Assembly: GCF_005406125.1 (NCBI RefSeq)
Contig: NZ_BIXZ01000008.1
Location: forward strand, 1-64,000
Origin: Haloarcula mannanilytica
Lineage (GTDB): Archaea; Halobacteriota; Halobacteria; Halobacteriales; Haloarculaceae
DNA: 64,000 nucleotides
Direction of reading: 5' to 3'
Shown: positions 1 through 64,000 of the stretch, piece by piece
Layout of the letters: each line of letters begins with the position of its first letter
Position numbering within the stretch: position 1 is the first letter of the stretch
The notes under the pieces: model-generated
What the model was told of the DNA's origin: nothing
Seen by the model: the letters and a program-made list of their open reading frames with translations, nothing else
Databases searched by the model: none
Program-made: the position numbers and the translations under genes

Positions 1-1
1 C

Positions 2-106
2 CACGCACGAGCGCAGGTGTTCCTTGCTCTGTGTCTTCGCCTCGTCGTCGCAATCACCAACTACGAACGCGAAGACAATCCAGGAAGTACCGTGATCACG
101 GTGTGA
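2..106 (+). pseudogene. C-terminal end of a transposase (partial at window edge)
   Basis: A reading frame open from the window edge encodes 34 residues ending at TGA 104-106. It reads HARAQVFLALCLRLVVAITN and continues YERE, which resembles the C-terminus of haloarchaeal IS4/ISH3-type transposases. Only the tail is visible, so it may be the end of a complete element or a fragment. Its place beside an island full of insertion sequences fits. The family assignment comes from recalled similarity only. Confidence 0.4.
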
Positions 107-209
107 GAAGAGTTCTATGACACCCTCATAACTGAAGCTAAGAACTCTGGAGTGAATCGTTGCAGATTACCGAACAATGAAGTGCAGTAGCAACGACATC
201 AGGAATGAG

Positions 210-1535
210 ATGACCAAAATTGCGTTAGTTGTTTTGGATACACTACGAAAAGATTACTTTGATAAATATTTCAAGTGGTTACCGGGAATAAGATTCGACA
301 ATGCATATACGACAGCAAACTGGACTGTACCCGCACACGCCTCATTGTTTACTGGTCTTTATCCTAGCGAAGTAGGCACGCATGCAAAGCACAATGTCTT
401 CGATTATCCTGAGGAATGTTTACCAGAAATTCTCTCCAGTGCGGGTTATTCAACCCGGGCTTTTTCTGCCAACACCAACATCACAGGACATTTCAATTTT
501 GATAGAGGATTTGATGAGTTTATATCACCGAGTCGAATGGCACATCTGACAGATGAAAATAGAGTAAACTGGCGTAAGTTCAGCAATGAAAGTAGAGAGA
601 GTGGGATATATAAATACACGAAGGCGATCTCTAGGTGTTTTGAAGGAGATGTGAACACTGTCAAATCAATAGTAGACGGCATCCGAGTTGCTTTGGAACA
701 AGGTGGAACGAAATCAGGGGTAAAGTACGGGGGAACTCTGGAAGCGATTTCTGAACTGGAAGGCACGACTCTTTCTCAGAAAGAGTTCTTCTTCTTCAAT
801 TTAATGGAAGCTCACGAGCCATATGAAGTACCCAAAGACTATAAGACAACTGAGAATATCGACCAAACTAAGGCAGTTGGTGATCTCATATATGGCCACT
901 CAGACCGTAAAAATTTGATACAGGCTTATGACGACTGTAGCCAGTATCTTTCAGACATTTATAAATCATTATTTGAAATACTAATAGACAAGTTTGATTA
1001 TGTGTTAACATTATCCGACCACGGTGAAATGTTAGGGGAGCATGAGATGTGGGGACATGAATATGGCGTGTTTCCAAGCTTAGTACATGTTCCACTCGTA
1101 GTATCCGGTTCTGAGGTAAAAGATCAGACACGTAAAGATCCAGTAACTTTGATAGACATTTATCAAACTGTGTTGGAACTGGCTGAGATAGGAATGGATG
1201 GTAGTAGAAGGGGTCAGTCATTGTTTGACGAGTCGGATGAGAGAAAGTTCCTAACAGAATATACTGGTCTGACACCATGGAGCGAGGATATTCTCAAAGA
1301 TAATGGATATGCTCAAAAAATAGATACCTATGATGATGAAAGATATGGGATATTCACCGGAACAGAATATCACTACGAGTCATTAGACGGCATCATTAAC
1401 AGCGAGGCAGAAGCCACTCAAGATGTAGAGGCGGAGTTAGCGACCCTCGTAAATAACCTGAACAAACGCGATGTTAGCGGAACAGTAATTCCAGATGAGG
1501 TCGAAGACCAGCTAAAAGACCTTGGTTACGCATAA
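210..1535 (+). CDS. Sulfatase/alkaline-phosphatase superfamily enzyme without formylglycine cysteine
   Basis: 441 residues with the alkaline-phosphatase superfamily layout. The first metal-binding Asp is in VVLDTLRKD (residue 10), the nucleophile segment is NWTVPAHASLFTG (about residue 39), and the second metal site is SDHGEMLGEH (about residue 270). True sulfatases carry C/S-x-P/A-x-R, where the Cys becomes formylglycine. Here the segment reads T-x-P-x-H, so the nucleophile is probably Thr, as in phosphodiesterases and phosphoethanolamine-type transferases. Its likely role is hydrolysis or transfer of a sulfate- or phosphate-linked group on the glycan made by the surrounding genes. An upstream ATG at 177 is possible, but the fold begins with MTKIALVVLD, so 210 is preferred. 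The flippase gene starts one base after its stop codon. It is AT-rich relative to the core genes of the window. Confidence 0.8.
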   Translation: MTKIALVVLDTLRKDYFDKYFKWLPGIRFDNAYTTANWTVPAHASLFTGLYPSEVGTHAKHNVFDYPEECLPEILSSAGYSTRAFSANTNITGHFNFDRGFDEFISPSRMAHLTDENRVNWRKFSNESRESGIYKYTKAISRCFEGDVNTVKSIVDGIRVALEQGGTKSGVKYGGTLEAISELEGTTLSQKEFFFFNLMEAHEPYEVPKDYKTTENIDQTKAVGDLIYGHSDRKNLIQAYDDCSQYLSDIYKSLFEILIDKFDYVLTLSDHGEMLGEHEMWGHEYGVFPSLVHVPLVVSGSEVKDQTRKDPVTLIDIYQTVLELAEIGMDGSRRGQSLFDESDERKFLTEYTGLTPWSEDILKDNGYAQKIDTYDDERYGIFTGTEYHYESLDGIINSEAEATQDVEAELATLVNNLNKRDVSGTVIPDEVEDQLKDLGYA

Positions 1536-1536
1536 T

Positions 1537-3096
1537 ATGGAAGATACTGAAACGAAAAATAATTCGGATGTAGGTTCATCATTAGGGAAGTTATTTACTG
1601 GAAGTATTATAATATTCACAGGTTTGGTGCTTGAATTAGGTTTTGGGTTTTTTTCTAGGATACTTGTAGCAAGGTTATTGGGGCCATTTGATTACGGTGC
1701 AATATCTCTGGGTACAACTCTACTTACATCGTTATCTACGGTTGCAATTCTAGGACTAAGGAGTGGTGTGGCTCGCGATCTACCCAGAAATACAGAAGAA
1801 TCTGAAAGACGTGCAACGATTATTTCATCACTTCATCTAGCAATACCCGCAGGTGTGCTTCTAGGATTGTCAATAGTACTACTGAGCAAATTTATTGCTA
1901 CAAATATATTTCATAACCCATCTATCAATCCTGTGATTCGGATCTTCGGCGCTACCATTCCCTTGGCAGTATTATTTCAGTTGACAATTGGAATTAGTCG
2001 AGGCAAACAGCAAACACTGCCACGAGTGCTTCTCCAGAATTTCTTGCTTCCGGTGTCACAGTTTTCTTTAATATATATTCTAATCAAGGTAGGTTATCAA
2101 TCAAGTGGGGTTTCTTGGGCATATTTTGGATCGTATCTCGTTGTTGCGGTCATCTCAATATATTATTTGACACGTCATACAGTACTGATGAAAAGTGTGA
2201 AGTACAGGCCAAAGTATAGGGAACTCTTAGTTTTTTCACTTCCACTAATGACGATGGGATTAATGGAATTGGTTTTTAAACAATTAGATACATTTCTCAT
2301 TGGTTTCTATTCTACAGTAGAAACAGTTGGAGTATACAACAGCATTTATCCAATTGCTATTTTGCTAACCACAGTCCTTATTTCTTTCAGATTTCTCGCG
2401 ATGCCAATTTTGTCCGAACTACACTCTGAAAGTAACATACAAGAAATGAAAAAGCTATTTCAATCAGTCACTAAGTGGATATTTGTTGTTACTGTACCGT
2501 TATTCTTCACAATAGCATTTTTTCCTGAATCAACAATAAAACTCACATTTGGTTCAGACTATATCGAAGGTGCAGCAGCGCTAAGTGTAGTAACAGTCGG
2601 ATTCTTTACACATTCGATAGCAGGGTTGAACGGTGCAACGATGACTTCACTAGGAAACACAAAAATGATAATGTATGATAATATAATAGTTGCAATAATT
2701 AACTTCGGACTGAATGTCCTCCTTATTCCTCAATATCCGTTGCTCGGTGCAGCGGTTGCAACTGCTGTTGCGTACTCGATCCTGAATGTTCTTTATTCAT
2801 ACCAGCTATATACACGTACTGGATTGCATCCATTCACCGTACAGTTTGGTGAAATGGCTATCATGGCAACAGTCTTTATTATTTCTGGAAAAGCAATTGG
2901 TTCCTATTTCTCTCCAATGTCTAATCTCGGATTTCTCTCGTTCATATTAATATCTTCTTTAGTATATTTTGTAATAGTATTGCGGTTCATGACAATCACA
3001 GATGCTGAAAAGGAATTGGGTGATGCGGTCGAACAAAAGGGGATTGATCTCAGGTGGGGAAAAATATTCTTCAAGTTAATTAGGAAATATCCTTGA
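1537..3096 (+). CDS. Oligosaccharide flippase (Wzx/RfbX, MOP superfamily)
   Basis: 519 residues with about 12-14 hydrophobic helices over the whole length. The N-terminus GKLFTGSIIIFTG leads into a segment ending FFSRILVARLLGPFDYGAIS, the usual start of polysaccharide-type flippases, which move lipid-linked oligosaccharides across the membrane. ATG 1537 lies one base after the sulfatase stop, so the two genes are surely co-transcribed. A TTG at 1522 would lengthen the protein by five residues but overlaps the previous gene. Three glycosyltransferases and two sulfatase-fold enzymes nearby support export of a surface glycan such as an S-layer N-glycan or exopolysaccharide. The substrate cannot be read from the sequence. 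Confidence 0.88.
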   Translation: MEDTETKNNSDVGSSLGKLFTGSIIIFTGLVLELGFGFFSRILVARLLGPFDYGAISLGTTLLTSLSTVAILGLRSGVARDLPRNTEESERRATIISSLHLAIPAGVLLGLSIVLLSKFIATNIFHNPSINPVIRIFGATIPLAVLFQLTIGISRGKQQTLPRVLLQNFLLPVSQFSLIYILIKVGYQSSGVSWAYFGSYLVVAVISIYYLTRHTVLMKSVKYRPKYRELLVFSLPLMTMGLMELVFKQLDTFLIGFYSTVETVGVYNSIYPIAILLTTVLISFRFLAMPILSELHSESNIQEMKKLFQSVTKWIFVVTVPLFFTIAFFPESTIKLTFGSDYIEGAAALSVVTVGFFTHSIAGLNGATMTSLGNTKMIMYDNIIVAIINFGLNVLLIPQYPLLGAAVATAVAYSILNVLYSYQLYTRTGLHPFTVQFGEMAIMATVFIISGKAIGSYFSPMSNLGFLSFILISSLVYFVIVLRFMTITDAEKELGDAVEQKGIDLRWGKIFFKLIRKYP

Positions 3097-3107
3097 ACCA
3101 GTACTGT

Positions 3108-4256
3108 CTAAAATTCACCAACTTCCTTGGCAATGGTTTCTTGAATTTTAGTTTTAAATTCTGACTTGTCATTTATGCTTGAAGATTCTCGGAGTTTGTA
3201 GCGAATGTCCCCATAGCTATCAGATGAAATTATATTATCAATCTTCTCAACTGCCTCCTTTGGTTCGTTATAAGTCAGTTCTAGCAAGTTACCAACAATT
3301 TCTGACTGCCCTCCATTGCCAGGGACAAACGGAACAAGGCCTAAGCGTACCATCTCAGCAACAGACATTCCATAGTGTTCGTACCTGCGGCCATGAATAC
3401 CGTAACGGTGGTCCGAGAGGAGACTAATAAGAGAATCTCTCGACAATTCTCCCTCGAGATGAATAAAGCTGAAATCCTTTTGTAGATCTTGTACTCTACG
3501 GGAGTACTTCCGGTTATATTTCTGACCGACGATATGCAGATGGACATCATGGCCACGGTTGCGAACTTCCCTAATTATTTGTATCATTTCAATAGTCCTC
3601 TTTTCGGGTTCTAACCTACCTATAGTCACAAATCCATTCTCTCTATCATGTTCAGAAATTATCTGAGGGGTGTTGATCGGCGGGTTAACTACCGTCGGCT
3701 TACAATCTACTGCTCTTTGTAGACAGCGAGAGGTATATTCGGAATTAGTTAGGTAGCAGCAATTTTCACACTCCCGAGATATATTACCAATCAATCGACA
3801 TATTTGCTGGAACCATGAGGCGTTCCTATTTTTTGTATTCTCAGAGTCAACCTCGCTTTTGAAGAATTCTGGAAAATGCACATAGTTTATACACGGAGTT
3901 GATGGTAACTGAATGATATTCTTTGTGGATATTACTAGATCGTAGTCTACACTACAGTTGCTCATATATTGGTTTAGTAGTGCGCTATCTAACAATCCAA
4001 ATTTTCCATATTCAAATATTTCTCCAAACCAGGTAGACAAATCTGATAAATTCCGATATGCAAAATTTGGTTGCCGAATTGTTATTGAATATACGCATGC
4101 ATCAAAAAATTCATTCAAAAATTCCATATCCGGTTTATTCAAGGTAATTAGATCAATCTTGTTATCATTTTCAAGAGCTTCCATTACCGACATACAAACT
4201 GCCTCTGCTCCTCCACGGTTCATTAGATTGGGGTGGACGATAGCAATCCTTGGCAC
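3108..4256 (-). CDS. Glycosyltransferase family 4 (GT-B fold)
   Basis: 382 residues. The N-terminal Rossmann half begins PRIAIVHPNLMNRGGAEAV, the usual acceptor-side glycine loop. The C-terminal half has the nucleotide-sugar-binding region GFVTIGRLEPEKR (about residue 210) and the E-x7-E motif in YEHYGMSVAEMV (about residue 295). It should transfer a sugar from a nucleotide donor to the growing glycan on the cytoplasmic face. It converges with the flippase gene, 11 bases apart, and so belongs to a separate transcript. Donor and acceptor are not predictable. Confidence 0.85.
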   Translation of the reverse strand: MPRIAIVHPNLMNRGGAEAVCMSVMEALENDNKIDLITLNKPDMEFLNEFFDACVYSITIRQPNFAYRNLSDLSTWFGEIFEYGKFGLLDSALLNQYMSNCSVDYDLVISTKNIIQLPSTPCINYVHFPEFFKSEVDSENTKNRNASWFQQICRLIGNISRECENCCYLTNSEYTSRCLQRAVDCKPTVVNPPINTPQIISEHDRENGFVTIGRLEPEKRTIEMIQIIREVRNRGHDVHLHIVGQKYNRKYSRRVQDLQKDFSFIHLEGELSRDSLISLLSDHRYGIHGRRYEHYGMSVAEMVRLGLVPFVPGNGGQSEIVGNLLELTYNEPKEAVEKIDNIISSDSYGDIRYKLRESSSINDKSEFKTKIQETIAKEVGEF

Positions 4257-4305
4257 AGTTACAATTGGTAGATGAAGGAATTATATACTTTGTTGGATGT
4301 GAATC

Positions 4306-4999
4306 GGTCGTGTTTAGTAGTGTGAAAGTGAGGCGGGAGAATTTCTTGCTGGTTCATGGCAGAAATCGCCCGCCTCAACGGTCATAGAGACTGGATTGAT
4401 TTGGATTTTGTGGAGCGCGAGCGGACACCCGAGCATGCGATGAAGCTCGGTATTCAAGCCCACGTTGCGGGGCTATCGCTGTCGAAAACCGTCGAATTGC
4501 TCGCCGGTTTGGGTGTCCAACGCAGTCGAAAAATAATCCATGATTGGGTACAAAAAGCTGATTTACAGCCAGAATCCGGGAAAGCTCCGAATCAGGTAGC
4601 AGTTGACGAGACAGTGATTCGGATCAACGACTAGCAATTTTGGCTGTACGCTGCCGCTGATCCAGCTACGAATCAACTACTCCATCTCCGGTTATTTACG
4701 ACAACTACGACCGCCCTCAGCGAAATCTTTCTCCGCGAACTGCGGCAAAAACACAATGTCGAAACCGCCGTTTTTCTCGTCGATGGCGCAAAACACCTCC
4801 AAACAGCACTCCAACGAGCTGGCCTGCGATTTCAAATACGTCGCCACGGAAATCGGAACGCTATCGAGCGGATCTTTCGAGAACTGAAGCGCCGCACCTC
4901 GTCGTTTTCAAACTGCTTCAGTCACGTCGAACCGGAAACAGCCGAAAATTGGCTCCAAAGCTTCGCTTGCTGGCACAATGCTCCAAACTAAACACTACC
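4306..4999. mobile_element. IS6-family insertion sequence with 8-bp target duplication
   Basis: The ends are inverted repeats: left GGTCGTGTTTAGTAGTG at 4306, right GGTAGTGTTTAGTTTGG read inward from 4999. The direct repeat TGTGAATC flanks it exactly (4298-4305 and 5000-5007); 8 bp is the duplication length of the IS6 family. The element is 694 bp and contains one transposase frame, interrupted by an amber codon. The perfect duplication indicates recent transposition, not recombination. It sits between two glycosyltransferase genes without breaking either. Confidence 0.9.
4356..4991 (+). pseudogene. IS6-family transposase with in-frame amber codon
   Basis: From ATG 4356 the frame gives an IS6 DDE transposase: an N-terminal zinc-binding/HTH-like part, first catalytic Asp in VAVDETV, a TAG at 4632-4634 (codon 93), then in the same frame QFWLYAA, second Asp in VFLVDGAKH, the Glu in AIERIFREL, and a stop at 4989-4991. 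Homologous transposases usually have Gln near the TAG position, so a single CAG to TAG change explains it. The rest looks undamaged. Expression of full length would need suppression; the simplest reading is a recently inactivated copy. Confidence 0.85.
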
Positions 5000-5166
5000 T
5001 GTGAATCAGCCCTTATTTGTTCTACTAAAGTTTTATACAAGTTATGAGAAAAAGTGGTTCAATTGCATACCGTGCAAACCGAACCTAAAAAGATGGTTGG
5101 CAACATCGGTATATTTTGAGAAATGAATATATTGGTTTACTTCCAGCACGAGGGTTAGAATAATAC

Positions 5167-6318
5167 ATGAATGTACTCATTGGATCACACTATTTTTATC
5201 CTCATGTTGGCGGGATAGAATCTGTTGTGGCATCACATGCTAGTCGGCTAACCAGCCGGGGGCATGATATAACCGTGATAAGTAGCGACATTGGTGCCGA
5301 TTCGTACTTCTCTCAGCGTGAGGGTTACGACGTACAGCGATTCAAATCATGGAATCCCCTTGAAAAGATTGGAGCACCCTATCCGATACCTAGCCCTTCT
5401 CATGTTCAAAAACGCATTCCAAATATAATTAACAAAATAGAACCTGATCTTGTGCATCTACATGGACTGAACTATCTAACTACAACAGCAGTTCTCCAAT
5501 CAGTGCCTGATTCTATACCAGTGTTGCTCCATCAGCATACACCTTTTGTTGACTATTTCCTTCCTTTCAAGCTAATTGAGTTCGTAAATGACCAAACAAT
5601 CGGTCGGTGGAATCTACACCAAGCCGAACAAGTACTGTGTGTGAGTGGAAATATTGAAGATTACGTTCAATATCTCAGAAAAAGTGTAGAAACAACAGTT
5701 TTAATGAATGGAGTCGATCTCAATTACTATCATCCAAAAAAAGAGGATAAAAGTAGCGTCTTTAATTTCGACATAGATACTCCAGTATTTTTTATGCTGT
5801 CTAGGATGTCAAAAAAGAAAGGGGTAGATGTCTTATTAGAAGCAGCAAATATTCTTGAACAACGAGGGGTTGGAGTGAAGATAATTATTGCGGGTAGCGG
5901 TCCAATGTCCGATGATGTGGGACGGATGGCAGAGAAAACTGGTAATTTAGAAATCTTTGGAAGATTAACCGATCAGAAGCTAAGTCATTGCTATGCATCA
6001 GCAGATGCGTTTATATTCCCCTCCAAAACCGGAGAGGCCTTTCCTACGCTTACAATGATGGAATCGTATGCTTCGGGAACACCTGTCATCGCCTCAGATC
6101 TTGTTGACGAACCAATCGGTGTTAAAGAGTCAAATACGATTCTAATACCTCCCAATGATCCTGAGGAATTGGCAGATGCGATGATAAAATTGGCAAATGA
6201 CAAACCATTATTGAATCGTATGAGTAAGAATGCACGCAAGTCAGCAGAACACCACTTTTCAATTGAGTCCAAAGTTGATCAACTGGAAAAGTTATATAAG
6301 AGGACAATAAATAGCTAG
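5167..6318 (+). CDS. Glycosyltransferase family 4 (GT-B fold)
   Basis: 383 residues. The N-terminus NVLIGSHYFYPHVGGIESV is a classic GT4 start with the glycine-rich acceptor loop. The donor-binding half contains FFMLSRMSKKKGVDVLLEA (about residue 200) and GEAFPTLTMMES followed by GTPVIAS (about residue 280). It transfers a sugar from a nucleotide donor to a lipid-linked or other acceptor. It is AT-rich, like the rest of the island. It stands between two insertion-sequence clusters and has no close co-directional partner, so it is probably transcribed alone. Confidence 0.87.
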   Translation: MNVLIGSHYFYPHVGGIESVVASHASRLTSRGHDITVISSDIGADSYFSQREGYDVQRFKSWNPLEKIGAPYPIPSPSHVQKRIPNIINKIEPDLVHLHGLNYLTTTAVLQSVPDSIPVLLHQHTPFVDYFLPFKLIEFVNDQTIGRWNLHQAEQVLCVSGNIEDYVQYLRKSVETTVLMNGVDLNYYHPKKEDKSSVFNFDIDTPVFFMLSRMSKKKGVDVLLEAANILEQRGVGVKIIIAGSGPMSDDVGRMAEKTGNLEIFGRLTDQKLSHCYASADAFIFPSKTGEAFPTLTMMESYASGTPVIASDLVDEPIGVKESNTILIPPNDPEELADAMIKLANDKPLLNRMSKNARKSAEHHFSIESKVDQLEKLYKRTINS

Positions 6319-6366
6319 TAATAATAAAATCTAAACGAATCTGATGTGGATCCTGCTGAAATATTT

Positions 6367-7809
6367 GGTTGCGTCGAAAAGCCGTCTAGGCTTTGCCTCC
6401 GGTACTCTCAATTGAGAGTTCACAGTTGATTGCTATTTTGGTCGAACGGTGAAGCAGGTTGTCGAGAAACGATTCGTAGTAGGCTGGATTAGCGTACTTC
6501 ACCAGCCGATGTTGGAATATCGTTTTTAACCCTTCCGCTGTCCATCGCATCCACTGGTTCTTACACCGCTTGCTGACTTCGCCCATGAGCCGTTTGACGA
6601 GGTTCGAGTTCCACGGCACCTCGAACCCCTCGACAGCCTACCCCGCGAAGGTCACAATCGACGGCAGCCACGACGAAGATACCGCGCTGCCTTCTTTGAT
6701 CCGTATTGATCCAACTGCCAGGCTGTCTTCTCCATACGTTCGGTCGTTCGCGCGATCCGCTGGCGGATCGCCGCGAACTCCTCGTCAAGACAGTGCTTGG
6801 CGAGAGAGTTCTTCAGATGGAACACCTCGTCAATCACTTCCGAGACGATTCGTTGTGCTGATCCAGCGGGAAGACACCATCAGCCACAGGTTGTAGCCAG
6901 CTTTCGACCGACGTGGACGAGATCGAGTTGGTGAATACGCTTTTCGTCGGTAAAGGCCGTCACGATGCCCTTGTCAGCGTCACTGACGACCGTCGCGTCG
7001 TCAGGGACTGCGTTGATGTCATCAAGTTCGGCGACTGTCTCGTCCCAGTCTGCGTTGACTGAGAGATTCAGCAGGGACCGGGACTCTTCGGTAGTATCTT
7101 CGCCGGGTGTGGCCTGGACAGAGTGGTACGAGCGGTCGTCGTCTTGGCTGTGGCACTGTGTTCCGTAAGGAATGACACATCAGCGTCTTTCCCGGCAACA
7201 CAGTCTGGAAGGAACCGCTTGAGCTTGCTGCCGTATTTTTTGGCGCGGCGGTTAATCGTGGTTGGCGACGGCATCCTCTGGAAGATGCCGTCGTCGTGGT
7301 CAGTAGTCCCACGGTAACTGAGTGAGGTAGCGAGATCGACGCTTTTGGCGGCGATATCCTGTTGGTAGCGGTTTTGCCCGTCGAAGCCGATGACGATTTC
7401 GACGGGCCGGAAGTAGCTGGATTCGTCATGGTCAGCAGCTGTATCTTCGACATAGTGGAGATCGAACTCGTGTTCACCGGCGGTCGTGACGGCGGTGCGT
7501 GTATCGGTGCCGGCTCGTTTGAATCGTCGATCACCGTTGCCGTGGGCGTGTTTCTGGCCACAGAGCGCCTCGACGCGAGCCGCGTCGAGGCTCTCAACCA
7601 TCGATTCGAGCAGAACCGATTCGATGCCCTGCTCGGTGACGAACTCCGCGAGTGTGGCGAGCGGTATCGTTTTGTCGTCGTCGATGCTTATCGTGAACCG
7701 GACGTCGAATGTGGCGTGCAATGGACACCTCGTAGGTGGATACCAGAGGGGTCCCTTCCTCAGAGGAGTCAGTTGCTACTGAAGTTTAGAGGACTTTGCG
7801 ACGCGAACC
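6367..7809. mobile_element. ISH6-type insertion sequence, decayed
   Basis: Imperfect terminal inverted repeats bound it: left GGTTGCGTCGAAAAGCCGTC at 6367; right, read inward from 7809, GGTTCGCGTCGCAAAGTCCT. The 1443-bp length is close to that of ISH6 elements. The single gene inside lies on the minus strand and is frameshifted. No matching direct repeats flank it (AAATATTT on the left, GGAAATCA on the right). Its right end abuts the broken end of an IS6 remnant, which suggests insertion into that element followed by loss of its left part. Confidence 0.75.
6386..7721 (-). pseudogene. ISH6-type transposase, frameshifted
   Basis: Read from 7721 downward, the first part MHATFDVRFTISIDDDKTIP continues to about 7100 with recognisable ISH6 transposase sequence (ADHDESSYFRPVEIVIGFDG, INRRAKKYGSKLKRFLPD). 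The frame then shifts. Later pieces continue in other frames: FHLKNSLAKHCLDEEFAAIR near 6800 and KRCKNQWMRWTAEGLKTIF near 6550, ending at 6386. At least two frameshifts break the protein, so it cannot be functional. Confidence 0.75.
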
Positions 7810-7883
7810 GGAAATCAGATTCCTATTGAACGGATTTACCGAGAACTGAAGCGCCGCACCTCCTCGTTTTCGAACGACTCCAG

Positions 7884-8618
7884 TCACGTCGATCCAGAAA
7901 CATCCGAAAATTGATGGAAGGTTTTAATTGGCACTGTATAGTTCTTGATTTCCTCAGCTGGCGTTTTTCCGTCAAGAGCTTGGTTCGGTCGTTCGTGGTT
8001 GTAGTGGTGTCTGAAGCGTCGTAACCACTGTTTCGCGCTGGATTGACTGCCCCTCCAGAAAGAGTGAAAGCGGTCGATTCGCATGGTCACAGTTTGGAAC
8101 CACTTTTCGATGTGGTTCCGGATTCGATAGTCAAGCCGACCGCTCAAATCGTAGCGAGAGAGGGCAGTCAGATAGCCACCAGCATCGACGAGAAACACTG
8201 AATCGGCGACATCGTGTTTCTGAGTGAGCCGATGCAAGAACGCCGCCGCGGGGTCAGTCCCGCGGCGGCTGAACACATCAATTTCGAGCAACAGTTTTGA
8301 GTCGGTGTCGACAGCGGCGTACAACCATTTCTTTTCGCCGTCAACCTCGATTTGTTTCTCGTCGACTGCGACCCGCGACGGCGACGCCGTCGGCGGGTCG
8401 CTCTGTGCTTCAGACAACGTATGAACCCAGTTCCAGACTGCACCGTGAGACCGATCGACACCCAACAACTCTAAAATAGCGACCGTCTCCCTGATCGACA
8501 GCCCCGCCGTATGGAGACGCACCCCAAATCGCCGGACGGGTGTCGGGGTGCGCTCATTCTCCCAAACGTCTTGGCTGTCCTCATCTAAGGTCTCTCTGAG
8601 GAGGTCTGCGAGTTGCAT
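7884..8618 (-). CDS. IS6-family transposase
   Basis: 244 residues from ATG 8618, MQLADLLRETLDEDSQDVWE. Catalytic residues are visible: first Asp in VAVDEKQIEVDG (about residue 85), second Asp in VFLVDAGGY (about 145), and the Glu in NHIEKWFQT (about 170). An arginine-rich segment follows (RRFRHHYNHERPNQALDG). The frame runs through the left terminal repeat into target DNA before stopping, adding about 15 foreign residues (VPIKTFHQFSDVSGST) to the natural C-terminus. It appears complete and possibly active. Confidence 0.9.
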   Translation of the reverse strand: MQLADLLRETLDEDSQDVWENERTPTPVRRFGVRLHTAGLSIRETVAILELLGVDRSHGAVWNWVHTLSEAQSDPPTASPSRVAVDEKQIEVDGEKKWLYAAVDTDSKLLLEIDVFSRRGTDPAAAFLHRLTQKHDVADSVFLVDAGGYLTALSRYDLSGRLDYRIRNHIEKWFQTVTMRIDRFHSFWRGSQSSAKQWLRRFRHHYNHERPNQALDGKTPAEEIKNYTVPIKTFHQFSDVSGST

Positions 8619-8674
8619 GGACACTTCTCGCTACGGCCTCCTCACTTCTCAAACTCGCTCAACTAGACAGTGCC
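7930..8674. mobile_element. Intact IS6-family insertion sequence with 8-bp target duplication
   Basis: Terminal repeats GGCACTGTATAGTT (7930) and AACTAGACAGTGCC (ending 8674) bound a 745-bp element. The direct repeat TTTTAATT lies exactly on both sides (7922-7929 and 8675-8682), the 8-bp duplication expected for IS6. Its end sequence differs from that of the element at 4306-4999, so two IS6 lineages are present. It inserted into the 3' part of an older IS6 copy. Confidence 0.92.
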
Positions 8675-8752
8675 TTTTAATTCGATGTCTCAATGTTACT
8701 AACTAAACACTACTACTCAGATGTCATCTTTCCTCATGGAAATTTAATTGTC

Positions 8753-9907
8753 CTATGATTTCATGAGAAATAACCTCTCTAAATCATCAACATTTCGTTC
8801 CCAAGAATGCTGTTCTGCCCAAGCTCTTCCGGAATCACCAAAAGAATTCCTCAGATCCCTGTTTGATATTAGTTCATGAACATTAGAAGCAAAAGAAGCT
8901 GCAGTGAATTCATCTACTAGAAATCCAGTCTGTTGGTGTTTAATTGAATCACGTAGACCACTCACATCACATCCAATGGCCGGAGTTCCACAAGCGTTTG
9001 CCTCGAGAACTGCAATCCCCCACCCTTCAACTCGGCTGGGTGCAATAAATGCCCATCCCGACTGTAGTAGCTGTATTTTCTTCTCTTCTGATACGAAGCC
9101 ATGAAAGTGAGCTTTATTAGTGTTTTCACAGTAGGTCTCTATCAGTTCTTTCATCGGTCCATCTCGTCCAGCCACATGCAAATGAATATCCTGTTCAGAT
9201 AGTGCTTGCAGTTCTTGATGTATCTCCGGTATCCGGTCAACACCTTTATACCGTTCTAATCCTCCAATGTATACCATCTGAGGATTATTCGATTCATTTC
9301 CAGGAAAATATTTCTCTAAATCAATTCCGTTTCTTATTTCATAAACAGTATCTGGGGGGTGTCCACGCGAAACTAATTCTTTTGTAGTGCTGGGACTCAC
9401 GCTTACCGTTGGTGTATTTCTCTCTCTCAGAACTCCTGCCCACTGAGAAATATATCCTAAAAGATTTTGTGGAAAGGGATGGGTGTCGAAGAATGAATCA
9501 ATTGCAATATGGTGGAAGATAGCTATTCGTGGACACCGAGTTACTACTGGCCAGGGAAGGGGAGTATTTACGGTATAAACAATGTCGGGCGATATTTTAA
9601 ACATCTTAAAATAAAAATAAAAGGTAACAAATATATATGAAGTAACGACATCCCAAGGCGCAGACAACCAGTTATCAAAGCCAACACGATGAATATACAC
9701 TCCTCCATCAACCTCTCTTTTTTTGTTTCCCTCATCCGACCCAGTGAGAAGATGGACTCTGTGACCTCGTTCTGCAAGTCGTTTTAGACTTTCTTCCAAA
9801 TTGAGCTCTGATCCACCCGCTTTCGAGTGATGCCAGCTCCTCTTATTCAGTGCTAAGATACAAACTTTTTCGGTAGCATCTGCAGAGGAATCATTTAATT
9901 GTTCCAT
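8753..9907 (-). CDS. Glycosyltransferase family 4 (GT-B fold)
   Basis: 384 residues. The N-terminus KVCILALNKRSWHHSKAGGSE carries the acceptor-side glycine loop. The donor domain contains MVYIGGLERYKGVDRIPE (about residue 215) and the E-x7-E motif in PSRVEGWGIAVLEANACGTP (about residue 300). It is divergent from the second sulfatase-fold gene; the 122 bases between the two starts hold promoters for both. It probably adds a sugar to the same glycan as the other two GT4 enzymes of the island. Confidence 0.87.
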   Translation of the reverse strand: MEQLNDSSADATEKVCILALNKRSWHHSKAGGSELNLEESLKRLAERGHRVHLLTGSDEGNKKREVDGGVYIHRVGFDNWLSAPWDVVTSYIFVTFYFYFKMFKISPDIVYTVNTPLPWPVVTRCPRIAIFHHIAIDSFFDTHPFPQNLLGYISQWAGVLRERNTPTVSVSPSTTKELVSRGHPPDTVYEIRNGIDLEKYFPGNESNNPQMVYIGGLERYKGVDRIPEIHQELQALSEQDIHLHVAGRDGPMKELIETYCENTNKAHFHGFVSEEKKIQLLQSGWAFIAPSRVEGWGIAVLEANACGTPAIGCDVSGLRDSIKHQQTGFLVDEFTAASFASNVHELISNRDLRNSFGDSGRAWAEQHSWERNVDDLERLFLMKS

Positions 9908-9940
9908 AGGTGAGTCCCTTTTGCAAAGCCGTAGGAGAAA

Positions 9941-9949
9941 GCTATATAC
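9941..9949 (+). promoter_or_regulatory. TATA-like box for the sulfatase-fold gene at 10030
   Basis: GCTATATAC lies 81 bases upstream of ATG 10030 in the divergent intergenic region. It is the clearest archaeal TATA-like element there. A start about 25 bases downstream would leave a leader of roughly 55 bases. No experiment supports it. Confidence 0.35.
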
Positions 9950-10029
9950 TTTCGGAAGTGACAGTGTTCATATGGATATCGGTGGTTGTTTGCTCTACTG
10001 TGCTAAACAAAGGAACATTCAAAATTACA

Positions 10030-11484
10030 ATGAATAAAAATATCGTTCTTGTGGTAATGGATACGGCTCGTGCCCCAGATACCAAGTATGTTTATAACAA
10101 GGTGTCGAATTCGTCAATAGAGCGGTTAGTTGAAGAGGGAACAGAGTTTACAAATGCGTTCACAAACGCTCCCTGGACATTACCCTCACATGCATCCCTT
10201 TTTACTGGTACCTATACCTCAAAACATGGTACACATGCTGGGCACAAATTCTTAGATGATTCCTTTCCTACGCTAGCGGAGTTACTCTCGGCAGAGGGTT
10301 ATCAAACAGCAGGAGTAACTAACAACGCATGGGTAACCAACGAGTTCGGACTTGCTAATGGATTTAATGATTTCTTTAAAGCTTGGCAATATATACAGGC
10401 AGAAACAGACTTTGGTGAAATAAAGCTCACTACTCACGGGGTAGATCTCGTCAAGAGAAGCGTAAAAGGGCTGTTGAATGGGGAGATTATAGCAAATTTG
10501 ATGAATACAGTTTATGGACAATTTATTTATCGTCGAAAAGATTATGGAGCTAAACGCACTAACTCAATTGTCCGCTCATGGATTGAAGATCGAGATAGTA
10601 ATAAGCCATTTTTTCTCTTTATCAACTATCTAGAACCTCATCTGGATTACCAACCACCCAAAGAATTTGCAGAACCTTTCCTACCATCTGATGCAACATA
10701 TAAAGAAGCGATGAAAGTCCCGCAAAAACCATGGGATTATGTTTCAGGAGCATTGGAAATGTCTGATAGGGATTTTGAACTACTCCGATCACTTTACCGT
10801 GCAGAAATAGCATATCTTGATGCCCAAATAGGTGACCTAAGACAGGTTCTATACGAAAAAAAGGAATGGCAAGATACAATTTTTATTATTGTTGGTGATC
10901 ACGGCGAAAATATAGGGGAACACGACCTGATGGATCATCAATACTCTCTTCATGATACCTTACTTCATGTTCCACTATTTTTCAGCGGAGGTGCTTTTGA
11001 CGGGGTCGGTAAGTCAGATAGGTTAGTTCAAACAGTGGATCTCTTTCCGACCATCTTAGATATTGCAGGGGTCGATATACCATCCCACTCACAAGGACTC
11101 TCTTTCCACCCCAGTTCGACAGACCCCCCACGAGAGCGTATCTTTGCAGAATATCGATGCCCGCAACCAACAATAGAGCGATTGAGTAAAGAAACAGATA
11201 TTCCTTTAGAAGATCTACAACAGTACGATAAAAAGCTACGCTCAGTTCAAACAGATGAATATAAAATAGTTCGCGATTCTAACGGGAAATTAGAATTCTA
11301 CAATCTTAAAGATAGGGAAACTAAAATTGAAGATTGGTCATCGGAAGAACAAGAAGTCGTAGAGGGACTCGAAACGGATCTCAAGAAATGGTTGAGTTCC
11401 TTTGAGCAAGCGTCACTGAAGGACTCAACAGAGATGGATAACGAAACTAAAAAAATGCTCGAAGATTTGGGGTATTTACAGTAG
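10030..11484 (+). CDS. Sulfatase/alkaline-phosphatase superfamily enzyme without formylglycine cysteine
   Basis: 484 residues from ATG 10030 (NKNIVLVVMDTARAPDTKYV). Upstream in-frame start codons from 9910 lie in the promoter region and encode no conserved sequence. Metal-binding Asp11; nucleophile segment APWTLPSHASLFTG with Thr50 in place of Cys/Ser and His in place of Arg; second metal site GDHGENIGEHD (about residue 289). It shares the C-terminal motif LxDLGY with the enzyme at 210-1535, so the two are paralogues with related jobs. The Thr points to phosphodiester or phosphotransfer chemistry more than sulfate-ester hydrolysis. The substrate is probably the surface glycan made by this island. 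Confidence 0.8.
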   Translation: MNKNIVLVVMDTARAPDTKYVYNKVSNSSIERLVEEGTEFTNAFTNAPWTLPSHASLFTGTYTSKHGTHAGHKFLDDSFPTLAELLSAEGYQTAGVTNNAWVTNEFGLANGFNDFFKAWQYIQAETDFGEIKLTTHGVDLVKRSVKGLLNGEIIANLMNTVYGQFIYRRKDYGAKRTNSIVRSWIEDRDSNKPFFLFINYLEPHLDYQPPKEFAEPFLPSDATYKEAMKVPQKPWDYVSGALEMSDRDFELLRSLYRAEIAYLDAQIGDLRQVLYEKKEWQDTIFIIVGDHGENIGEHDLMDHQYSLHDTLLHVPLFFSGGAFDGVGKSDRLVQTVDLFPTILDIAGVDIPSHSQGLSFHPSSTDPPRERIFAEYRCPQPTIERLSKETDIPLEDLQQYDKKLRSVQTDEYKIVRDSNGKLEFYNLKDRETKIEDWSSEEQEVVEGLETDLKKWLSSFEQASLKDSTEMDNETKKMLEDLGYLQ

Positions 11485-11496
11485 CCTATTGCCTCT

Positions 11497-11996
11497 TCAA
11501 TCGTTTTTTATTGAATATAGTTGACGAAGTTTGATGCGAGCGTAATCGGCCGTGAACTGCCAATCAATCTCGGATTCGTCCATGTTTCGGGTGTGTTCCC
11601 ACGCAGCAACCCCTGCGCAGAGTGTCGGTGCGTCAGGAATATTTTGGTCAGGGTAATCCGTCCATAGGGCGCTGAAATCGATTTCGGCCATGTCCGGCCA
11701 ACTGCCGTACTGGTGTGAAATGAAATTCATGCTTGCTGAGTAAGCGAGGTGCGTCTTGTAGGGGGAGATGTTAGTAGAGGGCGTCTGCTGATACGTGTCC
11801 AGATCGTCCATCACCACCGGATGCAGTCCATTTCCGGGTAGTGATCATCCTCCAGACACTGCATCTGAGCGACGAACTCCTGTTTACGCCGTCGTTCGGA
11901 TATCTTGATGTGTCGCCAGCCAATCAGCGATTTGCTCATCACAAAGAGATCGCCTGTGCCATTCCGCCCGTGTGAGTCGTCGTACCGGATGACCAC
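11497..11996 (-). pseudogene. IS630-type transposase remnant, frameshifted
   Basis: From 11996 downward one frame reads GRNGTGDLFVMSKSLIGWRH and ends with CIRW at a stop near 11811. The next frame resumes with MVMDDLDTY from 11817 and later HQYGSWPDMAEIDFSAL. IS630 transposases have RxVMDNLNTH and HGSWLNMAEIE in these places, so one missing G breaks the frame. The N-terminal part and terminal repeats were not found. Confidence 0.65.
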
Positions 11997-12209
11997 TCAT
12001 AGACAGATCGGGATCTTTTCGAGTATCTCCGAGACACTGTACAATATTCGCTCAGGGCAGTAGTGTATCCACCAGGGGGCGCTCATGACGGATGGGGTGT
12101 CTGTGTCCCCGGCATACTGGTTCGAACAACAGCGATAAACCGAGAACTGTCTCCACCCAATTAGCTCGCCACCACCGTTATATTGAGCTAAATCTTACTA
12201 TGCGATGGT

Positions 12210-13517
12210 ATGTCACAACAAAGCGTACAGGAGGAGCTACACGTCGATCAGTACACGCTCGGATTGGTAGGCCCCGACCAGGAGTGGGCTGGCACGGTCG
12301 CTGACGGTGGCCGGGTCACAACGTACACGCCACCGGGCTGTTGGGGCCCGATGATCACACCGTCGTTCCGCGGCGGGCACGAAGTCACACGACCCATCCG
12401 GGTCGAGGGTGCAAGCGTCGGCGACGCCGTCGCGATCCACATTCGCGACATCGAAGTAACGAGTATGGCGACGAGCACGGGGTCGATGGCCGAACGCGAT
12501 GGGGCCTTCGAGGATGACCCCTTCGTCGACCATCGGTGTCCCGAATGTGGGACGACGTGGCCGGATTCGGTCGTCGAGGGGACTGGTGAGGACGCCATCC
12601 GGTGTGCCGAGTGCGGTGCGAACGCCTCCTCGTTTGGCTTCGAGTACGGGTACACCGTCGCCTTCGACCACGAGAATGCTGTCGGGTTAACACTCGATAA
12701 GGACGGCGCACACGAGCTGGCGACAAACGCCGATGAGGTAATGGACATTCCCGAGAACGCACGCCAGCATCCGATCTTGCTATACGAACCCGATGGGATG
12801 CCCGGGACGCTCGGCCGACTGCGGCCGTTCATCGGGAACATCGGGACGACGCCGCCGGTCACGATGCCGGATTCGCACAACGCGGGGGACTTCGGCCAGA
12901 GCCTCATCGGTGCCGACCACGACTACGGCGTCGAAACCGAGGCCGACCTGGAACAGCGGACTGACGGATACATGGACATTCCGGAAGTCCGTGAGGGTGC
13001 GACACTGATTTGTCCGGTTGCCATCGACGGTGGCGGCGTCTATGTCGGTGATCTTCACGCGAACCAGGGTGACGGGGAGCTCTCGTTGCACACGACCGAC
13101 GTGAGCGGGACCGTCACGATGGATGTCGAAGTCATCGACGGGCTCGAACTCGACGGCCCAATCCTGCTACCCAACGAGGAGGACTTGCCGTTCATCAGCC
13201 AGCCCTACAGCGACGACGAGCTCGAGGCCGGCCGCGACCTCGGTGCAGAGCACAGCGTGGACGTGCAGGAGAACATGGCACCGATTCAGGTGGTCGGGTC
13301 GGGTGCGACAGTCAACGACGCCACGCAGAACGCGTTCGACCGGGCGAAAACGCTCCTAGATATGAGCGAAGGCGAGGTCCGTGCGCGGTGTACCTTCACC
13401 GGCGGCGTCCAGATCGGTCGGCTTCCCGGCGTCGTCCAGTTGGATATGCTCGCGCCGCTCGATATATTAGAGGAGCGCGGCCTCGGTGACGCCGTCCAAG
13501 AACAGTACGGACTGTAG
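12210..13517 (+). CDS. Acetamidase/formamidase family protein
   Basis: 435 residues. The family hydrolyses formamide or acetamide to ammonia and the acid. Characteristic parts are WAGTVADGGRVTTYTPPGCWGP near the start, the region RPFIGNIGTTPPVTMPDSHNAGDFG (about residues 208-232) and CPVAIDGGGVYVGDLHANQGDGE (about 273-295). A haloarchaeal insertion of about 35 residues (110-145) carries CPECG and CAECG pairs, likely a structural zinc ribbon. ATG 12210 precedes SQQSVQEELHVDQY. It stands alone, downstream of IS remnants. It probably serves nitrogen scavenging; the exact amide is unknown. Confidence 0.85.
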   Translation: MSQQSVQEELHVDQYTLGLVGPDQEWAGTVADGGRVTTYTPPGCWGPMITPSFRGGHEVTRPIRVEGASVGDAVAIHIRDIEVTSMATSTGSMAERDGAFEDDPFVDHRCPECGTTWPDSVVEGTGEDAIRCAECGANASSFGFEYGYTVAFDHENAVGLTLDKDGAHELATNADEVMDIPENARQHPILLYEPDGMPGTLGRLRPFIGNIGTTPPVTMPDSHNAGDFGQSLIGADHDYGVETEADLEQRTDGYMDIPEVREGATLICPVAIDGGGVYVGDLHANQGDGELSLHTTDVSGTVTMDVEVIDGLELDGPILLPNEEDLPFISQPYSDDELEAGRDLGAEHSVDVQENMAPIQVVGSGATVNDATQNAFDRAKTLLDMSEGEVRARCTFTGGVQIGRLPGVVQLDMLAPLDILEERGLGDAVQEQYGL

Positions 13518-13709
13518 CATCATTTACGTCGTGACATGGACGGAGTCGGAGGCCACAATAGCAGTCAGGTCGTGCCCAGCAACGGCGTGACTTCCCGTAA
13601 CAGTGTGTCATAGAATTCCTCTCGTATGCTTCGAGGTGACCGATACAGGGGAAACACAGATCGTTCAGTATAGAGAACGTACCGGCTGACGTAATTTTTT
13701 GTATACACA

Positions 13710-14012
13710 ATTTCAACACAATATATCGCTGAAGCAGAGTCCTCACCTGAGAAAACGACGGTCAATATCCGGATGACAGAAACGTTCTTGGAAGATGTCG
13801 ATACGACGTGGGAAGACCACGGATTCAACAGTCGGAGTGAATTTATCCGAGCCGTACTGCGTGATGCGCTCAAGCATCCCGAATTCAATCGTGCAGACCT
13901 GAAAGCGATGCTCACGAGTGAAGCTGAGATTCGTGAAGGTCGCACACACAGTAGCGGTGATGTGAAGGCTGCATACGGGCTTGACGAGACAGCACGCGAC
14001 AGCGATGAGTGA
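13710..14012 (+). pseudogene. Ribbon-helix-helix antitoxin with lost start codon
   Basis: From 13773 the frame gives MTETFLEDVDTTWEDHGFNS and continues RSEFIRAVLRDALKHPEFNR, the helices of a CopG/RHH DNA-binding protein. The beta strand that contacts DNA, TTVNIRM, lies just upstream in the same frame (13755-13775). That upstream extension reads ISTQYIAEAESSPEKTTVNIR and starts with ATT at 13710, where relatives would be expected to begin MSTQY. So the natural ATG seems changed to ATT. Translation could start at the rare ATT, or at 13773 giving a 79-residue protein lacking the strand. The toxin-like gene downstream is also damaged, so decay of the whole pair is likely. Confidence 0.6.
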
Positions 14013-14286
14013 GTAGGACTAGGAACTCACCGACACAGCACGGCGGGATTTCGATGGATTGGATGACTATGCACGCGATCGCATTGCTAGCAAACTAGAC
14101 GAGATTGCGACCGACAAATGGCGCGACCCACCCGATCATCTGGAACCGCTCCAAGGTGCACCACACGAGAAACTCCGTGTTGGCCCGTTTCGACTCGGAA
14201 TCCGGGTCAACCGGACTGACAAGCTTCTCTACGTCCTCCGGATTCGCAAACGCGGTGGTGATGCGTATCGGAGTGATGACGATTAA
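14005..14286 (+). pseudogene. RelE/ParE-type toxin with premature stops
   Basis: ATG 14005 overlaps the end of the antitoxin gene, as toxin genes usually do. The frame reads M S E stop D stop E L T D T A R R D F D G L, with TAG at 14014-14016 and 14020-14022, then continues unbroken to 14286. The later part, LEPLQGAPHEKLRVGPFRLG and YVLRIRKRGGDAYR, is a typical RelE-fold toxin C-terminus. A TTG at 14059 could start a 75-residue product lacking the first helix. Loss of the toxin N-terminus together with the antitoxin start suggests a dead module. Confidence 0.65.
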
Positions 14287-14353
14287 TTTGAAATGCAGGT
14301 AGCTGGCTGAAAAGAAAGTATAGGTCATTATCGTAATAATTATTATCGAGAGT

Positions 14354-14549
14354 ATGACCTTCTACGATCGCACGGAGGAACTCGGTGGCCTCAGAACGGC
14401 GCTTGAGTCACCAAGCCACGACTTCTTCGTCGTGTATGGCCAGCGTCGCGTGGGGAAAACAGAACTCCTCAAAGCGTTCTGTGCTGACTAAGGACGTCGA
14501 TGCGGACTGGTCACTGTTCGGACCAGGCGAGATGGAGACGCTGCTGTAA
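14354..14549 (+). pseudogene. Remnant of an archaeal P-loop ATPase (PF01637-like)
   Basis: ATG 14354 opens a 45-residue frame, MTFYDRTEELGGLRTALESP, continuing to the Walker A motif VVYGQRRVGKTELLKAF, and stops at 14489-14491. Immediately after, bases 14493-14549 encode DVDADWSLFGPGEMETLL followed by TAA, which looks like the tail of the same family. The roughly 350 residues in between are missing, so an internal deletion left only the two ends. Confidence 0.6.
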
Positions 14550-14555
14550 TCGACT

Positions 14556-15068
14556 TCAGAATTCAAGTTGGGTTTTCAGATCCACCACCAGCACGTACGC
14601 CGCCAATGCGAGAACGACAGCTGAAAACGCGGTCCAGAGGTGGAGATTCACCGACCCCTCGCCAGCCCAGTGTGGGACTATCGAACGGGCGACGGGCGGC
14701 TGGAGCGGCCAGAGCAGGTCTGGAGACACGTGTGGGTCTGGCGGGAGAAGCTGTTGATTGTCGGCGACTAGGTGAGAGAGATAGGCGAACGCAAACGACC
14801 CGCCCAGCCTCGCCCGCTCTGTCTTGATTCCGTACGCGATGATAGCAATCGCGAGTGGGATGGCGAACGGGAGCGAATGCATGAACACTCGCCCGGACGG
14901 AATGAGGAACAGTTCGTAGGCCAGGGGCTTGTCGACGAGGTCCGGGAACTGGCTCCCGAAGAACGCGACTGCGAGTAACTGGAGCGACGGCAGTCGTTGG
15001 TCTCGGATGACCGCATACGCCGCGATGGGGAGGAGGGCGATGATGAAGTGCTCGATTGGGAGGACCAT
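14556..15068 (-). CDS. Membrane metal-dependent hydrolase, YdjM/DUF457-like
   Basis: 170 residues with four to five hydrophobic segments. MVLPIEHFIIALLPIAAYAV starts the protein; FFGSQFPDLVDKP and FMHSLPFAIPL hold the conserved His/Asp residues of this integral-membrane family, and AYLSHLVADNQQLLPP holds the other His/Asp pair. The biological substrate is unknown. It lies 9 bases downstream of the UPF0179 gene on the same strand, probably one transcript. Confidence 0.7.
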   Translation of the reverse strand: MVLPIEHFIIALLPIAAYAVIRDQRLPSLQLLAVAFFGSQFPDLVDKPLAYELFLIPSGRVFMHSLPFAIPLAIAIIAYGIKTERARLGGSFAFAYLSHLVADNQQLLPPDPHVSPDLLWPLQPPVARSIVPHWAGEGSVNLHLWTAFSAVVLALAAYVLVVDLKTQLEF

Positions 15069-15076
15069 CGCTCGTC

Positions 15077-15526
15077 CTACTGCTGTTCGCCCTCTAACTT
15101 CACTAGCGTCAAATCCCGGTCTAGCATACAGTAATCGTGCGGCGGGTCGCCGATAATCTCGTCAATTCGATACTCTTCATCGAACTCAGCCCCGGCAGGT
15201 TCACAGTAGGGATGGCTCGGACACTCAGTGTGTGGACAGGGGCCCATCAGTGAGGCTTTGCTGCCAGCGTAGGCACCCTTCGAGGGAACGTTCGCCCGAA
15301 TCGGCGCGGGTTCGACTTCAACGGCCCGCACGCCGTCTTGATGCATCGCACAGTCTAGCGTTTGCCCGCTTTGTCTCACGTTGGTAATCCGATACCGATT
15401 ACCGGTCGTCAGATTGAGACATTGGTCGCGGTACGGACACCCCTCACAGCCGCTGGCTTCGCCGCGGTAGACGAACTCCTCGCCGACTTCGGCGAGGCGC
15501 GTCCCGACGAGCGTGACAGTAGTCAT
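15077..15526 (-). CDS. UPF0179 family protein
   Basis: 149 residues from ATG 15526 (MTTVTLVGTRLAEVGEEFVY). Cysteines are arranged as GCEGCPYRDQC near residue 30 and GPCPHTECPSHPYC near residue 100, with a further Cys in DYCMLDRD. This suggests metal or iron-sulfur binding. The family is conserved in Euryarchaeota and has no established function. It is followed closely by the membrane hydrolase gene. Confidence 0.8.
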   Translation of the reverse strand: MTTVTLVGTRLAEVGEEFVYRGEASGCEGCPYRDQCLNLTTGNRYRITNVRQSGQTLDCAMHQDGVRAVEVEPAPIRANVPSKGAYAGSKASLMGPCPHTECPSHPYCEPAGAEFDEEYRIDEIIGDPPHDYCMLDRDLTLVKLEGEQQ

Positions 15527-15558
15527 GCTAGACAATAAGCGGTGAACACGGTAAAGAG

Positions 15559-15936
15559 TCAGGACTGGCCGGTGAGGTCGTCCAGTTTGTCCAGATACGC
15601 TTCGCGGGGCACGTGATACAGCGACCGGTAGTCCAGGTCACCGTCGGCAAACCGGGTCGCCAGTTCGACAGCGCCCTCGACGGCAGCGTCGCGGCGCTCG
15701 TAGGAATCGGCGTCGCGTTCGACTTCGGGCTCCAGGTAGAAGGTGACGTACCAGCTCTCCCCGGTCCGGTCAGCGCCGGGGCGTCGGGTCCGTTTCCCGC
15801 GTGTGAGATAGATGGTTGGGAGACACGGCGCTGGAAACTGCTCGGAGTCAAAAACATCCGGGCGATACGCGAGGATGAGCTTGTCGTCGGTCTCGTTCCA
15901 CACCGTCCAGTCTTCGGGCAGGTCCGACAGGTCCAT
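15559..15936 (-). CDS. Conserved haloarchaeal protein (DUF5820-like)
   Basis: 125 residues from ATG 15936, MDLSDLPEDWTVWNETDDKL, then LAYRPDVFDSEQFPAPCLPT and YLEPEVERDADSYERR. An in-frame start at 16071 would add 45 poorly conserved residues, so the internal ATG is preferred. It is acidic and soluble, with no signal peptide or membrane segment. It resembles a family restricted to Halobacteria; the function is unknown and the family name is recalled only loosely. Confidence 0.65.
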   Translation of the reverse strand: MDLSDLPEDWTVWNETDDKLILAYRPDVFDSEQFPAPCLPTIYLTRGKRTRRPGADRTGESWYVTFYLEPEVERDADSYERRDAAVEGAVELATRFADGDLDYRSLYHVPREAYLDKLDDLTGQS

Positions 15937-16542
15937 GCCTCTGCGTTCGTGTGGACCGGCAAGAATCCGCTGGTCCGTCCTGAAGTCGTCCAGATCGAGA
16001 TGGGAAACCAGTCCGACGATGGCACAGGCGGGTCGTCGAACCGTATCATGTGGAGAGTTCTCAGCCACCAATCAAATCAGCAACAGATTCACAACAGTCC
16101 AGCGCTAAACACTGGCCGACCCACCTAAGCGAACAGTTGGCAAGCGACACAGTATATAAACTAGAGTGGAACTAATGAGATACGGTAACACACCTGTGGC
16201 CCGCCGTCCCCGTGTTCAGTCTATCACGGTGTCGGAATTTAACGGCGGAAAACCCACACAGGGACAAAGTTCTTATATGACCAGAACTCGTACAATAAAT
16301 AGTATCGGAAACAGTTCCGTACTGTCTCCCGTTACCACACCGCGTCGGAACAAGCGTGTTCCGCCGTGCAGATCAGTCATGGAAGGGCACACCCGTCATC
16401 CCGCAGTGCGGGAGTATTCGGCGGCCGCAGGCGAGCAAGCGTGCAGCGGACAGTGCCGACGGCGAATTGGCCACACACAGCGGCAGAGCCGTCCTGTGAC
16501 GGCAGGCGAGCGCGTGCAGCCACGACGAACTACTGAGAGAGC
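15937..16542 (+). promoter_or_regulatory. Promoter region and hairpin-rich leader of the prkA operon
   Basis: No gene is seen in these 606 bases. Two TATA-like boxes occur: TATATAAA at 16153 and CTTATATGA at 16272. Downstream of the second are four perfect hairpins: CGGAA/TTCCG (16306-16319), CGGAACA/TGTTCCG (16346-16363), TCCCGC/GCGGGA (16399-16413) and CCGTC/GACGG (16489-16502). A transcript starting near 16300 would have a leader of about 240 bases, long for a haloarchaeon, where most leaders are very short or absent. A regulated leader is inferred. Confidence 0.5.
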
Positions 16543-18615
16543 ATGAGCAAGAACAAAGAGACACTCGAAGCGCTGAGCAAGGAGTACCGTGACACGATAC
16601 CAGCGGACCTCCGGAAGACGAACACGTTCGACTGGTATCTCCAACAGTTGTACGACGAACCAACGATTGCCCGCAACGCCCACCAGCGCGTCGCGGACAT
16701 GTTCGACTACTACGGCACGACCTACGACGAGGAGGCCGGCGTTGTCGAATATGAACTGGCAAGTGAAGACCCACTCAACGATGGTGAGAACACCTTCTAC
16801 GGGCGGGTCATCCACGAGGCGATCCACGAGTTCGTCAACAAAGTCAAATCCGGCGCTCGCGGGCTCGGACCCGAGAAACGTATCAAACTCCTCCTTGGTC
16901 CGGTCGGGTCGGGGAAGTCCGACTTCGACCGGCAGGTCCGGCGCTACTACGAGGATTACACGAGCCGGGACGACGGGCGGATGTACACGTTCCGGTGGAC
17001 GAACCTCTGTGACGTCATCCACGACCAGGACCCCGCCGACGACGTGGTCCGGTCGCCGATGAACCAGGACCCGCTCGTGCTCCTCCCACAGGAGCAACGA
17101 GACAAGGTCATCGAGGACATCAACGAAGCCCTCGATGCGCCCTACACTATCCGGAACGAGCAGTCACTCGATCCGGCCTCGGAGTTCTACATGGACCGGC
17201 TGCTGGCGGAATACGACGACGACCTCCAGTCCGTCCTGGAGAACCACGTCGAGATCATCCGCTTCGTCGCCGACGAGAACCAACGCCGCGGCATCGAGAC
17301 GTTCGAGCCCAAAGACAAGAAAAATCAGGACGAGACGGAACTGACCGGCGATGTCAACTACTCGAAAATCGCCATCTACGGCGAGAGCGACCCGCGAGCG
17401 TTCGATTACTCCGGGGCGTTCTGTAACGCCAACCGCGGCATCTTCTCGGGCGAAGAGCTGCTGAAGCTCCAGCGGGAGTTCCTCTATGACTTCCTGCACG
17501 CCAGCCAGGAGCAGACGATCAAGCCCAAGAACAACCCCCGTATCGACATCGACCAGGTCATCGTCGGCCGGACGAACATGCCCGAGTACCGGGACAAGAA
17601 GGGCGACGAGAAGATGGAGGCGTTCAACGACCGGACCAAGCGCATCGACTTCCCGTACGTCCTCCAGTACGAGGCCGAAGCCCAGATCTACCAGAAGATG
17701 CTGCGCAACGCCGACCTGCCCGACATTCAGGTCGAGCCACACACGCTGGAGATGGCGGGCCTGTTCGGCGTGCTCACCCGCATCGAGGAGCCGGACAACG
17801 AGTCCATCGACCTCGTGCAGAAGGCCAAGGCCTACAACGGCGAAATCGACGAGGCCGAGGATGTCGACGTGAAGAAGCTCCGCGAGGAGGCCGAGAAGAT
17901 GGCCGACATCGGCGAGGGGATGGACGGCGTCTCCCCGCGGTTCATCGGCGACGAAATCGCCGAGGCCATCATGGACTCGATGCACCGCAGCCGGGACTTC
18001 CTCTCGCCGCTGACGACGTTCAACCACCTCGAAGGCAACCTCGAAAACCACGGCTCCATCGACGAGGAATCGTTCAGCAAGTACTACCGCTTCCTCGAAC
18101 TCGTCCGCGAGGAGTACAAGGAGCGGGCCATCGAGGACGTGCGCCACGCGCTGGCCTACGACATGGACGAGATCCAGCGCCAGGGCGAGAAGTACATGGA
18201 CCACGTCATGGCCTACATCGACGATGCGACCGTCGAGGACGAACTCACCGGCCGCGAGCAGGAACCGGACGAGCAGTTCCTGCGCTCGGTCGAGGAGAAA
18301 CTGAACCTCCCCGAGGACCGCAAGGACGACTTCCGGCAGGAAGTGTCCAACTGGGTGTCCCGGCGTGCCCGCGAGGGTGACACGTTCAACCCACAGGACA
18401 ACGACCGCCTGCGCCGTGCGCTGGAGCGCAAACTCTGGGAAGACAAGAAACACAACATCAACTTCTCCGCGCTGGTCTCCAGTTCGGAGATGGACGACGA
18501 GGAGCGCAACCAGTGGATCGACGCCCTCATCGAACAGGGATACTCCGAAGAGGGCGCCAAGGAAGTGCTTGAGTTCGCCGGTGCGGAGGTCGCCAAAAGC
18601 GAGATGGAAGAGTAA
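16543..18615 (+). CDS. prkA: PrkA-type serine protein kinase, first copy
   Basis: 690 residues. The N-terminal AAA-like domain carries Walker A LLGPVGSGKSDFDRQ (about residue 115) and the sequence continues through the PrkA AAA region (VIVGRTNMPEYRDKKGDEK, about 342-360) to the C-terminal PrkA kinase domain. Bacterial PrkA/YeaG is a serine kinase tied to stress and starvation responses. The gene starts a tight operon: its stop overlaps the start of the second prkA (ATG 18615), followed by yeaH and spoVR, as in the bacterial yeaG-yeaH-ycgB set. Having two prkA genes in tandem is a typical archaeal variation. The targets are unknown. Confidence 0.9.
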   Translation: MSKNKETLEALSKEYRDTIPADLRKTNTFDWYLQQLYDEPTIARNAHQRVADMFDYYGTTYDEEAGVVEYELASEDPLNDGENTFYGRVIHEAIHEFVNKVKSGARGLGPEKRIKLLLGPVGSGKSDFDRQVRRYYEDYTSRDDGRMYTFRWTNLCDVIHDQDPADDVVRSPMNQDPLVLLPQEQRDKVIEDINEALDAPYTIRNEQSLDPASEFYMDRLLAEYDDDLQSVLENHVEIIRFVADENQRRGIETFEPKDKKNQDETELTGDVNYSKIAIYGESDPRAFDYSGAFCNANRGIFSGEELLKLQREFLYDFLHASQEQTIKPKNNPRIDIDQVIVGRTNMPEYRDKKGDEKMEAFNDRTKRIDFPYVLQYEAEAQIYQKMLRNADLPDIQVEPHTLEMAGLFGVLTRIEEPDNESIDLVQKAKAYNGEIDEAEDVDVKKLREEAEKMADIGEGMDGVSPRFIGDEIAEAIMDSMHRSRDFLSPLTTFNHLEGNLENHGSIDEESFSKYYRFLELVREEYKERAIEDVRHALAYDMDEIQRQGEKYMDHVMAYIDDATVEDELTGREQEPDEQFLRSVEEKLNLPEDRKDDFRQEVSNWVSRRAREGDTFNPQDNDRLRRALERKLWEDKKHNINFSALVSSSEMDDEERNQWIDALIEQGYSEEGAKEVLEFAGAEVAKSEMEE

Positions 18616-20897
18616 TGACCGGCGAGGAGTACATCGACCGCGCGGACGAGTCACTCGACGCCGCCTACGAGGCCCCGATGAGCCTCGCGGAATACGTCGA
18701 CACCGTCCTCGAAACGCCCCAGGTCGCGGCGCATGCCTCGAAGTATCTGCTTGATGCCATCGAGGCCGCAGGCACCCGAACCGTCATCGAGGAGGGCGAG
18801 GAGAAGGAGCGCTACCGCTTCTTTGATGACCCGCACAACGACGGCGAGCACGCCATCCTGGGCAACACCGAGGTGCTCAATGCCTTCGTCGACGACCTCC
18901 GCTCGATTGCGGCGGGCCGCGGGAAAGACGAGAAGATCATCTGGTTAGAGGGACCGACGGCAACGGGCAAGTCCGAACTGAAACGGTGTCTCATCAACGG
19001 CCTCCGGGAGTACTCGAAGACCCCCGCGGGGCGGCGCTACACCGTCGAGTGGAACGTCGCCGGGGCCGGCGGCAGCGCCACCAGCTTGACCTACGGGAAC
19101 GCGGCGGTTGAGGACGAAGATGACTGGTACGAAAGCCCCGTCCAGGCCCACCCGCTGACGGTGTTCCCCGACGACGTGCGGACGGACCTGCTCGCCGAGG
19201 TCAATGAGCGGCTGGACGACCACATCCCGATTCGCGTCGACGGTCAACTGGACCCGTTCTCGCGGGAGGCCTACGACTTCCTCGAAGAGCAGTACCGGCG
19301 GCAGGGCGAGACGGACCTGTTCTCCGCCGTGACACAGCCCGCCCACCTCCGGGTGAAGAACTTCGTCGTGGACGTGGGACACGGCATCGGAATCCTCCAC
19401 TCCGAGGACGAGGGGACGCCCAAGGAGCGGCTGGTCGGCTCGTGGATGCACGGCATGCTGCGGGAGCTCGATTCACGGGGCCGGAAGAACCCGCAGGCGT
19501 TCAGCTACGACGGCGTCCTCTCGCAGGGCAACGGCCTGCTGACCGTCGTTGAGGACGCCGCACAGCACGCCGACCTGCTCCAGAAACTGCTGAACGTCCC
19601 CGACGAGTCCCACGTCAAACTGGACAAGGGCATCGGGATGGACGTGGACACGCAGCTCATCATCATCTCCAATCCGGACCTGGAAGCCCAGCTCAACAAA
19701 CACGCCGACCGCGAGGGCCAGGACCCACTGAAGGCGCTGAAACGCCGCCTGGACAAACACGAGTTCACGTACCTGACCAACCTCTCGCTGGAGGCCCAGC
19801 TCCTGCGGCGGGAGCTGACCAACGAGACGGAGGTCTGGGACCCCGAGTCCTGGGAGGAACTGGAGACGTGGATTCAGGAACCGCTGACCATCTCGGTCCG
19901 GGACGAGGTCGAGTCGGCGACCGACAAGGAACTGGCTCCCCACACCGTCGAGTCGGCCGCGCTGTACGCCGTCGTTTCGCGCCTCGACAGCGCCGAGATT
20001 CCGACCGGACTGGACCTCGTCGACAAGGCCCTGCTGTTCGACCGGGGCTACCTGATGGAGGGCGACGAGCGTGTCGACATCGACGACTACGACTTGGAGA
20101 CCACCGCCGAGGACGGCGACCACGGCATCCCGGTCACCTATGTCCGGGACATCATCGCCGACCTCCTGCACGAGCCACAGGACCGCCATCATCCCGACCT
20201 CCCGGTCGAACACGTGCTGATGCCCCGGGACGTGCTCAACGCCGTCGCGGAGGGGCTGGAAGACGCCCCCGTGTTCTCGACCGGCGAGGCTACCGAGTAC
20301 GAGGAGCGCGTCGTGACTGTCAAGAACTATATCTTCGGCCAGCAGGAGCAGGACGTGCTCGACGCGATGATGCGGGACAAACGCGTCGACGAGGCGACCG
20401 TCGAGGAGTACATCGAGCACGTCTACGCCTGGGAGTCGGACGACCAGATCGAAAACGAGCGGGGTGAACTCGTCGATCCGGACCCGCTGAAGATGAAGGT
20501 GTTCGAAATCGAGCACCTGGGCCGGTTCGACGAGAAGAACTACGACGGCAACGAGCCCGACCACGCCGTCGAGCAGTTCCGCACCGACAAGATCATCACG
20601 GCGCTGAACCGCCACGCGTGGCAGCGCCGGGACGAGGAGTTCCGCGTCGGCGACGTGAACCCCAAGGAAATCCCGGTCATCAACACAGTGCTTGGCAGCT
20701 ACGACTGGGACGACATCCAGCGGACCTACGAGGACTTCGAGCCCGGGCAGTGGGACAACCCGCCGTCCGGGACCGAGACGGCCCGCCTCAAGGAGAAGAC
20801 GCTGGATAACATGGTCGAGCTGTTCGACTATACGCCGGCGTCGGCCGAGCTGACGAGCCGACACGTCATGAGCCAGGTGAGTTACAGATGGGACTGA
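18615..20897 (+). CDS. PrkA-type serine protein kinase, second copy
   Basis: 760 residues, overlapping the end of the first prkA by one base. Walker [18 protein letters not shown] lies near residue 115, [20 protein letters not shown] near residue 345, and a PrkA C-terminal region follows. It differs clearly from the first copy in length and sequence, so the pair may form a heteromer or phosphorylate different targets. Its end overlaps the yeaH start (20888) by 10 bases, showing translational coupling. It acts in the cytoplasm; no membrane segments are present. Confidence 0.88.
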
Positions 20898-22204
20898 AAG
20901 ACGACCTCGAACGGTACCGCGACGTGGGCGAGGAGCGCCGTCAGGACCTCGCCGAGTTCATTCAGTACGGCGACCTCGGGCAGTCCCGGGGCGACTCCGT
21001 CCGTATCCCCATCAAAATCGTCGACCTGCCGGAGTTCGAGTACGACCAGCGCGACCAGGGCGGCGTCGGCCAGGGCGAGGGAGCTGAGGAAGGCGACCCG
21101 GTCGGCCAGCCACAGCCCCAGCCCGGCGACGGTGATGGCGACGAGGACGGCGAGCCCGGCGAGGAGGGCGGCGAACACGAGTACTACGAGATGGACCCCG
21201 AGGAGTTCGCCGAGGAGTTGGACGAACAGCTCGGGCTCGATCTCGAACCCAAAGGGAAGAAAGTCATCGAGGAGAAGGAGGGCGACTTCACGGACATCAC
21301 GCGGACCGGCCCCTCCTCGACGCTCGACTTCGAGCGGCTGTTCAAGAAGGGGCTGAAGCGAAAGCTCGCGATGGACTTCGACGAAGAGTACGTCCGCGAA
21401 GCGCTCAAAGTCGACGGCTGGGGGCCGGCCACTGTCTACGAGTGGACCCGCGAGGGGAACATGCCGGTCTCGAAGGCGTGGATCGACGACGCCTACGAGG
21501 AACTCCCCGACGGCGAGAAAGCCGTCTGGGACTCCATCGAGGAGATGGAGGACAACGTCGAGCGAGTCGAGACCTCACAGCGCATCCGCCGGGAGGGCGT
21601 CGACCAGATACCCTTCCGCCGCGAGGACGAACGGTACCGCTACCCCGAAATCGTCGAGGAGCGCGAGAAAAACGTCGTCGTCGTGAACATCCGGGACGTG
21701 TCGGGATCGATGCGCCAGAAAAAGCGGGAACTCGTCGAGCGGACGTTCACGCCGCTCGACTGGTATCTCACTGGCAAGTACGACAACGCCGAGTTCGTCT
21801 ACATCGCCCACGACGCCGACGCCTGGGAGGTCGACCGCGAGGAGTTCTTCGGCATCCGCTCGGGCGGAGGCACCCGCATCTCCAGCGCGTACGAACTCGC
21901 GGCGGAAATCCTAGAAGAGGAGTACCCCTGGAGCGAGTGGAACCGCTACGTGTTCGCGGCGGGCGACAGCGAGAACTCCTCGAACGACACCGAGGAGAAG
22001 GTCATCCCGCTGATGGAACAGATTCCGGCAAACCTCCACGCCTACGTGGAGACCCAGCCGAGCGGCAACGCCATCAACGCCACCCACGCCGAGGAGGTCG
22101 AACGCTCCTTCCGCGATGCCGACAACGTCGCGGTCGCGTACGTCTCCTCGCCGGAGGACGTGGTGGACGCCATCTACGACATACTCAGCACGGAGGACCA
22201 ATGA
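20888..22204 (+). CDS. yeaH: YeaH/YhbH family protein (DUF444, VWA-like)
   Basis: 438 residues, [21 protein letters not shown] very acidic, Gly-rich linker lies at about 60-110. The second half is a von Willebrand A-like domain with the metal-site motif [19 protein letters not shown] (about residue 265), where D-x-S-x-S is intact, and [13 protein letters not shown] further on. Members always go with prkA and spoVR; the protein may be a substrate or scaffold for the kinase. It overlaps both neighbours by a few bases. The cellular role in archaea is untested. Confidence 0.88.
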
Positions 22205-24240
22205 ACAACGATAGATTCGCGAAACAACGCATTGCCGACGACCTCGAAGAGCCCGTCGAGGAGGCTGGCAACCTCGCCCGGAAACTCGGGCTGAAACCCT
22301 ACCCGGTGAACTACTGGATCGTCGACTATGACGAGATGAACGAACTCATCGCCTACGGCGGGTTCCAGCAGCGGTACCCACACTGGCGCTGGGGGATGCA
22401 GTACGACCGCCAGCAGAAACAGGGGCAGTTCCTCGGCGGCAAGGCCTTCGAAATCGTCAACAACGACGACCCCGCCCACGCGTTCCTGCAAGAGTCCAAC
22501 ACCCTGGCTGACCAGAAAGCGGTCATCACCCACGTCGAGGCCCACGCGGATTTCTTCGCCAACAACGAGTGGTTCCGCATGTTCACCGACAGCTCTTCCC
22601 GGACGACGACCGACGAGTCCGGGAGCGAACGCCGGCGCGGCCCCGACGCCGCCGGGATGCTCGCCCGCCACGGCGACACCATCCAGGAGTACATGCAGGA
22701 CCCCGACATCGAGCGGGCCGAAGTCGAGCGGTTCATCGACCACGTCCTCTGTCTGGAGGACAACATCGACCAGCACGTCCCCTACAGCCCGGTCGAGACA
22801 GTCCCACAGGAGTTCGAGGACATCGAAGGGGCTGACGTGACCGGCCAGCTAGAGGACCTCGACCTCTCCGAGGAGGTCAAGCGCCAGGTGTTCGACGAGG
22901 ACTGGCTCGACGCCCAACGCGACGACGACGAGAACGTCTCCTTCCCCGCCGAACCGGAGAAGGACGTGCTCGGCTTCCTCCGGAAACACGGCATGCAGTA
23001 CGACGAGGACGCCGAGCGAGCCACGGAGATGGAGGACTGGCAGAAAGAACTGCTCGAACTCCTGCGCCGGGAGGCCTACTATTTTGCCCCTCAAAAAATG
23101 ACAAAAATAATGAACGAGGGGTGGGCCTCCTACTGGGAATCCCTGATGATGACCGGCGAGCGCTTCGCAGGCGACGACGAGTTCGTCCTCTACTCCGACC
23201 ACATGTCGAAGGTACTGGGGTCGGGCGGGCTGAACCCCTACAGCCTCGGCCTGGAGATCTGGGAGTACGTCGAGAACACGGAGAACCGCCGGGAGGTCAT
23301 CGAGCGTCTGCTTCGCGTCAAGGGCATCACTTGGCGGAACTTCGACGACAGCATCGACTACGAGACCGTGCAAGCGCATCTGGAGCCGCCGACGTGGCTC
23401 ACTGACGTGCCGAACCACCTCGACGATCTCGACCCAGAGGACCCGCGGGTCGACAGCGATGGACTGGCAGCGGCCCGCGACGGCGAGTTCGACATCGAAC
23501 AGTACCCCTGGAAGGTTCTGACCTACGAAGGGCTGGCCCAACGGCACTACTCGCTGGTCAAGCCCCAGTACCGCGGGTTCGTCTCCCGTATCGGCCAGGA
23601 GGAACTGGAACGGACCGCCCGCTACATGTTCGACGACTCGCGCTACGACAGCATCGAAGCCGCGCTTGCGGACGTGGACTACACCCGCGGCTGGGAACGC
23701 ATGCGTGAGATCCGGGAGAGCCACAACGACGTGACCTTCCTCGATGAGTTCCTCACCCAGGAGTTCGTCGACGACAACGACTACTTCACCTACGAGTACA
23801 CCCACGCCTCCGGCGACTACCGCGTGACCTCGACGGACCACGAGGACGTAAAAAAGAAGCTGATGTTGCAGTTCACCAACTTCGGGAAGCCAACCGTCGT
23901 CGTCGAGGACGGCAACTACAAGAACCGCAACGAACTGCTGTTAGCCCACCAGTACAACGGCGTGATGCTCGACATCGGGCAAGCCAAAGAGGTGCTCAAG
24001 CGGACCTTCGAGCTGTGGGGTCGGCCCGTGAACCTCCTGACCATCGTCAAGGAGTTCGACGACCACGACGTGGAGGTTGCCAAGCGCCGCGACCGCGAAC
24101 CCGAACCCGAGGAAGTCGGCAAGCGCATCCGCTACGACGGGGAGAGCGTGACCGTCACCGACGTGGACTGGTCGGAGGTGGAACACCTCACTGCGACCGA
24201 CATCGACTACAACACCAAGCCCGACGAGTGGCTCGCCTGA
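22201..24240 (+). CDS. SpoVR family protein
   Basis: 679 residues from ATG 22201, which overlaps the yeaH stop by four bases. The start [20 protein letters not shown] leads into the SpoVR core: [36 protein letters not shown], and [20 protein letters not shown] with WASYW (about residues 285-315). Bacterial SpoVR/YcgB is needed for spore cortex formation in Bacillus and belongs to the stress-induced prkA set elsewhere. Archaea make no spores, so a stress role is more likely. It is the last gene of the operon. The short AT-rich stretch near 23083-23112 encodes the conserved [11 protein letters not shown] motif, not a terminator. Confidence 0.92.
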
Positions 24241-24285
24241 ACGGGGACCGCTCCGAGCGTTTGTCGTCGTGAAACGATAGGTGGC

Positions 24286-24342
24286 CTTATTTATCCAGGG
24301 TTTGTATCTGCTGACAGGTGTGGAGCGCCGGCTGGCGCTCCA
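24286..24342 (+). promoter_or_regulatory. TATA-like box and 9-bp hairpin just upstream of the beta-solenoid gene
   Basis: CTTATTTAT at 24286-24294 is a good TATA-like box. A transcript would start near 24316. Bases 24321-24342 form a perfect hairpin, TGGAGCGCC-GGCT-GGCGCTCCA, ending six bases before ATG 24349. A strong stem at the very 5' end, next to the start codon, could protect the message or control ribosome entry. Confidence 0.5.
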
Positions 24343-24348
24343 GGTGAG

Positions 24349-25335
24349 ATGGACAATCGGATACGAACGGGTGGACTCGCTGTGCTCGTCACCGTCTGGG
24401 TAGTCGTAACTGCAGGGGCCGGAGCAGGCGTCACGTACGGCCTGCTGTCCGATGAGGCCACCGCGTCCGGAACCATCCAGATCGAAGTCGGGTCGGCGAC
24501 CCCGCCGGATGGGGAGGCGTACAACGACGCGAACGGCAACGGGCGGTACGACGAGGGGGAGACGACGTACTCGGCGGACGAACTGGCCGATTTTAATGAC
24601 CCATCAGCGAACCTCGTAATTCCCGAGAGCGTCGAGTCAATCGAAGAACAAAACGACGATATCCAAATCCGTGCATCCAGTATTTCATACAACGGCACAG
24701 TTGAATCACAGAATGGCGACGTATCGCTAACGGCAGTCAACGGTGACATCATTGTCGACGGAGCCGCGCTGGATTCACAGAACGGGCAGGTAGTACTGGA
24801 TGCACAGAGTGGAGGTATCTCACTGACAGACGGAACTATTACGGCACAGAACAACGACTTTAGTCTGTCCGCACAGGAGTCGGTAAATCTGACCGGGACC
24901 ACCGTAGACCTCCAGAACGGGAACGTTCAGGTCACCACAAGTGGGTATCTCAGCATTGACGGAGCGCAGATCAGCGCAGCGAACAACCACATCTCACTTC
25001 GTGCCCGAGAGATTTCGGCTAAAGACGCATATGTGTCGTCGAGCAATAACTACGTCAGGCTCTCAGCAACCCGAAACGGCGGCGGATATCTCGACGTAAC
25101 CAGTTCAACACTTTCCTCGCAGAACAACGACATAACGCTCGAATCGAACGGCGATATCCGGGCGAACGACTCGTCGATAGAGACGAAAAACGGCGCGGTC
25201 ACTGCCGACCTCGGGATAACGGAGGCGACCCTGTACCTCGACGGGGCGACCATCGAGGATGGAGACGACGCCATTGCTTACCAGCCGAACGGAATCCGTG
25301 TCGTCCCGAGCGATGGCCCGGCGACTGGATCCTGA
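24349..25335 (+). CDS. Exported beta-solenoid repeat protein with SipW-tag-like N-terminus
   Basis: 328 residues. A hydrophobic helix (about residues 10-30, GLAVLVTVWVVVTAGAGAGV) precedes TYGLLSDEATASGTIQIEVG, which resembles the start of proteins with a SipW/TasA-type signal. A short EF-like segment follows (DANGNGRYDEGE). From about residue 95 come roughly ten repeats of 18-24 residues with core pattern SQNGDVSL, SQNGQVVL, AQNNDFSL, LQNGNVQV, AANNHISL, SQNNDITL, KNGAVTA. This is a clear beta-solenoid in which Asn likely stacks in a ladder. It is probably secreted or surface-anchored by the N-terminal helix. Function unknown: adhesion, surface layer or fibre subunit are options. It is transcribed alone downstream of spoVR. 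Confidence 0.75.
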   Translation: MDNRIRTGGLAVLVTVWVVVTAGAGAGVTYGLLSDEATASGTIQIEVGSATPPDGEAYNDANGNGRYDEGETTYSADELADFNDPSANLVIPESVESIEEQNDDIQIRASSISYNGTVESQNGDVSLTAVNGDIIVDGAALDSQNGQVVLDAQSGGISLTDGTITAQNNDFSLSAQESVNLTGTTVDLQNGNVQVTTSGYLSIDGAQISAANNHISLRAREISAKDAYVSSSNNYVRLSATRNGGGYLDVTSSTLSSQNNDITLESNGDIRANDSSIETKNGAVTADLGITEATLYLDGATIEDGDDAIAYQPNGIRVVPSDGPATGS

Positions 25336-25373
25336 CCGGAGCGTTTGTGTCGCGTCCGTTCGTGGGCGCAGCT

Positions 25374-25766
25374 ATGCCAACGAATCGGTTCACCGTCTCG
25401 ACTGACGACCGGCTTTCGGTCGTCGATATCACCTAGCGAGTCCGGGACGCGATTCCCGAAGACGCAGCGGGGACCTGCACCGTGTTCGTCCGTCACACCA
25501 CCGCGGGAATCACCGTCAACGAGGCCGAGCCGCGCCTGCTTGGCGACCTCGGCGACGCGCTCGGAGACCTCGTTCCGGACGCCGGCTGGGACCACGACGA
25601 ACTGGACGGCAACGCGGACGCCCACGTCCGGGCGATGGTTGTCGGGGCGAGCGAGACGATTCCCGTGCGCGACGGCGACCTCGATGTGGGGACGTGGCAG
25701 TCCGTGCTACTGGTGGACTGCGATGGCCCGCGCGAGCGAGCCGTGGACGTGGTCGTCAACGGGTGA
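25374..25766 (+). pseudogene. YjbQ/UPF0047 family protein interrupted by an amber codon
   Basis: ATG 25374 opens the frame PTNRFTVSTDDRLSVVDIT, then TAG at 25434-25436 (codon 21), then RVRDAIPEDAAGTCTVFVRH and TTAGITVNEAEPRLLGDLGD in the same frame to TGA 25766. The intact reading is about 130 residues, the normal length of YjbQ (UPF0047) proteins, some of which have thiamine-phosphate synthase activity. Gln is expected at the TAG (DIT-Q-RV), so a CAG to TAG change explains it. A GTG at 25482 could start a 94-residue C-terminal fragment without the first strands. A pseudogene or a sequencing error are the simple readings. Confidence 0.8.
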
Positions 25767-25793
25767 GACGACGACATTGTCGACGACCGGCAG

Positions 25794-27779
25794 TCAAGAG
25801 AGGTCGACCTGCTCCTCGCCATAAATCTCGGCGAGTTTGTCGCGGTACGCGCTGCGGATGTTGCGTCGCTTCTTCTTCATCGACGGCGTGAGGAAGTCGT
25901 TTTCGGCGGTCCATTCCTCGGAAACGAGCGCGAACGCCTTGATTCGCTCGACGCGTTCGAGGTCCTCGTTGACCTCGTCGACAGCCGCCTGGACCCACTC
26001 CCGGAGGCGCTCGTCATCGACCAGCGCTTCGGGGTCGTCGGGGATATCGAGGTCCCGGCTGTCGGCCCACCGACGGAATTCCTCGAAGTTCGGCACGAGT
26101 ATCGCGCCGACGAACTTCTGGTCGTCGCCGACGACCATGACCTGGTCGATCCGGTCGCTCGTCGCAAACTGATCTTCGATGGGCTGTGGGGCGACGTTTT
26201 TCCCCGTCGAGAGGACGAGCAGTTCCTTGAGCCGGTCGTGGTAGATGAGGAAGCCATCATCGGTCCGCTCGACGATATCGCCGGTTCGGAACCACTGCGT
26301 CCCGTCGATTTCGGTGATGGTCCGCGCCGTCGCGGCGTCATCGTTCCAGTACCCATCGGTGACGTTCGGGCCGTCGACAAGTAGTTCGCCGACTTCACCG
26401 GCCACGTCGTCGAGGTCGCTGGCGTCAACGACTGCGGTGTCGAGGTGAACAGCTACGTCCGGGACCGGCGGTCCCAGCGTTCCGGGGCGGATGTCTTCCG
26501 GCGGGTTCACCGTCAGAACTGGCGCTGTCTCCGTAAGTCCATACCCTTCGAGTATCGGCAGTCCCATCCCGAGGAACGTCTCACAGAGTGTTTTCGAGAG
26601 GCTGCCGCCGCCGCTGACCATGAATTCGATGTTGCCGCCGAGCCGGTCTTTGACAGTGCTGTAGACGAGACGGTCCGCGAGCGTGTGTTTGGCTCGAAGT
26701 ACCGCTCCCGGGTCGTCGCTGCGGGCGTACTCGCGGGCTACGTTGAGCGACCAGTCGAAGATCCGTTCCTTGATCGGGGACCCACTGGCCTGCGTTCGCA
26801 TCGTATCGAATATCCGCTCGTACACCCGCGGGACGCTCGCGCCTGTCGTGGGTTCGACTGCCCGGAGGTCCTCGGCCAGCGTGTCTGGACTTTCGGCGTA
26901 GCTGACGGCGGCACCCGAGGCGTACATCAGGAAATGGCCTGCGAGACGCTCGAACACGTGTGCCAGCGGGAGAAAGGAAATCGAGCGTGTGTCCGCAGAA
27001 ATCGTCGGCAGGTCGGGGTCTTTGTCCGGGCGTGGTCCCATTCGCTTGCGGGTCTGGTTGACGTTCGCCCGAAAGTTCCGGTGGGTGAGCTTGACCCCCT
27101 TCGGTTGGCCCGTCGTCCCGGAGGTGTAGATGATGCTCGCGAGATCGTCGGGATCGCGCTCGTCGAGCCAACGCCGGTACGTGGCCTCGTCAAACGCCTT
27201 CTCGCCGCGCTTGTACACTGACCCGAGCGTGTACACGTCCTCGCGGTCCACGTCGGTGTCGTCCATGACGACGATAAACGACAGCGACAGGTCGTCCTCG
27301 ACAGCGAGGACGCGCTCCAGCATCTCGTCGTTCTCGACGACAACGGCACTCGCCCCCGGGTCCGAGAGCAGATAGCGGACCTGCTTCGGCGAGGAGTCCG
27401 TGTAAACGGTCGTCACCACCCCACCAGCGGAGAGAAGGGCAAAATCACTTAGCGCCCACTCCATCCGCGTGTCCCCTAAAATGCCGACGTGTGTATCCGA
27501 GGTGACGCCGAGGTCACGAAACCCCGCGGCCAGGTGTTTGACCACGTGATGCATCCGCTCGTAGCTGAGTTCTGCGTAGTCACCGTCGGGGGCGGGGGGA
27601 ACCACGTCGTCGGTCAGTGACCGGTCGTAGACGCCGCCCTTGTACAGTTGCGCCGCCGTATCGGCGTTTCGCGTTGCACTCTCGTCGAACATCTCGCCCA
27701 GCGTGTCGTCGCGGATAGCCTCGTCGGTGTAGGCCGTCTCGACCTCGCGCCAGCCACGTGGATGATCGCCCGCAGTCAT
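25794..27779 (-). CDS. AMP-forming long-chain acyl-CoA synthetase
   Basis: 661 residues from ATG 27779 (MTAGDHPRGWREVETAYTDE); upstream codons in frame encode nothing conserved. The AMP-binding P-loop IIYTSGTTGQPKGVKLTHRN lies near residue 220, EGYGLTETAPVLT near 410, and WFRTGDIVERTDDGFLIYHD near 500, followed by the lysine region KNVAPQPIEDQ. It activates fatty acids with ATP and CoA. The layout matches the FadD15/bubblegum-type long-chain branch. It stands alone on the minus strand; fatty-acid oxidation genes occur at 31.8-35.1 kb. The family is certain, the chain length is not. Confidence 0.9.
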   Translation of the reverse strand: MTAGDHPRGWREVETAYTDEAIRDDTLGEMFDESATRNADTAAQLYKGGVYDRSLTDDVVPPAPDGDYAELSYERMHHVVKHLAAGFRDLGVTSDTHVGILGDTRMEWALSDFALLSAGGVVTTVYTDSSPKQVRYLLSDPGASAVVVENDEMLERVLAVEDDLSLSFIVVMDDTDVDREDVYTLGSVYKRGEKAFDEATYRRWLDERDPDDLASIIYTSGTTGQPKGVKLTHRNFRANVNQTRKRMGPRPDKDPDLPTISADTRSISFLPLAHVFERLAGHFLMYASGAAVSYAESPDTLAEDLRAVEPTTGASVPRVYERIFDTMRTQASGSPIKERIFDWSLNVAREYARSDDPGAVLRAKHTLADRLVYSTVKDRLGGNIEFMVSGGGSLSKTLCETFLGMGLPILEGYGLTETAPVLTVNPPEDIRPGTLGPPVPDVAVHLDTAVVDASDLDDVAGEVGELLVDGPNVTDGYWNDDAATARTITEIDGTQWFRTGDIVERTDDGFLIYHDRLKELLVLSTGKNVAPQPIEDQFATSDRIDQVMVVGDDQKFVGAILVPNFEEFRRWADSRDLDIPDDPEALVDDERLREWVQAAVDEVNEDLERVERIKAFALVSEEWTAENDFLTPSMKKKRRNIRSAYRDKLAEIYGEEQVDLS

Positions 27780-28206
27780 GTCATGGCTCGGTGTTCGCCG
27801 GGCGCACCCAAATACGTGTAGGATGTTAACACTCGGATAGTTTGTCGGAGTTGTTTCCCACGGCGGACTCGGTATCCGAACAGGGACAGTGGCTATCAAA
27901 CCCACACAGACGTTGAGATAGAGGGTCTCGTACAGTCAGCTAAACGACCCCCGTTCGGATGTGGCGACTAATTAGTTCGGCCGGGAGAATGAGAACGCCG
28001 TCGTCTACGCCGATATCGACCCAGGAGACAGTGCCACAGGGGGAGTGTCGCCACGCTCCAAACGTGGTCTATCACGTCGACACGCCGCTGGGCCGAGAGA
28101 GATGCGTTACAGGCTCGGTAACGTCACCGGTCATTGGTGGGCAAAACACGCAGGCATACAGTCGGAAAGCAGCGTACGGTCGCTCAAAGAACAGTCAGAA
28201 GGAGCG
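27780..28206. other. Intergenic region without a recognisable gene
   Basis: No convincing coding frame, RNA gene or repeat was found in these 427 bases. Open frames on the plus strand run antisense to the small zinc-finger gene and have no family resemblance. The part next to 27779 must hold the promoter of the acyl-CoA synthetase gene. Confidence 0.5.
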
Positions 28207-28386
28207 TTACTGCCACTCCATTCGGCACTCTTCGTCACAGAAGTGGGCGGTTTCGACGCTGTTGTCCTCTATCCATGTGATGACGCGGTGTGTCACCTCG
28301 TTGGCGATAGGGGCACCGCATGTGGCACACTCCGGTGCCTCGTCCTCGTCGATATCTTCGTGGTGATCGGATGTCGGGTCGACCAT
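28207..28386 (-). CDS. Small zinc-finger protein (59 residues)
   Basis: ATG at 28386-28384, stop TAA at 28209-28207. The protein begins MVDPTSDHHEDIDEDEAPEC and carries CATCGAPI (residues 20-27) and HFCDEECRMEW (48-58). The two pairs, C-x2-C and C-x3-C, can bind one zinc ion. The N-terminus is strongly acidic, as in halophile proteins. It resembles small zinc-finger proteins common in haloarchaea (DUF7576-like, recalled). The opposite strand also has longer open frames, but they lack any family match. A regulatory or protein-binding role is possible; function unknown. Confidence 0.75.
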   Translation of the reverse strand: MVDPTSDHHEDIDEDEAPECATCGAPIANEVTHRVITWIEDNSVETAHFCDEECRMEWQ

Positions 28387-28516
28387 CTTACTTGAGCGTG
28401 TCTTTCACGGCACTTAATCCCACATACTTGCGGTGTACGTCACGATCCTACACGAACAGTGGTCAAGCCGCTGGATACTCCAACTACGTCACAAATGGCT
28501 TACAGGTGAGTTCCTG

Positions 28517-29698
28517 TTATCGATCCCGGGTCACGGACTCGCCGGGCGTGGTCGTTGCGCCGGAAGAGAGGACGACCCCGGCGTTCAGGCTGGTGTTGAT
28601 GGCCGTTTTCGCGCCGTCACCCGCGACGACGCCGAACTTCCGCCGACCCGTCGAGACGCGATCGCCTTTCACCGTGATCCGGACCGGGTCGCCGTCGTGG
28701 CGCAGGTTCGCCACCTGCGTCCCCGCGCCGAAGTTGACTTCGCGCCCGATGACGCTATCGCCGACGTAGGAGACGTGGGGGACGTTCGAGTCAGCCATCA
28801 GGACCGTGTTCTTGAGTTCGACGCCGTGGCCGACGTGGGTGTCCTCGCCCAGGAGGGTCGCGCCGCGGACGTAGGCGTTCGGCCCGACGTGTGCGCCCGA
28901 GCGGACCAGCGCCGGCCCCTCGATGACGACGCCGGGTTCGATGACTGCGCCTTCCTCGACGACGACTTCGCCGCGCAGGTCGGCATCGCCGCGCACCTCG
29001 CCGTCGAGTCGCCGGTCCAGTTGGCCCAGCTTCCATTCGTTGGCTTCCAGCAGTTCCCAGGGCCGGCCCACGTCGAGCCAGCGGTCGACCTCGACGGCAG
29101 TGACCGTCGACTCCTCGATGACCGTGGCGAGCACGTCGGTGATTTCCCGCTCGCCGCGGTCGCTCATCGGCACATCCAGCCAGTTCCGGGCCTCAGCGGG
29201 GAAGACGTACGCCCCGGCGTTGGCAAGATCTGTCGGCGGGTCGTCCGGCTTCTCGACGATGCCAGTGATGGTGTCGCCCTCGGTCGACAGCACGCCGTAG
29301 CTCGTCGGGTCATCCACCTGGTAGGCGGCGACCGACGGCGCGGCGTCGAAGAGACCGCTGAGGCTCTCGGAGTCGTAGAGGTTGTCACCGTTGAGGACCG
29401 CGAAGGGGCCGTCGAGGTATTCCTCCGCGGCGGCGACGGCGTCGGCGGTCCCCAGTTGCTCCTCCTGCACGGCAAAGCGGACCGGGACGCCGCCGTACTC
29501 GTCGCCGAAGTACGACCGGACCGCCTCGGCCTCGTAGCCCACGACGAAAATGAGTTCGTCCGCCCCCGCCTGGATTGCCGTGTCAGCGGTGTGTGCCACC
29601 AGCGGCCGGTCGGCGACCGGAAGCATCGGCTTCGGCGTGTGGTCTGTCAATGGCCGCATGCGTGTCCCCTGCCCCGCCGCGAGTACGACTGCTTGCAT
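28517..29698 (-). CDS. glmU: Bifunctional GlmU-type sugar-1-phosphate nucleotidyltransferase/acetyltransferase
   Basis: 393 residues. The N-terminal nucleotidyltransferase domain starts MQAVVLAAGQGTRMRPLTDH with the signature G-x-G-T-R-M, continues through VLNGDNLYD (metal Asp, about residue 100) and GIVEKPDDPP (about 148). The C-terminal part (about 235-385) is a left-handed beta-helix of hexapeptide repeats ending YVGDSVIGREVNFGAGTQVA, as in GlmU. It should make UDP-N-acetylglucosamine or a related nucleotide sugar, feeding surface glycan synthesis. Archaeal relatives vary in substrate (glucose, glucosamine), so the exact reaction is inferred. It is divergent from the beta-helix protein gene. 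Confidence 0.85.
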   Translation of the reverse strand: MQAVVLAAGQGTRMRPLTDHTPKPMLPVADRPLVAHTADTAIQAGADELIFVVGYEAEAVRSYFGDEYGGVPVRFAVQEEQLGTADAVAAAEEYLDGPFAVLNGDNLYDSESLSGLFDAAPSVAAYQVDDPTSYGVLSTEGDTITGIVEKPDDPPTDLANAGAYVFPAEARNWLDVPMSDRGEREITDVLATVIEESTVTAVEVDRWLDVGRPWELLEANEWKLGQLDRRLDGEVRGDADLRGEVVVEEGAVIEPGVVIEGPALVRSGAHVGPNAYVRGATLLGEDTHVGHGVELKNTVLMADSNVPHVSYVGDSVIGREVNFGAGTQVANLRHDGDPVRITVKGDRVSTGRRKFGVVAGDGAKTAINTSLNAGVVLSSGATTTPGESVTRDR

Positions 29699-29854
29699 GG
29701 TCGCCCCCTCGCCCGGCCCCGAAAAATACCTACCGCTGTTGACTCGTTCGGAGTAGGTTCAACAAACAACCGTCGTTCATGGATACCGCATCTCTCTACG
29801 GCGTTTTCGCCGTCGGGGAGCGCGATTCAGAGGACGACTCGAAGCCTCCGTATA

Positions 29855-29863
29855 CTTTTTAAT
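29855..29863 (+). promoter_or_regulatory. TATA-like box for the beta-helix gene at 29885
   Basis: CTTTTTAAT is centred about 26 bases before ATG 29885. This spacing places transcription start at or next to the start codon, so the message is probably leaderless, common in haloarchaea. Confidence 0.5.
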
Positions 29864-29884
29864 GATGGTCAGATTAAACGTACT

Positions 29885-31360
29885 ATGGATTTAGGTCTCC
29901 GTGGGAACGGGGTGGGGGAACACCCTGTTCGTGCTGTTTCGGCTGTTTTGCTGGCCCTGGTGATTGTCTCAGTGGTGGTTAGCGTCAGCTTCGGCTGGAT
30001 CGGCCTGCTTCGGGGTGAACCCGTAAACGGTACAGACGCCGGCACTGGCTCTACCGCTCCGGATACAGTAGCAGGTACTGAAACAGATGCTGACAAATCG
30101 ACTACCCGCGAAGTGGTTCATGTCGCTGGAAACCGACAGTTCTGTAGCTACACGGTCCCCCAGCAACAGGAACCCGCTTACACGGTATCCCCTGAAGACG
30201 GTGCCTCGGGGATCCAGCAGGCGATAGATACTGCGGAACCGGGCGACCTGATCTATCTCGAAGGCGGAACCTACGAGATGGATTCGACGCTCTCGATAGA
30301 CGGAAACGGGTCGGAGGGGAACAGAATCACGCTGGCTGGCAAGCCCGGAGAGCGGCCGGTACTTGATTTCTCGCAGCTATCGGCACCGGATACGGAGGAC
30401 CCGGAGTTCGACTTCGGCGCTGCAGTCGAGGTCAACGGGGAGTACTGGACGATGCGAAACGTCGAGGTGAGAGAGAGTCCCGGGTTCGGCATCCGGGCCC
30501 AACACGGTGAGCACCATCTGGTAATCGAGAACGTGGAGTCATACAACAACACGCTGACCGGACTTGCCCTGATCGAGAGTTCCCACAACGAGATCAGGCA
30601 TTCTAGCTTCCACCACAACTACGATCCGATGAACGTCGGCGAACACGCGGACGGAATCGGTATCAAACAAGGCCCCGACCCCCAGGGGAAAAACGCCAAC
30701 GAGAACCTGGTGTACTGTACGGACATGTATCTGAACTCCGACGATGGCTTCGACGGCTACCGGTCGAACGACAACGACATCTTCTACAGCCGAGCCTGGG
30801 AGAACGGGAAAATAAACGGGACCGTCTTAGCTGAATCCGGGAACGGAAACGGGTTCAAGTTCGGCCCGCACAGCGCCGGCGGCCATCTCGTGGTCGGGAA
30901 CATGGCGTGGGGCAACGAGAGAAAAGAAGAAGGAGAGTACTCGAAGGCGACGGGGTTCGACTACAACGGTGCCGGAGAACCGATCATTCTGTATCATAAC
31001 ACGGCCTGGAACAACGAGATGGGCTTCAACTTCCAGAACGATGGCGCGATCCTGATAAACAACCTCGCGGTCGGAAACGATGTCGAAAGCAAAATCTGGA
31101 TCAGTTATCCCGAAGAGTACAACATCTTTACCACGTCGGACGACCGGGTCAGTTTCCGCAGTACCGACCCGGCGGACCCGGACTTCCTGATGCCGGAATC
31201 CGGGACGGACGCAGTGGATGCCGGAGATAGCATTGATTCGCTGGACTGGGGGACAGTCCAGTCCACACCAGATATCGGTGCAGTGGAACTCCATGAGAAC
31301 GCGAGCGGTACCGTCGAGGCCTCGACTGACGTACCGGCAGCCAACCGAAGCGCGTCGTGA
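29885..31360 (+). CDS. Exported right-handed beta-helix protein, polysaccharide lyase family 9-like
   Basis: 491 residues from ATG 29885. An N-terminal membrane helix lies at about 15-38, preceded by GEHPVRAVSAV, which resembles the conserved start of haloarchaeal pilin-like proteins (RAVSPV). A Thr/Ser-rich linker (about 45-75) follows, then the beta-helix from EDGASGIQQAIDTAEPGDLI. Motifs typical of PL9 pectate lyases are visible: CTDMYLNSDDGFDGYRSNDN (about 280-300), ENGNGFKFG-like GNGNGFKFGPHSAGGHL (about 320) and ATGFDYNGAG (about 358). It may cleave acidic polysaccharide outside the cell, anchored by its N-terminal helix. No typical Tat motif (RR) is seen. Substrate is uncertain. Confidence 0.78.
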   Translation: MDLGLRGNGVGEHPVRAVSAVLLALVIVSVVVSVSFGWIGLLRGEPVNGTDAGTGSTAPDTVAGTETDADKSTTREVVHVAGNRQFCSYTVPQQQEPAYTVSPEDGASGIQQAIDTAEPGDLIYLEGGTYEMDSTLSIDGNGSEGNRITLAGKPGERPVLDFSQLSAPDTEDPEFDFGAAVEVNGEYWTMRNVEVRESPGFGIRAQHGEHHLVIENVESYNNTLTGLALIESSHNEIRHSSFHHNYDPMNVGEHADGIGIKQGPDPQGKNANENLVYCTDMYLNSDDGFDGYRSNDNDIFYSRAWENGKINGTVLAESGNGNGFKFGPHSAGGHLVVGNMAWGNERKEEGEYSKATGFDYNGAGEPIILYHNTAWNNEMGFNFQNDGAILINNLAVGNDVESKIWISYPEEYNIFTTSDDRVSFRSTDPADPDFLMPESGTDAVDAGDSIDSLDWGTVQSTPDIGAVELHENASGTVEASTDVPAANRSAS

Positions 31361-31478
31361 GTGTGTCACCCGGTACGTGAACCGGACCAAGACGCTCGGT
31401 CTCACCCGGTTCGACCGCTGTGACGTGTATTTAAATCCACACAGCACAGCAGCCGCTCACTGATTTGTTCGCGACAGC

Positions 31479-31608
31479 AATGTGCTCGGTCAGGGATTTG
31501 AACCAGAACCAGACGTGCTCGCTCACTTCGTTCGCTATGCGCGACTGGTAGGGCTCAAATCCCTTCGTTAGACAGCCGTGGCTCGCGTATTTGCTCGCCG
31601 CAGGAATG

Positions 31609-31630
<22 letters not shown>
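31479..31630. repeat. Duplicated tRNA-Glu 3' end (att-like direct repeat)
   Basis: The 26-base sequence starting AATGTGCTCGGTCAGGGATT and ending TGAACC occurs at 31479-31504 and again at 31605-31630, where it is the 3' end of the tRNA-Glu gene. The copies are 126 bases apart, with looser similarity further upstream (TTGTTCGCGACAGC versus TTGCTCGCCGCAGG). Between them, CTGGTAGGGCTCAAATCCC (31545-31563) is roughly the reverse complement of the repeat region. A second copy of a tRNA 3' end downstream of the gene is the mark left by site-specific integration of a plasmid or virus. Confidence 0.75.
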
Positions 31631-31683
<53 letters not shown>

Positions 31684-31840
31684 GTACTCTGGCGTTTCGG
31701 GTGCTGGGATTTAATCCCATCGAAATAGCCGCTACCTGAGGATGCGTACCACTGACGTGGGGCTGTCGTGAGTAGAGACACTTCAGCGTCGGGGGCGTCG
31801 AAAAAGAAATCGTAGATTCGGTCAGAGCGACAGTTCTGCT

Positions 31841-33805
31841 TTATTTGCCTTCGAACTCAGGTTCCTCGTCGCCCATGAAGGCGTTGATGCCCTCCATCAC
31901 GTCGTCGGTTCCGATAAGGTGGCCGAAGGCCTGCGATTCGACTTCGAGGCCGGCGTCGATGTCATCACGGCCGGCGAGCATCGCACGCTTGGTCAGTTTC
32001 TGGGCGACCGGCGGCCCGGCGGCCATGTCAGTCGCCAGTTCGAGCGCCCGCTCGTGGAGCGAATCGTTGTCAACGACCTCGTTGATGAAGCCGTACTCGG
32101 CCAGTTCGGCGGCGTCGTAGCGCTCGGCGGTGAAGATGATCTCCTTGGCGCGGCCCTCGCCGACGATGCGGGCGAGCCGCTGGGTGCCGCCCCAGCCCGG
32201 CAGCAGACCGAGGTTGTGCTCGGGCTGGCCCAGTTCGGAGCGTTCTGAGGCCACGCGGAGGTCGGCACAGGTCGCCAGTTCCATCCCGCCGCCCAGCGCG
32301 TAGCCGTCGATACCGGCGACGACCGGCATCGAACATTCTTCGAGCTTGCCGAAGGTCTGCTGGCCCTTGCGGGAGAGTTCGATAGCGGAAAGCGGCGTCG
32401 CGTTCGAGGCCATCGACTGCACGTCGGCTCCAGCCGAGAACGCCTTGTCGCCGGCCCCGGTCAACAGGATGGCGCGTACCTCGTCGTCGGCTTCGAGCAG
32501 GTCGACGGCGTCGGCGAGGTCGTCCATCAGTTCGGGGCTGACGGTGTTCATCCGGTGTGGGCGGTCGAGTTCGATGTGCCCGACCATGTCGCCGGGATAT
32601 TCGACGTTGATGTTTTCGAACTCGGCGTCGCCCTCGTCCTCGCTACCGTAGAAGCCGCCCTCCTCTGCGGCCTCACGGAGCCCGTCGGAGACGGCGTATC
32701 GCTCCGCACCTGTTTCCTCATAGGTTGTTTCCAGCGTGTCGACGAGCGTCTCCAGCCCGGTCTTGTCGGCCATCTTCGCGGGGCCGTCCGGGAAGCCGCC
32801 GCCGAGCTTCACGGCCTGGTCGATGTCAGCGACCGGGGCCACGTCGTTCTCGACCAGCTTCCCGACCTCGTTTGCCATCACGGCGACGAGGCGGTGCTCG
32901 ATGTCCTCGCGGCCGGCGTCGGTCGGGATATCGACACCGCCGTTCTCATAGTCGTAGAACCCTTTGCCGGTCTTCTTCCCGAGTTCCTCGTTTTCGACCT
33001 TCTCTTCGAGCAGGGGACACGGGGCGTAGGGCTCGCCCAGCACCTCGTGCATGTACTCAAGGACGTGCAGACCCACGTCGTTGCCGACCTGGTCCGACAG
33101 CTCGAAGGAACCCATCGGCAGGCCCATGTCGAACTTCGTCGTCGAGTCGACCTCGGCGACGGTCGCCTCGTCGTCGTGGACGAGCCAGGCGGCCTCGTTC
33201 ATCAGCGGGACGAGAATTCGGTTAACGATGAATCCCGGCGAGTCCTTGCGGACGCGAACCGGCGTCTTCTCGAAATCCTCGGCGAGGGCCTCGATGGCCG
33301 CTAAGGTCTCCTCGCTTGAGTGGGCACCGGAGATGACTTCGACAAGTTGCATCCGCACCGGCGGATTGAAGAAGTGCATCCCACAGAACTGCTCGGGGCG
33401 TTCGGTCACCTCCGACAGTTCCGTAATGGAGAGGCTGGAGGTGTTCGTGGCGAAGATGGCGTCCTCGGGCGCGTACTCCTCGACTTCCGTGTACACGTCC
33501 TTCTTGATCTCCATCTTCTCGGGGACCGCCTCGATGACTACGTCGACATCGCTGACGGCTTCCTCGACATCGACAAGGGGCGTCACGCGATCCAGCGCCG
33601 CGTCGGCTTCGTCCTGGGTGAGCTGGTCTTTCTCGGCGAGTTTGTTCAGCGACCACTCGATGTTGTCGTAGCCGTCCTGAACGAACTCGTCTTTGATGTC
33701 CCGCATTCGCACGTCGTAGCCTGCGAGCGCGGCCACTTCGGTGATTCCATGGCCCATATTCCCGGCACCGAGTACGGCGATAGTGTCAATATCCTCGAAA
33801 TCCAT
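31841..33805 (-). CDS. 3-hydroxyacyl-CoA dehydrogenase/enoyl-CoA hydratase fusion
   Basis: 654 residues from ATG 33805 (MDFEDIDTIAVLGAGNMGHG). The N-terminal NAD-binding loop G-x-G-x-x-G is followed by the dehydrogenase core with CGMHFFNPPVRMQLVEVISG (about residue 140) and the C-terminal dimerisation part (to about 390). The second half is a crotonase-fold hydratase with AFSAGADVQSMA (about 450) and AGIDGYALGGGMELATCADL (about 495), whose backbone forms the oxyanion hole. It catalyses two consecutive steps of fatty-acid beta-oxidation. The domain order is the reverse of bacterial FadB, and it is typical of archaea. An acyl-CoA dehydrogenase gene lies divergently 113 bases away. Confidence 0.93.
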   Translation of the reverse strand: MDFEDIDTIAVLGAGNMGHGITEVAALAGYDVRMRDIKDEFVQDGYDNIEWSLNKLAEKDQLTQDEADAALDRVTPLVDVEEAVSDVDVVIEAVPEKMEIKKDVYTEVEEYAPEDAIFATNTSSLSITELSEVTERPEQFCGMHFFNPPVRMQLVEVISGAHSSEETLAAIEALAEDFEKTPVRVRKDSPGFIVNRILVPLMNEAAWLVHDDEATVAEVDSTTKFDMGLPMGSFELSDQVGNDVGLHVLEYMHEVLGEPYAPCPLLEEKVENEELGKKTGKGFYDYENGGVDIPTDAGREDIEHRLVAVMANEVGKLVENDVAPVADIDQAVKLGGGFPDGPAKMADKTGLETLVDTLETTYEETGAERYAVSDGLREAAEEGGFYGSEDEGDAEFENINVEYPGDMVGHIELDRPHRMNTVSPELMDDLADAVDLLEADDEVRAILLTGAGDKAFSAGADVQSMASNATPLSAIELSRKGQQTFGKLEECSMPVVAGIDGYALGGGMELATCADLRVASERSELGQPEHNLGLLPGWGGTQRLARIVGEGRAKEIIFTAERYDAAELAEYGFINEVVDNDSLHERALELATDMAAGPPVAQKLTKRAMLAGRDDIDAGLEVESQAFGHLIGTDDVMEGINAFMGDEEPEFEGK

Positions 33806-33918
33806 GACATATCGTTCCACTGTCGGCCGACGCTTCAACGTTTCTCTCGGGACCAAACCACTCTCCCGTTTATTTCGGATTACGAACCATTAATGGATTC
33901 CACGTCAACACACCGCAC

Positions 33919-35076
33919 ATGGACTTCGGACTGACCGACGAGCAGCGCCAGATCAGAGACGAGGTGGCTCGGTTCGCGGAAAACGAGATCAAACCCGTCG
34001 CGACCGAGTACGACACGGAAGAGAAGTTTCCCCGGGAAATCGTCGAGTCGGCCGCGGAGATGGGGCTGACAGGGGCAAACATCCCGCTGGAGTACGGCGG
34101 CGCGGGCTATGACACGCTGACAAACGCCATCATCGCCGAGGAACTGTTCGCGGCCGACCCCGGTATCGGCCTGAGCATCCAGTCGGCGGCGTTCGGGGCA
34201 GACGCCATCATCGGCTTTGGCTCCGAGGCCCAGAAGGAGGAGTACTTAGAGCCCGTGGCGACTGGCGACGCCATCATGGGCACGGCCATCTCCGAACCCG
34301 ACACCGGCTCGGACGTGTCCTCGGTGTCGACGCAGGCGCGCAAGGACGGCGACGAGTGGGTCATCAACGGCACCAAGATGTGGATCACGAACGGCTCCGT
34401 CGGCGACTACTTCGTCGTCCTCTGTGAGACCGACCCCGACGCAGAGGGGCGGTACAACGGCTTCTCACAGATCCTCGTCGAGTCCGACCGCGACGGGTTC
34501 GAGGCCGAGAAGATCACCGGGAAACTGGGGATCCGCGCGTCGGACACGGCGGAACTCATCCTTGATGACGTGCGCGTGCCTGAAGATAATCTCGTGGGCA
34601 CGCGCGGGGCCGGCTTCCTCCAGATCATGCAGTTCTTCGACGAGACCCGGACCGGCGTGGCCGCACAGGGCGTCGGCATCGCCCGCGGGGCTGCCGAGCG
34701 AGCCTTGGAATACGCACAGGACCGCGAGCAGTTCGGCCAATCCATCTCGGAGTTCCAGGCCATCCAGCACAAGCTCGCCGAGATGTTCACCGAAATCGAG
34801 GCGGCGCGCCAGCTCACGTACAAGTCCGCCTGGAGCGTCGACAACGCCGACGACCAGCTCACCCAGCTGGCGTCGATGGCCAAGGAGAAAGCGTCCAGAG
34901 TCGCCGTCGAGACGGCCGACGAGGCCGTCCAGATCCACGGCGGCGCGGGCTACGTCAACGACTTCGATGTCGAGCGGTTCTACCGCGACGCCAAGATCAC
35001 ACAGATCTACGAAGGGACCACCGAGATACAGAAGAACATCATCGCCCGGGAACTGCTCGGAAAGGGGATGACCTGA
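33919..35076 (+). CDS. Acyl-CoA dehydrogenase
   Basis: 385 residues, [20 protein letters not shown]. It is the usual length of short/medium-chain acyl-CoA dehydrogenases. Visible signatures are [20 protein letters not shown] (FAD/substrate region, about 120-140), [20 protein letters not shown] (about 270-290), [20 protein letters not shown] (about 335-355) and [18 protein letters not shown] at the end. It performs the first, FAD-dependent step of beta-oxidation and passes electrons to ETF. The gene is divergent from the dehydrogenase/hydratase fusion, so the two probably share regulation. Confidence 0.93.
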
Positions 35077-35153
35077 TCGCCCCTCGCAGTCGGCGGTCAC
35101 CGCCACTCGCCGGACCGTTCGTTCCAGCAGACACGACAGTCGGTCGAACCACT

Positions 35154-35163
35154 GCCTTTTAAG
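35154..35163 (+). promoter_or_regulatory. TATA-like box for the cysE leader transcript
   Basis: CCTTTTAAGC lies about 30 bases before ATG 35191 and is the only good TATA-like box between the acyl-CoA dehydrogenase and cysE. The spacing puts transcription start within a few bases of the leader peptide ATG, so that peptide would be translated from the 5' end of the message. Confidence 0.5.
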
Positions 35164-35190
35164 CCGCTGAGCGACGTATTTGAGCCAACC

Positions 35191-35280
35191 ATGGGCGACC
35201 GATCCCCACGCCGCGTTGCTCGCCCGTCTCGGACCGCGACCAGTGGCCGCGCTCCCGTTTCCTGTTGTTGTTGCCGTTGA
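35191..35280 (+). CDS. Cysteine-rich leader peptide upstream of cysE (29 residues)
   Basis: ATG 35191 opens a 29-codon frame that begins MGDRSPRRVARPSRTATSGR and ends APVSCCCCR before TGA 35278-35280. Four Cys codons in a row (TGT TGT TGT TGC) lie just before the stop, 72 bases ahead of cysE, the first enzyme dedicated to cysteine synthesis. The promoter spacing suggests the frame is the first thing translated. Unlike the acidic proteins around it, the peptide is basic. In some bacteria, polycysteine uORFs sense low Cys-tRNA by ribosome stalling. The same logic here is inference; expression is unproven. Confidence 0.6.
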   Translation: MGDRSPRRVARPSRTATSGRAPVSCCCCR

Positions 35281-35285
35281 CTCCA

Positions 35286-35301
35286 GTCCGATGATTCGGA
35301 C
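35286..35301 (+). other. Short hairpin just after the leader-peptide stop
   Basis: GTCCGA-TGAT-TCGGAC is a perfect 6-bp stem with a 4-base loop, beginning six bases after the leader stop codon. A ribosome at the Cys codons or at the stop would cover or abut it. It could take part in switching the downstream cysE ribosome access, though no alternative pairing was worked out. Confidence 0.35.
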
Positions 35302-35352
35302 CACGACTGATTGGCTCGCTCACAGACGACACGCTCTCCCACAAGACACACC

Positions 35353-35910
35353 ATGTTCGACCGACTGAAAGCGGATATCCGTACAGCACTCGCAAAGGAC
35401 CCGGCTGCGACGAGCGCCACGGAGGTCGTGCTCACCTATCCCGGCCTGCACGCGATCTGGGCCTATCGCATCGCCCACTGGCTCTGGGGCCACGACCGGA
35501 AACTGCTCGCCAGACTCGTCTCGCATCTCACTCGGTTCCTGACCGGCGTCGAAATCCACCCCGCCGCCGAAATCGGCGAGCGCGTGTTCATCGACCACGG
35601 AATGGGTATCGTCATCGGCGAGACAGCCGAAATCGGCGATGACGTGCTCCTGTACCACGGGGTGACGCTGGGCGGCACATCCATGCGCCGGGAGAAGCGC
35701 CACCCGACGGTTGAGGACGGCGCGACCATCGGCGCTGACGCCTCGATAATGGGGCCAATCACCGTCGGGGAGAACGCCTCCGTCGGCGCTGGGGCCGTCG
35801 TCGTCGACGACGTGGCCCCGGAGACGACCGTCGTCGGCAACCCTGCAAAGCCCGTCGGTGCGGCCGGCGTCGCCTCGCCCAGCCCCGACCCCGTCATCGC
35901 CGACGGCTAA
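35353..35910 (+). CDS. cysE: Serine O-acetyltransferase
   Basis: 185 residues, [20 protein letters not shown]. An N-terminal helical part (about 1-65) precedes the left-handed beta-helix with [20 protein letters not shown] (about 72-91; catalytic His in IDHG), [20 protein letters not shown] and [20 protein letters not shown]. The length matches the short EpsC/SrpH branch of the family. It acetylates serine with acetyl-CoA, the entry to O-acetylserine and cysteine. No O-acetylserine sulfhydrylase gene is adjacent. The preceding Cys-rich leader frame suggests control by cysteine supply. The last 15 residues are a loose Pro/Ser tail. Confidence 0.92.
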
Positions 35911-35967
35911 GTATCACCCCGACGGCGACAGACACGTTCTTTTCGCTCGGGGCGCTACCACGGAGCG

Positions 35968-36579
35968 ATGAGTGACTCGCCACACGAGACGCTGCGTGCA
36001 GACCCCGACATCGGCCCGCTCGTCGAGGCCCACGGTGCACTCACGCTGGACCCGACGCCGGACCTGTTCGAACGGCTCGTCGTCTCGATTCTCCGCCAGC
36101 AGGTGTCGATGGCATCGGCTGCCGCGACGCGGGAACGGCTGTTCGACGCCGTCACCGTGACGCCAGCGGGCATCAAGAACGCCGACGACGAGGTGCTCCG
36201 GGACGCCGGGCTCTCACGGCAGAAGACCCGCTACGTCAACGAAGTCGCCGACGCGTTTCTGGAACACGACTACTCGCTGGAAACCTTCGAAGACGCTTCC
36301 GTCGAGGAAATCCGCGCGGAACTGACCGCCATCACGGGCGTCGGCGACTGGACCGCAGACATGCAACTCTTGTTCGCCTTCGGCCGCGAGGACGTGTTCC
36401 CGGTCGGCGATCTGGGCATCCGCAAGGGGTTCGAGGCCGTCGTCGGTGAGGGGTACAGCCGCGCGGAAATGGCCGAGTACGCCGAGCGCTGGTCGCCGTA
36501 TCGCAGTTACGCGAGCCTGTATCTGTGGCGGGCCAGCGAGGACATCGCCGAGAGTGTCGAGGAAGTGAGCGAAGACTGA
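35968..36579 (+). CDS. DNA-3-methyladenine glycosylase, HhH-GPD family
   Basis: 203 residues. The helix-hairpin-helix and catalytic segment LTAITGVGDWTADMQLLFAF is followed by PVGDLGIRKGFEA, where the Asp in VGD is the expected catalytic residue (about 150). The N-terminal part SILRQQVSMASAAATRERLF is typical of AlkA-type enzymes. There is no C-terminal Cys cluster, so no iron-sulfur site as in EndoIII. It removes alkylated bases from DNA at the start of base-excision repair. It lies 57 bases after cysE on the same strand. Confidence 0.88.
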   Translation: MSDSPHETLRADPDIGPLVEAHGALTLDPTPDLFERLVVSILRQQVSMASAAATRERLFDAVTVTPAGIKNADDEVLRDAGLSRQKTRYVNEVADAFLEHDYSLETFEDASVEEIRAELTAITGVGDWTADMQLLFAFGREDVFPVGDLGIRKGFEAVVGEGYSRAEMAEYAERWSPYRSYASLYLWRASEDIAESVEEVSED

Positions 36580-36603
36580 CGGCGGGCGGTCCTCCGGCTA
36601 TCG

Positions 36604-37959
36604 TTACTCCTCGCTTTGCTCTTCTTCCTCTTCGGTGTCTGCTTCCAGCTCGTCGTCCGCGCGTCGGTTCACGTCGACCTGGTAGTGCTTGAGAATATCG
36701 CGCCCGAGCAGGAGCGGGTAGTCCATGTGCGAGCGGTCTTCGACGCTGGCCGTGACGGTGTGTTGGGTCCCGCCGACGCCGACGACGAGGTCGACGACCG
36801 GGCGCGAGCGGCCGGACTTGACGCTCCCGGACTTGATCTTGACGATGTCGAGTATCGGGCCGGTCCCGATTTCGGCCGCGAGTTTGGCGTCGATGCTGGT
36901 CCGGGTTGCGCCGGTGTCAGATTTGGCGAGCACCGATTTGGTCCCCTGCGTCCCGGTGACCACGACCTCCTCGATATAACCGACGACGACGCTCTCCTGT
37001 GCTTTGGGCTGTGGCTTCTTCGGCGTACACGCCGGTTTTGAGTCGTCGAGCCGGTCCGAGAGGCGTTCGACCGTCGCGTCGTCGACGCTGCCGCCGGCCC
37101 GCTCGATAGCGAGCTTGGCGATGTAGGGCGCGGGACTGACGCCGCTTGCCTTGAATAGCCCGCGGAACCCGGCGGTGGGGTTCACTTCGAGCACGTAGTA
37201 GCCGTCCTCGCTCTGGACGATGTCGACGCCGGCGTAGTCCAGCCCGATGGCCTCGACCGAATCAAGCGCGATCTCCCTGACGCGCTCGGGGAGTTCGCCG
37301 GTCATGTCCTCGACCTCGCCGCCGAGCGCGACGTTCGTCCGCCACTCTCCCTCGGGTGCGTAACGGTTCATCGCACCGACGATCTGGTCGCCGACCACGT
37401 ACACGCGGAGGTCGTGGTGACGCTTCTTGTCATGTTCCATGTACTCCTGTAAGAAGGCGTAGCGGCCGCCGACCTGGGCGTTGACCTGGTTTTCCAGATC
37501 GACCATCCACGTCCCGCCGCCGTGGGTCCCGATGGCCGTCTTGTACACCGCACGGTCGCCAAAGCGGCCCCGCTCGTCGTTGAGTCGGTCGTTCGACAGC
37601 GCGAGCAGGGCGTCGGGGACCGGGACGCCGGCGTCAGCCAACGCGGCGGCGCTGGCGAACTTGTGCAGGGCCGTCGTCGCCGCCATCGGCTCGTTCAGCA
37701 TCGGCGCGAGCCGGCTGATCGTCATCCCCAGGCCGATCCCCTCCGCGGGGTGTTCGTTACTGGAAAGCAGCAGTCGGTTCGAAACCACGTCGACACTGGG
37801 GTTGAGCGTCATCTCGCCGTCCGTGACGCTAACGGCGGTATTCTCGGTGCGAAGCCACTCCGTGTCGTAGCCCATCTCGTCGACGGCGTTCAGGATGGCC
37901 TTCGACTCCTTGCTGGAGTGCAGACTGAGAACGCCGACGGTGATGTCCTGGTCGCTCAT
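36604..37959 (-). CDS. RimK-type ATP-grasp ligase fused to RimB-type protease domain
   Basis: 451 residues from ATG 37959 (MSDQDITVGVLSLHSSKESK). Residues 1-290 form a RimK/LysX-like ATP-grasp ligase: AVYKTAIGTHGGGTWMVDLE (about 150), DLRVYVVGDQIVGAMNRYAP (about 195), and YYVLEVNPTAGFRGLFKA (about 263) with metal-binding Glu and Asn. A Pro/Lys linker (about 315-330) leads to a retropepsin-like RimB/DUF785 domain: VGYIEEVVVTGTQGTKSVLA, then KSDTGATRTSID with the active-site DTGA, and LLLGRDIL. An acidic tail ends the protein. The ligase adds an amino acid, often glutamate, to a peptide or small molecule; the protease may trim it. The gene is divergent from a deacylase-type hydrolase. Confidence 0.85.
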   Translation of the reverse strand: MSDQDITVGVLSLHSSKESKAILNAVDEMGYDTEWLRTENTAVSVTDGEMTLNPSVDVVSNRLLLSSNEHPAEGIGLGMTISRLAPMLNEPMAATTALHKFASAAALADAGVPVPDALLALSNDRLNDERGRFGDRAVYKTAIGTHGGGTWMVDLENQVNAQVGGRYAFLQEYMEHDKKRHHDLRVYVVGDQIVGAMNRYAPEGEWRTNVALGGEVEDMTGELPERVREIALDSVEAIGLDYAGVDIVQSEDGYYVLEVNPTAGFRGLFKASGVSPAPYIAKLAIERAGGSVDDATVERLSDRLDDSKPACTPKKPQPKAQESVVVGYIEEVVVTGTQGTKSVLAKSDTGATRTSIDAKLAAEIGTGPILDIVKIKSGSVKSGRSRPVVDLVVGVGGTQHTVTASVEDRSHMDYPLLLGRDILKHYQVDVNRRADDELEADTEEEEEQSEE

Positions 37960-38047
37960 GGTGACGCGTTCTGTCGGCGATAGTAAAGGTGTAAGGATAC
38001 TCACCTGTCCCGGAGAGGTTTTAGCCGCCGCATCTCGTTGTGATGGC

Positions 38048-39070
38048 ATGGAGGAGGCCAGGGCGTTCACCTTCGATGGCGGCCGCGTCGCGCCGGGTGA
38101 AACCCGCAATGTCCGCTACACGGTCAGCGAGACGTATCTGGGCGACGCGGTCAGAATACCGGTCACGATAGTCAACGGGGAGCGACCCGGACCGACGGTG
38201 TTTCTCACCGCGGCGGCCCACGGCGACGAACTCAACGGCATCGAGGTCGTCCGGGAGGTCGCCCACGAGTGGAACCACGAGGGGTTGGCGGGCACGCTCG
38301 TCTGTCTCCCGGTGTTGAACGTCCCGGCGTTTCTCGCTCAGGAACGGTATCTGCCCATCTACGACCGCGACCTGAACCGCTCGTTCCCCGGCGACCCCGA
38401 CTCGACCAGTGCAAAGCGGATGGCCCACGAGATATTCCGGAACTTCCTCGCCCCCTGTGACGTGGGACTGGATTTCCACACGTCCACGCGCGGGCGAACG
38501 AACATGCTGCATGTCCGGGCGGACATGGACGACCCGGAGGTCTCGCGGGTCGCCAACGCCTTCGCCTCGAACGTCATCATCTCTTCGTCGGGGCCGTCGG
38601 GGTCGCTCCGGCGGGAACTGAGCGATGCTGGTGTCCCGACAATCACGATAGAGATGGGCGAGGCCCACCGGTTCCAGCGCCCGCTCATCGATTCCGCGCT
38701 GGAGAGCGTGCGGTCGGTGCTCGCGGAGTTCGGCCTGCGCGAGTCCGACACCGTCCGGTGGCCGGGCTGGCGGACGGTTATCGACGACAACGGGGAGAAG
38801 ACCTGGATCCGCGCGGACTCCGGTGGGCTGGTGGATATGCACTACGACCGCGGCGACCTGGTGTACGAGGACGACGTGATCTGTACGATCACGAACCCGT
38901 TCAAGACCGAGAACACGCTGATGCGTGCGCCGTTTACCGGCCTGCTGGTCGGCATCCTCGAGAATCCGCTGGTGTACCCCGGCAACCCGCTCTGTCATCT
39001 GGTTCGGCTGGACGACAGGACACAGCGAGCCATCGAGTGGAACCGCCGGACGAACGACGACGATTGGTAA
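38048..39070 (+). CDS. Succinylglutamate desuccinylase/aspartoacylase family hydrolase
   Basis: 340 residues from ATG 38048 (MEEARAFTFDGGRVAPGETR). Zinc-site motifs of the M14-like AstE/AspA family are present: TAAAHGDELNGIEVVREV (His and Glu, about residue 60), DRDLNRSFPGDP (about 110), DVGLDFHTSTRGRTNMLHVR (His, about 145), ITIEMGEAHRFQ (about 200). The C-terminal half carries the beta-sandwich ending RAPFTGLLVGILENPLVYPG. It cleaves an amide bond to free an acyl group or amino acid. It starts 89 bases from the divergent RimK-RimB gene, and the two families co-occur in many genomes, so they may act on the same product. Confidence 0.85.
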   Translation: MEEARAFTFDGGRVAPGETRNVRYTVSETYLGDAVRIPVTIVNGERPGPTVFLTAAAHGDELNGIEVVREVAHEWNHEGLAGTLVCLPVLNVPAFLAQERYLPIYDRDLNRSFPGDPDSTSAKRMAHEIFRNFLAPCDVGLDFHTSTRGRTNMLHVRADMDDPEVSRVANAFASNVIISSSGPSGSLRRELSDAGVPTITIEMGEAHRFQRPLIDSALESVRSVLAEFGLRESDTVRWPGWRTVIDDNGEKTWIRADSGGLVDMHYDRGDLVYEDDVICTITNPFKTENTLMRAPFTGLLVGILENPLVYPGNPLCHLVRLDDRTQRAIEWNRRTNDDDW

Positions 39071-39169
39071 CGACGAAGTAGTCAATTGACGAACGTCTTC
39101 GGGCTGGTTTCCGGCGATAGCCGTCCGTTCTAGAAACTACTATCTGTCCCCGGACTAACCCCCCTGTGT

Positions 39170-39589
39170 ATGAGTCAGTCTTACAATCGCGGCACCGTCG
39201 AGGATTTCGGACGGTGGCGGGAGTTCTCGGCCGGGATGTGGGCCTGGATATTCCACAAGTTCACCGGCTGGGTGCTCGTGGGCTACCTGTTCACCCACAT
39301 TGCCGTGCTGAGCACTTCGGTCGGCGTCGACCCGGCGAGCGCGCAGGCAGGCAGCGACCTCTACACCAGCACTATCAGCGGCCTCGAATCGCTGCTGATC
39401 GTCCGGTTCCTCGAAGTCGGGCTGCTGGCTGTCGCTGTCTTCCACATCCTCAACGGCATCCGACTGCTGATGGTTGACCTCGGAGTGGGGCTTGAATCGC
39501 AGGACAAGAGTTTCTACGCGTCGCTGCTGCTGACCGGCGCAATCGTCGTCGCCAGCGTGCCGACGTTCCTCGGAGGGAAACTAGCCTGA
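39170..39589 (+). CDS. sdhC: Succinate dehydrogenase cytochrome b subunit
   Basis: 139 residues. Three hydrophobic helices are visible: about 30-55 ([20 protein letters not shown], with the heme-ligand-type His), about 75-100 and 110-135. The opening [20 protein letters not shown] is typical of haloarchaeal SdhC. It anchors the catalytic subunits in the membrane and passes electrons to quinone. Its stop overlaps the start of the next subunit gene by one base. Confidence 0.88.
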
Positions 39590-39954
39590 TGGCACAGCAC
39601 TACTCCTCCTTTGACCGTGGCGGGCGTCGCTGGCTGTTCCAGCGGCTGACAGCGGTGTTCCTCATCGGCGTCCTGGCCTTCCACTTCATGCTGTTGCACT
39701 TCGTGAACCACGCCGCTGACCTCACGTTCCTGGGCACGCAGGCCCGGATGAGCCAGGTCAGCTACTTCGCGACGATGTGGCTGTTCCTCGTCACCGCGAC
39801 GTTCCACGGCGTCAACGGCGTGTACAACGCACTGGTCAACCAGGGACTTACCGGCTCCCGGAAGAACGCAGTCAAATACCTGCTCGGCATCGCCGGCCTC
39901 CTGCTCGTCGTGCAGGGGACCCGCGTGTCGCTGGCTATGACGACCCTCGTCTGA
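39589..39954 (+). CDS. sdhD: Succinate dehydrogenase membrane subunit
   Basis: 121 residues, [20 protein letters not shown]. Three hydrophobic helices (about 20-45, 60-85, 95-118) carry FHFMLLHFVNHA and TATFHGVNGVYNAL, with His residues able to bind heme b. It pairs with SdhC in the membrane. It overlaps sdhC by one base and is followed by sdhB after four bases, so one transcript is clear. Confidence 0.88.
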   Translation: MAQHYSSFDRGGRRWLFQRLTAVFLIGVLAFHFMLLHFVNHAADLTFLGTQARMSQVSYFATMWLFLVTATFHGVNGVYNALVNQGLTGSRKNAVKYLLGIAGLLLVVQGTRVSLAMTTLV

Positions 39955-39958
39955 AACT

Positions 39959-40846
39959 ATGAGTACGCAAATCGAACAACAGGAGACCGAGACCGAAGCC
40001 GACGAAGAGACAGAACCCGAGGTCGAATCCCCGGGCGAGCGTCGGCGCGCACAGCGAGACGAACGGCAAGCCATCGAGGAGGCACAGCGCGAGACCGAAG
40101 AAGCGTCGCTGGACGACGAGAACACGATCACGCTGAAAGTGTTCCGCTACGACCCCGAGGTCGAGGGGAAGCAGGAACCACGCTTCGATGACTTCCGCGT
40201 GCCGTTCCACAAGGGGATGACCGTCCTCGACGCCCTCATCTACGCGCGGGACCACTACGACTCCTCGCTTACCTTCCGACACTCCTGTCGGCAGGCTGTC
40301 TGTGGCTCTGACGCGCTGTTTGTCAACGGCAAGCAGCGCCTGGGCTGTAAGACCCAGATGTCCGAACTCGATGACCCGGTCCGCATTGAACCACTGCCCC
40401 ACCAGGAAGTGGTCAAGGACCTCGTCGTGGACATGGAGCACTTCTACGACCAGATGGAGGCCGTCGAGCCGTACTTCGACGCCGACGAGACCCCGGACGA
40501 CAAGCTCGAAGAGCAGCGCCAGACCCGGGAGAACCGCGAGAAGGTCAAGATGTCCACGCGGTGTATCTGGTGTGGCGCGTGTATGTCCTCGTGTAACATC
40601 GCCGCCGGCGACAACGAGTACCTCGGCCCGGCCGCCATCAATAAGGCCTACCGGTTTGCGATGGACGAACGCGAGGGCGAGAACCGAAAGCAGGAACGGC
40701 TTCGCATCATCGAGCAGGAACACGGTGTCTGGCGCTGCCAGACCCAGTTCTCCTGTACTGAAGTGTGTCCGAAGGACATCCCGCTGACCGAGCACATCCA
40801 GGAGCTGAAGCGGGAAGCGGTCAAGAACAACCTGAAGTTCTGGTGA
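39959..40846 (+). CDS. sdhB: Succinate dehydrogenase iron-sulfur subunit
   Basis: 295 residues. An acidic N-terminal extension of about 55 residues precedes the ferredoxin domain: SCRQAVCGSDALFVNGKQRL then GC form the 2Fe-2S site (about 105-125). The C-terminal domain has CIWCGACMSSC (about 202-212) and CTEVCPKDIPL (about 266-276) for the 4Fe-4S and 3Fe-4S clusters. It moves electrons from the flavoprotein subunit to the membrane subunits. The usual next gene, sdhA, is absent here and lies 3.9 kb downstream. Confidence 0.95.
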   Translation: MSTQIEQQETETEADEETEPEVESPGERRRAQRDERQAIEEAQRETEEASLDDENTITLKVFRYDPEVEGKQEPRFDDFRVPFHKGMTVLDALIYARDHYDSSLTFRHSCRQAVCGSDALFVNGKQRLGCKTQMSELDDPVRIEPLPHQEVVKDLVVDMEHFYDQMEAVEPYFDADETPDDKLEEQRQTRENREKVKMSTRCIWCGACMSSCNIAAGDNEYLGPAAINKAYRFAMDEREGENRKQERLRIIEQEHGVWRCQTQFSCTEVCPKDIPLTEHIQELKREAVKNNLKFW

Positions 40847-41125
40847 ATTCAGGTAGCATCCCTTCTGCAGAAAGCCGCTAGTCGTCAGGTACGCCGCGTC
40901 TGTCGCCACCTGCGAAATTACCCTGTGTAGAGGCGTCTGCTGATTCAACCGCACCAAACCAACGCGTCTGGGGAGAATATATAGGCGGCAAATGATGCAG
41001 GTTTTGTAGAATTGTTCACATAAGTGACCCAGAGTAACCTGAGATAGTCACCACAGGGACATAGGCCCACAGTGCATTCAGGAGCTATCAAGATTTATTG
41101 GCTACTTTGGACAACTATTCTACAA

Positions 41126-41965
41126 ATGTCCCTCCCTGCGGTCATCAGGAAAGATTTCAACGACGCAATCCGCTCAGGAACGTTCCTCGCTACCACCCTG
41201 TTGTTCGTCCTCGTTGCCGGATTCTGGGCGGCGATTCAGCACGTCCCGCTGACGGCTTCGGCGAGCGATGTCCCGACCAGCACGCTGGCGCTGCTCAACA
41301 GTATGGGCCAGCCGATGAGTTTCTTTGTCCCACTGCTGGGGTTAGGCATCTCCTATGCCGCTATCGCCGGTGAGCGTGACAGCGGGAGCATCAAGCTCCT
41401 GCTCGGCCTGCCGAACTCGCGCCGTGATGTTATTCTCGGGAAGTTCATCGGCCGGTGTGCCGTTTTGACTATCGCTATCCTCAGCGGCTATTTTGTCGTC
41501 GCTGTCTTCGCACTGTTCACCTACGAATCATTTGCGGCCGTCAAATTCGTGCTCTACACCATCTTGACGGTCTTCTACGGTGCGGTCTATGTCGCAATTG
41601 GTATCGGCTTCTCGTCGATAATGAAGTCTCAGTACACAGCGGTTATTGGTGCGGGGGGACTTTACATCCTCTTTCAGCTCGGATGGGACGTTGTAACGGC
41701 TATTCTGCAGGTCATCACTGTCGGCTACACGCCCCCAGATTCCGGTGCACCTCCGTGGCTGATTGTCGTCCACGCTCTCAACCCGACTGCGGCTGTCGGC
41801 TACGCGGCACGGGCGATAATCCCCACGTTCGACGAAATAATGTCCTACCCAGTATCGGCGTCATTCTATCCTCCGAAGTGGGCCGGGTTCGCCATTCTTG
41901 GGGCCTGGCTCGTTCTATCACTCGGGTTCGGCTACATTCGGTTCCAGTCGGCCGATATAATGTAA
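41126..41965 (+). CDS. ABC-2/NosY-type transporter permease
   Basis: 279 residues from ATG 41126 (MSLPAVIRKDFNDAIRSGTF). Six hydrophobic segments are seen (about 18-38, 60-85, 105-130, 140-165, 175-205, 255-278). The cytoplasmic motif GERDSGSIKLLLGLPNSRRD (about 84-103) is the hallmark of NosY/ABC-2 permeases. No ATPase partner is adjacent, so it must be supplied from elsewhere. It stands between sdhB and sdhA on the same strand, preceded by 279 bases with a TATA-like GAATATATAGG near 40975. Substrate unknown. Confidence 0.82.
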   Translation: MSLPAVIRKDFNDAIRSGTFLATTLLFVLVAGFWAAIQHVPLTASASDVPTSTLALLNSMGQPMSFFVPLLGLGISYAAIAGERDSGSIKLLLGLPNSRRDVILGKFIGRCAVLTIAILSGYFVVAVFALFTYESFAAVKFVLYTILTVFYGAVYVAIGIGFSSIMKSQYTAVIGAGGLYILFQLGWDVVTAILQVITVGYTPPDSGAPPWLIVVHALNPTAAVGYAARAIIPTFDEIMSYPVSASFYPPKWAGFAILGAWLVLSLGFGYIRFQSADIM

Positions 41966-42041
41966 CGTTGCACAGTCCGACAACGATGACGACGTGATGC
42001 GTCCGTTCCCCACTCTGCACTGTCGTGGTCAGGCGCGCCTG

Positions 42042-42962
42042 TTACTCCCGTCTGGCCGCCGACGGCGACAGAATCGCGGTCACGGCTTCGTTCATCGGAA
42101 CGTCAACGCCAACGTCATCGGCGTGACGGACCACTGAGCCGTTGAGTGCGTCGAGTTCCATCGGCTTGTCGTGGGTCAGGTCGTAGTGCAGTGAGGAGTA
42201 CATCCCCGGGTCGAGGTCCTGAGCGAAGTCCAGCCACTCCGAGACGGTATCGTCGGGCAGGTCGACGCCCTCCGCTCGGGCAACGGCACACACTTCCTCG
42301 ATGAGCCGCCGGTACATCTCCCAGGACGGTTCAGTCTCCCGAATATCGCCGACGGGCCGCCTGGTTGTCGCGGTCATCCCCGCCTGCGCACAGATGAAGG
42401 CGAACTTCCGCCAGAGTTCGACGCGGATGTTGTCGGCAAGCACCGCATCGACGCCCTCACAGGCCGAGAGGGCATCGTCTAGCGCCTGAATGCGGTCGGT
42501 TCGCTCGCCGTCGAGTTCGCCGTAGATGAACCGGGCCGGCCCACCGGTGTGTTCGATAACCCCGGGTTCCTTGATAGTCGAGAAGATGTAGGCCACGCCG
42601 CCGACCACATGGGACTCGTCTAATATCTCGGCCAGCCACGCCTCGTTATCGACGCCGTTCTGGAAGGAGACGACGGCAGTCTCGTCATCGAGCAGCGGGG
42701 CCATGTCCGCGGCGGCCGTCCGCGTATCGGTCGACTTTACACAGAGGAGTACGGCGTCGCAGGGTCCCACCTCGGCCGGGTCGTCGGTTGCCGGGAGGTC
42801 ACCGTCCGTGTCCCCGTGGATGCTCTCGACACGGAGGCCGTCGGACTGCAGCGCAGCCAGATGCTCGCCCCGAGCCATGAGATGGACCTCGTGGCCCGCA
42901 TCGGCCAATCGTGCGCCGAGATAGCCACCGATACCGCCAGCCCCGAAGATACAGAGTTTCAT
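42042..42962 (-). CDS. panE: 2-dehydropantoate 2-reductase (ketopantoate reductase)
   Basis: 306 residues, MKLCIFGAGGIGGYLGARLA with the NADPH loop G-x-G-x-x-G at about 7-12. Family motifs are CVKSTDTRTAAADMAPLLDD (about 75-94), SFQNGVDNEAWL (about 99), and the catalytic Lys region LWRKFAFICAQAGMTATTRR (about 188-207). It reduces ketopantoate to pantoate, a step towards pantothenate and coenzyme A. The gene lies on the strand opposite to sdhA and sdhB, within the gap between them. Confidence 0.85.
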   Translation of the reverse strand: MKLCIFGAGGIGGYLGARLADAGHEVHLMARGEHLAALQSDGLRVESIHGDTDGDLPATDDPAEVGPCDAVLLCVKSTDTRTAAADMAPLLDDETAVVSFQNGVDNEAWLAEILDESHVVGGVAYIFSTIKEPGVIEHTGGPARFIYGELDGERTDRIQALDDALSACEGVDAVLADNIRVELWRKFAFICAQAGMTATTRRPVGDIRETEPSWEMYRRLIEEVCAVARAEGVDLPDDTVSEWLDFAQDLDPGMYSSLHYDLTHDKPMELDALNGSVVRHADDVGVDVPMNEAVTAILSPSAARRE

Positions 42963-43042
42963 GTTCCGTACAGCTACAGCGGACCGGGTAAAATTGGTTT
43001 GGGGCGGTGACCGCAGACGCGAAGCGAGTGGGTGGCCACCGC

Positions 43043-44464
43043 TCAGTTATCGCGACAGACAAACTCGAACCGCGCACCGCCGTGTTCGCTGTCGGTCGCG
43101 ATGATATCCCAGTCATGCGAGTCGGCGATCTGTTCGACGATACACAGTCCGAAGCCGGTCCCCTCCTCGGCCGTCGAGTAGCCGGGTTCGAACAGGTTCT
43201 CGGTCCCGTCGACGAACCCCGCGCCGTCGTCCTCGACGTAGAAGCCCCACGGTTCGGTTCCGACCGTGACGGTCACGTCGTCGCCGCCGTGTTCCACGCT
43301 GTCGTCGGACTCCGTCCGACTGCCCGTGGAACCATGTTCCACACTGTTCCGAAAGAGGTTCTCAAGTAGTTCCAGCATCGCGCCCTCGTCTGCCGTGACA
43401 GTTTCGTCGACTTTGGTGTCCAGTGTCGCGTCCTGTGTGTCGACCATCGACCACGCCTGCTGTGAGAGGCTGTCGAGGTCGACCGTTTCGACTTCTTCGG
43501 GGTCGACCCCCTGTTTGGCGAGCACAAGGAGGTCGTCGATGAGCGTATACATCCGGTCGATGCTGCGCTCGGCCCGCTCGAAATGCTCCTCTGCGCCGGT
43601 TTCGCGTGCGAGTTCGAGCGAGCCGTCAAGCACGTCCAGCGGGTTCCGGAGGTCGTGACTGATAGCATCCGAGAAGCGTTCGAGGCGCTGGTTCTGTCGC
43701 TGTAGCTCCTGCTCGCGCTGTTTCCGCTCGGAAATGTCGCGGGTCGTCACGACGACATGGTCCTCCAGCGGACCGTTTTCGACCTGTTGGCCGCGGGATT
43801 CGGCCCAGATCCAGTCGCCGTCGGCGTGGCGGTACCGGTGTTCGATGACGGCGACGTACCCCGGTTCCTCGATCATCCGGCCGAACTCATCGAGGGCGTT
43901 CGAGAGGTCGTCGGGATGGACGTATTCGAAGAGATCGGCGTCCTGCATCGTTTCCTGGTCGTAGCCCAGCACCCGTTCGACGGATGGACTGATGTAGTCG
44001 ACGTTGCCCTCCATGTCGAAGACGGTCAGAACGTCGGAGGTATGCGTGACGAACTGGTGAAAGCGGGCTTCGAACCGTGGCCGATCGCTGACATCGCGGG
44101 ACGTGAACACTCTGTAGTCACGGTCGATCTCAGCGGTCGGTGAAGCGATGGTTTCGAGCCACACCCAGTCCCCCTCGGCGTTGCGAAACCGATACTCGGT
44201 CCCGCCGTCCGCCCGCTCCGTTTCGGTGTCCGAATCCCCGGTTCCGAGGGTCAGTGCGGAGACGACGCGGTCTTTGTCCTCCGGGTGAACGAAATCGAGC
44301 CAGTTCGTTCCCACGATTGAATCCGCGTCATACCCCAACACGCGTTCGATAGCCGGGCTGACGAACTGTGTCTCAAGGTCGGGATCGGTTACTGTCAGTA
44401 CTGCCGGCGCATCGGCCAATATCGCCTCGAAATCGTCTGTCGACGTGAGATACTGGTCTGACAT
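43043..44464 (-). CDS. Sensor histidine kinase with two PAS domains
   Basis: 473 residues. No membrane segment is seen, so it is cytoplasmic. PAS 1 is at about 10-125 (FVSPAIERVLGYDADSIVGT) and PAS 2 at about 135-255 (VDYISPSVERVLGYDQETMQ). The H-box is FSDAISHDLRNPLDVLDGSL (about 270) and the ATP-binding domain follows (NLFRNSVEHG, VEDDGAGFV, STAEEGTGFGL). It should phosphorylate a response regulator or act as an orphan kinase, as many haloarchaeal kinases do. No regulator is adjacent. It is divergent from sdhA across 247 bases. Confidence 0.9.
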   Translation of the reverse strand: MSDQYLTSTDDFEAILADAPAVLTVTDPDLETQFVSPAIERVLGYDADSIVGTNWLDFVHPEDKDRVVSALTLGTGDSDTETERADGGTEYRFRNAEGDWVWLETIASPTAEIDRDYRVFTSRDVSDRPRFEARFHQFVTHTSDVLTVFDMEGNVDYISPSVERVLGYDQETMQDADLFEYVHPDDLSNALDEFGRMIEEPGYVAVIEHRYRHADGDWIWAESRGQQVENGPLEDHVVVTTRDISERKQREQELQRQNQRLERFSDAISHDLRNPLDVLDGSLELARETGAEEHFERAERSIDRMYTLIDDLLVLAKQGVDPEEVETVDLDSLSQQAWSMVDTQDATLDTKVDETVTADEGAMLELLENLFRNSVEHGSTGSRTESDDSVEHGGDDVTVTVGTEPWGFYVEDDGAGFVDGTENLFEPGYSTAEEGTGFGLCIVEQIADSHDWDIIATDSEHGGARFEFVCRDN

Positions 44465-44660
44465 CGGGGTCGGAGCATGACAGCGTCGTGTACAGATACC
44501 ACGTGTAGCGTCTGGTATCAGCAGTCGATTTACATATATTCACGCCAAATGATATAACTCCATCGGACGGGTCAATAGTTCTGTCTCTCTGACACTCCGA
44601 GCCGGCAGTCGGAACGGAACCGCCCCCACTGACGTGACACGTAGTATCGCAACAGGGAGG

Positions 44661-44669
44661 CTTAAGTTT
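44661..44669 (+). promoter_or_regulatory. TATA-like box for sdhA
   Basis: CTTAAGTTT lies about 45 bases before ATG 44712. It supports separate transcription of sdhA, which is needed here because the other sdh genes lie 3.9 kb upstream. Confidence 0.4.
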
Positions 44670-44711
44670 GGCTAATCCTAAGCCGAAACTACGCCAAGAG
44701 ACCCTTTCACA

Positions 44712-46538
44712 ATGTACGAACACGATGTCATCGTGGTCGGCGCGGGTGGCGCTGGCCTCAGAGCTGCGATTGCAGCGGACGAAGAGGGTGCGGATGTCGC
44801 CCTCGTGACCAAGCTCCATCCGGTTCGGAGCCACACAGGTGCCGCGGAGGGGGGAATCAACGCCGCACTTCAGGAGGGAGACTCCTGGGACCTCCACGCC
44901 TACGACACGATGAAGGGGTCCGACTACCTCGGGGACGCCCCTGCTATCGACACCTTCGCCAAGGACGCCCCGGAAGAGGTCATCCAGCTCGAACACTGGG
45001 GAATGCCCTTCTCCCGCGAGGACGACGGCCGCGTCTCTCAGCGCCCGTTTGGCGGCCTCTCGTACCCGCGAACGACCTACGCCGGTGCCGAAACCGGCCA
45101 CCACCTGCTGCACACGATGTACGAGCAGGCGGTCAAGCGCGGTATCGAGGTGTACGACGAGTGGTACGTGACCCAGCTGGCGGTCACCGACCACGACGAC
45201 CCCGAGGACCGCGTCTGTCACGGCTGTGTCGCCTACGACATCAAGTCCGGCGAGATTCAGGGCTTCCGCGCCAACAACGGCGTGATTCTCGCGACCGGCG
45301 GCCTCGGCCAGGCCTTCGACCACACCACGAACGCTGTCGCCAACACCGGCGACGGCTGCGCGATGGCCTACCGCGCCGGCGTCCCGATGGAGGACATGGA
45401 GATGATCCAGTTCCACCCGACAACGCTCCCCTCGACGGGCGTCCTCATTTCCGAGGGGGTCCGGGGCGAGGGTGGCATCCTCTACAACGACGACGAAGAG
45501 CGGTTCATGTTCGAACACGGTTACGCCAACAACGAGGGGGAACTGGCTTCCCGTGACGTGGTCGCCCGTGCCGAACTAACTGAAGTCAACGAGGGCCGCG
45601 GCGTCGAGGACGAGTACGTCGACCTCGATATGCGCCACCTCGGCGAGGAGCGCATCCTCGACCGCCTTGAGAACATCCTCCACCTTGCGGAGGACTTCGA
45701 GGGCGTCGACGGTCTCGACGAGCCGATGCCGGTCAAGCCCGGCCAGCACTACGCCATGGGCGGCATCGAGTGCGACGAGAACGGTGAGACGTGTATCGAC
45801 GGCCTCTATGCCGCCGGCGAGACCGCGTGTGTCTCGCTGCACGGCGCGAACCGACTCGGCGGGAACGCCCTGCCGGAACTGCTCGTGTTCGGCGCTCGCG
45901 CCGGCCACCACGCCGCCGGCAAGGACATGAAGACCGCCGAAATCCAGACCGGCCCCTCCGCAAAGAGCGAGCCCGGCAACGTCGAACCGCCGGTCGAACC
46001 CGGCGCAATCGACGCCAGCAGCGACGACGTTGCCGCCGACGGGGCGGCAGTCGAACCGCAGTCGGTCCTCGAAAACACCGTCGAACAGGAGCGCCAGCGC
46101 ATCGAGACCCTCATCGAGTCCGACGGCATCAACCACGCCGAAGTCCGTGCGGACGTTCAGGAGACGATGACCGAGAACGTCAACGTGTTCCGGACGGAGG
46201 GGGGCCTAGAAAAGGCCCTTCGGGACCTCCGGACGGCCCGCAAGGAGTACGAGAACGTCGCCGTCGAAGACCCATCCCGGACTTACAACACGGACCTCAT
46301 TCACACCATCGAGACCCGCAACATCCTCGACGTGGCCGAGGCCATCACGCTCGGCGCGCTCGCCCGCGAGGAGTTCCGCGGCGCTCACTGGCGTGCCGAA
46401 CACCAGGAGCGCAAGGACGACGAGTGGATCAAGCACACGATGCTGGCCTGGAACGAGGGCCAGCCGGAGCTGTACTACAAACCGGTCATCCTCGAAGGCG
46501 ACGAGGAGACCTACGAGCCGAAAGTCCGGTCGTACTGA
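44712..46538 (+). CDS. sdhA: Succinate dehydrogenase flavoprotein subunit
   Basis: 608 residues. The FAD loop VIVVGAGGAGLRAAIAADEE is at about 7-26. His41 in VRSHTGAAEGGINAAL is the expected covalent FAD attachment. Further motifs are FSREDDGRVSQRPFGGLSYP (about 100), GDGCAMAYRAGVPMEDMEMI QFHPT region (about 215-240), and the catalytic Arg near LHGANRLGGNALPELLVFGA (about 377-396). An acidic low-complexity insertion (about 415-450) is a haloarchaeal addition. It oxidises succinate to fumarate. It has its own promoter and is separated from sdhCDB. Confidence 0.95.
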   Translation: MYEHDVIVVGAGGAGLRAAIAADEEGADVALVTKLHPVRSHTGAAEGGINAALQEGDSWDLHAYDTMKGSDYLGDAPAIDTFAKDAPEEVIQLEHWGMPFSREDDGRVSQRPFGGLSYPRTTYAGAETGHHLLHTMYEQAVKRGIEVYDEWYVTQLAVTDHDDPEDRVCHGCVAYDIKSGEIQGFRANNGVILATGGLGQAFDHTTNAVANTGDGCAMAYRAGVPMEDMEMIQFHPTTLPSTGVLISEGVRGEGGILYNDDEERFMFEHGYANNEGELASRDVVARAELTEVNEGRGVEDEYVDLDMRHLGEERILDRLENILHLAEDFEGVDGLDEPMPVKPGQHYAMGGIECDENGETCIDGLYAAGETACVSLHGANRLGGNALPELLVFGARAGHHAAGKDMKTAEIQTGPSAKSEPGNVEPPVEPGAIDASSDDVAADGAAVEPQSVLENTVEQERQRIETLIESDGINHAEVRADVQETMTENVNVFRTEGGLEKALRDLRTARKEYENVAVEDPSRTYNTDLIHTIETRNILDVAEAITLGALAREEFRGAHWRAEHQERKDDEWIKHTMLAWNEGQPELYYKPVILEGDEETYEPKVRSY

Positions 46539-46577
46539 CGACCCGACTGTCGGCTTCCGTCGCTGTTTCTGCGCGTT

Positions 46578-46898
46578 TCACGGTGCGCCGACGAGGACGA
46601 ACGTGCTTTCGGTGTCGCCGTTGTGAATCGTTCGCTCTGCTTCGGGCGGGAGTCTGATCGCATCGCCCGCATCCAACGTTACCTCCTCACCGTCGACTTC
46701 GATAGTTGCCGCGCCCTCAACGAGGACGTACACCTCTTCGTGGCCCTCCTCGGCGTGATCGTGCGGTTTGCCGGTCCAGCCGGCATCACAGTCGAGTACG
46801 GTGACGCCCAACCCCTCGCAGTTCAGCGGATCCCGGAGGAAATGCATCGCGTCGGCGACTGGGTCCACGTCGGTGTAGTTGACTTTCGTGTAGCTCAC
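46578..46898 (-). CDS. Single-domain cupin protein
   Basis: 106 residues, MSYTKVNYTDVDPVADAMHF. The cupin motif 1 GKPHDHAEEGHEEVYVLVEG has the two His and the Glu of the metal site (about residues 45-58), and motif 2 is EGAATIEVDGEEVTLDAGDA with PPEAERTIHNG. Such small cupins have many activities, from isomerases to sensor proteins. The gene converges with sdhA, 39 bases apart. Confidence 0.8.
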   Translation of the reverse strand: MSYTKVNYTDVDPVADAMHFLRDPLNCEGLGVTVLDCDAGWTGKPHDHAEEGHEEVYVLVEGAATIEVDGEEVTLDAGDAIRLPPEAERTIHNGDTESTFVLVGAP

Positions 46899-47099
46899 GG
46901 GTGCAGGTGTTGCCGTGCAACGTCAAATAAGTTGTTGTGAATCCGATATGATTCGTCTCAGTCGGGACAGCAGTGACCACCTGACTGCAGGTGGTTCTCA
47001 GGTATCTGAATCACAAACGAAGCGTCGGTGAGCGCTGAGCCACGGAAACACCCGGAATCATCACTTACTTGGTTGTCAGGACCGTACAGAAGATAGCTT

Positions 47100-47202
47100 G
47101 GAAGGGTGGCTCAGTGGTAGAGCGCTACCGACTGGCATGCCAGATCTCGGTCGGTAGTCACCCCGCAAAGGGCTCCGCGTGGTTCGACTCCCGCCCCTTC
47201 CA
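47100..47202 (+). tRNA. Atypical tRNA-like gene, possibly tRNA-Ala (GGC) with extra sequence
   Basis: Acceptor halves GGAAGGG (47100-47106) and CCCTTCC (47195-47201) pair perfectly, discriminator A at 47202. The D arm GCTC-AGTGGTA-GAGC and a T-loop-like GGTTCGACTCC are normal. The middle is not: the total is 103 nt, about 30 more than a standard tRNA. The anticodon region CTACCGAC...GTCGGTAG is an 8-bp stem enclosing TGGCATGCCAGATCTCG. The only loop with a proper U33 and purine 37 is CTGGCAT (anticodon GGC, Ala). The T stem has an extra T. Introns at two places or a tRNA-derived RNA are both possible. The isotype is uncertain. Confidence 0.55.
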
Positions 47203-47516
47203 TTGGTTCGCCGGTAGCGACTGCAGTTCACGCACAAAATGTGGCGGTCGCTGTGGAGTTACAATAGAAACGAGCGTCGGAGGGGGGAACCGACGCTCAA
47301 CAGGAAGTGGAAAGGTACGGAATGTGGGGGGTGGGGGGTGGGGTGGTGCGGCACCAGTACGGTGCCTATCAGAATCAACAGCTACGGTTGTATAAAAAAC
47401 CAGCGGGGAGATTATCATAGTTGATATCACCGGAGCGCACGCAGACAGACCGCTGTAATGGGATCGAAACGGCCTCGAAAAACTGAATTGCAGGTCCTGT
47501 CAGTGGCCGCGAACAG
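47203..47516. other. Intergenic region with a G-rich tract
   Basis: No gene is seen in these 314 bases. Bases 47326-47346 consist of G runs of 6, 6, 4 and 2 separated by single T residues. This is a strong candidate for a G-quadruplex on the plus strand. It lies between the tRNA-like gene and the 3' end of a minus-strand gene, so it is not in a promoter of a known gene. Confidence 0.5.
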
Positions 47517-47741
47517 CTATTTGTGGGTGAACAGGACGACGTTACCGTCGTTGATCGTCGTACAGAGGTCCATCTCGAAGTCGAGGTTGAGGGAGGTAAA
47601 CTCCTGCTTGCAGACGACCATATCGTCGAACGGTTCCGCACAGGAGGGACAGGCCACGGCCGTCGTGTTCTGGTAGGAAGCGATCGCCTCGTTGTCCTCG
47701 CGCGGCGTCAGCGACGAGAGGAGTTCGTCGAAATCGTCCAT
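47517..47741 (-). CDS. Small conserved haloarchaeal protein with Cys pair
   Basis: 74 residues, MDDFDELLSSLTPREDNEAI. A C-x2-C pair occurs in VACPSCAEPFDD (about 28-39), and more Cys follow (VVCKQEF, DLCTTI), so a zinc site is possible. It ends with NDGNVVLFTHK. It resembles small Halobacteria-only proteins (DUF7385-like, recalled loosely). Function unknown. It is divergent from cobT. Confidence 0.7.
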   Translation of the reverse strand: MDDFDELLSSLTPREDNEAIASYQNTTAVACPSCAEPFDDMVVCKQEFTSLNLDFEMDLCTTINDGNVVLFTHK

Positions 47742-47828
47742 GTTCGGGGAACCGGGAGCCCGTGATATAAATCATGCGCCGCCCGCACCACCACTGTATT
47801 AAAGTGGAGTTGTGCTAATACAACTACA

Positions 47829-48881
47829 ATGACTGCATCCGGTGGCGGAACGCGCTTCGCACTCGTCGCAGGGACCACAGAAACCGCCGGGCGGGCGGGG
47901 ATCAGCGCCGCCGGAGCTGATTCCGAGTTGCTGTCGGTAACGCCCGCGGCGGACGCGGAACTGGTGACCTACGGCAGTCCGGTCCGGACCGATGTCGTTC
48001 CTGTCAGTCCGAGCGGCTGTCCGACACCGGCGTTGGTGACGCGGGCCGTTCGTGAGGTGCTGGGACTAGACGTTACGGTTATCGACGGCGGACTGGCGGA
48101 AAAGACCGGCGCGCCAACAGTGTCTGTCGGCGCACGGCCGGGCAAAGACATCGCGGAGCAGGACCCAGTGCCGACCGCTCACGGAGCCTTTGCGGCCGCT
48201 CGACAGTTCGGCCAGACGCTCCCGGCCGACGAACTCTACCTAGGCGAGTCCATTCCGGGCGGGACGACGACGGCACTCGGCGTCCTTCGGGCACTCGGCG
48301 AGAGCGGCATGGTCTCCTCGTCGCTTCCCGAGAACCCGACAGAACAGAAGGAAACACTGGTCGCTGAGGGGCTCCAGGCCAGTTCGCTGGAGCCGGGCGA
48401 GGCCGCAGACGAGCCCAAGCGAGCGGTCCGGCGGATGGGCGACCCCGTCCTGGCAACACTCGCCGGACTCACGGCGGGGGCTGTCGAGAGCGACACCGCC
48501 GTGACGCTGGCCGGCGGGAGCCAGTGTATCGCCGTCGCTGCGCTGGTCCGGCATGGCGGCTACGCGGGACCGCTCGGACTGGCGACGACGAGCTACGTGG
48601 CCGACGACGAGAGCGCCGACGTGCGGGAGTCGGCGGACCGCCTCGACCTCGATCTCACGGTGACAGACCCCGGCTTCGACCGGAGCGTCCACGTCGCCAT
48701 GGAGCGGTTCGTCGCCGGTGAGGCCAAGGAAGGCGTGGGCATGGGCGGCGCGCTGGCGCTCGCTGACCGCGCCGGCATCCCGATGGCGGAGATTCGGGAC
48801 CGCTTCGCGGCGATCTACGACGATCTGATCGGTGACCCGGCCACGGGGACGGCGACACCAGAGGAGGAGCCGGGCCGATGA
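47829..48881 (+). CDS. cobT: Nicotinate mononucleotide-dependent phosphoribosyltransferase, UPF0284/CobT family
   Basis: 350 residues. The archaeal CobT branch is recognised by FALVAGTTETAGRAGISAAG at the start, FGQTLPADELYLGESIPGGT (about 120-140), TTALGVLRALGESGM, and VTLAGGSQCIAVAALVRHGG (about 225-244). It transfers phosphoribose from nicotinate mononucleotide to the lower-ligand base during assembly of the cobalamin nucleotide loop. It overlaps cbiA by four bases, which fits a B12 operon. There is no sign of a cobalamin riboswitch upstream. Confidence 0.85.
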   Translation: MTASGGGTRFALVAGTTETAGRAGISAAGADSELLSVTPAADAELVTYGSPVRTDVVPVSPSGCPTPALVTRAVREVLGLDVTVIDGGLAEKTGAPTVSVGARPGKDIAEQDPVPTAHGAFAAARQFGQTLPADELYLGESIPGGTTTALGVLRALGESGMVSSSLPENPTEQKETLVAEGLQASSLEPGEAADEPKRAVRRMGDPVLATLAGLTAGAVESDTAVTLAGGSQCIAVAALVRHGGYAGPLGLATTSYVADDESADVRESADRLDLDLTVTDPGFDRSVHVAMERFVAGEAKEGVGMGGALALADRAGIPMAEIRDRFAAIYDDLIGDPATGTATPEEEPGR

Positions 48882-50191
48882 AGGGGGTCGTCCTCGCGGG
48901 CACGAGCTCCGGCGTCGGCAAGACCGTTGCGACACTTGCCACGCTCACCGCGCTCGAAGACGCCGGCTATCGGCCCCAGCCCGCCAAAGCCGGCCCTGAT
49001 TTCATCGACCCGAGCCACCACGAGGCGCTCGTCGAGACGCCCTCGCGGACGCTCGACCCCTGGCTGGCCGGCGAGGACGGCATGCGACGGACCTACTGGC
49101 GCGGCGAGGGTGACATCTGCGTCGTGGAGGGTGTGATGGGGCTGTACGACGGGAGCAAGACATCGACGGCAGCCGTCGCCGAGGGACTGGACCTCCCGGT
49201 CGTCCTGGTCGTGGACGCGAAGGCCGGCATGGAGAGCGTCGCCGCGACGGCGCTTGGCTTCAAACAGTACGCCGATCAGGTCGGCGTCGACATCGACGTG
49301 GCCGGCATCCTCGCCCAGCGCGCCCACGGCGGTCGACACGCCGACGGCATCGAAGACGCGCTGCCCGATGACCTCACCTACTTCGGACGGCTTCCGCCGC
49401 TGTCCGATCTGGAGATACCGGACCGACATCTCGGGTTGCACATGGGTTCGGAAGCAGGCCTCGACCGGGCGGCGCTGTCGACGGCCGCGGAGACCATCGC
49501 GGTCGAGCGGCTGGTCGACGTGGCACGGACACCGCCCGAGGCCCCACCCGAAGAAACCGACAGCGACGGCTCGCCGACCGACCGCCGGGTCGCTGTCGCA
49601 GAGGACAGCGCGTTCTGTTTCACCTACCCCTCCGTGCTCGAACGGCTCCGGTCGGAAGCGACCCTCGAACCGTTCTCGCCGGTCGCCGGCGACCCGGTTC
49701 CCGACGCCGACGCGATCTATCTCCCCGGCGGCTATCCGGAACTTCACGGTGAGGCGCTGGAAGCCGGCGGGACGCTCGACGGGATAGCTGACCGTGCCGC
49801 TGACGGCGTCCCCGTCTACGGCGAGTGTGGCGGTCTGATGGCGCTGTCGGAGTCGCTGACCTCGACCGACGGCGACACCTACGAGATGGCCGGGGTCCTT
49901 CCGGCGGACATCGAGATGCAGGACCGGTATCAGGCGCTCGACCACGTCGAACTGGACGCCCGCGGGGATACCGTGACGGCGGCAGCCGGTGACAGCCTCC
50001 GCGGCCACGAGTTCCACTACTCCGCCGCGGACCTCGGCAGCGACGCGTCGTTCGCCTTCGACGTGGTTCGCGGCGACGGTATCGACGGCGACCACGACGG
50101 CCTCACGGAGTACACCACGCTCGGGACCTACTGTCACTGCCACGCCGAGAGCGGCGCCTTCGACCGTCTGCTTGAACTGCCTTCGAAGTGA
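48878..50191 (+). CDS. cbiA: Cobyrinic acid a,c-diamide synthase
   Basis: 437 residues. The ATP loop VVLAGTSSGVGKTVATLATL (about 4-23) starts the dethiobiotin-synthetase-like domain; PAKAGPDFIDPSHH (about 36-49) and VEGVMGLYDGSK (about 87) follow. The class I glutaminase half has YLPGGYPELHGEAL (about 287) and nucleophile Cys in VYGECGGLMALS (about 315), with the His in GHEFHYS (about 376). It amidates cobyrinic acid at the a and c positions using glutamine and ATP. It overlaps cobT by four bases. Confidence 0.92.
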   Translation: MKGVVLAGTSSGVGKTVATLATLTALEDAGYRPQPAKAGPDFIDPSHHEALVETPSRTLDPWLAGEDGMRRTYWRGEGDICVVEGVMGLYDGSKTSTAAVAEGLDLPVVLVVDAKAGMESVAATALGFKQYADQVGVDIDVAGILAQRAHGGRHADGIEDALPDDLTYFGRLPPLSDLEIPDRHLGLHMGSEAGLDRAALSTAAETIAVERLVDVARTPPEAPPEETDSDGSPTDRRVAVAEDSAFCFTYPSVLERLRSEATLEPFSPVAGDPVPDADAIYLPGGYPELHGEALEAGGTLDGIADRAADGVPVYGECGGLMALSESLTSTDGDTYEMAGVLPADIEMQDRYQALDHVELDARGDTVTAAAGDSLRGHEFHYSAADLGSDASFAFDVVRGDGIDGDHDGLTEYTTLGTYCHCHAESGAFDRLLELPSK

Positions 50192-50268
50192 GCCGAACCG
50201 TAAACGCCCGTCGGACGCGTGGCTGACCGCCCGCAACCTTTTTTCCGCCTGGCAGCATCGTTCTGATA

Positions 50269-51078
50269 ATGAACGAGTTGCGCGACCTGCTCGGTGACCT
50301 GGTCGCAGATGTCGACTCCGTGTTCCTGTTCTCCCCGAACGCATCCTTCTTCGAGGAGTTCGACGAAGTCGACGAAGAGATCGTCGTCGTCGGCCCGGAG
50401 AACGCACTCGATGCGGACCCGTTCGTCGAACTGCCGATCGATTTTACCGACCTCGAAGGGCGGCTTCGCTTCGGTATCGAAGGCGCGCTGGAACAGGGCA
50501 TCGTCGACGAGGGCGACGAGGTGCTCTGTGTGACCCAGATGTTCGACGGCGCTGAGAACACGCTCGTGCGGGTCCAGACCAACGACTTCTCACCCTCCGG
50601 CGTGTACGACATGTTCGTCAACTCCAGGGCGGACGCCAGTGTCGTCCGCGATGTCTTCGAGGTCGCTATCGAACTGGGGAAGAAAGGCCAGAAGGGCAAG
50701 CCCGTCGGGGCGCTGTTCGTCGTCGGCGATGCCGGCAAGGTGATGAACAAGTCCCGACCGCTGTCGTACAACCCCTTCGAGAAGTCCCACGTCCACGTCG
50801 GCGACCCCATCGTCAACGTGATGCTCAAGGAGTTCTCGCGGCTCGACGGTGCCTTTGTCATCTCGGACGCCGGCAAGATCGTCTCCGCGTACCGGTACCT
50901 CGAACCCTCCGCGGAGGGGGTCGATATCCCGAAGGGGCTTGGCGCTCGCCACATGGCGGCCGGCGCGGTCACCCGTGACACCATGGCGACAGCTATCGTT
51001 CTCTCGGAGAGCGACGGGCTCGTACGGGCGTTCAAGGGCGGGGAACTGGTCCTCGAAATCGATCCCGAGGAGTACTGA
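50269..51078 (+). CDS. dacZ: Diadenylate cyclase DacZ
   Basis: 269 residues. The C-terminal DisA_N-type domain starts near residue 110. Active-site motifs are LDGAFVISDAGKIVSAYRYL (DGA, about 195-214) and KGLGARHMAAGAVTRDTMAT (RH pair, about 224-243), then AIVLSESDGLVRAFKGG. It makes c-di-AMP from two ATP. In Haloferax volcanii dacZ is essential and c-di-AMP level affects osmoregulation (established knowledge of the family). The mscS-type channel gene starts two bases after its stop, joining signal and osmotic function. Confidence 0.92.
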   Translation: MNELRDLLGDLVADVDSVFLFSPNASFFEEFDEVDEEIVVVGPENALDADPFVELPIDFTDLEGRLRFGIEGALEQGIVDEGDEVLCVTQMFDGAENTLVRVQTNDFSPSGVYDMFVNSRADASVVRDVFEVAIELGKKGQKGKPVGALFVVGDAGKVMNKSRPLSYNPFEKSHVHVGDPIVNVMLKEFSRLDGAFVISDAGKIVSAYRYLEPSAEGVDIPKGLGARHMAAGAVTRDTMATAIVLSESDGLVRAFKGGELVLEIDPEEY

Positions 51079-51080
51079 GG

Positions 51081-51875
51081 ATGCAGCTTGGCTTCGACTG
51101 GGCGACGATAATCAGGCAGGTGTTCTCACCACAGGGAACGTTCGTCTTCTCGCTTGTGGTACTCGGTGCAGGTATCATCCTCGGCTACCTCGTCTGGCGC
51201 TCCTCCCGGCGGTTCATGCGCGAACTCGGCGTTCCGGAAGCGGTAGAGGGGACGCCATTCGAGCGGACGGCACGGGGACTGGGCACATCGACCGTCGGTA
51301 TCGTCTCGAACCTGGCGGCGCTGTTCATCTACATCACGACGGTCACTGCCGTCCTCAACATCGCCCAGCTGACCGACCCGGAGCTGTACTGGGCCCGCTT
51401 CACGTCGTTCCTGCCGGACCTGTTTATTGCCCTCTTTGCGGTCATTATCGGCCTCATCGCAGGCGATAAGGCCAAGCTCGTCGTCTCGGAGCGACTGCGC
51501 AGCGTCAAGATGCCCGAAGCGACGGTGCTACCCGAACTCGTCAAGTACAGCATCTTCTATCTGGCCGTGCTCATCGCGCTCGGCCAACTCGGCGTCGAGA
51601 CGCTCGCCCTGCTCATTCTCCTGGCGGCGTATGCCTTCGGGCTGGTGTTCGTCTGCGGGCTGGCACTGAAAGACATCCTGCAGGCCGGTGCAGCGGGTAT
51701 CTACCTGCTCCTGACAGAGCCATACAGTATCGGCGACGAGATCGTCATCGGCGACCAGAGCGGCATCGTTCAGGAGGTGGATATCCTCGTGACGCGCATC
51801 GAAAGTGACGGCGAGGAGTACATCATTCCGAACAAGCGTGTGTTCAATGCCGGTATCGTCCGCATGCGGGACTGA
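51081..51875 (+). CDS. MscS-family mechanosensitive ion channel
   Basis: 264 residues starting MQLGFDWATIIRQVFSPQGT. Hydrophobic helices are at about 18-40, 78-100, 112-132, 155-180 and 185-205. The last carries LALKDILQAGAAGIYLLLTE, the pore-helix and hinge region of MscS, followed by the beta domain YSIGDEIVIGDQSGIVQEVD. The C-terminal cytoplasmic domain is very short: the protein ends soon after PNKRVFNAGIVRMRD. It probably releases solutes upon hypo-osmotic shock. It is tightly co-transcribed with dacZ. Confidence 0.85.
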   Translation: MQLGFDWATIIRQVFSPQGTFVFSLVVLGAGIILGYLVWRSSRRFMRELGVPEAVEGTPFERTARGLGTSTVGIVSNLAALFIYITTVTAVLNIAQLTDPELYWARFTSFLPDLFIALFAVIIGLIAGDKAKLVVSERLRSVKMPEATVLPELVKYSIFYLAVLIALGQLGVETLALLILLAAYAFGLVFVCGLALKDILQAGAAGIYLLLTEPYSIGDEIVIGDQSGIVQEVDILVTRIESDGEEYIIPNKRVFNAGIVRMRD

Positions 51876-51889
51876 GAGCCGGGACCGCG

Positions 51890-52408
51890 TTACGTTTGGT
51901 CGACCGCCGGTTCGTCGGAACCGAGCGGTTCGGCCGGGACGCCGGCGACGGTCGTTTCGGGTGGGACATCCTCGGTCACGAGCGAGTTCGCCGCGACCTG
52001 TGCGCCCGCGCCGATTTCGACGCCGGGGAGGACAATCGCGCCCGCCCCAATCATCGCCCGTTCGCCGACGACGACCTCGCCGGTTCGGTACTCTTCCTGC
52101 AAGAACTCGTGACACAGCAGCGTCGCGTCGTAGCCGATGATGGCGTGGTCCTCGACGGTGATGAGTTCCGGCCAGAACACGTCCGGCGTCGACTCCAGGC
52201 CCCAGGCGACGCCGTCGCCGACGGTAACGCCCAGGCGGGACAGCAGCCAGTTCTTCAGCCGGAGGCTCGGCGAGACCCGACAGATGAGGATGACGACGTA
52301 GTTGACCATCACCCGGAGGAGGTGTTTGCCGTCCGGCCACGGGAACAGCGAGTTGTGCGGGCCGGGCGTCGGATGCTGGGTCAAACGGTCGTGTCGTGGA
52401 CCACTCAC
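51890..52408 (-). CDS. Hexapeptide-repeat acyltransferase
   Basis: 172 residues if translation starts at GTG 52408 (SGPRHDRLTQHPTPGPHNSL). A longer start at 52525 would overlap trkH by 67 bases and adds non-conserved sequence. The left-handed beta-helix covers about residues 80-165, with IIGYDATLLCHEFLQEEYRT (likely catalytic His) and VVVGERAMIGAGAIVLPGVE. The LRVMVNYVVILICRVSPSLR segment is a short hydrophobic helix. It belongs to the WbbJ/LacA-type O-acetyltransferases; the substrate may be a sugar or lipid. It follows trkH on the same strand. Confidence 0.72.
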   Translation of the reverse strand: MSGPRHDRLTQHPTPGPHNSLFPWPDGKHLLRVMVNYVVILICRVSPSLRLKNWLLSRLGVTVGDGVAWGLESTPDVFWPELITVEDHAIIGYDATLLCHEFLQEEYRTGEVVVGERAMIGAGAIVLPGVEIGAGAQVAANSLVTEDVPPETTVAGVPAEPLGSDEPAVDQT

Positions 52409-52458
52409 GTCCGTCGTGTACGGGGCCGCGGTAATCAAACCCGTCGGCTCACCTTCGG

Positions 52459-53955
52459 TCACCGCGTCCAGAACGTCGGCGTCAGCATCACCATCACTGG
52501 GACGATTTCGATACGGCCGATCCACATCAGCAAGACCATCAGCACCTTGCTCGACCGGGCGAATCCCTCGTAGGTCCCATAGGGGCCGGCCCGACCGAAC
52601 GCCGGGCCGATATTGAAAAACATCGACGCGGCGGCGCTGAGCGCTTCGAATTCAGTTATCGGCGTCCCGGAAAGCTCCCCGTCGATGACGAGCAAGAGCG
52701 TACCGAAAATAAAGAACACCAGCGCGACCAGCGTGTAGGCGTACACGTCCCGGACAGTGTTCTCCTTGATGGCCTCGCCGCTGAGCCGGACTGGCCGGAC
52801 GCTCTGACGGTGGGCCGAGACGTTCAGGTCCCGCCAGAACGACTTGGTGACGATGAGCCAGCGTAGCGTCTTCACCGAACAGGTCGTGCTCCCGGCCATG
52901 CCGCCGATGAACATCATCACGAAGAGGACGTTCTTCGCGCCGGCCGACCAGGTGTTGAAATCCGTCGAGGCGTAGCCGGTGGTCGTGACGATTGCAGCGG
53001 TCTGGAACACGGCGTGTCGGATCGTTTCCCCGACACCGCCGGCTACCCCCTGGTCGAGCAAGAGCAGGGCACCGACCAGCAGCGAGCCGACGCCGAGAAT
53101 CCCCAGGTAGAAGTGGAACTCCTCGCTGTCCCGGAGGCGGTCGGTGTCACCCCGAACGAGGGCATACAGCAGGACGAAGTTCGTCGCCCCGACAATCATG
53201 AACAGCGTCACCGCCCACTGGACGGCCGGCGAGAACGCGCCGATGCTCTCGGCCCGCGGGGAGAAGCCGGCCGTCGCGATGGCGGTGAAGGCGTGAGCAA
53301 TCGCGTCGAAAAGCGTCATTTCCGGCGCGAGGCCGCTCGCTCCCAGCGCGAACAGAATGACCGCTGCGGCGGCTGTCAGTCCCAGATACAGCGAGCCGAG
53401 GATGCGCGCCGTCTCCTCGATGCCGGGGGTGAGCTTCGTGACGTTCTCCGTCCGCGTCTCGGTCTCCATGAGCTGTGCGCCGGCGACCGAGAGCCGCGAG
53501 AGCACAGCCGTCGCGAGCAGAAGCACCCCCAGCCCGCCGAGCCACTGGAGAACCTGCCGCCACATCAGCAGCGCCTGCGAGTGCACATCGAAGTCCCTGA
53601 TGACTGTTGCGCCGGTGGTCGTGATGCCGCTCATCCCCTCGAACAGGGCGTTGACCGGGCTGGCGAATACGCCGGTCCCCTCGACGTACAGCGGTATTGC
53701 GCCGATGACGGCGATAGCGAGCCAGGCCAGCGACACCGTCAGGAACGCCTCACGGTCGCCGATGCGGTCGCGCGGGAGGCGAGCGAGCGCCGTGCCGACA
53801 CCGAGCGTAATCGCTATCGTGCCTAGATACGGAAGCAGCCACTCACCGTAGATGACGGCGACTGCGGCGGGAATCACCAGCGGGACGGCCAGCCACTGCA
53901 AGATTGCGCCAAGAACGCTGAGCGACGACCGAACGTCGACAGTGGTCAACGCCAC
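52459..53955 (-). CDS. trkH: TrkH-family potassium uptake protein
   Basis: 498 residues, eight to ten membrane helices with four pore-loop-like repeats. The selectivity segments are visible as SGITTTGATVIRD (about 101), TAIATAGFSPRAES (about 212), AIVTTTGYASTDF (about 310) and SMFFNIGPAFG (about 455). It forms the membrane part of K+ import, important in a salt-in halophile. No TrkA gene is adjacent. It is followed by the acyltransferase gene. Given dacZ nearby, c-di-AMP control of K+ uptake is possible but not shown by the sequence. Confidence 0.9.
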   Translation of the reverse strand: MALTTVDVRSSLSVLGAILQWLAVPLVIPAAVAVIYGEWLLPYLGTIAITLGVGTALARLPRDRIGDREAFLTVSLAWLAIAVIGAIPLYVEGTGVFASPVNALFEGMSGITTTGATVIRDFDVHSQALLMWRQVLQWLGGLGVLLLATAVLSRLSVAGAQLMETETRTENVTKLTPGIEETARILGSLYLGLTAAAAVILFALGASGLAPEMTLFDAIAHAFTAIATAGFSPRAESIGAFSPAVQWAVTLFMIVGATNFVLLYALVRGDTDRLRDSEEFHFYLGILGVGSLLVGALLLLDQGVAGGVGETIRHAVFQTAAIVTTTGYASTDFNTWSAGAKNVLFVMMFIGGMAGSTTCSVKTLRWLIVTKSFWRDLNVSAHRQSVRPVRLSGEAIKENTVRDVYAYTLVALVFFIFGTLLLVIDGELSGTPITEFEALSAAASMFFNIGPAFGRAGPYGTYEGFARSSKVLMVLLMWIGRIEIVPVMVMLTPTFWTR

Positions 53956-54014
53956 CGAGACTCACCACCTGTAGCTCTGTGCGTTCTGCCTGCTGGTGCC
54001 GACAGCACGGATGC

Positions 54015-55364
54015 TCAGTCCGCGCCGCCGCGGATGTCGTTCATGTGGTCGATGCGCTGCTGGACGAGGTCGGCCTTCCCGATGTCGTGGCGGACCCGAA
54101 GGCCTTCCGTGCCGGCCCGCTGGAGCGCCTCCTCGGCAATGGCCTCCGCGCCCCCGATTGTCTCGGCCAGGCCGACGACGGCGTAGGACCGAGAGGTGGT
54201 CGTGTAGATGCCGTCCTCGCGGTCGTCGACGCTGGCGTAGAACAGCAGCGCCTCCGGAGCCGTCTCCGCGTCGTCGGACTGCTCGCGGTGCTCCGCAACG
54301 ACTTCCGCGAGCACGTCGTCGTCGATGGTCACCTTCGCCCCGGCGTCGGGGTCGGTCGGGTAGCCGTCCGGGACGGCGTACTTGCAGACGGTCGCCATTG
54401 GGCGAAAGGAGAGCTGTGGCAGGGGTTCGTCGTCGCGGGCAGCGGTCAACACGTCGAGGAAATCGGTGTTCAGCACCGGCAGCGTGTTCATCGCCTCGGG
54501 GTCGCCAAAGCGAGCGTTGAACTCCACCACGCGCGGGCCGGTCTCGGTGAGCATGAACTGGCCGTAGAGGACGCCCTTGTAGCCCTCAAGCGCATCGACC
54601 GTCGCACGGAGTACGTCGACGGCGTCCATGTAGTCGTCCTCGTCCATGAACGGCAGGTGGAGGCTGGAATCGGAGTAGCTCCCCATCCCGCCGGTGTTCG
54701 GTCCTTCGTCGCCCTCGTAAGCGCGCTTGTGGTCCTGTACCGCCGGCGTGACGCGCAGTTGGCCGTTGGCGACGAACGCCTGCACTGTGAACTCCTCGCC
54801 GACCAGGCGCTCTTCGAGCACGACGCGGTCGTAGTCGGAGCTCCGGAGGTACTCCTTGGCTTCCTCGGCGGTACACTGGTCGCCGATGACACGGACGCCC
54901 TTGCCGCCGGTGAGGCCGGCGGGCTTGACCGCGAGGTCGCCGTCGTACTCGTCGATGTACTCGCAGGCGGCGTCCATGTCCTCGAACGTCTCGAAGTCCG
55001 GGCAGCCCGGGATGTCGTGTTCCCGCATGAACCGCCGCTGGAACGCCTTGTCCGTCTCGATACGGGCCTCCTGCTCCTGTGGTCCGAAGGTGTAGATACC
55101 GGCGTCGTCAAGCGCGTCGGCGACCCCGGCGGCGAGTGCCGCCTCCGGGCCGATGACGGCAAGCGTCGCGTCGACCTCCCGAGCGTACGTCGTCACGGCC
55201 TTTGGGTTGGTCGTGTCGAGTGCCTCGAAGCCGTCGGCGAGGGCGACGATGCCCGGGTTCCGGTTCCCCGCACAGGCATAGAGGTCCGCAGGCGAGTCCG
55301 CGAGCGAACGCGCAATCGCGTGTTCCCGGCCGCCGCCACCCACGAGCAGCACTGTCTCTGTCAT
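54015..55364 (-). CDS. purD: Phosphoribosylamine-glycine ligase
   Basis: 449 residues, MTETVLLVGGGGREHAIARS at the start, as in all GARS enzymes. The ATP-grasp part has FMREHDIPGCPDFETFEDMD (about 118-137), AVKPAGLTGGKGVRVIGDQC (about 150) and DEGPNTGGMGSYSDSSLHLP (about 230-249), and VVEFNARFGDPEAMNTLPVL (about 292-311) carries the metal ligands. It makes glycinamide ribonucleotide in purine synthesis. It is a single-gene transcription unit here. Confidence 0.95.
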   Translation of the reverse strand: MTETVLLVGGGGREHAIARSLADSPADLYACAGNRNPGIVALADGFEALDTTNPKAVTTYAREVDATLAVIGPEAALAAGVADALDDAGIYTFGPQEQEARIETDKAFQRRFMREHDIPGCPDFETFEDMDAACEYIDEYDGDLAVKPAGLTGGKGVRVIGDQCTAEEAKEYLRSSDYDRVVLEERLVGEEFTVQAFVANGQLRVTPAVQDHKRAYEGDEGPNTGGMGSYSDSSLHLPFMDEDDYMDAVDVLRATVDALEGYKGVLYGQFMLTETGPRVVEFNARFGDPEAMNTLPVLNTDFLDVLTAARDDEPLPQLSFRPMATVCKYAVPDGYPTDPDAGAKVTIDDDVLAEVVAEHREQSDDAETAPEALLFYASVDDREDGIYTTTSRSYAVVGLAETIGGAEAIAEEALQRAGTEGLRVRHDIGKADLVQQRIDHMNDIRGGAD

Positions 55365-55482
55365 ACTCGAAGGCCGGATTGGCTCTCACCTAAGTATTGT
55401 CTTTTCGCCGGTTTCTGCCCGTCGGAGGTGGGTCCTGTACGGACCGGGAACTACTTCACTGCCTCTCGTGACCCACAGGTGG

Positions 55483-55746
55483 ATGCCCGCTGACCGCCCC
55501 TTTGTCGACCCCGCAACAGGAGAACTGGAACCGAATCAGATTATGTCGGAGGTCATTCCGCTGGCCAAGCTCATCGGCGTGTTCGTCGGTGGGGCTTTCC
55601 TTCCGTACGGCTTCGCGTTCTTCGGCTCGGATAGTTCAGCCCTCGGTGTAGTACTGACCCTGATCGGTGAATTTGTTCTCGCTGTCGGGGCGGGCGTCGT
55701 CCTCATCTACGTCATCGCCCGCGGAATTCGGCTGGCTGAGGTGTAG
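55483..55746 (+). CDS. Small membrane protein with two helices
   Basis: 87 residues from ATG 55483 (MPADRPFVDPATGELEPNQI); a GTG at 55468 would add five residues and an ATG at 55543 would give 67. Two hydrophobic helices are at about 25-47 (IPLAKLIGVFVGGAFLPYGF) and 55-80 (LGVVLTLIGEFVLAVGAGVV). The N-terminus is probably cytoplasmic or exposed and hydrophilic. No family is recognised and the function is unknown. It stands between purD (divergent) and the DUF255 gene. Confidence 0.6.
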   Translation: MPADRPFVDPATGELEPNQIMSEVIPLAKLIGVFVGGAFLPYGFAFFGSDSSALGVVLTLIGEFVLAVGAGVVLIYVIARGIRLAEV

Positions 55747-55800
55747 TTCCGTACTGCCGCCGTCGGACTCCTTTTCACCGCGGCGCTCCCAGCCACGGGT

Positions 55801-58002
55801 ATGAGCGACGCCACGGACCCGACATCCCGCAACCGACTCGACGAGGCGGAGAGCCCGTATCTCCGCCAGCACGCGGACAACCCCGTCAACTGGCAGCCAT
55901 GGGACGAGACAGCCCTGGAGGCCGCAAAGGAGCGTGATGTCCCTATCTTCCTCTCAATCGGCTATGCGGCCTGTCACTGGTGTCACGTCATGGAAGAGGA
56001 GAGCTTCGAGGATGAGGCCATCGCCGAGCAGCTCAACGAGAACTTCATCCCGATAAAGGTCGACCGCGAGGAGCGCCCGGACCTCGATTCGGTGTACATG
56101 AGCATCTGCCAGCAGGTAACCGGCGGCGGTGGCTGGCCGCTGTCGGCCTGGCTCACGCCGGAGGGGGAGCCGTTCTACGTCGGGACGTACTTCCCGCCCG
56201 AGGAAAAACGCGGCCAGCCGGGCTTTGGCGACCTGCTGGAGCGGCTTGCGGATTCGTGGTCGGACCCCGAACAGCGCGAAGAAATGGAGAACCGCGCCCG
56301 GCAGTGGACCGAAGCCATCGAGAGCGACCTCGAAGCAACACCGGCCGACCCCGAGGACCCCGCAGAGGATATCATCCAGACCGCGGCGACCATCGCCCAC
56401 CGCGGGGCCGACCGACAGGACGGCGGCTGGGGCTCCGGCGGGCCGAAGTTCCCCCAGAACGGGCGGCTGCACGCGCTCCTGCGAGCCTATTCTGATGGTG
56501 GGCAGGAAGACTACCTGAACGTCGTCGAGGAAACCCTGGACGTGATGGCCGACCGGGGACTGTACGACCACGTCGGCGGGGGCTTCCACCGCTACGCGAC
56601 GGACCAGCAGTGGGCCGTCCCGCACTTCGAGAAGATGCTGTACGACAACGCCGAGATCCCTCGCGCCTTCCTCGCCGGCTACCAGGCCATCGGCTCGGAG
56701 CGCTACGCGTCGGTCGTCCGGGAGACTTTCGAGTTCGTCCAGCGCGAGCTACAACACCCTGACGGCGGCTTCTTCAGTACGCTGGACGCGGAGAGCGCGC
56801 CAGATAGCGAGTCGCTACGCGACTCGGAACAGTCGAGCGGGGAAAGCCCGCGAGACAACCCCGACGGCGAGACCGAAGAGGGGCTGTTCTACGTCTGGAC
56901 GCCCGAGCAGGTCCACGACGCCGTCGACGACGAGACTGACGCGGAGGTCTTCTGTGACTACTTCGGCGTCACGGAGCGGGGCAACTTCGAGGGCGGAACG
57001 GTCCTCGCGGTTCGGAAGCCGGTGGCGGTGCTGGCCGAGGAGTACGGCCAGAGCGAGGACGAAATCACCGAGCGGCTTCAACGCGCCCTGAACGAGACGT
57101 TCGAGGCCCGCACAGAGCGTCCGCGACCGGCCCGCGACGAGAAGATTCTCGCTGGGTGGAACGGCCTGATGATTCGGGCGCTGGCCGAGGGCGCTATCGT
57201 CCTCGACGACGCCTACGCCGACGTGGCTGCCGACGCCCTCTCGTTCGTCCGGGAGCACCTGTGGGACGCCGACGTGAACCGCCTCAACCGCCGGTACAAG
57301 GACGGCGACGTGGCCATCGACGGGTATCTGGAGGACTACGCGTTCCTCGGCCGCGGCGCGCTGACGCTGTTCGAGGCGACCGGCGACGTGGACCACCTGG
57401 CGTTCGCGATGGACCTCGCGGACGCAATCACGGAGGCGTTCTGGGACGACGACGAGGGCACGCTGTTTTTCACGCCGACCGGCGGCGAGTCGCTGGTCGC
57501 CCGCCCGCAGGAACTCACAGACCAGTCGACCCCATCCAGTACCGGCGTCGCGGTCGACCTCCTCCTGTCGCTGTCGCATTTCAGCGCCGACGACCGCTTC
57601 GAAGAGGTCGCCGAGCGGGTCATCCGGACCCACGCCGACCGCGTCTCCTCGAACCCACTCCAGCACGCCTCGCTCACGCTGGCGACGGACACCTACGAGC
57701 AGGGCGCGCTGGAACTCACGCTGGTCGGCGACCAGTCGGCGTACCCGAACGAATGGACGGCAACGCTCGCCGAACGCTACGTTTCGCGCCGCCTGGTGGC
57801 CCACCGACCGGCTGACGATAGCGAATTCGAGCAGTGGCTCGACGCGCTGGATCTGGACGAGTCGCCGCCCATCTGGGCCGGCCGCGAGCAGGTCGACGGC
57901 GATCCGACGGTGTACGCCTGCCGGAACTTCGCCTGTTCGCCGCCGAAACACGACCTCGGGACGGCGTTAGAATGGGGTGCAGCAACCGACGAATCAGTGT
58001 AG
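55801..58002 (+). CDS. DUF255 thioredoxin-domain protein (YyaL/SPATA20 family)
   Basis: 733 residues. The thioredoxin-like N-terminal domain begins RNRLDEAESPYLRQHADNPV and carries the CxxC motif in YAACHWCHVMEEESF (about residue 58). The rest is an (alpha/alpha)6 barrel like N-acylglucosamine epimerases, with GGFHRYATDQQWAVPHFEKM (about 262-281) and RDEKILAGWNGLMIRALAEG (about 450). An acidic insert at about 335-360 is specific to halophiles. The family is found in all domains without a clear biochemical role; redox work on a sugar-related target is a guess. The thioredoxin gene converges with it, two bases apart. Confidence 0.85.
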   Translation: MSDATDPTSRNRLDEAESPYLRQHADNPVNWQPWDETALEAAKERDVPIFLSIGYAACHWCHVMEEESFEDEAIAEQLNENFIPIKVDREERPDLDSVYMSICQQVTGGGGWPLSAWLTPEGEPFYVGTYFPPEEKRGQPGFGDLLERLADSWSDPEQREEMENRARQWTEAIESDLEATPADPEDPAEDIIQTAATIAHRGADRQDGGWGSGGPKFPQNGRLHALLRAYSDGGQEDYLNVVEETLDVMADRGLYDHVGGGFHRYATDQQWAVPHFEKMLYDNAEIPRAFLAGYQAIGSERYASVVRETFEFVQRELQHPDGGFFSTLDAESAPDSESLRDSEQSSGESPRDNPDGETEEGLFYVWTPEQVHDAVDDETDAEVFCDYFGVTERGNFEGGTVLAVRKPVAVLAEEYGQSEDEITERLQRALNETFEARTERPRPARDEKILAGWNGLMIRALAEGAIVLDDAYADVAADALSFVREHLWDADVNRLNRRYKDGDVAIDGYLEDYAFLGRGALTLFEATGDVDHLAFAMDLADAITEAFWDDDEGTLFFTPTGGESLVARPQELTDQSTPSSTGVAVDLLLSLSHFSADDRFEEVAERVIRTHADRVSSNPLQHASLTLATDTYEQGALELTLVGDQSAYPNEWTATLAERYVSRRLVAHRPADDSEFEQWLDALDLDESPPIWAGREQVDGDPTVYACRNFACSPPKHDLGTALEWGAATDESV

Positions 58003-58004
58003 TC

Positions 58005-58394
58005 TCACGCCATCGCGTCTTCGATCTGGTCGGCCAGATACACGGCGATGGGGACCGGTTCTTCCTCGACGAAGCGGGCGATCTCCTCGCCGTCGTGTTC
58101 GACGACGACGGTCGGGATGAGTTCGATGTCGTACTCCTCGACCTTCGGGCCGGTCTTCGAGCCGTCCTCTTCCTTCTCGACGGGGTAGTGGTGAATCTGG
58201 GCGTCCGGCACGCCGGCGGCTTTCAGGGCCGCCCCGAAGTCGGGGAGTTGCGCCCGGCAGTCCTTACACCAGTCGCCGCCCCAGATCTTGTATTCGAGCT
58301 CGTCAGCGTAGCGTGTGAGAACGTCGACAGTGTCGGAGTAGGCGTCTTCGACCCACACCGGATTCGGCTCCATGGTTTCGAGCGTCTGACTCAT
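58005..58394 (-). CDS. Thioredoxin-fold protein
   Basis: 129 residues. The active-site motif is WCKDC (about residues 42-46) in GGDWCKDCRAQLPDFG, and the cis-Pro loop is ELIPTVVVEHDGEE (about 93-106). The long gap between strands is normal for this family. It likely exchanges disulfides in the cytoplasm or serves in repair of oxidised proteins. It is divergent from the histidine kinase unit and converges with the DUF255 gene. Confidence 0.82.
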   Translation of the reverse strand: MSQTLETMEPNPVWVEDAYSDTVDVLTRYADELEYKIWGGDWCKDCRAQLPDFGAALKAAGVPDAQIHHYPVEKEEDGSKTGPKVEEYDIELIPTVVVEHDGEEIARFVEEEPVPIAVYLADQIEDAMA

Positions 58395-58538
58395 AGCTGG
58401 CTATATGTATTCAGGGGGCTTGAAATCCCCGGCCACGAATCCGCGTTTTCAGACGGGTGGCAACCGGAAAACCAGTGTTTCGTACGGAGTTGTACCGGAG
58501 TGACCGACGGCGGATGCACGGACCGGCCAACAATCCGA

Positions 58539-60215
58539 TCAGACAGTCACCGTCGGTTCCGGCTCCAGCCCGGTAACGACGAGTTTCGCACCGCCGGACT
58601 GGCTTGCAGCCATCTCAATCTCCCACCCGTGTGAATCAATGACGTGCCTGACGATGGCCAGACCGAGGCCGGTCCCCGATTCGGAACTGGTCACGCCGTG
58701 TTCGAACACGTCCTCGCGCTCCTCGGGCGGCACGCCGGGGCCGTCGTCGCTGACTATAAATCCGTCATCGGCGGCGTCGACCCGTACCGTCACCGCGGAG
58801 CCGCCGTGTTCCACGGCATTTCGGAACACGTTCTCGAACAGCTGAAGGAGCTGGTCGCGGTCGCCGACGATTTCGCGGTCGCCGTCGATCTGCAGCGTCG
58901 CCTCGGCGGTGTCAACGTGGGCCCAGGCCGCCTTTGCCAGGGCGGCGAGCCGTAACTCAACCCGGTCGGTCGACTTCTCATCGCGGGCGAAGGCAAGCAC
59001 CTCATCGATGAGACTACTCATCCGGTCGTGGGCCGCCTCGACGCGGTCGAACTCCTCCGGGTCGTTGCGCTCCCGGGCTAGCGCCAGCCGACCGGAGGCC
59101 ACGTTCAGCGGGTTCCGCAGGTCGTGTGAGAGAACGGCAGCGAACTGGTCGAGCTGCTGGTTCCGGCGTTCTAACTCGCGCTCGCGCTCTTTCTGTTCGG
59201 TGATTTCGTGGACGAGGAACACGCGCCCGACCAGCGCGTCGCGGGAGTCATACAGTGGCGAGAGATGCACGTCGAAAAACCGGTCGTTCTGTTCGACAAC
59301 GGCCTGGGTTTCTTCGGTTTCGTCGCCCAGCCCGCGGAACTGTTCGAGTAGCTCCGGCGACGTTTCGAGCACGTTCTCGACGGATTGTCCGACAATGGAC
59401 TCCGCTCCGAGTAGCCGACGGCCGGCGTCGTTGGCATCGATTATCGTATCCTTCGTGTCGACGACGAACACGGCGCTGTTGAGGGACTCGACCACCTCTC
59501 GGTAGGCGACCGGCGAAATGTCGAGCAGTCGGCCCCTGAAAAACGCCCACGAGAGGACCAGTCCGGTACCTGCAAGCAACAGCGGGGTGAGTTCGATTCG
59601 CGTGTCGCCGAAGACGCTGAGGACACTGCCGAACCACGGGAGGAAGATCGACAGCAGGATCGCGTACACCTGCTTTCTGTAGAGGCTGCCGGAGACGAGC
59701 GCATAATGGATGATGAGTGCACTCGAAACGGCGACGAGCGCGTAGGAGTACACGAGGTGCCCCCAGAACACTGACCCGAGAGTGAACTCCCAACCGTACA
59801 TGCCCGCCCCCGTCGGGCCGGACACGCTGTATATCAGCCCGTCAGGACCGACAACGAGTGCGGCAAAGAACACGATTGGTTCGACAGTCAAGAGTCCGTA
59901 GGTCCAGTTACTGAGGAAACGCTCCCGGTCAGTGTACGCCAGCGCGAACACGAACAGGCCGGCCATCGCTGGCATCACACCGACAAACACACCGTACGCA
60001 AAGAGAACGGCCAACTCGCTGCCGCGGGTCAGAATGCCAGCCGCTTCGCAGAAACACCAGATCGTGAGCCCGGCCAGCAGGACAGACAGGGCCGTCCCAC
60101 CAGCGGAATCCCGACGAGTCCAGGCGAACGCCGACAGCGCCCCGAGGATCACTGCTACCACAAGCAGCAGAAAGGCGTACCCGACAAACAGCGAAACCAT
60201 CACCCATATGTTCAT
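58539..60215 (-). CDS. Membrane sensor histidine kinase with N-terminal 7TM region and PAS
   Basis: 558 residues from ATG 60215 (MNIWVMVSLFVGYAFLLLVV). Seven hydrophobic helices span about 5-225, as in the histidine kinase N-terminal 7TM family. A PAS domain follows (VFVVDTKDTIIDANDAGRRL, about 245-264), then the H-box AAVLSHDLRNPLNVASGRLA (about 355) and an ATPase domain (NVFRNAVEHGGSAVTV, VSDDGPGVPPEE, SSESGTGLGLAIV). It should sense an extracellular or membrane signal. No regulator gene is adjacent; the HalX regulator at 62.2 kb is the nearest, on the other strand. Confidence 0.9.
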   Translation of the reverse strand: MNIWVMVSLFVGYAFLLLVVAVILGALSAFAWTRRDSAGGTALSVLLAGLTIWCFCEAAGILTRGSELAVLFAYGVFVGVMPAMAGLFVFALAYTDRERFLSNWTYGLLTVEPIVFFAALVVGPDGLIYSVSGPTGAGMYGWEFTLGSVFWGHLVYSYALVAVSSALIIHYALVSGSLYRKQVYAILLSIFLPWFGSVLSVFGDTRIELTPLLLAGTGLVLSWAFFRGRLLDISPVAYREVVESLNSAVFVVDTKDTIIDANDAGRRLLGAESIVGQSVENVLETSPELLEQFRGLGDETEETQAVVEQNDRFFDVHLSPLYDSRDALVGRVFLVHEITEQKERERELERRNQQLDQFAAVLSHDLRNPLNVASGRLALARERNDPEEFDRVEAAHDRMSSLIDEVLAFARDEKSTDRVELRLAALAKAAWAHVDTAEATLQIDGDREIVGDRDQLLQLFENVFRNAVEHGGSAVTVRVDAADDGFIVSDDGPGVPPEEREDVFEHGVTSSESGTGLGLAIVRHVIDSHGWEIEMAASQSGGAKLVVTGLEPEPTVTV

Positions 60216-60281
60216 CTCCCTCTGTAAAGCAGTTCCGGCCAGTTCGAGGGATTTACCCACTCGCTCGGCATACCGGGGGGT

Positions 60282-60551
60282 ATGCCTGTCGACAGAGCAG
60301 AGTTCGACGAGATACTGTCGTTCGAACTCCACGAACCAGCGGACATTCTCGACCCCGACAAACTGTACACCATCCCGGAACTGGCCCGTCTCCTGCAGGG
60401 CCTCCCGGCGGACGCCGAACTCAGCGAGGCCAACGAGTCGGTGTTCATCGACTGGGCGATTCCGTGGATGATATTCAATCAGGACGACCTCGTGATCGCC
60501 GACCCGCAGGACGACGACGTAGTCGGGCTGTACGGCCTCGCTGAGTCATGA
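60282..60551 (+). CDS. Conserved haloarchaeal protein (DUF5827-like)
   Basis: 89 residues, MPVDRAEFDEILSFELHEPA. It is acidic, probably helical, with DKLYTIPELARLLQGLPADA in the middle and IDWAIPWMIFNQDDLVIADP near the end. The family is restricted to Halobacteria as far as recalled and has no known function. It overlaps the ATPase gene downstream by four bases, so the two are translated together and may act together. Confidence 0.65.
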   Translation: MPVDRAEFDEILSFELHEPADILDPDKLYTIPELARLLQGLPADAELSEANESVFIDWAIPWMIFNQDDLVIADPQDDDVVGLYGLAES

Positions 60552-61372
60552 AACTACTCGTCGCCGGCAGCGACCGCGTCGACGCGGGCAAGACTACGTT
60601 CAGTGTCGGTCTGCTGGAGCGGACCAGCGCACAGGGGTTCAAGCCCAGAGCGGGCAACAACTACTGGTTCGACCACGACGATTACCAGCGGGCGACGAGC
60701 GAGGGGCGGCTGTACGGCAAGGACGCCAAGCGCCTCGCCGCCGCGTCCCCGGGCGACGTGGCCCCGGAAGAGATCAATCCCATCCATCGGCTCTGGCACC
60801 CGTCGCCGGGAGCCGAAGCCGGCCTGCTCGGCAAGGACGACCAGCAGTTCGTCGTCGACCGGGTTGGCCGGCCGAGTTCCGAAACGGGCGTCGAGTACGT
60901 CGTCAACGGAACTGTCGACCTGCCCGACTCCGTCGCCGAGCGGCTCCCGGTTTCCGACGCGCCGCGGGTCACGTCGGTCCCGGACTTCAACGACCTGATG
61001 CGCGTGATGCACGTCGAGGCACTTGAGTCACTGGCCGCGGACATCGAGGCGACGGACCGGGCGGTCGTCGAGTCCTACGGCGACGTGGCCCGGCCGCTGT
61101 CTGGGATCGAACCGGACGCCGTGGCCGTCGTCGAACCGGGCCGTGCCCGTATCTACGACGGCGACCGGTACAGCAAGGCCTGCCAGATAGCCACCGGCGG
61201 CCCCGGCGACGGCCAACTGGAGGAGCGGGTGCCGAAGGTCGTCGACCTCATCGAGCAGGCCGCCGCGGTGCGACTCCCCGCCCTCGACAGCGAGCAGCGC
61301 AGCGACCCGGCGGCTGTCGCCGATGCGTACGACCACGCCTACGACGCGTTACTGGCCTGTGCGTTCGAGTGA
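60548..61372 (+). CDS. P-loop ATPase, dethiobiotin-synthetase/MinD-like
   Basis: 274 residues. The P-loop LVAGSDRVDAGKTTFSVGLL is at the start (4-23) with a deviant Walker A of the MinD/BioD type (D-A-G-K-T). VVESYGDVARPLSG (about 174) is like a Walker B/switch region, and VEPGRARIYDGDRYSKACQI follows. The enzyme may activate a carboxylate or regulate a partner. It overlaps the small gene before it by four bases. A large palindrome begins at its stop codon. Confidence 0.72.
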   Translation: MKLLVAGSDRVDAGKTTFSVGLLERTSAQGFKPRAGNNYWFDHDDYQRATSEGRLYGKDAKRLAAASPGDVAPEEINPIHRLWHPSPGAEAGLLGKDDQQFVVDRVGRPSSETGVEYVVNGTVDLPDSVAERLPVSDAPRVTSVPDFNDLMRVMHVEALESLAADIEATDRAVVESYGDVARPLSGIEPDAVAVVEPGRARIYDGDRYSKACQIATGGPGDGQLEERVPKVVDLIEQAAAVRLPALDSEQRSDPAAVADAYDHAYDALLACAFE

Positions 61373-61453
61373 TAGTGATTATTGTAGCGATTTACCGGTA
61401 TGCGCCGGCCCCGTGGGCGGCGCTATCCGGAAATAATCTACAATAATCACTAT
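61372..61453. repeat. 82-bp imperfect palindrome between convergent genes
   Basis: The outer arms ATAGTGATTATTGTAG (61372-61387) and CTACAATAATCACTAT (61438-61453) are 16-bp perfect inverted repeats. Inside are ATTTACCGG/CCGGAAAT and GCGCCG/CGGCGC around a short loop. It starts on the last base of the ATPase stop codon and ends 27 bases before the metallo-hydrolase stop codon. AT-rich outer arms in GC-rich surroundings suggest a small mobile element, though a two-way terminator is possible. Confidence 0.75.
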
Positions 61454-61479
61454 GAAACACTGTCCTTTCTGCGCTGTCG

Positions 61480-62055
61480 TCAGAACTGCGCGGCCTGCAA
61501 CGCCAGTTCGATGTCCTGATACGGCGCGTCGGTGACGCTCGGCCCGTGGCCGGTGTGCATCGCCTGTAAGTCCTCGTCGACAACGGACAGCACCCGCTCG
61601 ATGCTGTCGACGAGCAGGTCCCGGTCGCCCTCTTCGAGGTCAGTCCGGCCGAAGCTTCCGTTGGCGAACACGAGATCGCCGGCAAACAGGACCCCCGCAG
61701 CGTCCGAGTAGAAGCAGAGGTGGTCGTCCTTGTGGCCGGGGGTGTGCAGCGCCCGGTAGTCGTGGTCGCCCAACTGGACCGTCTCGTCGTCGGCGATGGC
61801 GTGCTCGATACCGTCCTGGTCGGTGTCGTAGCCGTACACCGGCACGTCGAAGGCATCGACGACGCTGTCGAGATTATTGACGTGGTCGTAGTGCGTGTGG
61901 GTGACGATGACGGCGTCAAGGTCGTCAGTGTGGTCCGCAACGGCCGACACCACGTCGAACTCGTTGCCGACATCCACAAGAACAGTGCGGTCCCCGGTGA
62001 TGAGGAAGACGTTACTCGTGAACACCTGTTGGCCGCGGGCGAGGTTTCGAATCAT
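61480..62055 (-). CDS. Metallo-beta-lactamase-fold hydrolase
   Basis: 191 residues. The zinc motif VTHTHYDHVNNLDSVVDAFD has H-x-H-x-D-H (about 52-57), HTPGHKDDHLCFYSD (about 108) supplies a further His, and LQAMHTGHGPSVTD (about 165) the last one. The layout is that of short glyoxalase II-like proteins. The substrate is unknown; a thioester is the usual guess. The gene converges with the ATPase gene across the palindrome. Confidence 0.88.
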   Translation of the reverse strand: MIRNLARGQQVFTSNVFLITGDRTVLVDVGNEFDVVSAVADHTDDLDAVIVTHTHYDHVNNLDSVVDAFDVPVYGYDTDQDGIEHAIADDETVQLGDHDYRALHTPGHKDDHLCFYSDAAGVLFAGDLVFANGSFGRTDLEEGDRDLLVDSIERVLSVVDEDLQAMHTGHGPSVTDAPYQDIELALQAAQF

Positions 62056-62167
62056 TAGCCGTCTGTTGGCCGTCGTCCCGGATGTGGGTATCGTTCTGTC
62101 ACCGGCCGCAATGACGCACCCACAGGGCTATGTACGTGGATATGCAAACGGGGGATAGTAGAACATT

Positions 62168-62752
62168 ATGTCAGATTCGGACCTACCTGTGGTGCTTATT
62201 GTCGAAGACGAACCAGATGTTGCCGAGACGTACAAACTGTGGCTGCAACAGGAGTATGAGGTCCGCATGGCACAGAACGGTGACGAGGGCCTGGAGCAAC
62301 TGGACGCGGATGTCGACGTGGTGTTACTCGACCGGATGATGCCCGGGCTCTCCGGGGACGAAGTGCTCGAACGGATTCGCGAGCGGGATCTGGGCTGTCG
62401 AGTAGCGATGGTCACCGCCGTCGAACCGGACTTCGACATTCTGGAGATGGGCTTTGACGCCTACCTATCGAAGCCGATTCGCAGCGAACAGCTCCACGAG
62501 ACGGTCGACAATCTGCTCGACCGTTCCGAGTACGACTCCCTGCTACAGGAGTACTACGCACTCGTCGAGAAGCAGGCGACACTCGAAGCGACGAAATCGA
62601 GCGCGGAACTGGCGGAAAGCGACCAGTATGACGAATTAACCGAACGCGTCGCGGAGATGCGAGACGACCTCTCGGAGACGCTGGGTGGCATCGAAGACGA
62701 TTCCGATTTCATCGCAACGCTTCGCGGACTGAGCGACGATGACGACAACTGA
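62168..62752 (+). CDS. Response regulator with HalX domain
   Basis: 194 residues. The receiver domain is at 8-118: acidic pair in VEDEPDV (13-15), phosphorylated Asp55 in VVLLDRMMPG, Thr in MVTAVEP (about 84) and Lys103 in YLSKPIR. The second half (about 125-190) is a HalX helical domain, found only in haloarchaea and of unknown action. It lacks a DNA-binding domain. Its stop overlaps the start of the RAD55-like ATPase gene, so the two work together. The cognate kinase is unknown. Confidence 0.92.
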   Translation: MSDSDLPVVLIVEDEPDVAETYKLWLQQEYEVRMAQNGDEGLEQLDADVDVVLLDRMMPGLSGDEVLERIRERDLGCRVAMVTAVEPDFDILEMGFDAYLSKPIRSEQLHETVDNLLDRSEYDSLLQEYYALVEKQATLEATKSSAELAESDQYDELTERVAEMRDDLSETLGGIEDDSDFIATLRGLSDDDDN

Positions 62753-63422
62753 GCGACAAACAATGTATGATCTCACCTCAGTACTAGAGTTCGATGCGCT
62801 CAGTGAGGTCCGGCCAGGGTCCAGCATCCTGATCTCCGGGCCGGCAATGAGCGGGAAGGAACGACTCGCACACGACATACTTGCCGACGGGCTGCGCAAG
62901 GGGGACGGCGCAGTGGTCGTGACGACCGGTGACGGCGCGGGTAGCGTCGTCGAGGAGTTCCGATCCCTTGTTCCCGACCTCGATGACTCTCAACTCGGCG
63001 TCATCGACTGCCGAGGCGAGGGTGGCACGAACGAGGACGCAATCGGGAACGCCCACGTCCATCACGTCTCCTCGCCCGGCGACCTGACCGGGATCGGGAT
63101 CGGCATCACGAAAGCGTTGGAGGGGCTGCACAACGCCGGCAACGAACAGGGCCGTCTGGCGCTCGTGTCGCTGTCGACGATGCTGACCTACACCGACAAG
63201 AAGACCGTCTTCAAGTTCTGTCACGTGCTGTCCTCGCGGCTGGACTCCGCGGGCTACATCGGCGTGTTCACTATCGATTCCGGCGCTCACGACGACCAGA
63301 CGCTCCAGGTCATCAAGCAGGCCTTCGACGGGATGGTCGACGTACGTGACGCCGAAGGCGGTGGCCGCGAGGCCCGCGTCCTCGGCCTTGCCGGCGAGCC
63401 GACCGACTGGCAGCAAATCTGA
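62739..63422 (+). CDS. RAD55/RecA-superfamily ATPase (KaiC-like)
   Basis: 227 residues if it starts at ATG 62739, overlapping the regulator gene by 14 bases; ATG 62763 (MYDLTSVLEF) would shorten it by eight. The N-terminal loop GSSILISGPAMSGKERLAHD has a P-loop-like GPAMSGK. ALVSLSTMLTYTDKKTVFKF (about 147-166) is in the Walker B position and DSAGYIGVFTIDSG (about 175) follows. Such RAD55-like proteins near two-component genes in haloarchaea probably modulate signalling, not recombination. No known DNA-binding domain is present. Confidence 0.8.
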   Translation: MTTTERQTMYDLTSVLEFDALSEVRPGSSILISGPAMSGKERLAHDILADGLRKGDGAVVVTTGDGAGSVVEEFRSLVPDLDDSQLGVIDCRGEGGTNEDAIGNAHVHHVSSPGDLTGIGIGITKALEGLHNAGNEQGRLALVSLSTMLTYTDKKTVFKFCHVLSSRLDSAGYIGVFTIDSGAHDDQTLQVIKQAFDGMVDVRDAEGGGREARVLGLAGEPTDWQQI

Positions 63423-63497
63423 CACCACAGGGAGTTCGACCGCTGTCTCGCCGGTCCGGTGAGGAAGTATTTTGCCGCTCGGGGTCACCCACCCGAT

Positions 63498-64000
63498 ATG
63501 GACGTAACGCTGCTTGAAGCCACAGACGACCCCGAGGACCTCATCTGCAAAGCGGCCCGCAACGACTACAGTGACGAGTTCGTCGGCGGCCAATCGCTCG
63601 AAGAGACGATGGCCGACATCGAGGGCGACACCATCGACGAAAAGAAAGAGACGCTCATCGGCCATCTGCTCAGCCACGGCCACTTCGGCCCGTTCGAGCA
63701 CGCACAGGCGACCTTCGCAGTCAAAGGTGTCTCCCGCTCCTGTATGGCACAGATCACCCGCCACCGACACGTCTCCTTCGACGTGCAGTCGATGCGGTAC
63801 GTCTCCTTTGACGACGTTGACCCCGAGGCCGTCCGCGAGGGTGAACTGGTCGTGACGCCGCCGTCCGCGACGGACCCGGACTGGGTCGGCCGGAACCAGA
63901 AGAAATCAGACATCTCCGAGGCGGAGTTCGAGAAGCGCACGGAAATTTTCAAAGACACTATCGAGCAGGCCGTCGAGTCCTATCAGGAACTGCTTGAACT
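63498..64000 (+). CDS. thyX: FAD-dependent thymidylate synthase, 5' part (cut by window end)
   Basis: ATG 63498, MDVTLLEATDDPEDLICKAA. The visible 167 residues include the family signature ITRHRHVSFDVQSMRYVSFD (about 92-111) with the RHRxxS motif, and FGPFEHAQATFAVKGVSRSC before it. ThyX makes dTMP from dUMP with methylenetetrahydrofolate, NADPH and FAD. The rest, with further substrate-binding residues, lies beyond the window. Confidence 0.93.
   Translation, partial: MDVTLLEATDDPEDLICKAARNDYSDEFVGGQSLEETMADIEGDTIDEKKETLIGHLLSHGHFGPFEHAQATFAVKGVSRSCMAQITRHRHVSFDVQSMRYVSFDDVDPEAVREGELVVTPPSATDPDWVGRNQKKSDISEAEFEKRTEIFKDTIEQAVESYQELLE

Follow-up and report, generated by a model that had tools for sequence, protein, structure and literature searches.

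A gene at positions 47100-47202 of the forward strand of the window (the whole stretch of 64,000 nucleotides that was analysed, from a contig belonging to a 4.2-Mb haloarchaeal genome of the genus Haloarcula) very probably encodes a member of a real family of tRNA-like RNAs that do not decode. As judged from sequence searches, this family is class-wide and is confined to the Halobacteria. The Rfam tRNA model (RF00005) matched exactly 47100-47202 on the forward strand with 41.7 bits (E 2e-5, cutoff 29). Single-strand folding of these nucleotides gave -45.9 kcal/mol (z -2.1), and the folded shape comprised an acceptor stem of 7 bp, a D stem of 4 bp, a long helix at the anticodon position, a variable arm of 3 bp and a T stem with a bulged T. 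Two covariance models, R1, built on six congeners, and R2, built from 79 members, scored the window copy at 99.6 and 84.3 bits, respectively, whereas no ordinary tRNA of the genome exceeded 45.5 bits. No call was made at 47100-47202 by ARAGORN, the sole report of which in the window was a tRNA-Glu at 31608. The gene and its upstream surroundings comprise the following features.

44712-46538, forward strand: sdhA-like flavoprotein gene, the upstream syntenic neighbour, outside the RNA; the same neighbour is found in several genera.
47065-47072, forward strand: TATA-like element TTACTTGG at -35 to -28, at the A+T peak over 99 elements and kept in the genus.
47100-47202, forward strand: whole tRNA-like RNA, 103 nt including discriminator A, detected by Rfam RF00005, R1 and R2.
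47100-47106, forward strand: 5' strand of the acceptor stem, GGAAGGG, with its partner at 47195-47201; 6 of 7 pairs never vary and 99.8% of cells are paired in 79 relatives.
47109-47123, forward strand: D arm, GCTC-AGTGGTA-GAGC; 100% of cells are paired in 79 relatives; degenerate in genus g33 (L117, L250).
47125-47157, forward strand: hairpin replacing the anticodon arm, CTACCGACT / GGTCGGTAG with a 15-nt loop, GGCATGCCAGATCTC; 9 of 9 pairs with double-sided changes in 79 relatives.
47161-47172, forward strand: variable arm, CCC-CGCAAA-GGG; 3 of 3 pairs with double-sided changes, 89.9% paired.
47177-47194, forward strand: T arm, GCG-(T)-GG TTCGACT CC-CGC, with the bulged T at 47180; a one-nucleotide bulge in 99 of 99 elements.
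47195-47202, forward strand: 3' strand of the acceptor stem, CCCTTCC, plus discriminator A; the stem is invariant and the discriminator variable.

Thus, the tRNA-like acceptor stem, D arm and T loop noted in a preliminary description of this DNA are supported by both the Rfam match and the fold, and the bulged T reported there in the T stem corresponds to 47180. The stem placed at the anticodon region is also present, but its length had been given as 8 bp, whereas CTACCGAC/GTCGGTAG form 9 bp including a U-G pair. The approximately 15 extra bases before the T stem proved to be the variable region, comprising the small arm (CCC/GGG) and a linker, CTCC.

The preliminary description had also proposed a search for conservation, and this search revealed that the resemblance to a tRNA is more than chance. 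By DNA search (60 relatives), 29 of 31 same-genus genomes were seen to have one copy each, with identities of 80-94%, and two Haloarcula congeners, G014 and G021, were without the element. The genus alignment has approximately 60 invariant positions among 103; almost all of these fall in the acceptor stem, D arm, base of the variable arm and T arm, and the hairpin region varies in both sequence and length. The lengths of the congeners range from 96 to 104 nt with differences not divisible by three, indicating that there is no conserved reading frame. R1 also matched relatives far beyond the genus, and these distant relatives keep the ends GGAAGGGT-GCTCAG-GG-AGAGC and TTCRA-TCCCRCCCCTTCC around middles of widely differing length. 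Of 391 Halobacteria genomes, 197 gave a match to R2 at E 1e-7, and these represent 47 of 86 genera; the 197 include five genomes with E worse than 1e-9 that are diverged or unverified. The bulge and the loss of the anticodon recur across the class. A full-sensitivity search was applied to 20 genomes without a strong match, and of the seven matches read, six were ordinary tRNAs and the other was L250 of genus g33, a diverged member. No strong R1 match was observed in G151 and G240 (genus g45, which matches Haloferax contigs).

Outside the Halobacteria, the best R2 matches reached at most 59 bits, and five that were examined among the matches at E 1e-7 were ordinary tRNA-Ser and were rejected as family members. 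Moreover, an exact two-part pattern searched in 84,980 species returned 110 stretches that are haloarchaeal by their record titles, one of them in an unclassified 'Euryarchaeota' MAG, and the named carriers include nine Haloferax records, several Haloarcula and many Natrialbaceae. The copy number is mostly one, although some genomes hold two copies and Halegenticoccus soli holds three. The element is not essential, because it is missing from approximately half of the class, including G014 and G021. A plasmid copy (L284) was also observed at 58771-58861 of pHOS100 in Halorientalis sp. IM1011, adjoining an orc1/cdc6 gene; PLSDB, a resource without RNA gene entries, has no annotated feature at this place.

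The near-invariant body and the covarying hairpin, as read from the alignments, indicate that the structure is under selection. In the 79-member alignment, 95.8% of the cells are paired, compared with 46-59% when the partners are shifted by one to three columns, and the whole structure contains 179 double-change cells, compared with an average of 55 after shuffling (none of 500 shuffles reached 179). Both counts are flattered by an alignment that had been fitted to the model, and the exchanges are nonetheless visible in the raw sequences. The anticodon, bulge and discriminator were counted in 99 distinct named elements that were selected by the pattern. All 99 elements have one extra nucleotide in the T stem, on its 5' side; the sequence is GCG-T-GG, or GTGG-C-G in Natrialbaceae. 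This bulge was not selected for because that side of the stem lay outside the search pattern. All 99 likewise have C48, the partner of G15. The discriminator varies (G in 68, A in 30 and C in 1 of the 99 elements, and T in L250), which argues against a single synthetase with a strict N73 rule. A uniform serine identity, to which the class II-like variable arm and the majority of G73 might point, was rejected in view of the 30 elements with A73.

Two divergent forms have also been observed. L117 (G264) and L250 (G190), both of genus g33, have a decayed D arm together with an intact acceptor stem and bulged T arm, suggesting that recognition is probably centred on the acceptor/T arm. In L264 (G077), a related sequence combines a T stem paired along its full length with the acceptor GAAAGGG/CCCTTTC, and is named tRNA-Arg(tcg) by ARAGORN.

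This conservation also bears on two origins that had been suggested earlier, a pseudogene and a remnant of a virus. A decayed tRNA would not be expected to retain a body that is near-invariant in both halves across families together with compensatory changes in its hairpin, and synteny with sdhA extends over several families. In addition, the exact pattern was absent from the 2.9 million viral contigs of IMG/VR, and no phage match was obtained at E 0.01. In favor of an attachment-site relic of integrating viruses, the region downstream of the gene in L021, L024 and L028 contains short copies of its 3' end, and haloviruses use tRNA 3' ends, as exemplified by the 'tRNA-like' attP of HF2 (PMC8707807). 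However, the HF2 element, a truncated tRNA-Thr, is unrelated and is not recognised by R2, which yielded only an 8.3-bit fragment. Taken as the main explanation, a decayed pseudogene or attachment relic is refuted by the conservation in these sequences, and we consider it highly improbable. A secondary use of the element as an integration site is possible. The extra 3'-end copies (GTTCGAATCCCGCCCCTTCCA) are located approximately 100-260 nt downstream, inside palindromic units, and are possibly integration scars; similar T-arm copies were observed beside the tRNA-Val(tac) of the same genome as the window (L044).

The anticodon position distinguishes this RNA from a working tRNA. No canonical anticodon arm (5-bp stem, 7-nt loop and U33) is present at the normal place in 95 of the 99 elements, and the remaining four, which have an arm of the canonical type, carry four different triplets. 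The hairpin loop is 3-5 nt in 73 of 99 elements. The short relatives, of 78-90 nt, have a continuous stem of 5-9 bp with a loop of 3-5 nt at this position, and in the Natrialbaceae L112 and L113 the arm can be a stem of 8-9 bp with a loop of 3 nt. ARAGORN called 17 of the 99 elements with inconsistent anticodons, eight of these being undefined. Archaea splice tRNA introns, and the preliminary description had considered a tRNA with two introns. On a wider form of this reading, the tRNA would be functional, and its bulge-helix-bulge introns (one or two) would be overlooked by current finders. Consistent with such a reading, ARAGORN with introns allowed made some call in 62 of 99 elements. However, these calls comprise approximately 30 different anticodons, neither U33 nor the anticodon is conserved, and the 3-5-nt hairpin loop of the 78-90-nt relatives leaves no intron to splice. 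The intron-bearing reading has therefore been largely refuted, and we regard it as barely credible. Furthermore, the decoding set of this genome is otherwise essentially covered by 41 tRNA genes that were found and a tRNA-Phe that was identified by eye. Given a hairpin in place of the code-reading loop, the function of the RNA almost certainly lies outside the reading of the genetic code, as far as its predicted structure indicates.

The loop motif TGCCA, which some clades have in common (32 of 99 elements), recalls the Gly-GCC anticodon. Descent from a bacterial tRNA-Gly(GCC) was rejected, as the motif is paired and covarying in Natrialbaceae (e.g. GCC..GGC vs GTC..GAC) and similarity searches gave E 0.2 or worse. 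The remark that the D arm is of a bacterial style was a fair one, but no significant parent was found; the best matches, to phage tRNA-Gly and tRNA-Ser, belong to these same searches.

The surroundings of the gene suggest that the tRNA-like element may have its own promoter. Over the 99 elements, the A+T content rises to a peak of 0.75-0.89 at -35 to -33 and at -30 to -28 before the mature 5' end, which is where an archaeal TATA box would be expected if the leader of the transcript is short. In Haloarcula, Haloferax, Halogranum, Halobellus, Halobium, Salinigranum and others, sdhA is the gene immediately before the element, and this also holds for the degenerate members in G190 and G264. In Natrialbaceae the element occupies a different fixed place, and in Halorientalis and Halorussus it lies elsewhere; no remnant was found behind sdhA in genomes without the element. 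These data also bear on a processing signal of the t-element type, which would free a neighbouring RNA via RNase P or tRNase Z. Recognition by these two enzymes is through the acceptor/T arm, and t-elements are known in haloarchaea from the work summarised in PMC4326828. However, the TATA-like box would start the unit only approximately 30 nt upstream, the downstream sequence differs between families, and no 5S rRNA or other Rfam RNA is present downstream in the window. We thus consider a processing signal unlikely.

A candidate gene for a C-rich small RNA was also observed at 47320-47430 on the reverse strand. It contains a palindrome, TATCNNNNNTGATA, at 47413-47426 (0.13 expected in the window), and its order is a TATA-like TTTTTTATAC, a hairpin GGCACC-N5-GGTGCC and a tail, CACCACCCCACCCCCCACCCCCC. 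This candidate is conserved at Haloarcula and Halomicrobium loci, and is also located behind sdhA in G014 and G032, both of which lack the tRNA-like gene.

Among the four options offered in the preliminary description, a tRNA-derived regulatory RNA fits, in the sense of a non-decoding RNA. The explanation that we favor overall, with moderate confidence, is a class-wide non-decoding tRNA-like RNA acting via its acceptor/T arm. Regarding its specific role, we tentatively place a dedicated aminoacyl carrier first, and a decoy or regulator would be nearly as likely. Herein, we hypothesize the following course of events. First, the element would be transcribed as its own short unit. Second, as with a tRNA, RNase P and tRNase Z would trim the transcript, and CCA would be added to it. 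Third, the acceptor/T arm would be recognised off the ribosome by a tRNA-binding enzyme, and charging by an anticodon-independent synthetase might then convert the RNA into an aminoacyl carrier; anticodon-independent charging is known in other tRNAs (PMC9976931). The bulged T stem may weaken the binding of EF-1A and keep the RNA away from this factor. An anticodon-less archaeal tRNA family that is charged, donates its amino acid off the ribosome and is barred from translation by the T-stem bulge is conceivable on these grounds, and we put it forward as a doubtful but specific proposal.

As a decoy or regulator, the uncharged RNA would bind a tRNA-handling protein (a modification enzyme, a nuclease or toxin, or a synthetase) and tune its activity. 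The acceptor and T arms are the best-conserved parts and outlast the decay of the D arm, the discriminator is free, and the patchy, mostly single-copy and non-essential distribution suits an accessory regulator. However, no conserved partner gene was found for the tRNA-like RNA, and this role too we hold as possible rather than probable. Ro60/TROVE is the partner of the bacterial tRNA-like Y RNAs, and a Ro60 RNP was rejected, since Ro60/TROVE is absent from the genome of the window and present in 10 of 116 genomes of the class. In L271 (G303), a FemAB-like gene (PF13480, weak TIGR03019) adjoins a second tRNA-like copy. A FemAB-like transferase as a general partner was likewise rejected, as this genome and 10 other same-genus carriers gave no match at E 1e-10. 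That no transferase partner was found speaks, like the variable discriminator, against the carrier role.

Several tRNA-like RNAs outside decoding are known singly, including tmRNA, pseudo-tRNAs and t-elements. To our knowledge, no natural tRNA family combines a body that is near-invariant across an archaeal class with a freely drifting anticodon arm, and no earlier description of the element was found in the open literature searched. The family separates recognition of the acceptor/T arm from decoding, and its carriers include culturable haloarchaea (Haloferax, Haloarcula and Natrialbaceae), making it readily testable. Such genes can be overlooked or misnamed by tRNA finders, as the ARAGORN calls illustrate.

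Compared with canonical tRNA (RF00005), the element shares the acceptor, D and T arms and U8, A14, G15, G18, G19, C48, T54, T55, C56 and A58, but differs in lacking an anticodon arm and anticodon, in its bulged T stem and in its variable discriminator. tmRNA, which is bacterial, similarly has a tRNA-like body without an anticodon, but the element lacks the mRNA-like insert and tag, and neither ARAGORN nor Rfam called a tmRNA in the window. T-stem bulges at 51a are known in 8/4 tRNA-Sec and in selC* tRNA-Cys (PMC7609411); these tRNAs likewise have one unpaired T-stem nucleotide at the 51/52 step, but keep an anticodon and an 8/4 acceptor/T domain, whereas the element is 7/5 plus the bulge and has no anticodon. 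The tRNA-Other of Bacillus cereus is also a dispensable tRNA-like RNA outside translation, but it is bacterial, keeps a Trp anticodon and is part of a longer iron-regulated transcript (PMC3399842). For Haloferax volcanii, the genome paper gives 51 tRNAs and, beyond these, no more than RNase P and 7S RNA (PMC2841640). The t-element upstream of 5S rRNA in the same species (Holzle et al. 2008, 2012, as cited in PMC4326828) is the nearest published haloarchaeal idea. As outlined in that citing account, it is also a haloarchaeal tRNA-like structure and a probable substrate of RNase P and tRNase Z, but its place and context differ, since the element described herein stands alone with its own TATA-like box and no adjoining 5S rRNA, and its sequence is conserved family-wide.
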